Shown piece by piece: positions 1-41,805 of a stretch of DNA of 41,805 bases (positions are counted from its first letter, which is position 1; every line of letters starts with the position of its first letter). The notes beneath the pieces are model-generated. The model searched no databases and had not been told where the DNA came from. It was given only the letters and a program-made list of their open reading frames with translations. Position numbers and translations under genes: made by a program. Source of the stretch: a virus; the IMG/VR virus record IMGVR_UViG_3300006749_000029, positions 1 to 41,805 of that record. One strand, given 5' to 3'.

Positions 1-151
1 CAATCTTAATGACAATGGCTTAACTGCACCAACGACTTGGTACAGAATGGGTGATGGTGATACAAGCCCAAACTTAACAGACAATGGTAGTGGTGGTGAT
101 AATGCTACTATGTACAACGTCTCTACATTCTCAACTGACGTACCTACTTAA
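1..151 (+). CDS. LamG-type lectin protein, C-terminal fragment (cut by left edge)
   Basis: Frame starting at base 2 is open from the window edge to the TAA at 149-151, giving the last 49 residues of a protein. It contains WYRMGDGDT, a GSGG turn and an STFSTDVPT ending. The same trailer closes both lectin domains of the next gene and the lectin gene after it, so this is very probably the end of another LamG-like protein. The gene is partial, so its length and N-terminal anchor cannot be seen. The next start codon follows 9 bases after the stop, which suggests one operon of related receptor-binding or virion-surface lectins. The family assignment rests on the trailer alone, because the LamG jelly-roll itself lies outside the window. 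Confidence 0.75.
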   Translation, partial: NLNDNGLTAPTTWYRMGDGDTSPNLTDNGSGGDNATMYNVSTFSTDVPT

Positions 152-2312
152 ACTAACACTATGTCACAATACTATAGAAGCATACTAAACACCCTAACAG
201 TTCCGTTCACTAATACCAAGAGTATAGAACTTGACGGAGTGGACGATTATGTCAGCTTGTCTACAATTACGTTGAGTGCGGAGTTTTCGATTTCAGCTTG
301 GATTAAACCAACTGTTTTGGGTAGCAACACAAGCACTATAATAAACACGGGTACAAATAATTCAAATCGAATAGGCATTTATAACGCAACAAATTTGCAA
401 TTTAAATTAGGTGGCAGCAATGTGTTTTTAACTGAGAGCGGTGGTAATAATTTTGTGACTAATGTATGGCAGCACGTTTTGATAGTTAGAGACAGTAGCA
501 ATAATATTAGTGCTTGGCGAAATGGTGCGGCTTTTGGCTCTTCGGTTTCTAATTCTAACACGGCTACTTTAGACAGTATTTTCAGATTCAACAATTCAGT
601 ATATAGCAGTGGACATTTAGACGAGTTTGCTATTTGGAACTCCGACCAATCTGCAAACGTAGCAACCATTTACAACGGGGGTATACCTAACGACATCAGC
701 TCATTATCTCCTATCAATTGGTGGAGATGTGGAGACGGAGATACTGCACCTACTTTAATTGACCACGGCTCAGGAGGTAATAACGGAACAATGACAAACT
801 TCAGTACATTCAGTACGGATGTACCTATTGAGTTATTCAGTAGAAAGAGTATATTGCTTGATGGAGTAGATGACTTAGTAACAATGGGTAATGTTTTAGA
901 AACGTCCGACACAGGTACATCTGCATTTAGCGTATCTTGTTGGTATAAAACAACTAATAGTGGGACTCAAATGTTTGTAGCTAAGCAAACAAATGGGAGT
1001 CCGTTCAATGGTTTTTCTTTGTCTATGCAACCAAACAATAAATTAAGCTTTTTTCTAGGGTCAATAACAGGTAACAAATATCTTTATACTCAAACCACGA
1101 ATTTGAGTACGCATAGTGACGGCAATTGGCATCATTTAGTTGTCACTTATGATGGTAGTAGAAGCACATCAGGTATGACAATGTATTTTAATGGAGTTGT
1201 AAAGTCATTAACAAGTGTCCGTAATGTTGCACCTGAAGGAATACAAAACAGTAAAGACTTTATGATTGGTGCAAGAGGGACAGCTACATCATCAGGAGGT
1301 AGGTTTACAGGTAATATTGATGAGGTAGCATATTTTACGTCTGAACTTTCTGCAAGTGATGTGACAAGCATTTACAACGGAGGTGTACCTAATGACATAA
1401 GCAGTCTTTCACCATTATCGTGGTGGCGATGCGGAGATGGTGATACAGCCCCGACCTTAACTGATAATGGCTCAGGAGGTAACAATGGTACGATGACTAA
1501 TTTCTCAACCTTTTCAACTGACGTACCTACATAATATGCCAATGCAAATCTCAATATCAAATGCCATCGGTGGCGGCGGTGGTGCTCAAGGAGCAGGCGG
1601 CTCATCCTTTCCAAATACAAAGTCTATACTAATGGACGGAGCAGATGACTATGTAGATGCAAATAGCGTAATTAATACAGTTAAGTCTAATAACGAAGGA
1701 ACTGTTAGCGTTTGGGTAAACCCAAATAATTTAGTTAGTGGGATGAGGTTTTTTTGTTTTTTTGCAAGTAGTCAAACCCGCCAATTTTTAAATATGGGCT
1801 ACAGTACAGGTAGCAATATTTTTGTTCAAATGCGAAGCACACCTTTTTCATCGTCCGGATTTTTTCTGTATACTGATACTAATCATTTGTCAGTCGGAAC
1901 TTGGACACACATATCTTTAGTTCAAGATGGTGTAAGTGCTAAAATATATGTTAATGCCGTTGAAGTACCACAAACTTTTTTAGTGGCTAACAATGACCAA
2001 AAATGGCTAAATGATATGAACAATTTAGACAGTTTAAATCTTGGTAGGCTTAAAACACAAGATACCGACCAAGGCTATTGGAATGGTAACCTTGATGAAT
2101 TCAGTTATTTTGATTATGCTTTAAGTGCAACAGATATTTCTACAATATACAATAGTGGTGTTCCAAATAATTTAAATGACCTAAGTACACCACCAATTAT
2201 ATGGTATCGTTGTGGAGATGGTGATACTGCACCGACACTTACGGACCACGGTAGTGGTGGCAATAATGCAACAATGGAAAACTTTAGTACATTCTCATCA
2301 GATGTACCTACT
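38..2312 (+). repeat. Four copies of a 36-38-residue lectin trailer
   Basis: The trailer W(W/Y)R(C/M)GDGDT, GSGG(N/D)N(G/A)TM and FS.FS(T/S)DVP occurs at about 38-148, 719-826, 1421-1528 and 2202-2312. It ends every lectin unit, including the internal one of the two-domain gene. The amino acids are strongly conserved while the DNA copies differ at many third positions, so the copies are old and held by selection on the protein. The trailer could be a structural cap of the fold or a docking strap. No published function is known to me. Confidence 0.8.
161..1534 (+). CDS. Double LamG/concanavalin-A-like lectin protein
   Basis: This 457-residue protein is made of two similar units. Unit 1 spans about residues 18-222 and unit 2 about 228-456. 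Each opens with a KSI.LDGVDD strand, carries W-containing beta strands (for example WQHVLIVRDSS and WHHLVVTYDGS) and a late DE(F/V)A strand, and ends with a WWRCGDGDTAPTL trailer followed by GSGGNNGTM and STFSTDVP. This is the laminin-G/pentraxin-like jelly-roll fold common in tail-spike and surface proteins of marine phages. It probably binds host or environmental glycans on the virion surface. There is no signal peptide and no long virion-anchor domain. Only about 12 unrelated residues precede unit 1, so attachment may be through another structural protein. Similar genes lie on both sides. The fold call is firm. The receptor-binding role is inferred. Confidence 0.85.
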   Translation: MSQYYRSILNTLTVPFTNTKSIELDGVDDYVSLSTITLSAEFSISAWIKPTVLGSNTSTIINTGTNNSNRIGIYNATNLQFKLGGSNVFLTESGGNNFVTNVWQHVLIVRDSSNNISAWRNGAAFGSSVSNSNTATLDSIFRFNNSVYSSGHLDEFAIWNSDQSANVATIYNGGIPNDISSLSPINWWRCGDGDTAPTLIDHGSGGNNGTMTNFSTFSTDVPIELFSRKSILLDGVDDLVTMGNVLETSDTGTSAFSVSCWYKTTNSGTQMFVAKQTNGSPFNGFSLSMQPNNKLSFFLGSITGNKYLYTQTTNLSTHSDGNWHHLVVTYDGSRSTSGMTMYFNGVVKSLTSVRNVAPEGIQNSKDFMIGARGTATSSGGRFTGNIDEVAYFTSELSASDVTSIYNGGVPNDISSLSPLSWWRCGDGDTAPTLTDNGSGGNNGTMTNFSTFSTDVPT

Positions 2313-2315
2313 TAA
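1536..2315 (+). CDS. LamG/concanavalin-A-like lectin protein with glycine-rich leader
   Basis: This 259-residue protein has one LamG-like domain. An N-terminal stretch of about 25 residues rich in Gly (IGGGGGAQGAGGSS) leads into KSILMDGADDYV, then jelly-roll strands including WTHISLVQDG and LDEFSYFDYALS. It ends with the family trailer (WYRCGDGDTAPTL, GSGGNNATM, FSSDVPT). The ATG lies one base after the stop of the preceding lectin gene, which indicates co-translation. The Gly-rich leader looks like a flexible linker between a short attachment peptide and the lectin head. The likely role is carbohydrate recognition on the particle surface. Which virion part carries it cannot be told from the sequence. 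Confidence 0.85.
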   Translation: MPMQISISNAIGGGGGAQGAGGSSFPNTKSILMDGADDYVDANSVINTVKSNNEGTVSVWVNPNNLVSGMRFFCFFASSQTRQFLNMGYSTGSNIFVQMRSTPFSSSGFFLYTDTNHLSVGTWTHISLVQDGVSAKIYVNAVEVPQTFLVANNDQKWLNDMNNLDSLNLGRLKTQDTDQGYWNGNLDEFSYFDYALSATDISTIYNSGVPNNLNDLSTPPIIWYRCGDGDTAPTLTDHGSGGNNATMENFSTFSSDVPT

Positions 2316-2324
2316 AAAAAGTAT

Positions 2325-2332
2325 TATCTTTG
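2325..2332 (+). promoter_or_regulatory. Bacteroidota-type -7 box, TATCTTTG
   Basis: TATCTTTG followed by TATA matches the Bacteroidota sigma-factor -7 consensus TAnnTTTG. It sits 9 bases after the lectin stop and 17 bases before the ATG at 2349. No clear TTG -33 element is present. The surroundings are A-rich. Six further near-identical boxes occur in the left arm. Confidence 0.7.
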
Positions 2333-2348
2333 TATAAAATAAAAAACT

Positions 2349-2609
2349 ATGAGCCTAAGAGTAGCAGACACATATATCACAGTAGCAATAGCTGACCTTC
2401 CAAAGATTGACTTCGCACAGGTCGGAGAGACAGACGAGAACACAATACGTAAATCGCTTGATGGTACTGAGTTTGTTCTTAAGTATAACGCAGAGCCATC
2501 ATTCATATCTGATGGAACGGTAACACCTCTACAGACAATGACTCACGCACAATGCCTTACTCTCATGGCTACACCTGAATGGTCAGAGCCAATACCTATA
2601 GAAGAGTAA
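2349..2609 (+). CDS. Small hypothetical phage protein (86 aa)
   Basis: An acidic 86-residue protein starting MSLRVADTYITVAIADLP and ending SEPIPIEE. No signal peptide, membrane segment or catalytic motif is visible. It follows directly behind a -7 box, with an A-rich leader (AAAATAAAAAACT) in place of a Shine-Dalgarno site. Its stop TAA overlaps the ATG of the next gene (TAATG), so the two are probably translationally coupled. The position between lectin genes and lysis genes suggests a minor virion or late-expressed accessory protein, but nothing in the sequence assigns a function. I do not recognise the family. Confidence 0.75.
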   Translation: MSLRVADTYITVAIADLPKIDFAQVGETDENTIRKSLDGTEFVLKYNAEPSFISDGTVTPLQTMTHAQCLTLMATPEWSEPIPIEE

Positions 2610-2773
2610 TGCATCAAAATATACTAGCAGTCCTATATTACACCTCATCGCTTATCACGTCCCTTATATTATTATATACTAAGGAGCTTCATTTCAAGAG
2701 CTTAGGAGTAATGCTCATGCTATATACTATCTATATGGTTGTTAGTGAGTATGAGCGATTGACTGAAGACTAA
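2609..2773 (+). CDS. Small two-helix membrane protein (54 aa)
   Basis: The start is taken as the ATG at 2609, whose A is the last base of the preceding TAA stop (TAATG coupling). An upstream in-frame ATG at 2579 would only add ten residues inside the previous gene. The product has two hydrophobic helices: about residues 4-22 (ILAVLYYTSSLITSLILLY) and 30-46 (SLGVMLMLYTIYMVVS). A short charged tail (EYERLTED) follows. It resembles a hairpin-type holin or other lysis accessory protein, which fits the amidase and holin genes about 0.6-1.7 kb downstream. Size and topology are the only evidence. Confidence 0.65.
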   Translation: MHQNILAVLYYTSSLITSLILLYTKELHFKSLGVMLMLYTIYMVVSEYERLTED

Positions 2774-2800
2774 GTGTTTCTACATATAAAAAAATAATAC

Positions 2801-2808
2801 TATCTTTG
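2801..2808 (+). promoter_or_regulatory. Bacteroidota-type -7 box, TATCTTTG
   Basis: TATCTTTG within AATACTATCTTTGTATAT lies 21 bases before the ATG at 2829, in a 55-base AT-rich gap after the membrane-protein gene. It matches the box at 2325 over more than ten bases. No -33 TTG is at the usual spacing. Confidence 0.7.
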
Positions 2809-2828
2809 TATATATATAAAAGATAGAA

Positions 2829-3095
2829 ATGGCTTACGAAAAATTACAAGCTCGAAGAGCAGCAGCGGTCACTCCAAGTGACACAGTAACAATCCCAAGT
2901 ATATCCGCAGCAGACGGTAAAGGTAACAATGGTTGCGTACTATACGTTGGTGTAGCCGGTGACGTTAAAGTTACCACAGCAGGTGGCGATGACGTAACAT
3001 TCACAGGGATACTTGCGGGTAGCTTTATACCTGTTCAAGTGGTAAAAGTATTTGCAACAGGAACAACAGCTACAAATATCGTTGCACTTTGGTAG
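2829..3095 (+). CDS. Small beta-rich structural protein (88 aa)
   Basis: An 88-residue protein starting MAYEKLQARRAAAVTPSDT, followed by alternating beta-prone segments (GNNGCVLYVGVAGDVKVTTAGG, with GTTATNIVALW at the C-terminus). The pattern of short strands, Gly/Thr richness and an ending in NIVALW is one I associate with small virion proteins of marine phages. It has its own promoter box immediately upstream, consistent with high late expression of a structural or decoration protein. No catalytic motif or membrane helix is seen. The structural role is inferred from composition and context only. Confidence 0.7.
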   Translation: MAYEKLQARRAAAVTPSDTVTIPSISAADGKGNNGCVLYVGVAGDVKVTTAGGDDVTFTGILAGSFIPVQVVKVFATGTTATNIVALW

Positions 3096-3150
3096 ACTTC
3101 TATTCAACATATACACATAACATTAGTATTAAGTACATAATAAAAAAATA

Positions 3151-3414
3151 ATGTCACAGATAAACGAAAAGACCAAAATAAATTTATCACCAAAGAATCT
3201 TTTATTTATCATTGGTCTTGTGGCAACTTTTGTAAGTATGTACTTCAAACTCCACGCAGAGGTGGAGGATGCCAAGCGTTTACCTTTAAGAGACACTCAG
3301 GTTGATGCGGCAATCATAAAGACATCAAATGAGATTGAGTTCATAAAATCTGAGATTGGCGAAATCAAAGGTCAGCTTCAGACTATGGAACAACGTCTCT
3401 ATGAACTTCAATAG
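3151..3414 (+). CDS. Membrane-anchored coiled-coil protein, lysis accessory or holin-like (87 aa)
   Basis: A single transmembrane helix at residues 16-32 (NLLFIIGLVATFVSMYF) follows a short polar N-terminus. After it comes a helical region ending in a coiled coil over residues 55-87, with heptad-like spacing of I, L and M. One anchor plus a coiled coil is typical of spanin-like or holin-accessory proteins, and the amidase gene begins 7 bases after its stop. It could equally be a Bacteroidota phage holin, because the window holds three candidate membrane lysis proteins. The start has an A-rich leader (AATAAAAAAATA). Confidence 0.65.
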   Translation: MSQINEKTKINLSPKNLLFIIGLVATFVSMYFKLHAEVEDAKRLPLRDTQVDAAIIKTSNEIEFIKSEIGEIKGQLQTMEQRLYELQ

Positions 3415-3420
3415 TAGATT

Positions 3421-4080
3421 ATGGGAAAATTATGTCCGTGCTGTAAGCAGCCGTTACAGAGTAGGTCTAAGTATGTTTGGATTCTTGACAATGGCCACGG
3501 AGGGATTATTGATGGTGTTTATCAGACACCCGGAAAGCGTAGTCCTATTTGGGATGATGGCACTCAGTTGTTTGAAGGTGAGTTTAATCGTGCTGTAGTA
3601 AAACGCATTGCTGAGTATTGCGAGAAAAACAAGATAGATTATATAAACTTGGTAGATACCAACGAGGATGTACCTCTATCTACAAGAGTTAAGTTGGCTA
3701 ACGAGGTTTATCGTGAATCAGACAAGCCCTGTATATATATAAGCGTACACGCAAATGGATTTAGCGATGAGTCCGCAAATGGTTGGGAGGTGTTTACATC
3801 TCCGGGAGAGACTCAGTCGGATGTTATAGCAACAGCTCTATATGAAGAAGCAGAGAAAGAGTTTCCAAGATATAAGATGCGTAAGGATACAACGGATGGT
3901 GATGTAGACAAGGAGTCAAGCTTCTATGTTCTTATTCACACAGCTATGCCTGCGGTACTCTCTGAGAACTTCTTTATGACCAACGAGAAGGAATGTAAGA
4001 ATATTCTTCTAAGCGAGGAAGGAAGAGACCGGGTTGCAAAGATTCACACTGAAATGATAAATAAAATAGAAAGCAAATGA
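3421..4080 (+). CDS. N-acetylmuramoyl-L-alanine amidase endolysin (Amidase_3 type)
   Basis: This 219-residue zinc amidase cleaves the bond between N-acetylmuramic acid and L-alanine in peptidoglycan. Zinc ligands of the Amidase_3 family are visible as H26 in LDNGHGG, E54 in FEGEFN and H110 in ISVHANGF. The catalytic glutamate is E182 in VLSENFFMTN. Extra and unusual is the short N-terminal CPCC stretch (C5, C7, C8) before the domain, which may bind metal or form a disulfide. There is no signal peptide, so release through a holin is expected. The stop overlaps the downstream holin start as ATGA at 4077-4080, coupling the two lysis genes. It is the endolysin of the lysis cassette. A role as a virion-borne lysin is less likely given this context. 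Confidence 0.92.
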   Translation: MGKLCPCCKQPLQSRSKYVWILDNGHGGIIDGVYQTPGKRSPIWDDGTQLFEGEFNRAVVKRIAEYCEKNKIDYINLVDTNEDVPLSTRVKLANEVYRESDKPCIYISVHANGFSDESANGWEVFTSPGETQSDVIATALYEEAEKEFPRYKMRKDTTDGDVDKESSFYVLIHTAMPAVLSENFFMTNEKECKNILLSEEGRDRVAKIHTEMINKIESK

Positions 4081-4472
4081 AAGAGATTTTAATGAGACTG
4101 TTCGGTAAAGGAACAGACGTAGCAGGAAAGGTTGGCGGATTAGTAGACCGATTCGTGAGGACTAAAGATGAGAAGGCAGAGTTTGAGAAGGAGATGACAA
4201 AGATTCTAATAGATGCCGAGGCTGATATGCAGAAAAACGTAACAGATAGATGGAAAGCAGACATGGGTTCTGATTCTTGGCTATCTAAGAATGTACGCCC
4301 ATTGGTCTTGATGTTTTTAATTTTCAACACTATGCTGTTGATATTTATTGATGCGGGACAGATTAAGTTTAAGGTTGAGGACAATTGGGTGGACTTACTT
4401 CAGGTTCTTTTACTTACTGTTATTGCCGCATACTTTGGTGGTAGAACAGTAGAGAAGACAAGAAAGAAATAA
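4077..4472 (+). CDS. Holin of the GTA/3TM type
   Basis: A 131-residue protein with an amphipathic, charged N-terminal half (residues 1-66). The motif SWLSKNVRPLVL (67-78) leads into a first transmembrane helix (about 74-92), and a second helix follows at about 105-121 (WVDLLQVLLLTVIAAYF). A basic tail (TRKK) ends it. The W.(S/T)KNVRPLV signature before the first helix is the hallmark of the family of holins described for gene-transfer-agent release (PF11351). It would permeabilise the inner membrane so the upstream amidase can reach peptidoglycan. Translation is coupled through the ATGA overlap. Only two helices are clear here instead of three. Confidence 0.82.
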   Translation: MKEILMRLFGKGTDVAGKVGGLVDRFVRTKDEKAEFEKEMTKILIDAEADMQKNVTDRWKADMGSDSWLSKNVRPLVLMFLIFNTMLLIFIDAGQIKFKVEDNWVDLLQVLLLTVIAAYFGGRTVEKTRKK

Positions 4473-4476
4473 TTCT

Positions 4477-4484
4477 TATCTTTG
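4477..4484 (+). promoter_or_regulatory. Bacteroidota-type -7 box, TATCTTTG
   Basis: TATCTTTGTAGG lies 5 bases after the holin stop and 22 bases before the ATG at 4506. It is identical over eight bases to the boxes at 2325 and 2801. No -33 element stands out because the upstream bases are holin codons. Confidence 0.7.
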
Positions 4485-4505
4485 TAGGTAATAAAATTAA
4501 ATAGA

Positions 4506-4733
4506 ATGAAACTTGATGAAAAAGAACTTACTGTATTGCAAGGATTGCAGTCAGAGTTCAACAATACCAAAATGAACTTAGCAAGTATTGAGCTACAGAA
4601 GTACGACACACTAAAGAAGCTCGATGTATTAAAAGAACATTTTGCTAAACACGAAGAAGAACTAGTAAAAAAATATGGAGCCGATGCTGTCATAAACTTA
4701 CAGACAGGAGAGGTATCAGAAAAAAAAGATTAA
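4506..4733 (+). CDS. Small coiled-coil protein (75 aa)
   Basis: An almost entirely helical, charged 75-residue protein. Residues 5-55 show heptad repeats (for example LQGLQSEF and LKKLDVLKEHF), giving a predicted coiled coil. The C-terminus is a short turn-rich segment (YGADAVINLQTGEV) and a lysine tail. It is transcribed from its own box and followed one base later by a fibre-like gene. Small coiled-coil proteins of this shape occur near structural genes in many flavobacterial phages. Chaperone, scaffold or linker roles are possible but not shown. Confidence 0.75.
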   Translation: MKLDEKELTVLQGLQSEFNNTKMNLASIELQKYDTLKKLDVLKEHFAKHEEELVKKYGADAVINLQTGEVSEKKD

Positions 4734-4734
4734 G

Positions 4735-5667
4735 ATGGCAAGAATAAGTACATATAGTAACGCAAGCCCTGTGACCTTATCGGACAAGGTAATAGGAACA
4801 TCAGTAGGAGCAACACCCGCCAATGCAACAAAAAACTTTTTGGTTAGTGATATCCTTGCATTGTTTGAGGGTCAGATTACTTTGCAGGATGTACTTAATG
4901 CAGGTAATACAGCTACTCAAGATATAATACTTACAGGAAACATTACTCAATCAGGAGGAGCTGTTACATTAGGAGGAACTGTAAAAGACTTTAATGGTAG
5001 CCTTGGTAATAACGGTGAGACTCTTGTATGTAATGCAAGCGGTCAGCTTGTTTTTGGTTCAGGTCTTTCTAATCAAAACCTTGACCAAGTTTTAGCTATA
5101 GGTAATACTGCAACAAACAATATAAACTTAACAGGAGATATTACTCAAGCAGGAGCATACAATTATAGTAGTGGTCAGTTTACCATGGCTGCAACAGGCA
5201 CAATGGTATTAGGTGGGCCATTAACCTGTAATAGCTCTATTAGCCTTACAGGCACTGTAAAAGATTACAATGATACATTGGGTACGGATGGTAAAATACT
5301 TGTTTCAAATGCAAGTGGTCAAGTTACTTGGCAAGATAATGGAAATATAAGCAAACCTGTTAATAATCTTGGTCCATTCATATCGTCTTATCAATTAGCA
5401 TTAAGTGATGCTAATGGTGTGGTAGTAGCAACTAACTCAAGCCCTGTAACTATAGATATACCGGCAAATTCTACGACTGCCATTCCTATAGGAACTACAG
5501 TTACAATTATTCAAGAGGGGCCGGGACAGGTCATAGTTCAAGGTTTATCTACAGTTACTTTAAATGCCTCAGGAGGAAAGAAAAAATCTGCATCGTTGTT
5601 TGCTGTTATGGATTTAGTAAAAACACAAACTAATGTTTGGTATTTATCCGGTGAAAGAGTATTATAA
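4735..5667 (+). CDS. Repeat-containing fibre-like virion protein (310 aa)
   Basis: The sequence is dominated by Asn, Thr, Gly and Ser and carries two related units of about 80-95 residues. The first includes LQDVLNAGNTATQDIILTGNIT and a GTVKDFNGSLG segment. The second includes LDQVLAIGNTATNNINLTGDIT and a GTVKDYNDTLG segment. Both end in an NASGQ(L/V) strand. Such LDQVL..GNTAT blocks are common in tail fibre and head fibre proteins and probably trimerise as beta structure. The C-terminal third (from about residue 210) is unrelated, with a beta-rich domain typical of virion tips (ending TNVWYLSGERVL). The start follows the previous stop by one base. The role as a fibre or appendage is inferred. 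Confidence 0.75.
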   Translation: MARISTYSNASPVTLSDKVIGTSVGATPANATKNFLVSDILALFEGQITLQDVLNAGNTATQDIILTGNITQSGGAVTLGGTVKDFNGSLGNNGETLVCNASGQLVFGSGLSNQNLDQVLAIGNTATNNINLTGDITQAGAYNYSSGQFTMAATGTMVLGGPLTCNSSISLTGTVKDYNDTLGTDGKILVSNASGQVTWQDNGNISKPVNNLGPFISSYQLALSDANGVVVATNSSPVTIDIPANSTTAIPIGTTVTIIQEGPGQVIVQGLSTVTLNASGGKKKSASLFAVMDLVKTQTNVWYLSGERVL

Positions 5668-5671
5668 TTAA

Positions 5672-5896
5672 ATGGACATTAGAAAGATATCTATAGGGCC
5701 TGACTATAAGGGTGGTGCAATGCATTACATTGTAGGTCAAGAGGTATTAGGTTCCAAGTACACAATCCATCTAATAAAATTTTATCCTGAGAGCGAGTCT
5801 ATTAAGATATGGATTCAGCAGGGAGACGAGATAATGATGTGGAAGGAGTTCACACGCACAATGCCAATTTCAATCGAGTACAATATAAATTTTTAA
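5672..5896 (+). CDS. Small hypothetical protein (74 aa)
   Basis: A 74-residue protein with alternating hydrophobic strands (MHYIVGQEVL, YTIHLIKF, IKIWIQQGDEIMMWKEF), probably a small beta domain with no visible active site or membrane anchor. It lies 4 bases after the fibre-like gene and directly abuts the next gene, whose ATG begins immediately after this stop. Co-transcription with the co-chaperonin-like and packaging genes is expected. I do not recognise the family. Confidence 0.7.
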   Translation: MDIRKISIGPDYKGGAMHYIVGQEVLGSKYTIHLIKFYPESESIKIWIQQGDEIMMWKEFTRTMPISIEYNINF

Positions 5897-6460
5897 ATGA
5901 AGTCACCGTTTTACTTTATAACTAAATCAGAAAACGGCAAGCGATATGACAACACAAAAGAGATAGGGGGAATAGATTTTATAACAAGTACCTCAGAAGA
6001 AGACCATCAGTTCTCAACTCGCTATGCCAAGGTCATCGAAACACCACTAGGATATGAAGGTCCTATACAGAAGGATGACACCCTACTAGTACATCACAAT
6101 GTATTCAAGTTCTATAACGATATCAAAGGCCGTCAACAAAGTGGTAAGAGCTTTTTTAAGGAAGACCTTTTCTTTATAGATGAGGAGCAGTTCTTTATGT
6201 ATAGTCACAATGGAGAGTGGCACTCATATGATAGATACTGCTTTGTCAAGCCTATACCTGCAGAAGAATCTTATATGTTTAAGCCATTCTCTGAGGAGCC
6301 ACTGATGGGTGAGATGATGTATCCAAATGAATACCTTATATCTAAAGGAATTAATAAGGGGGATAGAGTATGTTTTAAACCTGACAGCGAGTATGAGTTT
6401 AATGTAGATGGTGAGAAGCTATACAGGATGTATGACCATCAGATAACAATAAAACTATAA
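5897..6460 (+). CDS. Possible GroES-like co-chaperonin with duplicated barrel (187 aa)
   Basis: The protein has two halves of related shape. The first contains AKVIETPLGYEGPIQKDDTLLVHHNVF and the second GINKGDRVCFKPDSEYEFNVDGEKLYRMYDHQITI. The second half follows the co-chaperonin pattern: a glycine-aspartate turn before a hydrophobic strand, a charged loop, an (V/L)DGE.L(Y/L) strand and a closing D.I.I strand. Between them lies a long charged insert that could act as the mobile loop. In T4 the phage co-chaperonin gp31 replaces GroES for capsid protein folding. A position just upstream of the packaging and capsid genes fits such a role. Overall identity to GroES is low by eye and the family could be something else. 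The stop overlaps the next ATG (TAATG). Confidence 0.45.
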   Translation: MKSPFYFITKSENGKRYDNTKEIGGIDFITSTSEEDHQFSTRYAKVIETPLGYEGPIQKDDTLLVHHNVFKFYNDIKGRQQSGKSFFKEDLFFIDEEQFFMYSHNGEWHSYDRYCFVKPIPAEESYMFKPFSEEPLMGEMMYPNEYLISKGINKGDRVCFKPDSEYEFNVDGEKLYRMYDHQITIKL

Positions 6461-6741
6461 TGGAGACAAAGGATATTAAACTTCAGATTATAAACGCAGG
6501 AATGAAAGCTGTTGAGCAGTTAATAAAGGTTGCTAAGGAAGATATTATCAAGCCTGACCCTGACGATGAGCTAGCTGCAGATAGATTAAAGAATGCTGCT
6601 GCTACAAAAAAGTTAGCTATATTTGATGCATTCGAGATACTCTCAAAGATAGAGGGCGAGAAAAGAAACATAGAGGTCTCAGAGAGAGGAGAGACGAAGA
6701 TAGATACTAAACAAGGATTTGCAGAACGAAGGTCAAAATAA
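6460..6741 (+). CDS. terS: Terminase small subunit (probable)
   Basis: A 93-residue, highly helical and charged protein directly upstream of, and overlapping, the large terminase gene. The core has DPDDELAADRLKNAAATK and AIFDAFEILSKIE, a helix-turn-helix-like pair followed by a basic and acidic tail. Its ATG overlaps the preceding stop (TAATG) and its last 23 bases overlap the TTG start of the large subunit, so the gene order and coupling match a small terminase that recognises packaging sites and stimulates the large subunit. The assignment rests mainly on position, size and helix content. Confidence 0.65.
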   Translation: METKDIKLQIINAGMKAVEQLIKVAKEDIIKPDPDDELAADRLKNAAATKKLAIFDAFEILSKIEGEKRNIEVSERGETKIDTKQGFAERRSK

Positions 6742-8953
6742 CTTATTCAGTGTTCTAAAAGATTACATACCATCAAAGGTTGTTAAGAACAAGAACCGTG
6801 TACGCAGTTGGACGTATGGGTATAATGATAAGTATGACGTAGTAGTAATATCTAAGTCAGGAGAGATTGATACGGTTGTTAGTATAAACGGACTTCGTAT
6901 TGCTTTACCCAAGCCGCCTGAGAAAATATCAAAAGGAAAAAACTATTGGGAGAGAGAGGATATACCTGAGTCACTAGCAAGGATTCAGTCAATCTTTCAA
7001 TGGAATGAGATGCCATCTGAGTTTAAAAGCAAGTGGGTTGATTACATAGAAGAAGAGTTTGATAGAAGAGAGGAGGGGCATTGGTTTATGAACAACAATA
7101 TACCTACCTATATCACAGGAGCTCACTATATGTATCTACAGTGGACCAATATTGATGTGGGATATCCTGACTTTAGAGAGGCTAACCGGATACTATATAT
7201 GTATTGGGAAGCCTGCAAGGCTGACAAGCGTTGCTTTGGCTTAGACTATCTAAAGATTAGACGTTCAGGATTCTCATTTATGAGCTCATCGGAGTGTGTT
7301 AATACAGGTACACTAGCAAGAGACTCCCGTGTAGGTATACTATCAAAGACGGGTAGTGATGCCAAGAAGATGTTTACCGATAAGGTTGTTCCTATATCAC
7401 AGAGGCTACCATTCTTTTTCAAACCAATACAGGATGGTATGGATAAACCAAAGACGGAGCTAGCATTTAGGATTCCTGCATCTAAGATTACAAAGAAGAA
7501 TATGTCAACCATTGATGATACAGGAATGGACGGACTTGATACCACAATAGATTGGAAGAACACAGACGATAACTCATATGACGGTGAGAAACTATTACTA
7601 TTAGTACATGACGAGAGTGGTAAGTGGCTTAAGCCTAATAACATATTAAACAATTGGCGTGTAACCAAGACCTGCCTAAGATTAGGTAGTAAGATTATTG
7701 GTAAGTGTATGATGGGCTCAACATCAAATGCATTAAACAAGGGAGGGGAAGAGTTTAAGAAACTATACAACGACTCTCACCCGACAAAAAGAAACGCAAA
7801 CGGACAGACCAAGAGTGGGCTATATAACCTATTCATTCCTATGGAATGGAATATGGAAGGGTTCATAGACAGATATGGTATGCCTGTACTCAGAAAACCA
7901 TCTAAGCCTGTACTTGGTGTAGACGGTGAGATGATTGATAATGGAGCTATCGACTATTGGCAGGCTGAGGTTGAGTCATTAAAGAATGACCCTGACGCAC
8001 TCAATGAGTTCTATCGTCAGTTTCCAAGGACAGAGTCTCACGCATTTAGGGATGAGAGCAAGCAGTCTCTATTTAATCTTACAAAGATATATCAGCAGAT
8101 AGATTATAACGACTCCTTAATAAGGGAGCATCACCTGACTCGTGGCAGCTTTCATTGGAAGGACGGAATAAAAGACAGCACAGTTATATGGAGTCCTGAC
8201 AAGAGAGGTAGGTTCCTTGTTAGTTGGACACCAAAGAAGGGATTACAGAATGGTGTTATAGAGAAGAGAGGAATCAAGTATCCTGCCAATGAGCATATCG
8301 GTGCTTTCGGATGTGACTCATATGACATATCAGGAACTGTAGGTGGGGGTGGCTCTAATGGGGCATTACATGGATTAACAAAGTTTAATATGGATGACGC
8401 ACCATCCAATGAGTTCTTCTTAGAGTACGTGGCTAGACCACAGACAGCAGAGATATTTTTCGAGGAGGTACTAATGGCCTGCGTATTCTATGGTATGCCG
8501 ATACTTGTAGAGAACAATAAGCCTAGGTTACTTTATCATTTTAAGAATAGAGGATACAGGGGCTTTAGTATTAATAGGCCCGATAAGCACTATAACAAGC
8601 TCTCTAAGACAGAGAAGGAGCTCGGAGGTATACCTAACTCAAGTGAGGATGTAAAGCAGTCTCACGCCTCCGCAGTGGAGTCTTACATTGAGAAGTATGT
8701 AGGCATAGACCTGAGCGGAGCGTATAGAGATATGGACGATATTGGGTCCATGATGTTTACTAGAACGCTTGAGGATTGGGCTAAGTTTGATATTAGCAAT
8801 AGAACTAGGTACGATGCAACAATAAGCTCAGGACTTGCAATAATGGCGACTCAGAAGAACTCGTATATCCCTGAGAAAAAAGAGTCGAAAATAAGTATTA
8901 ACTTTGCAAGGTATAGTAATAAAGGAACAACAAGTGAATTAATTAGAAGATGA
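6719..8953 (+). CDS. terL: Terminase large subunit (packaging ATPase and nuclease)
   Basis: This 744-residue protein powers DNA translocation into the procapsid and cuts the concatemer. The N-terminal ATPase has a degenerate Walker A around R181-R182-S-G-F in an RRSGFSFMSSS stretch. Walker B is D298-E299 in LLLVHDESGKW, and the motif III coupling segment is GSTSNALN. The C-terminal RNase H-like nuclease begins near D533 in AFGCDSYDISGT, with later acidic residues near ILVENN. The start is a TTG at 6719, because the next in-frame methionine is about 100 residues in and would remove conserved N-terminal sequence. This makes the gene overlap TerS by 23 bases. It ends in ATGA overlapping the portal start. 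Its length is above that of compact TerLs but normal for Bacteroidota podoviruses. Confidence 0.93.
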   Translation: MQNEGQNNLFSVLKDYIPSKVVKNKNRVRSWTYGYNDKYDVVVISKSGEIDTVVSINGLRIALPKPPEKISKGKNYWEREDIPESLARIQSIFQWNEMPSEFKSKWVDYIEEEFDRREEGHWFMNNNIPTYITGAHYMYLQWTNIDVGYPDFREANRILYMYWEACKADKRCFGLDYLKIRRSGFSFMSSSECVNTGTLARDSRVGILSKTGSDAKKMFTDKVVPISQRLPFFFKPIQDGMDKPKTELAFRIPASKITKKNMSTIDDTGMDGLDTTIDWKNTDDNSYDGEKLLLLVHDESGKWLKPNNILNNWRVTKTCLRLGSKIIGKCMMGSTSNALNKGGEEFKKLYNDSHPTKRNANGQTKSGLYNLFIPMEWNMEGFIDRYGMPVLRKPSKPVLGVDGEMIDNGAIDYWQAEVESLKNDPDALNEFYRQFPRTESHAFRDESKQSLFNLTKIYQQIDYNDSLIREHHLTRGSFHWKDGIKDSTVIWSPDKRGRFLVSWTPKKGLQNGVIEKRGIKYPANEHIGAFGCDSYDISGTVGGGGSNGALHGLTKFNMDDAPSNEFFLEYVARPQTAEIFFEEVLMACVFYGMPILVENNKPRLLYHFKNRGYRGFSINRPDKHYNKLSKTEKELGGIPNSSEDVKQSHASAVESYIEKYVGIDLSGAYRDMDDIGSMMFTRTLEDWAKFDISNRTRYDATISSGLAIMATQKNSYIPEKKESKISINFARYSNKGTTSELIRR

Positions 8954-11385
8954 AGGATGTAAAGATAAACATTTCATCTGTAGGATTCCCAAGTCAATTT
9001 GTGTCTGATGCAGAGAAAGCGACAGACGAGTTTGGATTACAGATTGGTCAAGCCATTCAGTATGAATGGTTTAGAAAGGATGGCAACTCTTGCAGATACT
9101 ATAGTCAGTGGAGAGATTTTCATAGACTCAGATTATACGCAAGGGGAGAGCAGTCCATTGCTAAATATAAAAACGAACTAGCAATTGATGGGGATTTATC
9201 CTACCTTAATTTAGATTGGACACCTGTTCCTATATTACCTAAGTTTGTAGACATCGTTGTAAACGGAATGTCTGACAGACTATTTAGAGTTAAGGCATAC
9301 TCAGAGGATGCATTGTCTCAGTCTAAAAGAAGCAAGTACCAAGATATCATAGAGGGTCAGATGGCGGCTAAGGATGTTCTTCTTACTATACAAGAGAAGT
9401 CGGGTGTTGACCCATTCGCTATGAATCCTGCTGAGCTTCCTGAGAATGATGAGGAGCTAGCACTATATATGAATCTTAACTATAAGCCCGCTATTGAGAT
9501 AGCAGAGGAAGAGGCTATTGATACTATATTCTCAGAGAATCATTATCAAGATATTAGAAAGAGACTAGACTATGACCTAACCGTATTGGGTGTCAGTATG
9601 TCTAAGACAGAGTTCCTTCAGGGCTCAGGAGTAAAGGTTTCTTATGTAGACCCTGCGAATGTGGTGTACAGCTATACAGAGGACCCTCACTTTAAGGACT
9701 GCTTCTATTGGGGAGAGATAAAGACAGTTCCTATCACGGAGTTATTAAAGATAGACCCTACATTAACAAGGGAGGATTTAGAGGAGATATCTAAATACAG
9801 TCAGAGTTGGTATGATTATTATAATACGGCTCAGTATTATGAGAATGATATCTTCTATAGAGATACCTGTACATTGATGTACTTTAATTATAAGACCACC
9901 AAGAAGATGGTCTATAAGAAAAAGATTCTTGAGGGTGGTGGTTCTAAAGTTATTGAGAAGGATGACCAATTCAATCCACCTGTAGAGATGATGGAGGAGG
10001 GTAGATTCGAGAAGATTGAGAAGACTATTGATGTTTGGTACGATGGCGTTATGGTTATGGGTACAAACATTATCCTTAAGTGGGAGCTTGCAAAGAATAT
10101 GGTAAGACCAAAGTCTGCAAGTCAGCACGCTCTACCAAACTATGTCGCAGTAGCACCACGAATGTACAAGGGAGTTATTGAGTCATTGGTAAGAAGGATG
10201 ATTCCTTTTGCTGATTTAATTCAGATGACACACCTTAAGCTACAGCAGGTGATATCAAGAGTTGTACCTGACGGTGTATATATAGATGCAGACGGATTGA
10301 ATGAGGTAGACCTTGGTACAGGCAGTGCCTATAATCCGGAGGATGCATTAAGACTATACTTCCAAACAGGTAGTGTGATTGGTAGAAGCTACACTCAGGA
10401 TGGAGAATACAATCAAGGAAAGGTTCCTATCAAGGAGCTTCAGTCATCATCAGGAGCGAGTAAGGCTCAGATGCTGATATACAACTACAACCACTATCTA
10501 GATATGATACGTGCGGTGACAGGATTAAACGAGGCCCGTGACGGTTCTACACCTGACCCTAACTCATTGGTTGGTCTACAGAAGCTAGCGGCACTAAACT
10601 CTAACACCGCAACAAGACATATACTTGATGGTAGCCTCTATATATATAGAAGTCTTGCAGAGTCTTTAACATATCGTATTGCCGATATACTTGAATACTC
10701 TGACTTCAAAGAGGAGTTTATCAATCAGATAGGTAAATATAATGTAAGTATACTTGGAGAGATAGGTGATTTATATCTATACGACTTTGGTATATTCATC
10801 GAGGTTAGTCCTGACGAAGAGGAGAAAGCTCAGCTAGAGCAGAATATTCAGATGGCACTATCTAAGAATGATATCAACCTTGAGGATGCTATTGATATTA
10901 GAGAGATAAGAAACATTAAGCTAGCTAATCAGTTCTTGAAGATGAAGCGTAAAGCTCTTCAGCAGAGAGAGAGTGAGATGCAGATGCAGCAGCAGGCTAT
11001 GCAGCAGCAGGCTCAGTTGCAGTCACAGCAGATGGCAGCAGAAGCAGCTATGCAGAAGATACAGGCAGAGACACAGTCTAAGATGCAGATTAAGCAGGCT
11101 GAGATTGCTTTTGATATTGAGAAGATGAAGAATGAGGCAGAGCTTAAGAGACAGTTAATGGCTGAAGAGTTCCAATACAGTATGAGTCTTCGTGATATCT
11201 CTGAGAATGCTCTACAGACTAGAGAGACTGAGAGAGAGAAAGCGAAGTCTGAAAGGATTAGTCAGCAGAATACGGAGCAGTCGCAGTTAATAAATCAAAG
11301 AAAGAATAATCTACCTCCACAGAAGTTTGAATCTAATGAGGATAGCTTAGATGGATTTGATTTAGCTGAGTTTGAACCCCGTTAA
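8950..11385 (+). CDS. Portal protein
   Basis: This 811-residue protein forms the dodecameric vertex ring through which DNA is packaged and ejected. It sits between TerL and scaffold and overlaps TerL by ATGA. The first ~640 residues have the mixed alpha/beta pattern of portal proteins, including YYSQWRDFHRLRLYARGEQS near the N-terminus, long stem-like helices (for example LIQMTHLKLQQVISRVVPDG) and TGLNEARDGSTPDPNSLVGL. Residues from about 670 to 790 are a long, glutamine-rich helical barrel or coiled coil (MQMQQQAMQQQAQ), comparable with the extended barrel of P22-type portals that projects into the capsid. The acidic C-terminus ends FDLAEFEPR. Confidence 0.88.
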   Translation: MKDVKINISSVGFPSQFVSDAEKATDEFGLQIGQAIQYEWFRKDGNSCRYYSQWRDFHRLRLYARGEQSIAKYKNELAIDGDLSYLNLDWTPVPILPKFVDIVVNGMSDRLFRVKAYSEDALSQSKRSKYQDIIEGQMAAKDVLLTIQEKSGVDPFAMNPAELPENDEELALYMNLNYKPAIEIAEEEAIDTIFSENHYQDIRKRLDYDLTVLGVSMSKTEFLQGSGVKVSYVDPANVVYSYTEDPHFKDCFYWGEIKTVPITELLKIDPTLTREDLEEISKYSQSWYDYYNTAQYYENDIFYRDTCTLMYFNYKTTKKMVYKKKILEGGGSKVIEKDDQFNPPVEMMEEGRFEKIEKTIDVWYDGVMVMGTNIILKWELAKNMVRPKSASQHALPNYVAVAPRMYKGVIESLVRRMIPFADLIQMTHLKLQQVISRVVPDGVYIDADGLNEVDLGTGSAYNPEDALRLYFQTGSVIGRSYTQDGEYNQGKVPIKELQSSSGASKAQMLIYNYNHYLDMIRAVTGLNEARDGSTPDPNSLVGLQKLAALNSNTATRHILDGSLYIYRSLAESLTYRIADILEYSDFKEEFINQIGKYNVSILGEIGDLYLYDFGIFIEVSPDEEEKAQLEQNIQMALSKNDINLEDAIDIREIRNIKLANQFLKMKRKALQQRESEMQMQQQAMQQQAQLQSQQMAAEAAMQKIQAETQSKMQIKQAEIAFDIEKMKNEAELKRQLMAEEFQYSMSLRDISENALQTRETEREKAKSERISQQNTEQSQLINQRKNNLPPQKFESNEDSLDGFDLAEFEPR

Positions 11386-11404
11386 ATCGCTCGAAAAAAA
11401 TAAC

Positions 11405-11412
11405 TAACTTTG
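11405..11412 (+). promoter_or_regulatory. Bacteroidota-type -7 box, TAACTTTG
   Basis: TAACTTTGTAAA, one base from the TATCTTTG form elsewhere, lies in the 42-base gap after the portal stop and 16 bases before the ATG at 11428. It would drive scaffold and major capsid protein separately from the packaging genes. Confidence 0.6.
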
Positions 11413-11427
11413 TAAAAATCAAATTAA

Positions 11428-12567
11428 ATGGAAATTAAAGTAACAGCAGTTGGTACTCCTGAGAGTAAATCAACACAAGAAGTAGAGAAAGAACTTCTTG
11501 AGAAACACGAAGAGTCGTTAAATAGCGAATCAGGAGAGACTAACAATGAAGCAGTGGAGTCAAGCACGGAGAGTGTAGACACCACGCAAGAGCAAGAAGA
11601 GACAAAGCCGGAAGGCGAGATAGAAACTCAATCCTCAGAGTTAAGTGAGGAAGACGTTCTTTCATATATTGGAAAAAGATATGGCAAAGAGATTAACTCT
11701 TTTGATGAGTTGGTTTCTGAGCGAGAATCTTCAGAGGAATTACCTGAAGATGTAGCAGCCTATCTTAAATACAAACAAGAGACGGGTCGTGGATTCGAGG
11801 ACTTTGTTAGATTACAACAAGACTTCGATGAGATGCACCCTGACGATTTGCTAGAGTCTTATTATAAGGCCACTGAAGAAGGGCTTGATGATGACGACAT
11901 CGACATTATGCTTGAAGAGTTTGACTATGACGAAGAAGTTGATGAAGAGTCAGATATTAAGAAGATAAAGCTAGCAAAGAAAAAAGCGATTGCAAAAGCG
12001 AAGAGTTACTTCAACGGAATGAAGGAGCAATACAAGCAGCCACTTGAGTCAAGTGGAGGTGAGGGCTCGGGAGTTAGTTCGGAGGAGCTTGAGAGCTATA
12101 GGCAATATATAAAATCTGCTGAAACCCAAAAGGTTGAGGGGGAGCGTAGACGAGATTGGTTTATTGAAAAAACCAACGAGGTGTTCGGAGGAGAGTTCAA
12201 AGGTTTTGAGTTCTCTGTTGATGGTAACTCCGTCTTATATTCACCGCAGTCCGCAGACGCATTAAAGAAGGAGCAGTCAAATGTTATGACCTTTATAAAT
12301 AAGTACATGACAGATGATGGTTTAATCTCAGATGCTGAAGGATACCATAGGGCAATAGCAGTTGCATCAAACCCTGAGAAGTTTGCTCAGTTCTTTTACG
12401 AACAAGGTAAGGCTTCTGCAACCGAGGATGTTACACGCAAGATGAAAAATATAGAGATGTCTGAGCGTACAGCACCCGAGGCGACAACAAAGGGAGGGAT
12501 GCAGATTCGAGCTGTCAACCCTGATTCGGGTAAAGGCTTGAAAATAAGAAGTATAAAGAAAAAATAA
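11428..12567 (+). CDS. Scaffolding protein (probable)
   Basis: A 379-residue, very acidic protein immediately upstream of the major capsid gene. Residues 1-75 are a Glu/Ser/Thr-rich disordered region. A central helical part follows, with long Asp/Glu stretches (near DDDDIDIMLEEFDYDEEVDEE), then a lysine-rich segment, and finally a basic C-terminal tail (KGLKIRSIKKK). A disordered acidic N-terminus plus a basic C-terminal capsid-binding hook is the usual shape of phage scaffolds, which fill the procapsid core and leave during maturation. No protease motif is visible, so processing would need another enzyme or the scaffold may exit intact. Confidence 0.75.
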   Translation: MEIKVTAVGTPESKSTQEVEKELLEKHEESLNSESGETNNEAVESSTESVDTTQEQEETKPEGEIETQSSELSEEDVLSYIGKRYGKEINSFDELVSERESSEELPEDVAAYLKYKQETGRGFEDFVRLQQDFDEMHPDDLLESYYKATEEGLDDDDIDIMLEEFDYDEEVDEESDIKKIKLAKKKAIAKAKSYFNGMKEQYKQPLESSGGEGSGVSSEELESYRQYIKSAETQKVEGERRRDWFIEKTNEVFGGEFKGFEFSVDGNSVLYSPQSADALKKEQSNVMTFINKYMTDDGLISDAEGYHRAIAVASNPEKFAQFFYEQGKASATEDVTRKMKNIEMSERTAPEATTKGGMQIRAVNPDSGKGLKIRSIKKK

Positions 12568-12585
12568 TTTTAAAAGAAAAAGAAA

Positions 12586-14052
12586 ATGGCAGTACAAGCA
12601 GTACCGGGATTTGATTTGCAGCCATCTGCAACGCAGATTCCCACAGCAACAAACTACATTACCGACTTCAACTTTTTGAATCAGTATCTTCCTGATACAT
12701 ATGAGAAAGAATTTGAGCGTTACGGTAATAGAACAATTGCATCTTTCCTACGATTAGTAGGTGCAGAGATGCCTTCTAACTCAGACCTTATTAAATGGGC
12801 AGAGCAAGGAAGATTACATACGAAATACACTCAGGTAGGAACCGCAGCAGCGGGAGCTACTCTAAACCCTACATTCCAAGTGAATGACGCTTTAGCACCT
12901 GCAGGTTCAACAGCAGGAGCTTTAGGAACACCATCTATCGCTATCCGTACAGGACAGACGGTTATGATTGTTCAGAACAACGGAAGCGGAAGCAACAAGG
13001 GAGTAGTAGTTAGTGTACCTACAGCAAACACTTTCCAAGTAGCCCTATATGAGGCGGGAGGTCTTGTTACAGCGGGTACAGGAGTAGGTAACTCTGATGT
13101 TACAGTATTCATCTACGGTTCTGAGTTCAGAAAAGGAACAGTTGGAATGGCAGGTTCCTTAGAAGCTGACGACATGATTTTCGATAACTCTCCAATTATC
13201 TTAAAAGATAAGTATGAGGTATCAGGTTCTGACATGGCACAGATTGGATGGATTGAAGTACAGACAGAGAACGGAGCTACAGGATACTTGTGGTATTTGA
13301 AGTCTGAGCATGAGACTCGTCTACGTTTTGACGACTATCTTGAGACTGCAATGATTGAGGCAGTTCCTGCAGCAGCAGGTTCAGCAGCGTCTAACGCAGG
13401 AGCAGGAGCAGGTATGAACGCATCGTTTGGTAACAAAGGTTCTGAAGGTATCTTCTACGTAGTAGAGAACCGAGGAAATGTATGGGGCGGTGGAAACCCT
13501 GTCGCACTTGCAGACTTCGATGCTGTTATCTCACGTCTTGACAAGCAAGGTGCTATCGAGGAGAATGTTATCTTCCTAGACCGACAGTTTGGATTCGACA
13601 TTGATGATATGTTAGCAGCTCAGAACTCTTATGGTGCAGGTGGTACATCTTACGGATTGTTTGACAATGACGAAGAGATGGCACTTAACCTTGGATTCAC
13701 AGTATTCCGAAGAGGATATGACTTCTACAAGTCTGATTGGAAATACTTGAACGACCCAACAATGAGAGGTGGACTTCCAACAGGAGCTAACTCAGGACGT
13801 GTAAACGGACTATTAGTACCTGCAGGTTCAACTACTGTATATGACCAAATCATGGGTAAGAATGCTAAGCGTCCTTTCCTTCACGTACGTTACAGAGCTT
13901 CAGAGACTGAAGACAGACGATACAAGACTTGGATTACAGGTTCAGCCGGAGGGGCTCGTACTTCTGACTTAGATGCAATGGAAGTAAACTTCCTTTCTGA
14001 GAGAGCAGTATGTACTCTAGGAGCGAACAACTTCTTCTTATTCCAAGAGTAA
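12586..14052 (+). CDS. Major capsid protein
   Basis: A 488-residue protein following the scaffold gene by 18 bases and ended by a strong terminator. It begins MAVQAVPGFDLQPS and contains FNFLNQYLPDTYEKEFERYG, FLRLVGAEMPSNSDLIKWAEQGRLHT and FLDRQFGFDIDDMLAAQNSYG. A late segment has WITGSAGGARTSDLDAMEV. Length, lack of a propeptide, and the context (portal, scaffold, then this) fit an HK97-fold shell protein. A Gly/Ala/Thr-rich region at about residues 85-180 looks like an inserted beta domain on the capsid surface. Its codons (CGA, CGT, GGA and so on) are regular, as expected of a highly expressed gene. Confidence 0.88.
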   Translation: MAVQAVPGFDLQPSATQIPTATNYITDFNFLNQYLPDTYEKEFERYGNRTIASFLRLVGAEMPSNSDLIKWAEQGRLHTKYTQVGTAAAGATLNPTFQVNDALAPAGSTAGALGTPSIAIRTGQTVMIVQNNGSGSNKGVVVSVPTANTFQVALYEAGGLVTAGTGVGNSDVTVFIYGSEFRKGTVGMAGSLEADDMIFDNSPIILKDKYEVSGSDMAQIGWIEVQTENGATGYLWYLKSEHETRLRFDDYLETAMIEAVPAAAGSAASNAGAGAGMNASFGNKGSEGIFYVVENRGNVWGGGNPVALADFDAVISRLDKQGAIEENVIFLDRQFGFDIDDMLAAQNSYGAGGTSYGLFDNDEEMALNLGFTVFRRGYDFYKSDWKYLNDPTMRGGLPTGANSGRVNGLLVPAGSTTVYDQIMGKNAKRPFLHVRYRASETEDRRYKTWITGSAGGARTSDLDAMEVNFLSERAVCTLGANNFFLFQE

Positions 14053-14071
14053 GAGTAGTTACTACAATATA

Positions 14072-14102
14072 AGGGAGTGTCTTAGGGCACTCCCTATTTT
14101 TT
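14072..14102 (+). terminator. Rho-independent terminator after the major capsid gene
   Basis: Stem AGGGAGTG (14072-14079) pairs perfectly with CACTCCCT (14088-14095) around an eight-base loop, followed by a T-run to 14102. It lies 19 bases past the capsid stop. No promoter box is seen between it and the next ATG at 14122, so the following gene probably depends on read-through. Confidence 0.9.
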
Positions 14103-14121
14103 AAAAATTAAATTTTATCTA

Positions 14122-14865
14122 ATGCAAAAGAAAGAGAAATACACAGACAAAGCCTATAGGCTTAAAAAACAAAACTCCCCACTTACGTTTATGTTACCAA
14201 CTCGTAATACTAAACGATATCCACTACTATGGTTTGACGAAGAGACAGGGGTAAACAAACCATTAAGATACGCACGAAATCAGAAGACTCCATTTGAAGA
14301 TGAGCAGGACGGCAATGCAATTGTTGAGCCTATAATCTTTGAGGATGGTATGCTTTACGTGCCAAAAAATAATCAGGTACTTCAGAAGTTCTTATACTAT
14401 CATCCAATGAATGGGTTAAAGTATGAAGAGATTAACGATGAGAAGGATGCATCAGAGGATGTAGAGTTCTTGAACCTAGAGGTTGATGCATTAATTGAGG
14501 CACGACAGCTAAGTATCGAGCAGCTTGAGAGTATCTCTGCAGTATTATTTGGTGTAGATGTATCAAAGATTTCTACAGCCGAGATGAAGCGAGACATACT
14601 TGTGTACGCTCGTAACTATCCTGAAGAGTTCTTAGACGTTGTTAGAGACCCTGAGCTGAAGCTACAGTCCAAGGTGATGATGATGTTTGATAAAGGAATC
14701 ATTCAGTTTAGAAAGAATCAGAAGGAGGTATGGTATAATACCACTACAAATAAAAAGAAGCTACTTACAGTTCCTTTCGGAGAGGACGGTCACTTCACTG
14801 TCGCTACTTATTTCAAGAGCGATGAGGGTGTAGAGGCACTGAAGGTTTTAGAGAAGCTATTATAA
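14122..14865 (+). CDS. Head-associated hypothetical protein (247 aa)
   Basis: A lysine-rich protein starting MQKKEKYTDKAYRLKKQNSP. The first ~80 residues include LTFMLPTRNTKRYPLLWFDEE and NKPLRYARNQKTPFEDEQ, suggesting a beta domain. The middle (about 110-180) is helical and acidic, and the C-terminus (GHFTVATYFKSDEGVEALKVLEKLL) is mixed. It has no catalytic motif I recognise. It always appears to the reader as a head-region gene: it sits just after the capsid terminator and is itself closed by a terminator at 14938-14964. The lack of its own promoter implies a level set by read-through, as for minor head or connector proteins. The function is unknown. Confidence 0.7.
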   Translation: MQKKEKYTDKAYRLKKQNSPLTFMLPTRNTKRYPLLWFDEETGVNKPLRYARNQKTPFEDEQDGNAIVEPIIFEDGMLYVPKNNQVLQKFLYYHPMNGLKYEEINDEKDASEDVEFLNLEVDALIEARQLSIEQLESISAVLFGVDVSKISTAEMKRDILVYARNYPEEFLDVVRDPELKLQSKVMMMFDKGIIQFRKNQKEVWYNTTTNKKKLLTVPFGEDGHFTVATYFKSDEGVEALKVLEKLL

Positions 14866-14889
14866 TTTTTTTATTTGGTATATTATTTG

Positions 14890-14897
14890 TACATTTG
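14890..14897 (+). promoter_or_regulatory. Weak -7-like box, TACATTTG
   Basis: TACATTTG matches TAnnTTTG and a TTTG at 14874-14877 lies upstream at short spacing. No gene starts before the terminator at 14938-14964, so a transcript from here would be about 60 bases and contain a tandem GAATGTTT pair (14911-14926). It may be fortuitous. Confidence 0.25.
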
Positions 14898-14937
14898 TAA
14901 TCCTCATAACGAATGTTTGAATGTTTATTTAAGCAAG

Positions 14938-14964
14938 AAGGGACCTAAACAGGTCCCTTTTTTT
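14938..14964 (+). terminator. Rho-independent terminator before the 106-residue gene
   Basis: AAGGGACCT (14938-14946) and AGGTCCCTT (14951-14959) form a nine-base-pair perfect stem with loop AAAC, followed by T bases to 14964. It ends the transcript of the 247-residue gene and insulates the next unit. Confidence 0.92.
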
Positions 14965-14967
14965 ATG

Positions 14968-14975
14968 TATCTTTG
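14968..14975 (+). promoter_or_regulatory. Bacteroidota-type -7 box, TATCTTTG
   Basis: TATCTTTGTACTG begins 4 bases after the previous terminator's T-run. The gene it serves starts at 15018, leaving the longest leader (43 bases box to ATG) of the seven strong boxes. A perfect palindrome overlaps the expected transcription start. Confidence 0.75.
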
Positions 14976-14978
14976 TAC

Positions 14979-14992
14979 TGAGAATATTCTCA
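14979..14992 (+). promoter_or_regulatory. Perfect 14-base palindrome, operator-like
   Basis: TGAGAATATTCTCA is a perfect inverted repeat that starts 3 bases after the TATCTTTG box, covering the expected +1 region. It could be a repressor or activator site, or a 5' hairpin in the messenger. No other strong box in the window has such a palindrome. Confidence 0.5.
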
Positions 14993-15017
14993 CATAATTT
15001 TGTAATTTTTTTTTATC

Positions 15018-15338
15018 ATGCAAAAGTTTTTATCTATTCCCATTAATGCTCCCGGAGAAACATCACAGCTAGTTGCTGTTGATGGCATTGTTCTAATTGA
15101 GGCAGCGAGCACTACCACAGTTACTATTACTTACGGAAATGCAGCAGCACAGGATGTTGTTACAATAACTCATGGGGCTGTGGCTCTTGGAGATATTTCT
15201 GTAAGAGACCGTATTCAGGACTCTGTAATTGCAGCACTTCAGACTTCTTGGACTAATCCAAAGTATGACGTAAGCCTTGCAGGTTTAACCTTGGCAGCAG
15301 GTGGAGCAGTAACCGTTACAGGAATTGCTATCGCATAA
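15018..15338 (+). CDS. Small virion protein, candidate head decoration (106 aa)
   Basis: A 106-residue Ala/Thr/Val-rich protein with alternating beta strands (LVAVDGIVLIEAASTTTVTITYG, LTLAAGGAVTVTGIAIA) and one central helix (VRDRIQDSVIAALQTSW). There is no signal peptide or active site. It is the only gene in a complete transcription unit: terminator, promoter box, palindrome, gene, terminator. Such independent, probably strong expression next to capsid genes suits an abundant auxiliary head protein. The function is inferred from expression layout and composition, not from a recognised domain. Confidence 0.65.
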   Translation: MQKFLSIPINAPGETSQLVAVDGIVLIEAASTTTVTITYGNAAAQDVVTITHGAVALGDISVRDRIQDSVIAALQTSWTNPKYDVSLAGLTLAAGGAVTVTGIAIA

Positions 15339-15364
15339 TACAAATAAGTATTGAAACGAACAGG

Positions 15365-15395
15365 AGAGGGCTTTTAAGGAGCCCTCTTTTTTTTT
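15365..15395 (+). terminator. Rho-independent terminator after the 106-residue gene
   Basis: AGAGGGCT (15365-15372) pairs with AGCCCTCT (15380-15387) around a seven-base loop and is followed by a nine-T run (15387-15395). It closes the single-gene unit. Confidence 0.92.
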
Positions 15396-15398
15396 CAT

Positions 15399-15406
15399 TA
15401 TCTTTG
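15399..15406 (+). promoter_or_regulatory. Bacteroidota-type -7 box, TATCTTTG
   Basis: TATCTTTGTGTA starts 4 bases after the T-run of the preceding terminator and 15 bases before the box's last base meets the ATG at 15421, so the leader is very short. It would drive the ring, adaptor and nozzle genes. Confidence 0.75.
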
Positions 15407-15420
15407 TGTAAACAATAAAG

Positions 15421-16371
15421 ATGATTAACTCAGTAAGGAATACGGTACTGTCCGTTTTAAACAAAAACAACTACGGTTACATATCCCCATCAGACTTCAA
15501 TCTGTTTGCTAAGCAGGCTCAGCTAGATATCTTTGATGATTACTTCTATCAGTATAACTATCAGATAAATAAAGAGAATGCTAGACAGTCAGGTACAGGA
15601 CTAGCTGATATTAAGAAGGGGTATGAGGAAGTGATTGAGATTTTCTCAGAAACAAAATACCTTACACACAATACCAACAATACATTCTTTTTACCCGCAC
15701 CCGCATATACAGGTGATGACTACTACCTTATCAATAAGGTATTGGGTTATGAGACAATAGCTGCAACCGGAACAATAACAACTGTTTCTGCAACGCAGCT
15801 TATAGATAGTAATGCAACCTTTAGAGACACAGACGTTCAGGTAGGAGATATTGTTTTTAATCTTTTACCTACACCGCCAACACACGCAACGGTAACTAGT
15901 ATAGCTAGTGGTCAATCATTAAACTTATCTGCCGGGATATTTGATGGATTAGTAAACCTTGGTGCAGAATATGTTATATTCAAGCCTAAGCAGAATGAGC
16001 TTGAGAAGGTTACACACTCTAAGATTACAATGCTTAACAACTCTATGTTGACAGCACCAAGTAGAATGTTTCCTGCGTATACGCAAGAGGCATCGTTGCT
16101 AACTGCATTCCCATCAACACTAACAGAGGGAATACTTTGTCAGTACATAAGATATCCTAAGGACCCTAAGTGGACCTATGTAACACTAACAAACGGTGAG
16201 CCAATGTTTGATTCTACTCAGCCTGACTTCCAAGACTTTGAGTTGAGTAACGATGACCAAGTAGAGCTAGTCAATAAGATACTTCAGTATGCAGGAATGT
16301 CTATAAGAGAGGTAGCGGCAGTGCAGTTTGGTAAAGGAGAGGAAACAATGAATGACCAAAAAGAAAGATAA
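15421..16371 (+). CDS. Head-tail ring/connector protein
   Basis: A 316-residue protein starting MINSVRNTVLSVLNKNNYGYISPSDFN, then FAKQAQLDIFDDYFYQYNYQINKEN. This opening, with a helical bundle and ISP.(D/E)FN followed by A..AQL.IF, is one I associate with ring proteins below the portal in crAss-like and flavobacterial podoviruses. The middle (about 100-190) is beta-rich. The C-terminus is helical and basic. Its TAA overlaps the ATG of the adaptor gene (TAATG), fitting stoichiometric assembly of stacked neck rings. The specific ring position cannot be told. Confidence 0.72.
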   Translation: MINSVRNTVLSVLNKNNYGYISPSDFNLFAKQAQLDIFDDYFYQYNYQINKENARQSGTGLADIKKGYEEVIEIFSETKYLTHNTNNTFFLPAPAYTGDDYYLINKVLGYETIAATGTITTVSATQLIDSNATFRDTDVQVGDIVFNLLPTPPTHATVTSIASGQSLNLSAGIFDGLVNLGAEYVIFKPKQNELEKVTHSKITMLNNSMLTAPSRMFPAYTQEASLLTAFPSTLTEGILCQYIRYPKDPKWTYVTLTNGEPMFDSTQPDFQDFELSNDDQVELVNKILQYAGMSIREVAAVQFGKGEETMNDQKER

Positions 16372-17294
16372 TGGCGTATATATCACAATACCAATACTAC
16401 GAGAATGATGGCAAGAATCCTGAGGATGCTAATTGGGGCTCCTATCAGTATGTCAGCCTATATGATATTGTAAATAACTATATGCTGATGTACTCAGGGA
16501 ACCACTCGATAGTTAATAACGAGGAGAGATACAAGATATTATTCCACGCAAAGCGAGGGATTCAGGAGTTAAACTATGATGCGTTCAAAGAGATTAAGGT
16601 ACTACAGCTAAATGTAGACGATGCCTTGAGGTTTGTTCTTCCACCTGACTATGTCAATTGGGTTAGGGTATCACTGTACAAGGATGGATTGATTCGTCCT
16701 TTGACTGAGAATATTCAAATCAATAGCTCGAGTGCTTACCTACAGGACAATAACTATAAGATATTATTTGACGAAGACGGAAACGTATTGAAGCCTGAGT
16801 TCTCTAACCTTGATATGGATAGGATTACAGGCACACAGAAGAGCATCTACCTTAACGAGGCTAGTCCTTTTCACGGTGCTGAGGGTTATAACTATGATGG
16901 GTATTGGTACTTTGACTACGGCATAGGAGCGTTCTATGGCCTTAATACAGAGACGGCTAATGCTAACCCTACCTTCAAGATAGATAAACGCTCAGGCGTA
17001 ATAAACTTTGACTCCTCTATGTCGGGTGAGTCGTGCATACTAGAGTATGTATCTGATGGTATGGAGAATGGTGCAGACTCATTGGTTCAGGTAAACAAGT
17101 TATTTGAGCAGTACATATACTCTTACATTACATATGAGGTTTTAAATTCAAAGCTCAACACGCAGGAGTATGTAATTGCTAGGGCTCGCAGGAAGAAAAG
17201 TGCAGAGCTACGCAATGCTAAAATCAGAATAAGTAATATTCACCCCGGAAGATTATTAATGAATCTTCGAGGGCGTGATAAATGGATGAAATAG
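16371..17294 (+). CDS. Tail adaptor / tubular protein A-like (T7 gp11-like)
   Basis: A 307-residue protein with a helical N-terminal part (VSLYDIVNNYMLMYSGNHSIVNN and YKILFHAKRGIQELNYDA), then beta structure (LQLNVDDALRFVLPPDYVNWVRVSLY), and a long C-terminal helical segment (FEQYIYSYITYEVLNSKLN followed by a basic RARRKKSAELRNAKIRI stretch). Four-helix adaptors with a beta sandwich lie between portal and nozzle in T7-like phages, and the gene occupies exactly that position. Coupled to the preceding gene by TAATG and to the next with no gap. Confidence 0.75.
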   Translation: MAYISQYQYYENDGKNPEDANWGSYQYVSLYDIVNNYMLMYSGNHSIVNNEERYKILFHAKRGIQELNYDAFKEIKVLQLNVDDALRFVLPPDYVNWVRVSLYKDGLIRPLTENIQINSSSAYLQDNNYKILFDEDGNVLKPEFSNLDMDRITGTQKSIYLNEASPFHGAEGYNYDGYWYFDYGIGAFYGLNTETANANPTFKIDKRSGVINFDSSMSGESCILEYVSDGMENGADSLVQVNKLFEQYIYSYITYEVLNSKLNTQEYVIARARRKKSAELRNAKIRISNIHPGRLLMNLRGRDKWMK

Positions 17295-20200
17295 ATGGCT
17301 AATACAAAGCGACATTTTATATCGGGCAAAATGAATAAGGGTGTCGATGAAAGACTCGTACCCAATGGAGAATACATTGATGCCTTAAACGTAAGACTTG
17401 GTTCTACTGAGCAGTCAGAGATAGGCTCGGTAGAGAACTCAAAGGGTAACACTCAGCTTACAACACTTGAGTTTGACGGCAATCCTTTAAGCAGTAACGC
17501 TCGATGTATTGGTGCCTTTGAGGACGGAACCCGTGAGACTATATATTGGTTTATTCATGACCGTAGCTTTACATCAGGAGCTATAAATAAGCTTGACCTT
17601 ATAGTATCTTTAAATGTAAAGGAGGACATACTAACGTATCACGTAGTAAGTGAGCGTGATGGTAGCACATCTAAAACCACACTAAACTTTAACCCTACAT
17701 ACCTTATTACAGGTATAGATATGGTAGAGGACTTCCTATTCTTTACCGATGACTATAATGCACCTAGGTTTATTGATATCAATAAGAACTATGCCGAGCC
17801 ATCAGGAGGGGTAGACCAATTCACCGCAGAGGAGTTGCTTGTAATAAAGAAGCCACCTTTAACAGCTCCCACATTTACATTATCAGATACGGGAGGAGAT
17901 GAGAACTATGTTAAGGATAGGTTCCTGTGCTTTGCTTATAGGTATCGCTATGAGAATAATCAGTATTCAGCAACTTCACCATTTTCAAAACCTGCTTTTG
18001 CAAGTGGAGCATTTGATTATAGTGACGCATCACAGCTAAATGAAGGTATGCAGAATATTAATAACGAAATTAATGTAACCTACAACTCAGGAGGACCTTT
18101 AGTTAAAGGTATTGATTTAATTTTCAAAGAATCTGAGAGCAATGTTATAAAGGTTGCACGAAAGTTTGATAAAACCGATGAAGGATTTGCGGACAATACT
18201 GACTATACTTTTGTTTTTAACTCTAATCAGATATTCACCGTATTGCCTGACTCAGAGCTGCTGAGACTTTTTGACAATGTCCCTAGATTCGCTCAGGCAC
18301 AGACTGTCATGGGGAATAGATTGGTTTATGGAAACTATGTAGAGGGATATAATTTAAGAGACAAAAATAATAATGCATTAAGGCTAGACTTTGATGCAGA
18401 TTTAATATCAGAATCAGTAAGCATTGTGCCGCTTTCAGCGGTGGCGTCATCTCATAATTTTACTTTTGATGGCACTGTCGCTGCGGATTCTGTTTTAAGT
18501 ATAAACCTTCAGGCAATAGAATTAACGAGAGGTTCTGAGATATCAATATCTTTTACATTGGTACACTCATCTTTTAGTAATACAACTCCGCCAAACGGAG
18601 TACCAATAGAAGAATCTGTAAGCACTCCTGTATCTTTTACATATCAGCTTCAGCAAGACTTTACCTCTGTAAATGATTTAGCCACTAACCAAGATTTTAT
18701 AGATAAGGTTGGGACAGCGTTGCCGGGAGGAACAATCCTGCCTGTATATGACCCTACTAATCCTACATCGTGTTCAGGCACTACATTTACGGACAGCTAC
18801 AATTGTAACATTACAAATGTATTAGATGCCGCATTAGCTACTACTTGGACAAAGTATGTGTCGGGAAGAACGTCTGCTATAACTCCTCCGGGAACTCAAA
18901 ATAATGGTGAGGGTATACTTATTGGTACTTCTGTGGGTAGTAATATAATTACTTTTACTGTGTTAGCGATGAGGCGGGTCACAGATATTGCAAATCCTAA
19001 TGCTCTAGCTACACAAAGTGCATATGAATATTTTAACATATCTAGTCCTAACGCAGTATTTAAATCTTCATCATCTTCTTTGAGCTTACATAGTAATAGA
19101 AACTATGAGGTAGGAATTATATATATGGATGATTTTGGGAGAGCTAGCACAGCGTTGGTTAGTGAATTTAATTCCGTATACACCCCTTGTGGTATTTCTC
19201 ATTTAAAGAACAGGATACAAGTAACTATACCCACATATCAGTTAGCACCATCTTTTGCTACAAGATATAAGTTCTGTATTAAACCTGACTTGGAAGGCTA
19301 TCAGACTATTTATGCAGACGAGTTTTATTTAGATGTAGCAGGGGAGTATGCATATATAAAACTTGAAGGAGAAAACTCTCAAAAAGTAGAGGAGGCCGCT
19401 AGACTAATTGTTAAAAGAGACTCTGAGGGATTTGTTTCAAACTGCAGGTCTGTTAAGGTTTTGGAGAAGAAGGCTCAAGGCTCAGGATTTATAACTACCT
19501 CCACGGGAGCAACGCCACCCGCAGGAGTTTATATGAAGGTGATGCCTATAGACTTCTCTATTGACCCCACACTTTTTTCAATATTCCCTACAGTCACCCC
19601 AACACTTTATACGGTTGAAGGAGGAGACTTTGGGGGGCCTGATTCTATTCCTACAAATGTTTACCATGGATATGGCGGTGGAACAGGAAATGCTTCAGGG
19701 GTGCCTCCTTTAACGGGGCCTTTTGGTGTGGATATAGATATTCCTGTAGGTTCAACAGTAGAAATGTTTATGCAGATAAGAAGGAATAGTAATTTTGATG
19801 TTAATGACGGCAACCTAACCCCGGTGTCGACTATTAATGCTACATTTTTGCAATTTTTTGATAATATTACAAGTAGTTACACCTCGGTAATAGATTGGTT
19901 TACCGCAAACAACATTGACGCAGTTATAAACGCTAATATATTAAATTCAGGAGAAGCAGTTATATCTCAGTTTAATTATGTAGGAGTTGTCACTAGCACC
20001 GCAAATAATTATAGCTTAGACTCACAACCTGTGGGTAGTTTTGTTTGGTTTTTAGATACTTCGGGGGGTGCTACTAATGGAGAGATTAGATTTGTTTTTA
20101 AAGGTGCCGAGTCATTTGGTGTGCCTCTTGGTAATGAGTCGGGAAAGTCCTACGTATCATCCTACATTAGGATTGTAAGAAATACTAATTTTTTAGTATT

Positions 20201-21800
20201 TGAGACAGAGCCAAGTGATGCTTTACCTGATGTGTGGTATGAGTCATCAGAGTCTTATGCCATAGACCAAGCAACAGGATTCCATACAGGAAATGTTCGT
20301 AATCAATCAGCAGTAAACACAGGCATTGTCAATACAGACTTTGGAAACTGCTATTCTTTTGGTAACGGAGTAGAAAGCTATAGAGTAAGAGACTCCTTAA
20401 AAGGTAAAGAGTTTGGAATGGGCGAAAGAGTTTTTAGTACATCGGCAGAGGATTATAAAGAGGCTGATAGATTTGCAGCCCTCACATATAGTGGTGTGTT
20501 TAACACAGAGACAAATGTTAATAAGCTAAATGAGTTTAACTTAGGCATCCTTAACTTTAAAAATCTTGAGGAGTCATTTGGTCCTATACAGATAATATCA
20601 GGAAGGGAGACAGACATCCTTACACTTCAGGAAGATAAGATATCATACGTACTAACAGGAAAGAATTTATTATCAGATGCTGCTGCAGGTAGTGCAATCA
20701 CATCAGTCCCTGAGGTTCTTGGAACTCAGATTGCAAGAGTTGAGCAGTATGGTATCAGCTCTAATCCTGAAAGCTTTGTTCAGTATGGATACGATAAGTT
20801 CTTTACAGATGCAAAGAGAGGTGCTTTGATACAACTTAGGGGCTCAGGGCAGAACGAGCAGCTAACGGTGTTGTCTGAGTTCGGTATGCGTTCTTGGTTT
20901 AGAGATTTATTTTTAGGAGGCTTTGATACTCAAAAGCTTGGAGCATTTGACCCATACATGAATGAGTTTGTATTATCTTCAAATACTAAAAAGCTACCAA
21001 CAGAACCTGTTGTAGTAAGCTGTGGTGTTCAAAGAAGATTAACAGTTACAGCGGCTTCACCCGTTTCATTTACAGTAAATGTAGGAGACACCGTGGGGAC
21101 TTGTGAGATATCATATAACATTATATCATTCTCTACTACAGGATTTATAGTGATAGCAGAGGACTATACGGGTACGTCTACGAGTGTCAATACAACAGGT
21201 GCAGGAACATTTAACTTTACAAAAAACAGTGTTTCCGATGAGGATGTAGTAATCACGCTTACGCCTGACACTGCTCCTCCGGGAGGTAAACAGGTTGTTG
21301 TACTTGATATAACGGTAGGATGTCCGCAAGCACAGCAGATAACTCTTATTGAGGTATGTGTAAGTAGAGACGCACAGGTAGGTGATACTATTCATAATCA
21401 GTATCAATGGGCTGAGGGCTCAACATTTGTCTCTCCCCTACACAGTAAGAGGGTAAGGCTTGCACTTGGTGATGGCGATGCGGCAACGGAAGAGGTGAGC
21501 GACTATACAGTTATTACTGCTCCACAAGGAGGTGGTATTATACCTAACAATGGGGCTGTACTTTCTATTATTAGTAACAAGAGGTCGTCTGATAGTTTCG
21601 TCTTTGGTGGAGGTAATAGGCTGATGTTCCTACGAAGTGCTACTCTATATAATAACACTCCTGCAGACATCACGGCATTACTAGCGGCAGCTACATCGCT
21701 TCCTTTAACAGGTGCTACACCGCTAGTTACAGGAACCGTAACACTACCCGCTGTTGGAACTGACCAATATATGTACATTATTTACGATTACTTTACTTAA
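17295..21800 (+). CDS. Tail nozzle/muzzle protein, beta-propeller with inserted domains (T7 gp12-like)
   Basis: This 1501-residue protein begins with the signature GKMNKGVDERLVPNGEYIDALNVRLG, which I associate with the tail nozzle or stabilisation protein of crAss-like and other short-tailed phages. It forms the distal tube below the adaptor. Propeller-like motifs recur: FLFFTDDYNAPRFIDINKNY near residue 150, MGNRLVYGNYVEGY near 340 and WFRDLFLGGFDTQKLGAFDPYMNEF near 1200-1225. Large Ser/Thr/Gly-rich beta inserts (about 385-600, 740-980, and an Ig-like stretch from about 1238) are probably surface decorations. The gene ends without the usual final propeller blade, which is found in the next gene instead. 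There is no catalytic motif. Confidence 0.78.
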   Translation: MANTKRHFISGKMNKGVDERLVPNGEYIDALNVRLGSTEQSEIGSVENSKGNTQLTTLEFDGNPLSSNARCIGAFEDGTRETIYWFIHDRSFTSGAINKLDLIVSLNVKEDILTYHVVSERDGSTSKTTLNFNPTYLITGIDMVEDFLFFTDDYNAPRFIDINKNYAEPSGGVDQFTAEELLVIKKPPLTAPTFTLSDTGGDENYVKDRFLCFAYRYRYENNQYSATSPFSKPAFASGAFDYSDASQLNEGMQNINNEINVTYNSGGPLVKGIDLIFKESESNVIKVARKFDKTDEGFADNTDYTFVFNSNQIFTVLPDSELLRLFDNVPRFAQAQTVMGNRLVYGNYVEGYNLRDKNNNALRLDFDADLISESVSIVPLSAVASSHNFTFDGTVAADSVLSINLQAIELTRGSEISISFTLVHSSFSNTTPPNGVPIEESVSTPVSFTYQLQQDFTSVNDLATNQDFIDKVGTALPGGTILPVYDPTNPTSCSGTTFTDSYNCNITNVLDAALATTWTKYVSGRTSAITPPGTQNNGEGILIGTSVGSNIITFTVLAMRRVTDIANPNALATQSAYEYFNISSPNAVFKSSSSSLSLHSNRNYEVGIIYMDDFGRASTALVSEFNSVYTPCGISHLKNRIQVTIPTYQLAPSFATRYKFCIKPDLEGYQTIYADEFYLDVAGEYAYIKLEGENSQKVEEAARLIVKRDSEGFVSNCRSVKVLEKKAQGSGFITTSTGATPPAGVYMKVMPIDFSIDPTLFSIFPTVTPTLYTVEGGDFGGPDSIPTNVYHGYGGGTGNASGVPPLTGPFGVDIDIPVGSTVEMFMQIRRNSNFDVNDGNLTPVSTINATFLQFFDNITSSYTSVIDWFTANNIDAVINANILNSGEAVISQFNYVGVVTSTANNYSLDSQPVGSFVWFLDTSGGATNGEIRFVFKGAESFGVPLGNESGKSYVSSYIRIVRNTNFLVFETEPSDALPDVWYESSESYAIDQATGFHTGNVRNQSAVNTGIVNTDFGNCYSFGNGVESYRVRDSLKGKEFGMGERVFSTSAEDYKEADRFAALTYSGVFNTETNVNKLNEFNLGILNFKNLEESFGPIQIISGRETDILTLQEDKISYVLTGKNLLSDAAAGSAITSVPEVLGTQIARVEQYGISSNPESFVQYGYDKFFTDAKRGALIQLRGSGQNEQLTVLSEFGMRSWFRDLFLGGFDTQKLGAFDPYMNEFVLSSNTKKLPTEPVVVSCGVQRRLTVTAASPVSFTVNVGDTVGTCEISYNIISFSTTGFIVIAEDYTGTSTSVNTTGAGTFNFTKNSVSDEDVVITLTPDTAPPGGKQVVVLDITVGCPQAQQITLIEVCVSRDAQVGDTIHNQYQWAEGSTFVSPLHSKRVRLALGDGDAATEEVSDYTVITAPQGGGIIPNNGAVLSIISNKRSSDSFVFGGGNRLMFLRSATLYNNTPADITALLAAATSLPLTGATPLVTGTVTLPAVGTDQYMYIIYDYFT

Positions 21801-21805
21801 TAGAT

Positions 21806-22618
21806 ATGGCAGCATTAACAGGAAACTACACACTAACATATAGCGAATCAGCACAGGGGTTCCCTTCATTCTATTCATATTATCCTGATATGATGATAGG
21901 GATGAATAGCTACCTGTACTCATTTAAGGGCGGTAACATATACCGTCATAATACAAATGACCTTCGCAATAACTACTATGGTGTACAGTACAACTCACAG
22001 ATAACAAGTATATTTAACGAGCAGCCTCTTGAGAATAAGCTGTTCAAGACTATTAATCTTGAGTCTGACTCAGCTTGGGGTGGTACATACACCTCAGACC
22101 AACAGACCACAGGTTCAATTGATGCCTCTTACTTTGTAAAGAAGGAAGGGGCTTGGTATGCGTTTATGCGTAACACAGGAGCTACACCTGCAGATGCAGG
22201 AGAGTATCCACTCCGCTCATTGAATGGTATAGGGGCTAGCTCAAACACTAACGTGGCAGCACCTGCTGCTGCAGAGATTATCTTTGCTATAGGCACAGAC
22301 ATAGGGAGTATTGTAAGTATAGGAGATACATTGTATTTTATTGCGACTCCTGTTGCCGCTAACTCTACACCCACATTATGTGGTACAATAACAAATATTC
22401 AGGTAGACCTACCCGCAGGAATTAATAAGATTATTGTAGATACAACGGCAGGTAGTTTACCTGCAGGAACCACTGATTATTTTATGTTTGCAAAGAATCA
22501 GGTTGCTGAATCACATGGTATACTTGGTCACTACTGTAAGTTTGTTTTAACAAATACAGACACCACTGCTACAGAGTTATTTGCAGTAGAGAGCGAGGTG
22601 ATGAAATCTTTCCCTTAA
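21806..22618 (+). CDS. Nozzle-associated protein carrying the final propeller-like blade (270 aa)
   Basis: The N-terminal 50 residues read LTYSESAQGFPSFYSYY followed by GMNSYLYSFKGGNIYRHN, a blade-like strand pair that normally closes T7 gp12/P22 gp10-type nozzle propellers. The remainder includes a Gly/Ala-rich beta domain (about 130-245). It starts 5 bases after the stop of the 1501-residue nozzle gene. I infer that the nozzle is made from two polypeptides here, with this one supplying the last blade and a tip domain. An independent tail-tip protein is the alternative. The C-terminus (ELFAVESEVMKSFP) is short and plain. Confidence 0.65.
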   Translation: MAALTGNYTLTYSESAQGFPSFYSYYPDMMIGMNSYLYSFKGGNIYRHNTNDLRNNYYGVQYNSQITSIFNEQPLENKLFKTINLESDSAWGGTYTSDQQTTGSIDASYFVKKEGAWYAFMRNTGATPADAGEYPLRSLNGIGASSNTNVAAPAAAEIIFAIGTDIGSIVSIGDTLYFIATPVAANSTPTLCGTITNIQVDLPAGINKIIVDTTAGSLPAGTTDYFMFAKNQVAESHGILGHYCKFVLTNTDTTATELFAVESEVMKSFP

Positions 22619-22624
22619 TTTTAC

Positions 22625-22632
22625 TATCTTTG
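22625..22632 (+). promoter_or_regulatory. Bacteroidota-type -7 box, TATCTTTG
   Basis: TACTATCTTTGTAAG lies 6 bases after the stop of the tail-tip gene and 23 bases before the ATG at 22655. It would start the ejection-protein operon. Confidence 0.72.
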
Positions 22633-22654
22633 TAAGTAATCAAAGAATATTTAC

Positions 22655-23353
22655 ATGGTATTAGCAGCAATTGGATTAGGAGTACAGGCCCTGTCAGGGG
22701 TTGGCTCTTTTCTTCAAGCAGGTCAACGACAAAAAGAAATAGATAAGGCCAACGCAGCGGCAAAGAAAGCCGTGGCCGAAGCAAAGAAACAGATAGAGGT
22801 CAAACCTTACGAGGCACTAACAGTAAGCGATACTCCATATGAACAGCAACGTGAGAGGACTGCACAACAGGCAGCACAAGTTACTGAGGCAGCAGCCGAG
22901 ATGGGAGCTGCAGGTATGGGTCGTGTAGGTGCTATAGCTATGGCAGCAAATGAAGCACAGGCTAAAATTCAGGCAGAAAAAACACAAAAACTTGAGGGTA
23001 TAGAGCTGTTAAAAGCGGGTGATGAGCTGAGGGTGGCTAAAGAGCTAGGTCAGTTGGCTAAAGATGAGGCAGCAGGAGCACAGAAGGCAGAGGCAGACGC
23101 ACAGGCAGCTAAGACTGCAGCTATCACATCAGGCTTTGGTTCATTAGCAGGTGTTGGTCAGCAGATGGCATCAGTAAATCCGATAACAGGAGAGGCGATG
23201 TTTGAGTTGTATGGAGGTAAGAAGAATTCTTCACCAATGAATAATATGTCTGCGCAAGATTCCTATAATATGGCTGAAAAATTTCAGCAAAACAGCAAAG
23301 ATTATGCTAATAATCCTGCAGTAATGCTTCCATTTATGGGGCTAACAAACTGA
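22655..23353 (+). CDS. Internal virion (ejection) protein, T7 gp14-like
   Basis: A 232-residue, strongly Ala/Gln/Lys-rich helical protein. The N-terminus has a hydrophobic Gly/Ala helix (VLAAIGLGVQALSGVGSFLQA) followed by a long coiled coil (about residues 22-155). A Gly-rich hydrophobic patch (TSGFGSLAGVGQQM) and a polar C-terminus come next. This layout matches the small core protein gp14 of T7-like phages, which inserts into the outer membrane during DNA ejection. It is the first of three consecutive genes of increasing size, as with T7 gp14, gp15 and gp16. The assignment is by architecture and position. Confidence 0.68.
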   Translation: MVLAAIGLGVQALSGVGSFLQAGQRQKEIDKANAAAKKAVAEAKKQIEVKPYEALTVSDTPYEQQRERTAQQAAQVTEAAAEMGAAGMGRVGAIAMAANEAQAKIQAEKTQKLEGIELLKAGDELRVAKELGQLAKDEAAGAQKAEADAQAAKTAAITSGFGSLAGVGQQMASVNPITGEAMFELYGGKKNSSPMNNMSAQDSYNMAEKFQQNSKDYANNPAVMLPFMGLTN

Positions 23354-23359
23354 TAACAC

Positions 23360-24877
23360 ATGGCTACATACTATAAATACGCAGAACGAAGTGCAGAGGA
23401 CTATGTCGATTGGGGAGCCATAGGCAAGACAATGTCAGATACCCTACTCAAGGAGCAGGAGAATCGTGACAAGATGAAGGCTGACATTGATAAGGCCTCA
23501 AGAGAATTTGGTGAGACACTTATGAACTCTCCGCAGGGAGAGCATAGGGGTATGAATAAGTGGGCGTTAGAGTATGCCAATAACGCACAGCAGTTTCAGC
23601 TGATGCAGCTTAGAAACCTTAAGGCAGGAAAGCTTTCATTAAAAGATTATTTAGTAGGTAGAGAGAATCTCAAGCAGGGTACATCAGATGCCTTTGATAT
23701 AATGAAGAAGTACAACGACAAGTACGGGGAGTTTATGGAGCGACAGAAGAATGGTGAGAACGCAGGCTTAGAGACGTTCTTACTTGGAGAGGTTGAAGGA
23801 TTCGGAAACCTAACCTCATCATCTCTATACATCAATCCGGCAGACGGTCAGGTGAGTGCAGGTATGAGAGTGCCTCGTGACCCAAGCAAACCTTACGACC
23901 CTCAGACCAATCCTTACACTGCTAAGATGAGTAACAATCCTAGTGACTATAGAACACTCAACTCATTGAACTTTGCTCTCAGTGCTCAGATAGACAAGTA
24001 CGATGCTGCAGGTGCTGTTGATGGTATCATTGATTCATTTGCTACAGACTATCAGATACTCACTAGAGGAAGCAGAGGAAAGCTTACAACAATAAGTGAT
24101 GTAAGGCAGATGGGTGAGGATGGTAAGTTATTTACTGACGCATTAGAAAAAAAGATAACTGCAAACTTCGAGAGCAATCCTTACAACGCATTAAGTACAT
24201 TGCAAGACTTCTTGGTATACGGTCCTGACGGTGAGAAGATTGAGCTCACACGAGACCCTGCAGAGGCCAATGAGCACACACTTCTTTTAGTCGCTAACTC
24301 AGAGCAGCCCGATGGTGGTATGCCACAGGCTGACTTCACATCAGAGTCAGGGAAGAAGCTTCTTGACTATATGAAAGAGAAGATGGGAGAGCAGGTACTA
24401 GTGGGGTTAAACAGAAAGGTTTCAGCAACACAAGGATTTGCTCCTCCTGCTCCTAAAGGACCTAGCGATAATACGGACAAGGAGGCTACGGATTTTTACA
24501 GAAAAATGAGGGAAAGAGTTTTCTTTGATAGGGAACTAACTGATGGAACAACACAAAGGACAATAGGTAGAGACCCGTTATTTAAGTTTGCGGCATTATT
24601 TGGAGTACCCGTTACGGAAAACATAATCAAAGATGCCCAAACTTATGACAGGGCAAGGAGAGAGCTTAATTTTACAGGCACAGAAGAAGAGTGGAGAGAG
24701 GCAGGAGGAGAAGATAAAACTATACCTACAAAAGTTTATAAAGTTGGCGACCTAACTTTAGAAATAGGTGTGGGTAATACGGAGTTGATGCAAGCTATAG
24801 AGTCTCAAATATCAAATGCGGATATAACTACAGGGTATAGAAAAAGAGGTGGAAGCAACTCGATGTCAGGATTTTAA
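23360..24877 (+). CDS. Internal virion (ejection) protein, T7 gp15-like
   Basis: A 505-residue helical protein opening MATYYKYAERSAEDYVDWGAIGKTM and continuing with coiled-coil-rich segments (LLKEQENRDKMKADIDKA). A recurrent Pro/Gly-rich middle (about 155-200) and a C-terminal Gly/Ser tail (RKRGGSNSMSGF) follow. No enzyme motif is visible. It lies 6 bases after the gp14-like gene and 9 bases before the 2713-residue gene. The size and order match the middle ejection protein of podoviruses, which lines the trans-periplasmic channel. In crAss-like phages the equivalent would be a capsid cargo protein. Inference from context. Confidence 0.65.
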   Translation: MATYYKYAERSAEDYVDWGAIGKTMSDTLLKEQENRDKMKADIDKASREFGETLMNSPQGEHRGMNKWALEYANNAQQFQLMQLRNLKAGKLSLKDYLVGRENLKQGTSDAFDIMKKYNDKYGEFMERQKNGENAGLETFLLGEVEGFGNLTSSSLYINPADGQVSAGMRVPRDPSKPYDPQTNPYTAKMSNNPSDYRTLNSLNFALSAQIDKYDAAGAVDGIIDSFATDYQILTRGSRGKLTTISDVRQMGEDGKLFTDALEKKITANFESNPYNALSTLQDFLVYGPDGEKIELTRDPAEANEHTLLLVANSEQPDGGMPQADFTSESGKKLLDYMKEKMGEQVLVGLNRKVSATQGFAPPAPKGPSDNTDKEATDFYRKMRERVFFDRELTDGTTQRTIGRDPLFKFAALFGVPVTENIIKDAQTYDRARRELNFTGTEEEWREAGGEDKTIPTKVYKVGDLTLEIGVGNTELMQAIESQISNADITTGYRKRGGSNSMSGF

Positions 24878-24886
24878 AAAAATAGA

Positions 24887-27800
24887 ATGAACGAAGAAGC
24901 ATTACAGGTATTGTATGGACTCGCTAAAGGAGATGGCTATACAAAGAGTTATGAAGATTTTAAAGTCCTTATGGGTGGCAATTCAGATGCTGTTCAGCAG
25001 ATGTATACGTTAGCTAGAGCAGATGGATACACTAAAAACAAATCAGACTTTGATGTATTAGTTGGTTATGCACCTACATCTGCAGGCCCTGAGGCAGTAG
25101 AAGACTCATTAAAAAAAAAAGAAGATACGGTATCCGTATCGGAAGATGGTTCATTGGAATCAGCCGAGAAAACTGAACTTACTGACGAACAATCTCAATT
25201 TTTAGGAGGTCTTTTTGGCGGTTCTTTTTCACAGGAAGAATTAAAAGAAGGTTTTGAGCCTATGAAGTCTGTAGAGTATACTCGACAAGATGTGTACGAA
25301 CAACCTGAACGATTTAAGTTTGTTGAGGAAGGTGGCGTTGAGGTGGACCTTGAGGCATCAGACCCTAGTGTTCGTGCTGAAAATATTCAACGATATATAG
25401 ACAAGCTTGAGGGTGATTTATCCAATGCGCTTCAGGCCGATGTGCCTCCACCTACCACTGAGAGAGAGGTTATGTACGATAGGTTCGGGAATGTAGTATA
25501 TGACTCATCAATTGGTGATGAGCTGCAAAGAACAGCTAAGCGAATGCGTAATGCTAAAGATGCTGCACCAATACAGGAGGAGATTCAAGACCTTCAACTA
25601 AAGCTTGATGGTGCCAAGCTAGGTTTTGGGACTCAGCCGTCATTTAAAGAGGTGTATCAGGAGGCTTATAATCCTGAAACGAAGACCTTAGATAAACAAA
25701 AACTTATTGAGATGGGGGTACAAATACCCTTGTTACTTAATGATAACTCTTTTTTATTACGCTTAATGTCTCAAGCAGACAAAAGCACGGCTGCAAGGGA
25801 CCTATACAACTCTTATGTAGAAGACTACTATAACGACAAGAAGAAGAATGCAGGGTATGTATATTTGAATGGAGAGTTTGTAGACCCTAGCCAACCTATG
25901 CCGGGATATGGTTTTGATGCGGCAATTGATGCTGTTAATTTTAATACTATTGTAGGGGCAGAGGAAGAGGAGGCAGTAGAAAAGCTTAACAATATGTTTG
26001 AGCAGTACGGTTTTAAATTTCGTCAGGTCGGCTCATCAGACAGGCTTTCGGCTGAAGGTCCTGACGGAAAGCCACTAAGCTTTTTTGGTCGAAGTCAGCT
26101 CCCTCTTGACAATTGGACAAATGCTACTGATAAAAAATATGGGTCTGAGCTCCGAAGGGTTTTAGCTAATGCTTACTCAGCGGCAGAGTTATCAGAAGAA
26201 AAGATGCTTGAGCAGGCTATGGTTAAGCCATCAGACCCTAGCAAGGCTATTAAAAATGAGGTGATATCAGGAATAGTTGTTAAAGGAGCATCGTGGCAAA
26301 AGCAAGCTGTTAAAAGGATTGATAAGGACGCTGAAACATTAAATACCTTAAGTGCATTACTAAGTAGTCAAGAAATACTAATCAATCAAGCTGCGAAGAA
26401 AGCTGAAGACTTAAAGAATAGTCAGATGGTTGATGGACTATGGAAAAGTAATGAGGCTGAGCAAGAATACAATAACCTTATAAAGGAGACAAACGATATA
26501 GCGGAGGTCTATAAAGCCACATATAAAGCTGCGTTAAAGAAAGAAACCAATCTAAAGTCTGACGTATCTCAGATGCAGAAGTATGAAGGAGATAGAGCTA
26601 TGATGATGGCTGATATGTGGGACCTTAACAATGTCCCTGCACTTCTAGCTCAGAGTATTGGTGAAGGAGCAGGAGGAATGGTTTCCGGATTCTATGGATT
26701 AGCTGATGACGCATTTTCTAATTTAATAAATCTAGCAACAGGATATGATGAAAATGCTATAGGATATCAGACAGATGAAATGAGAAGAGAGCGTAAGGCT
26801 AATGTGTCTGAAGAGTTAAGAGGCGGTCTTGGTAGCTTAGCTACAGGAGGTGTGATTACAGACGCTAAAACATCTGAAGAAACAATAGCCGGAGTAAAAG
26901 ACCAATCATTTTTGCTAGGCACATTAATGGGTGTCGCAGAGTCCTTGCCTGCAATGGTTAGCGGTGGAGGCGTTGTATCTTTTGCAGCTCTTCAGATGGA
27001 TGGTTTAGCTAGAGAGATGGACAACATTCCTGAGTTTGCAAATATATCTGAGAATGAGAAGTTTCTTATACTTGCTCCTATTGCGACTGTATCAGGTATA
27101 CTAGAGAACACGGGTTATAGAAACGTACTAAATAAAAGCTCTATTGTAGGTAGGCTAACAGTAGAGGCATTAAAGAAGTTCGGGGCACAGACAGCAAAGG
27201 AGGGAACAAAGAGGACATTTAAAGAGATAATTGAGCGTTCAGTTATGAATAAGATAGCTAAAGGAGCTATTCTTTCAGGAGCAGCTTCTTTAGCTGAGAT
27301 GGAAACTGAAGCGGCTCAACAGATTTCCGAGACCTATATGAAAGAGATTTATGATTTAGTTAAGGGTCAGGACTTTTATAAGCAATCAATAGATATATCA
27401 AAGGGCGAGTTTTTTAATATGGAGTTTGCTGAGGAGATAGTTAAGGCAGGTGTTGCAGGAGCTATAGGTGGTGCAGTCATAGGTGCTCCTTCAGCCTATT
27501 CAAGTGCCGTTAAAAACAACACGCTACCTGAGATATCAGATGCTGCTTTCAATCTATTTACTATGACCACAACACCCGAGAGTGTTGAGAGAACATTAGC
27601 TGTTCAAAGAGCTGCATACAATGCTAAAGTAGGTGTAGAGATTAATCCTGAAACAGGACAGAAATATACACAAAAAGAGGTTGATGATACCTTACTTCAG
27701 TATGAGTATCTAATAGGTCAGAAGAATGAAATCAATCCTAATTGGGATGCCAAGTCACAGAAGCAGGTATTGGCTTTGTTGATGCAGAAGAAGAATATTG

Positions 27801-30800
27801 AGCAGAGTATAGAGGGATTAAACAAGGACACCACTAAAGACCAACAGAGACAGATAGAGATTTTAGAGGAGGACATAGAGGTGATATCATCAGCGGCTAA
27901 TAAGAACGCTGAGGAGGTTGTGAAAAAAGAATATGCCAAAGCAAAGCAAGAAGGATTCACCGGAACTATTGAGGCATTTAAATTTAGAGAGTCAGTAGAG
28001 AAAGCAGCTAAAGAAAAGCAAGCCCCTGTCACAGAGGATGTAGTTGAAGAGACTACCGTAACTGAAGAGGCTCCTGTAACTGAGGAGGAGCGTGCTCAGA
28101 TGCGTGAGGTATTGGGTGAACCCTTGACACAAGCTATTACTGAGGAAGCACCTGTAGTTGAGCAGGTTACTGAAGAGGTTGTAGAGGAGGCACCTGTAGT
28201 TGAGCAGGTTACTGAAGAGGTTGTAGAGGAGGCACCTGTAGTTGAGTCTAATGTTTTAACGCAGGATATTTACAATGAGTTTGTTAATACAGGACAAGTA
28301 CCTGCACCTATTGTTAATGCTATAGCTCAAAAAGTAAAACAAGCAGAACCACTTAATGAAATGGAGCAAGCGGTGTCTGTAGAGTTTGCACCTGACATAG
28401 AGGCTATTCTTATAGAAGACTCAGCAACAGAAGCTGTAGTTGAAGAAACGCCTGTAGTTGAGCAAATAACTGAAGAGGTGGTACAGGAAACACCTGTTAA
28501 AGAAGCACCTAAAAGAAAGACAAGAAAGAAGAAAGCTCCTGTTAAGAAAGAAGCTCAGATATCTGAACAGGTACAGAAAGAGATTGATAGGGCTGAAAGG
28601 TTAAGGGATAGAATTGTAGCTGATAAAACCAATAGATTATCTAGGACAAAAGGATTTGAACAGAAGGAAGACTTAAGAGATGAGATAAGACAGGACGAAA
28701 GAAAGTATAACAATATCATCACTGAGCTTAAGGAAGGTAAGCGTACTAAGTTTCAAGTTAAAGAAACACAAGAAACAAAAACAGATACCTCAAGGTATCA
28801 ACAGTTTGTATCTGTTCTTAAAAGGTCGTTCCCATCTGTAGAGGTGGTAACTACACAGGCTGAGTTTGCTACACTACTCAAGGAGACCGGGGCTAATGAG
28901 CTTATAACAAAAGACCAAAGTGTTTATGGTGCTGTCTACCAAGGCAAGCTATATCTTAACCCATCACTTGAGAACTACAACACACCTATCCATGAGTTCG
29001 GTCACGTATGGATGAACGTAGCTAAAGAGGCTAATCCTAAGCTATACGAGAAAGGTATTGGTCTTGTAAAGGGTTCTGAATATGAACAGCAAGTAAAAAA
29101 CAATCCTGCCTATAAAGATTCTACTGAACAGGAGATATTAGAGGAGGCATTAGCTACAGCTATTGGTGACAAGGGTGAGGCATTTGTCAAAGAATCAAAG
29201 AGAAAGAGCTTCAAGGATTGGCTTAGTACACTGTATGGATTTGTTAGAAAGCTTACAGGTATATCTAAGTATACAGCTGAGCAGCTTGATGATATCACAC
29301 TTGATGAGTTCACACAGGCAGTGGCAGTAGACCTGCTATCAGGTGAGCAGTTATTCGAGGGTGCTGAGATAACAGATATGGGTGATACCCTCCAACTTAT
29401 GGCTGAGAAGGCTAATGTCAAACCTTCAATGTCTGCTCAGAATATTATAAAGAAAGCTAGGGCTGCTGAGATTCGTGATGCAGTGATTGTGGACTACCTA
29501 ATGAGTGAGAAGGATTTGACTCGTAAGCAGGCTGTCAGTGCAATCAAGAGAGCGAACAGAGGCAACCTAAAGGATGCGGTTAAGAGGCTGTTCAATAGTG
29601 TTGAGGACATTACTGACATCAAAGAGAAGGACGCACAACTTATTAAGGACATACTGAAGTTTGATAGGTCTATTACTAGAGCTGATAAGATGGCTCAGAA
29701 AAAAGCTAAAGATGAAATCAAGAGTAGGCTTAAAGCTATACAGAGAAAATCCAAAGGCAAGCTATCTCAGTCACAGCTTCTTGCAGTTACAAATAGATTT
29801 GCCAATGTAAATCTATCAAGTGAGAAGTCTATTGATTCATTCGTTGACTATATGCAGAAGGTTTTCTCAGATGTTGATTATGCAGCAAAGATGACAAGCC
29901 TAAACAAAAGCATCAAGCAGGCAAAGAAAAACATCAATAGCAAGATTGGTAGAGGAGCAGATGGTTTAGCTTATGAGCTAAGGAGACTGTTAAACATAAG
30001 CCCTGCTATTATTCCTGACTCCGTACTTGAGGAATACTCCGACCTTGTTACTTCATTCGGTGAGAGAAAGACTGTGCTTAACTTGAAGGATTCTGCTGAG
30101 GTAAAAGAAACAATAGCAAAAATATTTGAGGAGCTATCAGTTCAGAACTCAGAGCTTGGTGAGCTTTCAGAAAGGTTTGAAGCCTTTGAGGATAAAGAGT
30201 TTACTAAGACAGGAGCAGTTAGCTTTGCTAAGACAGTTGCTCAGATGCTCAAGGATAAGGTCATAACAGAAGACGAGGCTAAGCTGATGAGAAAGTTTAA
30301 GTCAGAGATTATGCCTATTGAAAAAGCAGAGGGCAAGACAGAGGAAGAGAAGCAGAAAGAAATGGAGGAGGAGAAGGAGATTCTAATAAATAATATTAAA
30401 AAATCTTCTGTTAATGTTGACCGAATAGAGCTAGCAATTGAGAAAGCTTTAGTAAAAGATTTTGCAAGACTTATAAAGACTGATGCCGTCAATGACTTGA
30501 ACAATGCACAGCTTAAGAATATTGAGAAGGCTATTGACAATATAAACAATGGGTATGTCACTCACTATGTTCAGTTGGCATCAGAGAACTTGGTATCAAT
30601 CAACAGGTCTAAGACAGGAGCTGAAGGCATCAGGGATGCTAAGCCACTTGCCGTCAGTACACAGATAGCAAAAATTAAAACGCTGTATAAAGAAGGCTCA
30701 GACGCTAATAAGTTTTACAAGCTTATAGAAAGAAATCCTCTGATAAATATTGACATGGTTCTTGGAGATTTTACAAGTAAAAGAATATTTAATTCTGTCC

Positions 30801-33028
30801 TTGAAGAATCCGCAGAAGCGGTTACGACTTTTAACACGGAGCTAAATAAGGTCTACAACACTATCGAGGATGCAGAGGTACAGCTACAAAAGAAGTTTAA
30901 AAACAACGGCAATAAGATATTAGAATCTAAGTATAAGCAGATGGCTTATATGGTGCAGCAAGAGTTTGAATCAAACCCTAACAACTCACAAGTGAGTCCT
31001 GCCGCTGAGGTTATAGAGGCTACAATTAAAAAGCTTAGAGACAGTAATCAAAACTATGAGGCAGATATATTACAGGAGATATTAGAAGATTATTCTACAG
31101 ACGGTCAAATAGATTTAAAGAAAATAGATGATAGTTTTGTTTATGCCGAGCTCAATATGATAAAGACGGTTCAAGATATAAACTCCAAACTAACCGATAA
31201 GGCTACATATACAGCCTCAGTTATTAGAGGAGAATCAATAGAGCCTTTGAATGACTACATCCATCAGTCCGTTTTAAATACAGATGGTGTAGCAATGGAT
31301 GACTCCCGTGCTCTTAGTGAAAACTATATGGAGAACATCAAGCCATCGACTAAAGCCAAGAACCTTATTGAAAGAACAAAGGGAGCTAAGGCTATCAACT
31401 TTGATATTACTGCATCTGTTAGGAGAGGAGCTAAGATGACTCTTATGGACTACCATCTAACCGCTCCACTGAGGACCGCTAATAGAACTCTAAATAAGAT
31501 GGAGGAGCAGCTTGATAATACGGGTCAGCAAAGACAGATATTCTTAGGTGTTAGGGACGCATACAATCAGGCTATAGCTGATGTACTTGAGAATACATTT
31601 ACAAGCAGTAGTATTGGTGAGCAAATATTTCAGTATGCAGCCAAGCAGGGATATAGGTCTATGCTTGCAAGTGTACCAAGGGTTTTTGGTGAGCTACTTT
31701 CTAACTATAGCTTTGCATTAATTAATCCTGTTGAGTTTACTGAAGGAAGTAAACCTAAAAATATGAAGGTTGCTTTTAGTGAGAGAGGGGTTGAGGTAAT
31801 GAATAACGTAAGGAGTAAGGAGACCGCAAGGATATATGGTGAGGGATTATCCGGTAGATTTGTAGAGACATCTATGATACAAAAGAAGATGGGAATGGCT
31901 GCTGACTCAGCAAAGAATCCTGTAGTCAATAGAGTGAACCAAGGTCTTTCATATCTTAAAAAATATCCTAGGGGCGTTGAGTTTGTTGCTGACTTTATGA
32001 TTACCACCCCGGATAAATTGGTTACAAGACCGATGTGGTTTGGTACATTTGCAACTGAGTTTAAAAAGATTACAGGAGAAGAAGTTAATTTCGATAAGAT
32101 TGCAGAGAATGATACTGCATATATGGAGAAGTTTGAGAAGGCTATCAATGAAGCGAAGAAAAAAGCAGACTCAAATTCCGTTCTTATTGGTGCAACAGAT
32201 AATCCATTGCAGGGAATATTAAAGAATAAGAAGAGAGCTTCTGATAAAGCTTCTATAATCAAAACTATAAACAGCTTTATGCAGAGATTCTTATTGTTTG
32301 AATACAATGCATTTAGAAAAGGAATGTATGCAGCGATGGGGAGGGGTGATATATCGAGAACCAAAGGTGTTTTACTTATGACTGCTGTATCGGCAAGGAT
32401 GACTATGTATACACTAATGATACCTATATTAAACTCACTTATGTTTGGTGATGATGATGAGGAAAAAGAAGAAAGTATATATACAAGGGTTTACCGAGCA
32501 TTACTTTCCACTGCAACAAATTTATTTATTGGAAGAGACTTTGGTGCTATAGTGAAAATGATACAGAACTATTATATTGAATGGGCGAATGAAGAGTATG
32601 GAGAAGGTTTAGGTATTAGAGAAGGCGAGTACGACCCGTTCAAGAATCAAGTTCAATTTAATATTATACCTGCTGAAAAGTCTTATAAAGAAACTGATGT
32701 AGCTTCAGACATACTTCCTAATTTGCTAGGCCCTTATACACCTCTTGTAAAGTCCCTTATATTTTCAACCAATAAACTTTTCTTTTCTAAGCCAAAGAAA
32801 GAAGAGGCTGCTAAAGAAAGACAACGTAGAGAAATAGAAGAGAGAATACCTCTTGAGATTTTAGGTCTGACAGGATTAGTTCCTTTCTATAGAGACTTTA
32901 GAAAGAGTTTGAATGAAGATATATACCAAGGACTTAGAGCTAAAAGCAGTGAAGGTAGTAGCAAACGTAAGTCAGGTAGAAAAGGTAGGTCGGGTAGAAA
33001 AGGTAGGTCAGGTAGAAAAAATAGATAG
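24887..33028 (+). CDS. Giant internal virion protein with HEFGH metallopeptidase motif (T7 gp16-like position)
   Basis: At 2713 residues this is by far the largest gene in the window. Two tandem motifs open it: LYGLAKGDGYTKSYEDFKVLM and MYTLARADGYTKNKSDFDVLV (residues 8-59). Helical regions and Gly/Ala-rich hydrophobic stretches follow (about 590-620, 690-735 and 855-885). From about 1050 to 1210 it has an acidic linker with perfect repeats. A zincin motif H1369-E-F-G-H1373 lies in NTPIHEFGHVWM, a likely zinc metallopeptidase. Long charged helices follow, then a late hydrophobic segment (about 2494-2522, LLMTAVSARMTMYTLMIPILN) that could be membrane-active. The tail is basic (SGRKGR repeats). 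It resembles polyvalent proteins injected with phage DNA and would act during ejection or just after entry. Confidence 0.8.
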   Translation: MNEEALQVLYGLAKGDGYTKSYEDFKVLMGGNSDAVQQMYTLARADGYTKNKSDFDVLVGYAPTSAGPEAVEDSLKKKEDTVSVSEDGSLESAEKTELTDEQSQFLGGLFGGSFSQEELKEGFEPMKSVEYTRQDVYEQPERFKFVEEGGVEVDLEASDPSVRAENIQRYIDKLEGDLSNALQADVPPPTTEREVMYDRFGNVVYDSSIGDELQRTAKRMRNAKDAAPIQEEIQDLQLKLDGAKLGFGTQPSFKEVYQEAYNPETKTLDKQKLIEMGVQIPLLLNDNSFLLRLMSQADKSTAARDLYNSYVEDYYNDKKKNAGYVYLNGEFVDPSQPMPGYGFDAAIDAVNFNTIVGAEEEEAVEKLNNMFEQYGFKFRQVGSSDRLSAEGPDGKPLSFFGRSQLPLDNWTNATDKKYGSELRRVLANAYSAAELSEEKMLEQAMVKPSDPSKAIKNEVISGIVVKGASWQKQAVKRIDKDAETLNTLSALLSSQEILINQAAKKAEDLKNSQMVDGLWKSNEAEQEYNNLIKETNDIAEVYKATYKAALKKETNLKSDVSQMQKYEGDRAMMMADMWDLNNVPALLAQSIGEGAGGMVSGFYGLADDAFSNLINLATGYDENAIGYQTDEMRRERKANVSEELRGGLGSLATGGVITDAKTSEETIAGVKDQSFLLGTLMGVAESLPAMVSGGGVVSFAALQMDGLAREMDNIPEFANISENEKFLILAPIATVSGILENTGYRNVLNKSSIVGRLTVEALKKFGAQTAKEGTKRTFKEIIERSVMNKIAKGAILSGAASLAEMETEAAQQISETYMKEIYDLVKGQDFYKQSIDISKGEFFNMEFAEEIVKAGVAGAIGGAVIGAPSAYSSAVKNNTLPEISDAAFNLFTMTTTPESVERTLAVQRAAYNAKVGVEINPETGQKYTQKEVDDTLLQYEYLIGQKNEINPNWDAKSQKQVLALLMQKKNIEQSIEGLNKDTTKDQQRQIEILEEDIEVISSAANKNAEEVVKKEYAKAKQEGFTGTIEAFKFRESVEKAAKEKQAPVTEDVVEETTVTEEAPVTEEERAQMREVLGEPLTQAITEEAPVVEQVTEEVVEEAPVVEQVTEEVVEEAPVVESNVLTQDIYNEFVNTGQVPAPIVNAIAQKVKQAEPLNEMEQAVSVEFAPDIEAILIEDSATEAVVEETPVVEQITEEVVQETPVKEAPKRKTRKKKAPVKKEAQISEQVQKEIDRAERLRDRIVADKTNRLSRTKGFEQKEDLRDEIRQDERKYNNIITELKEGKRTKFQVKETQETKTDTSRYQQFVSVLKRSFPSVEVVTTQAEFATLLKETGANELITKDQSVYGAVYQGKLYLNPSLENYNTPIHEFGHVWMNVAKEANPKLYEKGIGLVKGSEYEQQVKNNPAYKDSTEQEILEEALATAIGDKGEAFVKESKRKSFKDWLSTLYGFVRKLTGISKYTAEQLDDITLDEFTQAVAVDLLSGEQLFEGAEITDMGDTLQLMAEKANVKPSMSAQNIIKKARAAEIRDAVIVDYLMSEKDLTRKQAVSAIKRANRGNLKDAVKRLFNSVEDITDIKEKDAQLIKDILKFDRSITRADKMAQKKAKDEIKSRLKAIQRKSKGKLSQSQLLAVTNRFANVNLSSEKSIDSFVDYMQKVFSDVDYAAKMTSLNKSIKQAKKNINSKIGRGADGLAYELRRLLNISPAIIPDSVLEEYSDLVTSFGERKTVLNLKDSAEVKETIAKIFEELSVQNSELGELSERFEAFEDKEFTKTGAVSFAKTVAQMLKDKVITEDEAKLMRKFKSEIMPIEKAEGKTEEEKQKEMEEEKEILINNIKKSSVNVDRIELAIEKALVKDFARLIKTDAVNDLNNAQLKNIEKAIDNINNGYVTHYVQLASENLVSINRSKTGAEGIRDAKPLAVSTQIAKIKTLYKEGSDANKFYKLIERNPLINIDMVLGDFTSKRIFNSVLEESAEAVTTFNTELNKVYNTIEDAEVQLQKKFKNNGNKILESKYKQMAYMVQQEFESNPNNSQVSPAAEVIEATIKKLRDSNQNYEADILQEILEDYSTDGQIDLKKIDDSFVYAELNMIKTVQDINSKLTDKATYTASVIRGESIEPLNDYIHQSVLNTDGVAMDDSRALSENYMENIKPSTKAKNLIERTKGAKAINFDITASVRRGAKMTLMDYHLTAPLRTANRTLNKMEEQLDNTGQQRQIFLGVRDAYNQAIADVLENTFTSSSIGEQIFQYAAKQGYRSMLASVPRVFGELLSNYSFALINPVEFTEGSKPKNMKVAFSERGVEVMNNVRSKETARIYGEGLSGRFVETSMIQKKMGMAADSAKNPVVNRVNQGLSYLKKYPRGVEFVADFMITTPDKLVTRPMWFGTFATEFKKITGEEVNFDKIAENDTAYMEKFEKAINEAKKKADSNSVLIGATDNPLQGILKNKKRASDKASIIKTINSFMQRFLLFEYNAFRKGMYAAMGRGDISRTKGVLLMTAVSARMTMYTLMIPILNSLMFGDDDEEKEESIYTRVYRALLSTATNLFIGRDFGAIVKMIQNYYIEWANEEYGEGLGIREGEYDPFKNQVQFNIIPAEKSYKETDVASDILPNLLGPYTPLVKSLIFSTNKLFFSKPKKEEAAKERQRREIEERIPLEILGLTGLVPFYRDFRKSLNEDIYQGLRAKSSEGSSKRKSGRKGRSGRKGRSGRKNR
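28148..28246 (+). repeat. Perfect 42-base tandem repeat inside the giant virion gene
   Basis: Two identical 42-base units (28148-28189 and 28190-28231) and the first 15 bases of a third encode APVVEQVTEEVVEE repeats. Diverged relatives follow at about 28432-28498. Exact nucleotide identity shows a recent duplication, and the unit number is probably variable between related phages. It encodes an acidic, probably unfolded linker ahead of the metallopeptidase region. Confidence 0.9.
32972..33025 (+). repeat. Three 18-base repeats encoding the basic tail SGRKGR
   Basis: Three consecutive 18-base units (32972-32989, 32990-33007, 33008-33025) encode SGRKGR, SGRKGR and SGRKNR at the very end of the 2713-residue protein. 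They differ by only one base between the first two units and a few in the third. The Arg/Lys-rich tail is suited to binding packaged DNA or the adjacent core. Confidence 0.85.
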
Positions 33029-33030
33029 TT

Positions 33031-33177
33031 ATGCCATTTAAAAGTAAAGCACAAAGAAGATATATGCACGCATACCTTCCTGATATAGCAAAGGAGTGGG
33101 AGGGTTACTCGAATAAGAATCTTCCCGAGAAGGTTAAGAAGAAGAAGTCGAAGATGCGTAAGAGAATGAAAAGCTAA
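33031..33177 (+). CDS. Small basic phage protein of MPFKSKAQRR type (48 aa)
   Basis: A 48-residue gene beginning 2 bases after the giant protein's stop. The N-terminus MPFKSKAQRRYMHAYLPDIAKEWEG is the recurrent opening of a family of tiny phage proteins found next to virion genes. The C-terminal half is almost all lysine and arginine (KKKKSKMRKRMKS). It is probably a nucleic-acid-binding virion or late protein, but no function is established to my knowledge. Its last 4 bases overlap the end of the opposing minus-strand nuclease gene at 33174, so the two arms meet tail to tail with no intergenic space or visible terminator. Confidence 0.82.
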   Translation: MPFKSKAQRRYMHAYLPDIAKEWEGYSNKNLPEKVKKKKSKMRKRMKS

Positions 33178-33587
33178 ACGTACCTGATGTACTTTAGTTT
33201 CTTCTGCTTGTCGTAGTAAGCCATTAGCTCTGCGTCATTGTAGGCTCCCTCTCTTGGTGGTCTACCTCCCCATCTTACACTACCAACCAACTCATCAATC
33301 TTACCGTAGATAATCCCGTCATCACAGGCCCATATCATCACAGGGTTTAACCTCTTGGCTGATAATTTAACAATTTTTTGCAAGGCGACAGGCAACGGAT
33401 ATGCAGTAGCCATAGTCCTCAATCTACCCTTCACCTCTACGTACGCTATAAGCTTCTCAGATTTATCAAATACCCTGTAGTCTACATCGTGTGGTCCAAG
33501 CTTCTTAAACGAGCCCTTAAACACATTAACGAAGGTCTCCATAGCCTTTCGTTCTCTCTCTAAATCTTTCTTAGATTCAAACCTCAT
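33174..33587 (-). CDS. Small PD-(D/E)XK nuclease-like protein (137 aa)
   Basis: The start chosen is the ATG at 33587 (MRFESKKDLERE), because the longer frame from 33677 would overlap the next gene by 101 bases. The 137-residue product has a helix with conserved E/D residues, then HDVDYRVFDKSEKLIAYVEVKGR, in which D36 (or D34), E51 and K53 form the D...ExK core of the PD-(D/E)XK fold. A later patch (PVMIWACDDGIIYGKI) could complete the sheet. It is the last gene of the minus-strand replication operon, and its final 4 bases overlap the left-arm gene. A nuclease acting on DNA ends or branches, or a host-DNA degrading enzyme, is likely. The substrate is unknown. Confidence 0.68.
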   Translation of the reverse strand: MRFESKKDLERERKAMETFVNVFKGSFKKLGPHDVDYRVFDKSEKLIAYVEVKGRLRTMATAYPLPVALQKIVKLSAKRLNPVMIWACDDGIIYGKIDELVGSVRWGGRPPREGAYNDAELMAYYDKQKKLKYIRYV

Positions 33588-33849
33588 TTGATAATGGTAT
33601 GTAGGCATAGATAGGATAGCCATCTCCCTTACTGCCTGCAATGTTATAATCAAAATGTTCCTGAGCCTCGAGCTCATCCATTCCTTCCTCGGTAACTAGT
33701 CTGTCTAGTATCTTATTGGCATCCATTATCAGTACGTTACTCTCATACTCAAGACCCACCACACAGTCCTCATATCCTGTAGGGTATAGGTAGTTATCAT
33801 CCGGGAAGTCTTCTAGTATCTGCTCTAGTATGTTATTTGGTTTTGTCAT
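33577..33849 (-). CDS. Hypothetical early phage protein (90 aa)
   Basis: An acidic 90-residue protein with LYPTGYEDCVVGLEY near the N-terminus, ILDRLVTEEGMDELEAQEHFDYNIAG in the middle and YAYIPLSNEV at the end. The pattern YPTG(F/Y)ED followed by a helix containing MD..EA.E.F.(F/Y)N occurs in many marine phage hypothetical proteins. No catalytic residues are obvious. It overlaps the HNH gene by 17 bases upstream and the nuclease downstream by 11 bases, so the three are co-translated. The role is unknown. Confidence 0.75.
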   Translation of the reverse strand: MTKPNNILEQILEDFPDDNYLYPTGYEDCVVGLEYESNVLIMDANKILDRLVTEEGMDELEAQEHFDYNIAGSKGDGYPIYAYIPLSNEV

Positions 33850-34237
33850 TTTGATTGTCGTGTTTCTCAGCGTGGCATCTTGAACAGAGTACCGTGCATT
33901 TGTTTATTTCAGCTATTATTTTTTCTTGTGAGTATCCAATGAATACCCCTTCACTTACATTAAATTCTTTATCATCGTTATGGTGATGGAACTCAAGAGC
34001 ACGATGAGAGAAGTTATCGTGTGTTTCCTTTGAGTAGCCACAGGAGCTACACGCTAGCGACTCCTTGTATCTCTTAAGCCAATCAGACTTCCTGTCTCTG
34101 TAATGTTTCTTTACTAGCCTATAGCAGTCCCTACATTTTTTTCTCCGGTATCTCTTACCTTTCTTTGTACCTGCACTGTGGTAGTCTGTGATTGGTCTCT
34201 CCTCTCCACAGATGCTACACACCCTAGTCTCTTCCAT
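33833..34237 (-). CDS. HNH endonuclease-like zinc protein (134 aa)
   Basis: The 134-residue protein carries two metal sites. An N-terminal zinc ribbon uses C7-x2-C10 and C35-x2-C38 (VCSICGEERP and KKCRDCYR). An HNH-type core uses C63-x2-C66 (ACSSCG), LEFHHHNDD (H84-H86) and C118-x2-C121 with H122 and H126 in CSRCHAEKH. The layout is that of a small HNH nuclease. It lies within the replication operon, overlapping both neighbours, and not in an intron or between duplicated sequences, so it may be a working part of the phage rather than a free homing enzyme. Either is possible. Confidence 0.82.
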   Translation of the reverse strand: MEETRVCSICGEERPITDYHSAGTKKGKRYRRKKCRDCYRLVKKHYRDRKSDWLKRYKESLACSSCGYSKETHDNFSHRALEFHHHNDDKEFNVSEGVFIGYSQEKIIAEINKCTVLCSRCHAEKHDNQNDKTK

Positions 34238-34418
34238 TATTTTTTATAGACTCCTTTAGATTATTAAGGCAATCTATAAGACTCGACAAGGTTTCACCTG
34301 CATCCCTATACTCACCATCCATGAGGTGCTCATACAGACAGTTTGATTGGTCGTGAATCTCGTCCATCACAAAGTTGATGTGGATGATTCGTTCCCTGTC
34401 TGTGTGCTCTAGCCTCAT
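34224..34418 (-). CDS. Small helical hypothetical protein (64 aa)
   Basis: A 64-residue charged protein composed of two or three helices (ERIIHINFVMDEIHDQSNCLYEHLMDG and AGETLSSLIDCLNNLKESI). It overlaps the HNH gene by 14 bases and is separated from the DnaA-like gene by a short AT-rich gap. No motif, signal peptide or membrane helix is visible. I do not recognise it. Confidence 0.65.
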   Translation of the reverse strand: MRLEHTDRERIIHINFVMDEIHDQSNCLYEHLMDGEYRDAGETLSSLIDCLNNLKESIKNNGRD

Positions 34419-34442
34419 TATAATTTTTAATCAGGATGAAAC

Positions 34443-35027
34443 CTATATACCATTCAGCATTGTGTTAAGTTTCTTTTGAAAGGATTTGACATTCTTATAA
34501 CTGACTCTCTCTCTTATTGTTTTTACAATATCATCATACCTTTCATACTCCTGTAGTTGCGAATGTAAATATTTATTTTCTCTTTTCAAAGCGTTATTTA
34601 TAATTTTAAGCTCTAGCACCTCTGACTTTAGGTTGTTAATACTGCAGCTAACAAACTCCTCAACGCTCTCTTCTTGTAGTTCATACGTAGTTACATCGTA
34701 GTCAATCTTTTCGTCCATATCTTTTAGATATTGGCGACACTCATTGTAGTATTCTCTGAACAGCTTGTCGTGACTGTAGTATATCTCAAACATCTTAAGG
34801 CTGTGAATAACTGTAGCGTGATGCATACCTATTGCTAAGCCAATGTTTATTTTGGTATACCCCTCGTCAAGCATTATCTTACAGAAGATACTCCGAGCAT
34901 ATATGTACGGAGTAAGCCTTCTTTTTTTCTTTATATCTATATTGAAGTATCCATTCAATATAGCAATGAGCTTACTCTCTATATGCATATTCCTTTTAAT
35001 TGTTTTTGTGGTTTCTACTAAGTGCAT
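34443..35027 (-). CDS. DnaA domain IV-like DNA-binding protein with coiled coil (194 aa)
   Basis: Residues about 34-82 match the C-terminal DNA-binding domain of the bacterial initiator DnaA: RRLTPYIYARSIFCKIMLDEGYTKINIGLAIG followed by GMHHATVIHSLK, corresponding to the DnaA signature G.DHTTVxHA (here G67, H70, T72, V73, H75). The AAA+ ATPase that makes DnaA an initiator is missing entirely. Instead, residues 100-185 are acidic and helical, with a coiled coil (LKSEVLELKIINNALKREN) that may mediate dimerisation. It could bind DnaA-box-like or other repeats to control phage replication, or interfere with host initiation. A second ATG at 34988 (MHIESK) is a possible start. The upstream start overlaps the previous gene by 10 bases. 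Confidence 0.8.
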   Translation of the reverse strand: MHLVETTKTIKRNMHIESKLIAILNGYFNIDIKKKRRLTPYIYARSIFCKIMLDEGYTKINIGLAIGMHHATVIHSLKMFEIYYSHDKLFREYYNECRQYLKDMDEKIDYDVTTYELQEESVEEFVSCSINNLKSEVLELKIINNALKRENKYLHSQLQEYERYDDIVKTIRERVSYKNVKSFQKKLNTMLNGI

Positions 35028-35344
35028 TGTGTTAATATCTTTTTATCATTAATGTAATCCAAGTATGTGTCGCAGTCTGTCTCAGAGATTTCTAAAAATA
35101 AAGTAACCTCTCCCTCCTGCTTCATATAGGTAAGCTCAAAGAACATAGGCTCACCCTCTCTTACTATACCTCCCACCATCTGCGTCTGTCCATTCCTTAC
35201 AGGGAGACATCCTTCAAATGTATCCATCTGTGATAGAATCTCCTCTGTCTGATTCTTTTCAAACTCGGCTAGTGCCATAAACATAGACCCGTTTATCTCG
35301 TAGTCTACCCAATCATCCTCTAAATATTTCTGTTCTAAATCCAT
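35018..35344 (-). CDS. Hypothetical early protein (108 aa)
   Basis: An acidic protein starting MDLEQKYLEDDWVDYEINGS, with ALAEFEKNQTEEILSQM (helix) and beta-prone segments (GEPMFFELTYMKQEGEVTLFLEIS). No catalytic motif, membrane helix or signal peptide is seen. It overlaps the VRR-NUC gene by 32 bases at its start and the DnaA-like gene by 10 bases at its end, a tightly packed translational chain. It may act with one of these partners, but the sequence does not say how. Confidence 0.68.
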   Translation of the reverse strand: MDLEQKYLEDDWVDYEINGSMFMALAEFEKNQTEEILSQMDTFEGCLPVRNGQTQMVGGIVREGEPMFFELTYMKQEGEVTLFLEISETDCDTYLDYINDKKILTQCT

Positions 35345-35552
35345 AATCTTTTAATTCTTTTAGTCTGTACTCCTGTAACTTTGATGCCTTTCCCTTAGGC
35401 CCTTTTATTTCTGAGAATAACACATTGCAGTTAGGGGGTATTGCTATCAGGTCAGGTATGCCATTCTTGTTGGTCTTTACTAGCTTGATAACGTAGTACC
35501 CCTCAGATTCAAGTTGCTTAATTCTTTTAGATTGGATTTGTTGCTCTGTCAT
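35313..35552 (-). CDS. VRR-NUC-type nuclease (79 aa)
   Basis: The 79-residue protein has the compact VRR-NUC pattern of the PD-(D/E)XK superfamily. An N-terminal helix contains E15 (KRIKQLESEGYYV), followed by GIPDLIAI with catalytic D34, then E48-I-K50 (FSEIKGPKG) and a later Q60 within a helix ending YGFRTEIFRG. Stand-alone proteins of this family are known to cleave branched DNA such as Holliday junctions. It begins 4 bases inside the end of the SF2 helicase gene (ATGA overlap), implying joint translation. Resolution of recombination or packaging intermediates is the most likely job. Confidence 0.88.
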   Translation of the reverse strand: MTEQQIQSKRIKQLESEGYYVIKLVKTNKNGIPDLIAIPPNCNVLFSEIKGPKGKASKLQEYRLKELKDYGFRTEIFRG

Positions 35553-36790
35553 CCTAACAAATTTACAAAATCCTTTTTAAAATAATTTACTGTATACGTC
35601 TTCTTCTTTGATACTGCTTTGTATATATCATCCTCTATCCCACGCTCACTGAATATCCAATAGACATCACTCTCTAGTCTATCCCTTGTTGTCATTCTGT
35701 CACGACTCTGCCAATAGCTTGTCGCACTGAAGTCAATGTTGTAGTAGACCAATGCATCTGCCTGCCTCAATGATATCCCTTCCCTGCCGGATACTATCTG
35801 TAGTGCGATAGATTTATCTGTGCTCTCAAACTCGCTCAGCTCTGTTGTTATGCCGTCTCCGTAGGCTTCTTTGATTGCCTTGAGCTCTGCTGTGAACTTA
35901 TAGAATATCCCTATCTTCTTTCCCTTGAACCTCTCCTTAATGAAGTTCGCTTTAGTCATATCAATAACCATGCTATTACCCGACTCAAACTTTACTGTGC
36001 CTGAGTATATCTGATGTAGCTTCATCATCAGCTTTACTGCCGTGTCAGCTAGTATTACCTCATCCTTTCCCTCAACCACTAGGTCCTTGCTTAGTCTCTT
36101 TGCTAGGGCATACGTCTTGTCCTCTAGTGTTACCCTAAGTATATGCTCCCTTGTATCTACCTCGAAGCCTGCCTCCTTCTGTGAGTAGTTTATGGTGTAG
36201 TGAGACATTGCCTTGGTGATACTATCAAGTCCGTGGCTATAGTCATTGATAAAGTTTCCGTTTATCTTTCTCTGCTTTACCTTCACCCAATCATTAGCAA
36301 ACTTATAGAAGCTTGAGTATCTACTGAATGGGTTGTTACGTATCGCATACACCTGATGATACATCTGTGAGTATGACTCGGGTGTCGGTGTGCCTGACAT
36401 CAGTATGACATAGGGGTCGTGTCTTTGTATGAGATTCTTTACATCTTTGGCTCTCTTGCTTGGCTTCGGGAAAGCTCCCATCGAGTGTGCCTCATCACAT
36501 ATTATTACGTCCCATCTTATGTTTGGTATCTTATGCATCGACTCATAGTTGATTGTAAAGAGACAGTAGTTGGACGGGCATAGCATATCGAAGTCATCCA
36601 TGATACTTGACATGGCCTTCTTCTTGGTTAAGAACAATACGTTTTCAACATTGAGTTGTTCACAAATACCTAGGCTTGTCAATGTCTTACCTGTTCGTAC
36701 CTCCATCGCAAGATACAAGAAGCCATATGAAAACAGCATCTCCGTACCCTTGGTTATTATATCCTTCTGATAATCTCTAAACTCTACCAT
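35549..36790 (-). CDS. SF2 (SNF2/DEAD-type) DNA helicase
   Basis: A 413-residue superfamily 2 helicase. Motif Q-like FRDYQKDII opens it, then motif I MEVRTGKTLTS (K35), motif Ia-like LFLTKKKAM, motif II D99-E-A-H in VIICDEAHSMG, motif III LMSGTP and, in the second RecA domain, QIVSGREGISLRQADALVYYN (motif V) and YWQSRDRMTTRDR (motif VI with the arginine finger region). ATP-driven translocation on DNA, and possibly strand annealing or remodelling, fits. Many phages carry one such helicase in the replication operon. It lies between a secreted-protein gene upstream and a VRR-NUC gene that overlaps its stop. Confidence 0.92.
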   Translation of the reverse strand: MVEFRDYQKDIITKGTEMLFSYGFLYLAMEVRTGKTLTSLGICEQLNVENVLFLTKKKAMSSIMDDFDMLCPSNYCLFTINYESMHKIPNIRWDVIICDEAHSMGAFPKPSKRAKDVKNLIQRHDPYVILMSGTPTPESYSQMYHQVYAIRNNPFSRYSSFYKFANDWVKVKQRKINGNFINDYSHGLDSITKAMSHYTINYSQKEAGFEVDTREHILRVTLEDKTYALAKRLSKDLVVEGKDEVILADTAVKLMMKLHQIYSGTVKFESGNSMVIDMTKANFIKERFKGKKIGIFYKFTAELKAIKEAYGDGITTELSEFESTDKSIALQIVSGREGISLRQADALVYYNIDFSATSYWQSRDRMTTRDRLESDVYWIFSERGIEDDIYKAVSKKKTYTVNYFKKDFVNLLG

Positions 36791-36794
36791 AGTG

Positions 36795-37259
36795 TTAGTT
36801 ATTAAATGTAAACTTATAGTTAGTCTTAGTGCTGTCCTCTATGTGGTTCATTGTCACTATGTATTGTCCACTCTCCTTTATCACCTTGATAAACTCATCG
36901 TACTCTGCACCCTCAAAGTATATCATACCATCAAAACAAAAAGCCTCGACAGACCTTAGCTCTCCTGACGGTTGCTTGATGATAGCCCATTGGAATGTAT
37001 CCCACTTCCACTTCTCCTCCTCTAGTTTACCGAAGGGGTACACTGTAATGATAAAGGTTTTGTCGACAAGGTCGTGTTCCAAGAAGTAGGTACAGGTCTT
37101 GTTGGTTTTTTTACCACGACTGAACTTTCCTACAGATGTTTGATGTAAGAATATCTCACCTGTCTCTACGCCATTCTCATCGACATAGTCTCCCACGTCC
37201 CATTGAGAGTGGGCTGTTACTGATAGCATCAATGATGCAAATAAAAATAATTGTTTCAT
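36795..37259 (-). CDS. Secreted protein of unknown function (154 aa)
   Basis: Residues 1-19 (MKQLFLFASLMLSVTAHSQ) are a classic signal peptide with likely cleavage after AHS, leaving an N-terminal Gln as is common in Bacteroidota. The mature part begins WDVGDYVDENGVETGEIFLHQ and contains VGKFSRGKKTNKTCTYFL and TFIITVYPFGKLEEEKWKW, a beta-rich pattern seen in proteins of Bacteroidota and their phages. It has no lipobox cysteine. The gene sits in the middle of a replication operon, 4 bases before the helicase gene and 10 after the primase-helicase. An envelope role such as blocking superinfection or altering the host surface is possible. Not shown. Confidence 0.78.
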   Translation of the reverse strand: MKQLFLFASLMLSVTAHSQWDVGDYVDENGVETGEIFLHQTSVGKFSRGKKTNKTCTYFLEHDLVDKTFIITVYPFGKLEEEKWKWDTFQWAIIKQPSGELRSVEAFCFDGMIYFEGAEYDEFIKVIKESGQYIVTMNHIEDSTKTNYKFTFNN

Positions 37260-37269
37260 TGTGTTTGAT

Positions 37270-39687
37270 TTAATTCATTAGTTTATACTGCGGGTCCACC
37301 TCGGGAGCCTTCTTTATTATTATCCATCGACCTGTTGAGTCTCGGCCCTCCTCAGGCTTGAGGCCCTCCTTAAACAAAGAGTATGCCACAAGCCACTGAT
37401 AGAACTTTGTCCTTGAGATTGTCATCTTCGCCTTGGGTCCGTAGTCAGGATACTCCTGTACAAAATCAAAGTACAGGTCCTGCTTATATAACTTAACACC
37501 CGGTATCAGATTCCTATTCTCACCCTGCCCATGCAACAGACCACACCACTCAATGAAGTCATGCGTTGTCTCTGCAGATAGCTGACGAACCTTTAGGTTT
37601 ACAAAGGCAGACTTGCGTAGCCCCTTCTTCAGATACATCTGAAGGCATCCTATCATGTAGTTGTCAAAGTAGCACCACTCCTCATCACTCCAATCTCCAA
37701 ACATCAGCTTACCAAACTCATCCAATGGGGTGTAGTTCTTGGTGTAGTGCTGATGCAGTTCCAACTCCCACTTCCTCCTAGCAAAGCTATTACCTGCACC
37801 CTTGATGGCATAGTTAGTTGTGATTGCAATCTTGGGTGACTTACTGAATGGTATCTTGATAGCATCCTTGTTCTTCTTCTCTAGTGTCAGACCCTCTGTG
37901 ACTACGCTAAACAATCGCTCGAAGTCAAAGTGTTTCTTCACGTCATCGAACACAAGTATCTGTGTGTCAGCACTTACAAGCTGATAAGCAAACGACCTCT
38001 CGAAAGCAAACGACTTGCCATCAATCGTCACTACCTTCTTCATCTTTGATAGTGCGTTCATAAATATCCCCTTGCCTGTACCTCCCTCGGGGTTGTCTGA
38101 TATCACCTCATCATTGAGGATTACAGCAGGGCAGTACGATAGGTTCTTGTGTGCGTGAAGTAGGAATCCAATCGTAGACTCCATACTATCTACCCTAGAC
38201 TCATGACCTGCACAGATGTTTGCTATGAACTTACGATACACACTATCGCTACCATCACATATCTTGAACACCCTATCAATGACGTGGTCCTTCCATACAT
38301 ACCCACCGAGGTCCAAGTAATCTATCGGTGTGACCTCTCCCTTTGTCACACGAACAGCACAGTTCTTGTAGTATAGGTATGCCGTGTCCTTGGTATCCTC
38401 GATGAAGTATATATCTATTGTAGATAGCAGTGTCAAGAAGTCCTCTCTGAACAATCTTGTTTGGTCTGCGAAGTAGTTGTATATGGACATATCATCCAAG
38501 TCAATGACGTGGTTTAGTATGAAGTCCTTAATCTCTTTCTCTGATGTGTGGTCGATGAGGTTGTTAGTAACCTTTACAAAGACATAGTTCTTGCTACCCT
38601 CGGGACAATACTTGTAGAACCCATTGTCCTCCAAGAAGTCCTTGAATAATATGTGAACAATCTTTATCGTACCCTTGTCGTTCTTTGACCAAAATACCTG
38701 CTTGGATTCATCATCTGCAATCCGATTCATTACTGAGTCTATAGTCCCACCATCTAAGTCTGACTCCTCTAACTGATGGCGTACCTCTTTTTTTGATACA
38801 CCCCTCCGTAGACTCTGCTTGATTGTATTGATAGCCTCCTCGTCCTCGTAATACTTAGTCCCAAAGTTCTGCGTGTTTCTATATGCCGAGTCAATCGTTC
38901 TTGATATCTCCTCCAATGAGAAGTCCTCATTGACAAACTGATTGAGTACATATCCTGCAAGGCTCTTGTTTATTCCATAGTCATTGAATGCCATAGCCAA
39001 TACGTACACGTTCTGATTTCTCTGTCCCTCAATCATCGGATACTTCTTTGTCCACCACTTGACTAGGATGTCCACCACCTTGTTCTCGTCTGTGATTGGT
39101 ATCGTTGGTGCATCTCGGTGTGCTACATACTCCTTGTACTCCACCTCCTCAATGGTGTCCCATATAGATGAGTTCTCATTGATAAATATTAGTGGGTCAT
39201 AGCTCTCGTAACATACACGACTAAGATTCTTACAGGTCTTGTCGAAGTAGTCTGAGTTGTAATGATTCTCTAGTGAGTTGAAATAGTTTACGTGGTTGTC
39301 CACATCCTGTGGTATCTTAACCAATACCTTTAGTCCATTCCCCGATGGAGATATGAATACAGAGTAGGTGTACTTGTCCTTACTGATAGACTCCTTGTCT
39401 TGCAGTAGGTCCTTCTGCTTCTCATAACCATCGAAGTCCAAGCATATCAATCCACTATGCTCAATGATTGATGAGTCGTTCCTCTTGTTGAATGTACCAC
39501 TGAAGCATACTGCAGGTAGGTTCTTCTTAATCTCGTTCCTCTCTGACTTGTTCTTCTCTGCTCGTATCTTCTTAACAAGCTCCTTGGATGAGCCGTCCTT
39601 TACTCTCTCAAGAATTTTATCTACTCCACGGTAGAAAGGAGTCTCTGTCTCCCTAATGTTTTTGAATATTGTGATGTTTGATGTCAT
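37270..39687 (-). CDS. Primase-helicase (VirE-N/BT4734-like, PriCT and SF3 helicase)
   Basis: This 805-residue fusion carries replication functions. Residues 55-125 are a VirE-N/BT4734-like domain of the archaeo-eukaryotic primase group: LPAVCFSGTFNKRND, CLDFDG with D84 and D86, and FISPSGNGLKVLVK (S113-K120). A PriCT-like helical region follows at about 200-290 (LAMAFNDYGINKSLAGYV). The C-terminal half holds an SF3 helicase: Walker A PEGGTGKGIF (K539), Walker B QILVFDDV (D581-D582) and sensor region KIAITTN. It would prime and unwind phage DNA. Its start lies 5 bases from the first of the paired TGTCGA sites of the adjacent intergenic region, which suggests that it or a partner acts on that sequence. 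Confidence 0.88.
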   Translation of the reverse strand: MTSNITIFKNIRETETPFYRGVDKILERVKDGSSKELVKKIRAEKNKSERNEIKKNLPAVCFSGTFNKRNDSSIIEHSGLICLDFDGYEKQKDLLQDKESISKDKYTYSVFISPSGNGLKVLVKIPQDVDNHVNYFNSLENHYNSDYFDKTCKNLSRVCYESYDPLIFINENSSIWDTIEEVEYKEYVAHRDAPTIPITDENKVVDILVKWWTKKYPMIEGQRNQNVYVLAMAFNDYGINKSLAGYVLNQFVNEDFSLEEISRTIDSAYRNTQNFGTKYYEDEEAINTIKQSLRRGVSKKEVRHQLEESDLDGGTIDSVMNRIADDESKQVFWSKNDKGTIKIVHILFKDFLEDNGFYKYCPEGSKNYVFVKVTNNLIDHTSEKEIKDFILNHVIDLDDMSIYNYFADQTRLFREDFLTLLSTIDIYFIEDTKDTAYLYYKNCAVRVTKGEVTPIDYLDLGGYVWKDHVIDRVFKICDGSDSVYRKFIANICAGHESRVDSMESTIGFLLHAHKNLSYCPAVILNDEVISDNPEGGTGKGIFMNALSKMKKVVTIDGKSFAFERSFAYQLVSADTQILVFDDVKKHFDFERLFSVVTEGLTLEKKNKDAIKIPFSKSPKIAITTNYAIKGAGNSFARRKWELELHQHYTKNYTPLDEFGKLMFGDWSDEEWCYFDNYMIGCLQMYLKKGLRKSAFVNLKVRQLSAETTHDFIEWCGLLHGQGENRNLIPGVKLYKQDLYFDFVQEYPDYGPKAKMTISRTKFYQWLVAYSLFKEGLKPEEGRDSTGRWIIIKKAPEVDPQYKLMN

Positions 39688-39691
39688 AACT

Positions 39692-39849
39692 GTGTCGATT
39701 TTATGTCGATTTTAATTTCTTAACTGTCTGATTATCAGAGGTAGTGTCGATAATGTCGATTTTCTTTTCCTATCGTAGATAAAATAAAAAATAAAAAAAA
39801 AGAATACTATATACTCTATATATAGAGAAACTTTTTCGACATTCGACAC
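39692..39849. repeat. Three paired GTGTCGA/ATGTCGA sites, candidate replication origin or operator
   Basis: This stretch between the primase-helicase start and the recombination operon has six TGTCGA sites arranged as three pairs, each GTGTCGA followed by ATGTCGA. Pair A is at 39692-39710 (11 bases between repeat starts). Pair B is at 39744-39760 (9 bases). Pair C is inverted at 39836-39849 (7 bases, halves abutting). Between B and C are an A-rich run (39779-39802) and the palindrome CTCTATATATAGAG (39814-39827). A further palindrome, TCTGATTATCAGA, is at 39727-39739. Iterons, an AT-rich stretch and a palindrome next to a primase-helicase look like a replication origin, but a repressor operator array is also possible. 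This also describes the 221-base gap at 39688-39908, which holds no gene I can support. Confidence 0.6.
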
Positions 39850-39860
39850 ACTTGATTGGT

Positions 39861-39886
39861 AGAAAAAGGGGAGTATCCTCCCCTTT
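39861..39886 (-). terminator. Rho-independent terminator of the recombination operon
   Basis: Read on the minus strand, AAAGGGGAG and CTCCCCTTT form a perfect nine-base-pair stem (39865-39873 with 39878-39886) around a four-base loop, followed by TTTTTCT. It lies 22 bases downstream of the SSB-like stop, so it ends the recombination operon. The primase-helicase operon must have another promoter. Confidence 0.9.
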
Positions 39887-39908
39887 GATTAACCAATAAA
39901 CACTAGTC

Positions 39909-40172
39909 TTAGAAGGGTAGTCCTTCCTCCTTAGCTTCTTTCTTAGGTGTGGCATCCTCGGTCTTTGCTTCGTAGGTATCTAGCTCTACGTAGTAGTTTC
40001 CACTTCGTGCTTGGTTCACATTGAAATTAATCCAACCGTTCTTCATGTGTTCCTTAACGAATGCCATAGCATCGTCCACCTTAAGTGATAGTCTCCCCAC
40101 TACAAACTCGGGGGCATTGTCTCTTCTCTTAAAAGAGAATCCATTAGCAAAAATTTTCTCGTCTTGTGACAT
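39909..40172 (-). CDS. SSB-like single-stranded DNA-binding protein (87 aa)
   Basis: A short OB-like protein: EKIFANGFSFKRRDNAPEF at the start, then FVVGRLSLKVDDAMAFVKEH and GWINFNVNQARSGNYYVELDTYEA, with alternating strands and a pair of aromatic residues for base stacking. The tail is acidic and ends KEEGLPF, much like the C-terminal (D/E)..LPF tip with which bacterial SSBs recruit partners. It is the last gene of the recombination cassette and is followed by a terminator. At 87 residues it is shorter than SSB, so it is likely a phage-specific single-strand binder. The tail is the strongest evidence. Confidence 0.65.
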   Translation of the reverse strand: MSQDEKIFANGFSFKRRDNAPEFVVGRLSLKVDDAMAFVKEHMKNGWINFNVNQARSGNYYVELDTYEAKTEDATPKKEAKEEGLPF

Positions 40173-40189
40173 AATAAAAATTTAGTTTC

Positions 40190-40228
40190 TCCGATGATGA
40201 TTTAAAAGCATACCCATGACACATCGGA
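40190..40228 (-). promoter_or_regulatory. Inverted repeat between exonuclease and SSB-like genes
   Basis: TCCGATG (40190-40196) and CATCGGA (40222-40228) pair across a 25-base loop in the 80-base gap before the SSB-like gene. A nearby CATCATG offers an alternative pairing. It may shape translation of the SSB-like gene. Weakly supported. Confidence 0.3.
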
Positions 40229-40252
40229 AACATCATGCGTATACTATCTATG

Positions 40253-40999
40253 TTATATCTCTTCCTTCACGTAGAAGTTCTGTATGTCTATGGTAGATTC
40301 CTCAGAGAAGAACTTATTGTACACCTCTATTGCTCGGTGCATCTTCTCCTTTCCTCTTGCATAGAAGTCCTCGTTACCCGTGAACATTCCCATACGTCCT
40401 GTCTTCTTCTCTATTACCAAGAACATCATCGGCTTACCGAATAGCAGTTGGTATATGTAGGCTTGACTATCGTAGTTGTACTTCCTTGCGTTCCACTTGA
40501 AGTCGTCAATGCTTGACGTTGTCTTAAGGTCTACGACATAATCTTTTCCAACGATGTCTGCCTTTCCTTTCCACTGTGTAAGGCTTTCTCCACACTTGTA
40601 AGTAACTATATTGGGTTGCTCAAATGTATTTCCCTTTGCGTGTATCAGCTCAAAGAAATCAAGGTTGCCCTTCATCTTATCCACCAATCCCTCTATGGTC
40701 TCTTTCTCTGTGCGTAGCAGTGCTACCTCCTTACCTGTCTCCTCAATGAACTCCTTGTATGTCTTGGTGTTGCGTGATGCAGCGTCTACCCACACCACGT
40801 CCTTAGCCTTCTCGGGTTCAAGAATCAACTGATGGAAGTACCTTCCCTCTGCAAAGTTCTTGTTGTCGGGACGTGATACCCCGAACTGCTCGGGGTCTTT
40901 GAGTAGTGTGCCGATGTCTGAGTTCGATAGGTACTGCTTACCAATACCCTTATAATACTGCGTGTCATCTCGCAGTAGAGTTATTACATTCTCATCCAT
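40253..40999 (-). CDS. PD-(D/E)XK exonuclease, RecB/PDDEXK_1-like (248 aa)
   Basis: The catalytic motifs of the RecB-type nuclease family are visible: H56 in GRYFHQLIL, D148 in KGKADIVG, D157-L-K159 in VVDLKTT, and Q179-x3-Y in DSQAYIYQLL. Two-metal cleavage of double-stranded DNA ends to leave single-stranded tails is expected. The gene sits 3 bases downstream of the annealing-protein gene, the usual exonuclease and annealase pair. It resembles the DUF3799/PDDEXK_1 family that often accompanies such annealases. It overlaps none of its neighbours. Confidence 0.9.
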   Translation of the reverse strand: MDENVITLLRDDTQYYKGIGKQYLSNSDIGTLLKDPEQFGVSRPDNKNFAEGRYFHQLILEPEKAKDVVWVDAASRNTKTYKEFIEETGKEVALLRTEKETIEGLVDKMKGNLDFFELIHAKGNTFEQPNIVTYKCGESLTQWKGKADIVGKDYVVDLKTTSSIDDFKWNARKYNYDSQAYIYQLLFGKPMMFLVIEKKTGRMGMFTGNEDFYARGKEKMHRAIEVYNKFFSEESTIDIQNFYVKEEI

Positions 41000-41002
41000 A
41001 GC

Positions 41003-41611
41003 CTATGATTTTAAAGCGTCTGCAATCTGCTTCTCTTGTTTCTTATTCACGTTATACTTCTGCTCTATGTTAGCTATCAACTGCTTGAGTCCAAGCTGTT
41101 TGTTCTCCTTGACGTAGTTAAGCATATCAAACATCTTGTCATCGGGTATGTCTGTAAGTGTTACGTTCTTCTTATTTGGTGTAGGCTTCTTCTTTGGTGT
41201 AGCCTTGACTTCTTCTTCGGGTACGTCCTCTCCTGTCCATAGCGACAAGCCTAGTCCATGCATTGCAATAGCCTTAGTCGTTGCTCTTTGAATGGTCTTG
41301 TTCACGTCAGTAGATGTTAGCTTGTCTACTGATATGGCATTGTTTCTAAAATCCATAACGGGAAGCATATCAATATGCTCTACATCATTGACTATGATAC
41401 CTACCTTTACCCATGCAGTCCTTCCATCCGTAAAGAAATTAAATCCTGTGTGGTCGTGTTCGTATATCACTCGTTGTGCATCGGGATAGTTCTGCTTGAG
41501 CAAATGCCATGCATTTGCCCACGATAGATAGTCTAGTCCTCCCTTCTTCTCTACCTTATCCCTTACGTTGATTGTTGATAGTGTCTTGTAACTTGATTGT
41601 GCTTTGCTCAT
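41003..41611 (-). CDS. Single-strand annealing protein (DUF1071/Sak-like)
   Basis: This 202-residue protein has the DUF1071 pattern: KGGLDYLSWANAWHLLKQNYPDA, then a beta region with FNFFTDGRTAWVKVGIIV and LPVMDFRNNAI, and the helix VNKTIQRATTKAIAMHGLGLSLWTGED. DUF1071 belongs to the Erf/Rad52-like annealing protein superfamily. A lysine- and proline-rich linker (about 140-150) leads to a C-terminal helical tail. It would anneal complementary strands made by the nearby exonuclease, allowing recombination, end repair or recombination-dependent replication. Confidence 0.88.
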   Translation of the reverse strand: MSKAQSSYKTLSTINVRDKVEKKGGLDYLSWANAWHLLKQNYPDAQRVIYEHDHTGFNFFTDGRTAWVKVGIIVNDVEHIDMLPVMDFRNNAISVDKLTSTDVNKTIQRATTKAIAMHGLGLSLWTGEDVPEEEVKATPKKKPTPNKKNVTLTDIPDDKMFDMLNYVKENKQLGLKQLIANIEQKYNVNKKQEKQIADALKS

Positions 41612-41805
41612 TGTTATTTAATTTAATTAATAATTGATTTACTTTACTATAATTCTTAAGGACAAGCTCCCTCTCCTCTCTCAATGCGAGAAGGGTTCTC
41701 TTCCTTTTTCTGTTGTTTACTTCACTTTTGATTTCCTCATTGAGCCTTTCGACTCGGTCCTTATGTGATGATAAAGATAGTACATATATACCATATAACC
41801 AACCC
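41556..41805 (-). CDS. Membrane-linked coiled-coil protein, partial (cut by right edge)
   Basis: On the minus strand a frame is open from the window edge (41805) to a TAA at 41556-41558, 83 codons including the stop. It reads WLYGIYVLSL, which looks like the end of a membrane segment, followed by KDRVERLNEEIKSEV and a helical stretch with strong heptad character (LLALREERELVLKNY, VNQLLIKL). The last 56 bases overlap the annealing-protein gene in another frame. Coding is supported by the periodicity of charged and hydrophobic residues, not by a known family. Its N-terminus is outside the window. If real, it is probably the gene immediately upstream in the operon. Confidence 0.55.
   Translation of the reverse strand, partial: GWLYGIYVLSLSSHKDRVERLNEEIKSEVNNRKRKRTLLALREERELVLKNYSKVNQLLIKLNNNEQSTIKLQDTINNQRKG

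Follow-up and report, generated by a model that had tools for sequence, protein, structure and literature searches.

The minus strand of the window (the whole 41,805-nucleotide stretch analysed, IMG/VR record IMGVR_UViG_3300006749_000029) encodes at positions 34443-35027 a protein of 194 residues, hereafter L, which is a stand-alone DnaA domain IV with a coiled coil and without an AAA+ domain. In the related phage loci, L and a second stand-alone DnaA domain IV protein, S, bracket the replication module, inside which an array of short boxes is conserved upstream of the primase. We tentatively propose, with a confidence somewhat short of an even chance, that S and L form a DnaA-derived, ATPase-free pair reading sites at a phage origin or operator, L being probably a dimeric adaptor. 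Computation established the fold and the lack of an AAA+ domain, together with the protein pair, the gene order, the array and the concerted evolution of its boxes.

The L gene was delineated from its open reading frame, from homologues at the equal gene position and from a Pfam match. Searched alone, L had its best match with Bac_DnaA_C (PF08299; E 8e-4, residues 31-78) at 19.8 bits, below the family cut-off of 31.5 bits. The relatives P0001 (34.5 bits) and P0002 (45.2 bits) scored above this cut-off, the protein at the gene position of L in the phage genome MW202828.1, alignable to L across the domain, reached 34.5 bits, and 54 of 59 L homologues matched PF08299 individually. A profile built from these 59 homologues recovered the E. 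coli DnaA domain IV with its box (1j1v, E 8e-10), followed by other DnaA structures. The profile comparison with the DnaA C-terminal family suggested in the original prediction thus fell below threshold for L alone but succeeded with its relatives and with the homologue profile; since the relatives match, the assignment of L is firm although its own Pfam score is sub-threshold. A search of NCBIfam with L gave no match, and in PHROGs L matched only an unnamed family; the PHROG families of these DnaA domain IV proteins (phrog_34542 and phrog_16091) carry no function annotation.

Structure prediction agreed with this assignment. The AlphaFold model of L, obtained with a 58-sequence alignment, had a mean pLDDT of 88.1, and its five top PDB matches in Foldseek were all DnaA structures (for 3pvp, rmsd 1.4 and TM 0.85 normalised by target). 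The VIA Z-scores were 15.1 for 3pvp and 14.4 for 1j1v, and dropped to 6.7 at the first fold unrelated to DnaA. The original prediction had placed a DnaA signature at residues 34-82; the identity was right but the limits were not, the domain, a helix-turn-helix plus a basic loop, extending over residues ~14-106 (34710-34988). The profile alignment to 1j1v paired R37, R45, H69, H70, A71 and T72 of L with R399, R407, D433, H434, T435 and T436 of E. coli DnaA, which we take to be its box-contacting residues. The equivalents of R399, R407, H434 and T436 are kept; D433 is replaced by His and T435 by Ala, and the His at the D433 position makes canonical box binding by L doubtful.

The rest of the protein is acidic and coiled-coil, as had been anticipated. 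Residues 97-136 form an acidic linker with a net charge of -7, and residues 122-162 (34542-34664) a single predicted helix of 41 residues with block-mean pLDDT values of 66-96, mostly above 85, and a heptad periodicity (p 0.016). Two C-terminal helices follow in the model (residues 165-191; 34455-34535), which among close relatives are about as conserved as the recognition helix. Compared with known proteins, the coiled coil produced only weak generic coiled-coil matches. No AAA+ domain was matched in Pfam and the model contains only the helix-turn-helix domain, the coiled coil and small helices, so that the expectation of a DnaA domain IV without ATPase was borne out.

L belongs to a replication module located on the minus strand. 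From 5' to 3', this module comprises a Sak-type single-strand annealing protein (41003-41611), an exonuclease VIII-type PDDEXK protein (40253-40999), a small protein at the SSB position defined by conserved gene order (39909-40172; "SSB-like" is a working label only), the array (39688-39908), a primase-helicase with a BT4734-like N domain, PriCT-1 and DUF5906 in Pfam (37270-39687), a 154-aa protein, an SNF2/ResIII-type DNA helicase identified in Pfam and PHROGs (35549-36790), a VRR-NUC nuclease identified in Pfam (35313-35552), a conserved small protein immediately upstream of L (35018-35344) and L itself, followed by HNH and PDDEXK nucleases. The 154-aa protein between primase and helicase (36795-37259, minus strand) looks secreted, with a signal-peptide-like N terminus (MKQLFLFASLMLSVTAHSQ), and was also found in a few close relatives. 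Elsewhere in the window, a 2713-aa open reading frame on the plus strand (24887-33028), with a long acidic and proline-rich middle and a C-terminal KSGRKGRSGRKGRSGRKNR repeat, is probably virion-associated.

Relatives were retrieved from viral contigs with three primase queries and the L profile, and 179 loci with distinct full primases were kept; a search of viral contigs with the L sequence alone found no relatives, whereas the L profile did retrieve them. The family numbers given here thus concern phages retrieved through similarity of their primase or DnaA domain IV proteins, with open reading frames called mechanically. S (median 100 aa) lies upstream of the annealing protein and was present in 97 of the 100 loci in which the sequence ahead of the annealing gene exceeds 2 kb. 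L (median 174 aa) lies downstream of the helicase; of the 144 loci having more than 2.5 kb beyond the helicase, 131 carry it in this position. The model of S (pLDDT 90.3) had DnaA domain IV as its sole convincing structural match, and all 43 S proteins scanned matched PF08299. The window is devoid of S because the contig stops 194 bp past the annealing gene; S is found ~390 bp upstream of this gene in loci L088 and L089, and we expect the S gene of the window phage at this same distance, off the contig end. The host of these phages is probably a member of Bacteroidota, and relatives occur in Flavobacterium and other Bacteroidota phages as well as in Flavobacteriales and Cytophagales MAGs. A single MAG, labelled Aliivibrio sp. 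(Ust_30), contained three different contigs of the family (L320, L321 and L323), probably through mis-binning.

The array, a candidate origin and/or operator, lies 4.7 kb from the L gene and is located between the SSB-like gene and the primase family-wide in our alignments. The original prediction was right in placing L in a replication operon next to such an array, and the TGTCGA pairs noticed earlier are real, with six copies of TGTCGA/TCGACA in this 221-bp intergenic region for 0.064 expected (P 9e-11). Along the minus strand, there is first a terminator-like hairpin, GGGGAG...CTCCCC, with a T run behind it (39868-39883), which is present in the family alignment, was also given by a pattern scan and would end the SSB-like transcript. 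It is followed by boxes 1-2, a TGTCGA pair in the opposite orientation to boxes 3-6 (39836-39848), then by a DUE-like AT-rich tract between the inverted box pairs (39760-39835) and by boxes 3-4 (TCGACATTATCGACA; 39745-39759), the first of which also matches a -35-like hexamer. A conserved near-palindrome (TCTGATAATCAGA; 39727-39739), with GATAAT 17 nt past box 3 as a possible -10 element, separates them from boxes 5-6 (TCGACATAAAATCGACA; 39693-39709), a few bases ahead of the primase start codon. This layout is conserved in the family, in the order hairpin and T run, inverted box pair, T-rich tract, direct pair, TGATAATCA block, second direct pair and primase start, and the AT content between the box pairs has a family mean of 82-85% versus a locus mean of 62%. 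Rfam gave no match.

Over 168 phages, the 230-bp stretch preceding the primase was enriched 44-fold in ATCGACA and 61-fold in TTATCGACA, a sequence that a single base separates from the DnaA box of E. coli, TTATCCACA. In GACA-class phages, the density of TCGACA was 8.2/kb in the array versus 0.445/kb overall, the flanks of other genes being near or below background, and at least four boxes were present in 78 of 99 fully flanked loci versus 6.9% of control windows inside the primase gene. The canonical box TTATNCACA was found only 3 times across the 168 arrays, and the window holds two copies, none of them in the array. The earlier suggestion that L recognises DnaA boxes or phage sites is thus upheld in part for phage sites, the array being conserved with the protein family, but not for canonical boxes. 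A depletion of canonical DnaA boxes (38 versus 75 in a first-order model) was considered and abandoned, 18% of letter-shuffled controls being as low. The boxes also switched together between GACA and AACA: for box 3 versus box 4, 5.9 of 9 independent contrasts were concordant and none opposite (median p 0.03), and other box pairs switched in the same direction with weaker support. Such concerted switching is expected of sites read by one trans-acting factor, whichever this factor may be.

In the model that we propose, S and/or L would bind the array boxes as sequence readers. L, probably dimeric via its coiled coil, could bridge boxes and recruit to the AT-rich tract the primase-helicase, the SNF2-type helicase or some other partner, the array serving as a putative phage origin. 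Site reading would in this way be DnaA-derived, the opening of DNA being left to other proteins. We counted in favour of this model the folds, the gene order and co-occurrence, the enrichment of the boxes and their confinement, the AT tract, the concerted switching and purifying selection, and against it the flat GC skew, a promoter-like pattern, the box-bearing loci without L, the degenerate L helix of one subclade and the fast divergence of L. GC skew does not change across the array, which leaves origin activity without independent support.

The strongest rival of the origin model is that the array is a promoter-operator at which S and/or L repress or activate the primase operon, DnaA being also known to act as a transcription factor. 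The array could indeed be, or include, a promoter or operator, since the terminator-like hairpin ahead of it implies that the primase must have its own promoter in this region. Box 3 plus 17 nt plus GATAAT (39731-39759, minus strand) agrees with the sigma-70 pattern in 10 of its 12 positions, and only in box 3 is T favoured as the second base, but the 601-bp scan gave two sigma-70-like sites, not above shuffles (1.6 expected), and promoters of the TTGACA/TATAAT type are not known to be used by the sigma factors of Bacteroidota. The position of boxes 5-6 next to the start codon also speaks for this reading. Against it, no boxes were present upstream of other module genes such as S, and a simple operator would need fewer than the six boxes which, in two orientations, surround the AT-rich tract. 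We consider this explanation rather unlikely.

Coming back to the pair-at-array model, the losses observed in individual loci bear on which of the two proteins reads the boxes. Eight fully flanked loci retained S and the boxes in the absence of L, with the VRR gene abutting the next nuclease in some of them; L is therefore not required for the array. Loci L106-L108 have L and boxes without S, L011 has kept L after losing both S and the boxes, and L295 has boxes with neither S nor L found nearby. Judged by these losses, S follows the array no less closely than L does, and S and L may be partly redundant. In L011, the gap between the SSB and primase genes is reduced to about 40 bp and is box-free (L011:3753-3796), a natural co-loss of S and array. 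In a subclade formed by L119, L124, L140, L155 and L159, L has a degenerate recognition helix (KKSRYxAxYYL), and the boxes and S persist wherever readable. A loss of the palindrome or inverted boxes specific to phages without L was suggested by a crude-pattern palindrome count and rejected after reading ten sequences, in which the block was kept.

No other gene of the module diverges as much as L (30-43% identity versus 46-80% for its neighbours). At 85-90% primase identity, its median identity was 43% and that of its neighbours 62-80%, and the L proteins of the window and of locus L087 are 37% identical for primases that are 95% identical. Its dN/dS of 0.146 is the highest of the module and its dS reaches 0.75 versus about 0.4 elsewhere. 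L is clearly under purifying selection, and its raised dS looks as it would after replacement by recombination. Such fast divergence is odd, fitting poorly with a fixed origin binder. The most variable part of L lies outside its DNA-binding helices. When the box base (GACA/AACA) was compared with the recognition-helix residues, D433 was associated with GACA boxes at 85% clustering (p 0.02) but not at 80%, without being the top column and with only six independent contrasts.

The divergence of L could alternatively mean that S alone reads the array, L being a separate fast-evolving effector, for instance a decoy or antagonist of the host origin or DnaA boxes, or a superinfection exclusion protein. 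The high dN/dS of L and its raised dS, as with repeated replacement, would agree with such a role, as would the eight loci with S and boxes but no L and the retention of L in L011. This is opposed by the presence of L and boxes without S in L106-L108, by the conservation in L of the R399, R407 and H434 equivalents and by the location of its most variable part, and an effector acting on host boxes fits poorly with the His at the D433 position. We judge this second explanation unlikely. That L acts as a decoy or recruiter of host DnaA through canonical DnaA boxes, an idea of the original prediction, seems very improbable, as the near-absence of TTATNCACA from the arrays and the replacement of D433 by His in the window protein weigh more than its DnaA domain IV fold and several conserved DNA-contacting residues.

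A more specific version of the pair-at-array model can be formulated for this widespread phage family. Its replication would start at an origin with DnaA boxes changed by one base, through a pair of DnaA domain IV proteins lacking the motor, in which S would be the conserved reader and L a coiled-coil adaptor that evolves fast, and phage initiation would be separated from host DnaA; we regard this version as possible but doubtful. If the proposal is true, DnaA-type site recognition would be separable from the AAA+ motor in a protein usually viewed as a motor plus a DNA reader, one lineage having kept the reader alone, twice. These aquatic and probably Bacteroidota phages, which form a common group, would also gain a candidate origin, and natural DnaA domain IV variants would become available for the study of changes in box specificity.

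Among known systems, the closest to L in structure is the domain IV of bacterial DnaA (PF08299; 1j1v, 3pvp), with which it shares the fold (Z 14-15), the Arg of the basic loop, another Arg and, in the recognition helix, the His/Thr. In contrast to bacterial DnaA, L is devoid of domains I-III, hence of ATP binding and filament formation, has His instead of D433 and carries a coiled coil C-terminal to domain IV, and its neighbourhood contains TCGACA-type boxes instead of TTATNCACA. Stand-alone phage proteins are already annotated as "DnaA protein" or "DnaA helix-turn-helix" in Olleya phage Harreka_1, Flavobacterium phages tooticki/mumin, Cellulophaga phi19:3 and Pelagibacter phage HTVC035P. They resemble S and L in being short DnaA domain IV proteins adjoining replication or recombination genes, but those that we searched gave one match each, versus the two proteins S and L here. 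A "replication initiation protein DnaA" is also named for the Polaribacter phages P12002L/S in a paper on their genomes (PMC4615864), a likeness of name alone. Podoviridae sp. ctfjg026 (MW202828.1) has the same module in the same order as the window, with a 75% identical primase, and contains both S ("dnaA", UOF82492.1) and L ("chromosomal replication initiation protein", UOF82498.1), annotated by name only, the array being unannotated. The literature searched, in which phage DnaA genes are touched upon by name only, yielded no functional study and no description of S and L with the array; single phage DnaA helix-turn-helix proteins are thus already annotated, and it is the arrangement of S, L and array that is described here.

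In its supposed mode of action, the system is comparable to phage lambda O, an ATPase-free initiator which reads repeats adjoining an AT-rich tract, likewise within the replication module, and whose DNA-binding domain is unrelated to DnaA domain IV. The comparison of S, L and the array with lambda O and iteron-type initiators is one of presumed working principle; a feature of iteron-type phage origins, repeated sites and an AT-rich tract within the replication module, is present in these phages.

Follow-up and report, generated by a model that had tools for sequence, protein, structure and literature searches.

A candidate two-copy, oriC-like replication origin preceding the primase-helicase gene in a metagenomic phage family

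The Escherichia coli origin oriC combines a duplex-unwinding element (DUE), DnaA boxes of the form TTATnCACA and a single IHF site (PMC5742627), and the iteron origins of pSC101, P1, R6K and RK2 are built on iterons of 17–22 bp, with IHF being required in pSC101 (PMC4980987). For most uncultured phages the origins are undefined, and the phage family considered here has hundreds of members in metagenomes. The window that we have analysed, by which we mean the IMG/VR record in its full length of 41,805 bases, appears to be truncated, its near-complete relatives being about 55–64 kb in length. We propose, with a probability of roughly 60 %, that the gap preceding its primase-helicase gene is copy A of a two-copy, oriC-like origin, with phage proteins of the DnaA-domain-IV type as binders and a bend of the IHF/HU type. 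A two-copy element that is defined by its sequence, together with candidate binders of known fold, constitutes a directly testable origin.

A preliminary description of this DNA had placed six TGTCGA sites in this gap, arranged as pairs with spacings of 11, 9 and 7 bp of which the last is inverted, together with an A-rich run and the palindrome CTCTATATATAGAG, all lying between two minus-strand operons. Each of these features is present as described, the sites starting at 39692, 39703, 39744 and 39753 on the plus strand and at 39836 and 39843 on the minus strand, with the palindrome at 39814–39827 and the primase start at 39687 (Table 1). Matches to GTGTCGA or ATGTCGA number 12 in the whole 41.8 kb, where 5.8 would be expected by chance, and six of them fall inside 158 bp. 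The same description had suggested looking for paired sites near the primase genes of related phages, and these proved to be conserved across the family, albeit not in every particular: relatives retain the inverted pair along with spacings of 9 and 11 bp, but the 7-bp spacing varies from 7 to 10 bp, so that the shrinkage from 11 through 9 to 7, which had been singled out as unusual, is incidental. The palindrome is likewise not kept, and given this lack of conservation we have dropped both it and the shrinking spacing as functional signatures.

Table 1. Features of the gap before the primase-helicase gene and of neighbouring genes in the window
Feature	Position	Strand	Basis or remark
DnaA-domain-IV and coiled-coil protein, cluster c16, candidate binder	34443..35027	-	Pfam and predicted fold
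Primase-helicase (BT4734-like_N, PriCT_1, DUF5906)	37270..39687	-	Pfam; 421 relatives
Third 11-bp-spaced TGACAT, over primase start codon (ATGACA)	39681..39686	-	Site spacing
Tandem 11-bp pair AATCGACATAAAATCGACAC	39692..39709	-	Site pattern
IHF-consensus site AATCAGACAGTTA (consensus WATCARNNNNTTR)	39721..39733	-	Exact match
Tandem 9-bp pair, minus strand AATCGACATTATCGACAC	39744..39759	-	Most conserved part of element
TTATCGACA in 9-bp pair	39745–39753	-	Departs from DnaA box TTATnCACA at one position
AT-rich stretch, candidate duplex-unwinding element	39750..39829	.	Duplex stability ranking
Inverted site pair GTGTCGAATGTCGA, 7 bp apart	39836..39849	-	Adjoins terminator of upstream gene; kept in relatives at 7–10 bp
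Terminator-like hairpin AAGGGGAGGATACTCCCCTTTTT of upstream operon	39861..39887 (about)	-	Hairpin scan
Small conserved gene, last of upstream operon	39909..40172	-	C-terminal tip EEGLPF resembles SSB tail
Exonuclease VIII-like and Sak single-strand annealing genes, upstream operon	40253..41611	-	Domain/family search

The primase search of IMG/VR returned 421 relatives, 80 of which were kept, and MW202828 is the sole annotated GenBank phage at the primase distance of these relatives. More distant primase matches come from Flavobacterium and Maribacter phages and from those of other Bacteroidota, and MAG contigs with relatives bear the labels Flavobacteriales and Cytophagales, with three others labelled Aliivibrio. 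The distant phage matches and the Flavobacteriales and Cytophagales labels together suggest that the host belongs to the Bacteroidota. Read in the sense of the primase gene, the relatives share a conserved order that begins with the terminator of the upstream gene and continues with an inverted pair, GTGTCGAnATGTCGA; a middle stretch that is AT-, TATA- or T-rich; a tandem 9-bp-spaced pair, WAAATYGACATWATYGACAY; an IHF-consensus site; and a tandem 11-bp series that runs up to the ATGACA at the primase start, the start codon reading ATGACA in most relatives. A terminator-like hairpin stands at the same place in most of them; in the window, the terminator scan gave the 39861–39887 hairpin on the plus strand only, and the minus-strand form was obtained with a separate script. 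The pattern of the 9-bp pair matches 35 of 40 relatives, often twice, and the reversed-pattern control gave near zero.

In the 9-bp pair the second site, TTATCGACA, fits TTATnCACA at eight of nine positions, the one change being C to G at position 6 (TTATCCACA being the form in which that G is swapped for C). Exact TTATnCACA boxes were not found, the best 9-mer being TTATCGACA itself. Most relatives have G at position 6, some have A there, and position 5, which is free in the DnaA box, is likewise free (C or T) in sites of this type. The locus thus resembles oriC in having an AT-rich unwinding region beside DnaA-box-like 9-mers, boxes in both orientations and, as judged by sequence, an IHF site that separates the box groups. 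It differs in the box itself, in carrying some seven sites within about 170 bp, in its two copies 8–12 kb apart, in phage proteins that have domain IV only and lack the AAA+ domain, and in being followed by a phage primase-helicase. The orientation of E. coli R1 to the AT stretch is also opposite to that of the 9-bp pair here, and this, like the inexact box and the missing AAA+ motor, speaks against the oriC-like proposal.

Of all 80-bp segments in the window, the AT stretch has the lowest duplex stability, and it ranks first in 8 of 12 sequences; by this measure an AT-rich candidate DUE lies beside the boxes. Between the 9-bp pair and the 11-bp series the motif TNATWATCARnnnnTTA is conserved. 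Exact WATCARNNNNTTR, the IHF consensus as used for example in PMC8407004, occurs in 31 of 52 dereplicated A gaps (mean of 1.6 and maximum of 5 in shuffles) and on the opposite strand in only 3 of the 52, with the proviso that the specificity of Bacteroidota IHF/HU proteins may differ from this consensus. The IHF consensus, rather than a -10 box, probably accounts for the strongly conserved TCA...TT columns that come after the sigma-70-like match described below.

Copy B falls outside the window and was seen in the relatives. In the 12 near-complete genomes copy A precedes the primase gene, and copy B lies 8–12 kb off beside a divergent phage GroEL gene, with the same architecture and the same genomic orientation as copy A. 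The GroEL that flanks copy B is a Cpn60 with GroES adjoining (Pfam). A gene-blind scan of viral_contigs for the pattern gave, among the 80 loci listed, 37 A copies in sense with the primase, 40 B copies with GroEL antisense and 3 that are unclassified. In loci seeded with c25, one of the two DnaA-domain-IV proteins discussed below (n=79), the strict A pair is found in 52 of 72 with a primase and the B pair in 36 of 46 with GroEL, and elsewhere in these loci there are only 10 such pairs in 1.34 Mb. Nearly all of the c25-seeded loci fall into this same primase family, and we have therefore not retained this search as an independent clade test. The right side of the element points toward the primase at A and toward leftward genes or terminators at B, where in one clade it faces a leaderless 22-aa micro-ORF; since the right-side neighbours differ between A and B, the form of the element is kept while its transcriptional setting changes.

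Two smaller observations concern the surroundings of copy B. Each of the 12 near-complete relatives encodes the GroEL/GroES pair (clusters c24/c23; e.g. L131, G005 53637–55504), and the window ends before this pair. The 22-aa micro-ORF (M-x-I-x-I-x-x-YLYILIMI-like) lies about 100–140 bp to the right of B in G004, G005, G007, G012 and G020 (e.g. at about 15655–15825 of L131); a TAnnTTT(G/A) box stands directly before its start codon, in a manner like that of leaderless mRNAs.

The position of copy A invites a regulatory explanation, in which the element is an operator or promoter module through which a phage regulator (the DnaA-IV protein, c22 or c30) switches the primase operon and the GroEL/early genes. 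Copy A fills the space from the terminator to the primase ATG, so that it must either include the primase promoter or have it close by, and some of the conservation of copy A may thus be regulatory. Copy B similarly adjoins the GroEL promoter, and in the clade with the micro-ORF that reading frame starts to the right of B; a sigma-70-like TCGACA-17-GATAAT overlaps the 9-bp pair in the window, and c22 weakly matches a transcription regulator. We nevertheless regard such a module as unlikely to be the explanation of the element. Relative to the main flanking gene, the long architecture is placed one way at A and the opposite way at B, and a module of this kind has no need for the least stable DNA of the genome or for an IHF site between the arrays. 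At B, host-type promoters are external to the element, 10 of 12 genomes having the canonical Bacteroidota box TAnnTTTG of the GroEL promoter beyond its limits, and at A they are not enriched, TAnnTTTG being found in 6 of 52 gaps versus 6.0 in shuffles. The sites are moreover absent from other early and late promoters: a PWM scan for a regulon gave, for 12 of 13 sequences, 0–2 intergenic sites beyond those at A and B, MW202828 being the exception because of its separate palindromes. Those palindromes aside, PWM sites cluster only at A and B, and the regulon hypothesis was dropped.

Cumulative GC skew had been put forward in the preliminary description as a check on an origin in the gap, and here the expectation fails, with the minimum lying near copy B and never near copy A (0.6–2.2 kb from B and 7–10 kb from A in 12 of 12 genomes). 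These minima track gene-strand switches and gene orientation, not the elements, and since they follow the strand switch near B the skew is not decisive. Taken at face value, it would favour copy B, which is near the divergent junction, as the only origin, with A serving as a titration, timing or regulatory site, a proposal that overlaps with that of an origin at both copies. We consider this version quite improbable, as the skew here follows transcription, and A has the less stable duplex in most genomes and the same full set of sites. For the two-copy origin, then, the earlier proposal of an origin is partly supported. It is strengthened in substance by the family-wide conservation, the DUE-like AT stretch, the IHF-consensus site, the DnaA-box-like sites, the two DnaA-IV proteins and the second copy, which also changes the question; on the other side are the distance of the skew minimum from copy A and the unconserved spacing and palindrome, and the operator alternative keeps some probability.

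An element that occurs as two direct copies and has inverted sites inside it as well as an IHF-like site is, in outline, also reminiscent of att or res sites, and it could in principle serve site-specific recombination, partition (parS-like) or packaging. This we hold to be very improbable: among the families identified, no recombinase, ParB or packaging gene adjoins A or B, the copies adjoin the primase and GroEL genes and not terminase, and no genome was noticed, in casual and not systematic observation, from which the intervening 8–12 kb had been deleted.

The two-copy origin gains further plausibility from two phage proteins, c16 and c25. The DnaA-like protein to which the preliminary description had drawn attention, which is the c16 of the window, is confirmed as such by its fold: the c16 model (pLDDT 81.6, with the N-terminal part above 90) matches the DnaA DNA-binding domain structure 3pvp (TM 0.85 on target), 1j1v and the basal unwinding system structure 8btg. 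The c25 model (pLDDT 91.5), which was made without one row from the GenBank phage record, matches the same three structures. With a Bac_DnaA_C cut-off of 31.5 bits, relatives score 39.2 (c16) and 38.1 (c25), and the c16 of the window falls below it at 19.8 bits. Members of c16 are 136–194 aa in length and comprise domain IV and a coiled coil, and those of c25 are about 100 aa and comprise domain IV only; AAA+ domain III, the initiator motor, is absent from both. By HMM, c16 is found in 11 of 12 relative genomes, and in the twelfth, MW202828, it is annotated and lies beyond the stretch that was fetched; c25 is found in 12 of 12, its gene lying upstream of sak in the relatives, beyond the end of the window. 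The two proteins may be cognate to sites of the TTATCGACA type. A comparison of site position 3 (G or A) with the recognition-helix residues of c16 and c25 gave a signal that is dominated by relatedness, the A-type sites coming from few lineages. No precedent for phage DnaA-domain-IV origin proteins was found in the openly accessible literature, and others may exist.

From these components we infer protein binding at the sites, unwinding, helicase loading and a start of replication along the following lines. The c16 protein of the window and the c25 protein of the relatives would bind sites of the TTATCGACA type in the two tandem series (9 and 11 bp) and in the inverted pair, and would most likely decorate the sites that flank the AT stretch and the IHF site. 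A host protein of the IHF/HU type would introduce a bend at WATCARNNNNTTR, which separates the two series, and so fold the complex; the AT stretch would then open, and the phage primase-helicase would load there and recruit, or hand over to, the host polymerase. No phage DNA polymerase was found among the window proteins scanned. It is possible, and we offer this tentatively, that the family has taken the DnaA DNA-binding domain without its motor, in the form of two proteins, with a box re-coded by one base, two alike origins and opening by the primase-helicase; with the box re-coded in this manner, host DnaA would not compete. If this is true, a phage can split the origin-recognition part of DnaA from the motor and shift its code away from that of the host, which would bear on the evolution of initiator specificity and on tools for Bacteroidota vectors.

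As a side observation, the small conserved gene at 39909–40172 encodes an 87-aa protein that has no family match in Pfam or PHROG, and its acidic tip, which is like the SSB C-terminus, makes it a candidate for an ssDNA-binding protein encoded by the Sak/exonuclease operon.

The locus shares with the iteron origins of plasmids and phages its short tandem sites, its AT-rich region and its spacing by helical turns, as well as the use of IHF seen in pSC101. It differs from them in that its sites are of 9–11 bp and the DNA-binding fold is that of DnaA domain IV, and a Rep winged-helix initiator was not found, no replication protein that was scanned giving a match to a Rep family.

Among described phages, the cultured Flavobacterium phage Elemovirus elemoF 6-3D shares with the family a distant primase, GroEL/GroES and the overall genome plan. 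Neither a DnaA-IV protein nor a TCGACA 9-bp pair of the family type was found in it, and with only a loose likeness at its junction it was dropped as a cultured carrier of the element. Its divergent junction (L287 18125–18425) has 11-bp-spaced TTTAACA repeats and TTGATTTTCAGATAGTTA, loosely resembling the 11-bp series with an IHF-like site, and it may represent the element in diverged form within a cultured phage. MW202828 (Podoviridae sp. ctfjg026, Manatee Spring) is like the family in its gene order and in having both copies, in variant form, and two of its genes are annotated as dnaA/chromosomal replication initiation; it differs in that the 9-bp pair at A is TAACATAATCAACAT and in having extra 16-bp palindromes in the early region. 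The perfect 16-bp palindrome GTGTCGTTAACGACAC is present 14 times in this phage (43745–55169 of the record; L146 and nearby), with 13 of the copies within about 43.7–51.8 kb, several of those in the early region being 20–40 bp before start codons and some being intragenic. Other relatives have palindromes of their own, including GTGTCTTTAAAGACAC five times in G036, sequences like GTGTCTTCAAAGACAC about 10 times in G037 and sequences like GTCTCTTCAAAGAGAC about eight times in G025, and these sets look like genome-specific early operators or stoperators.
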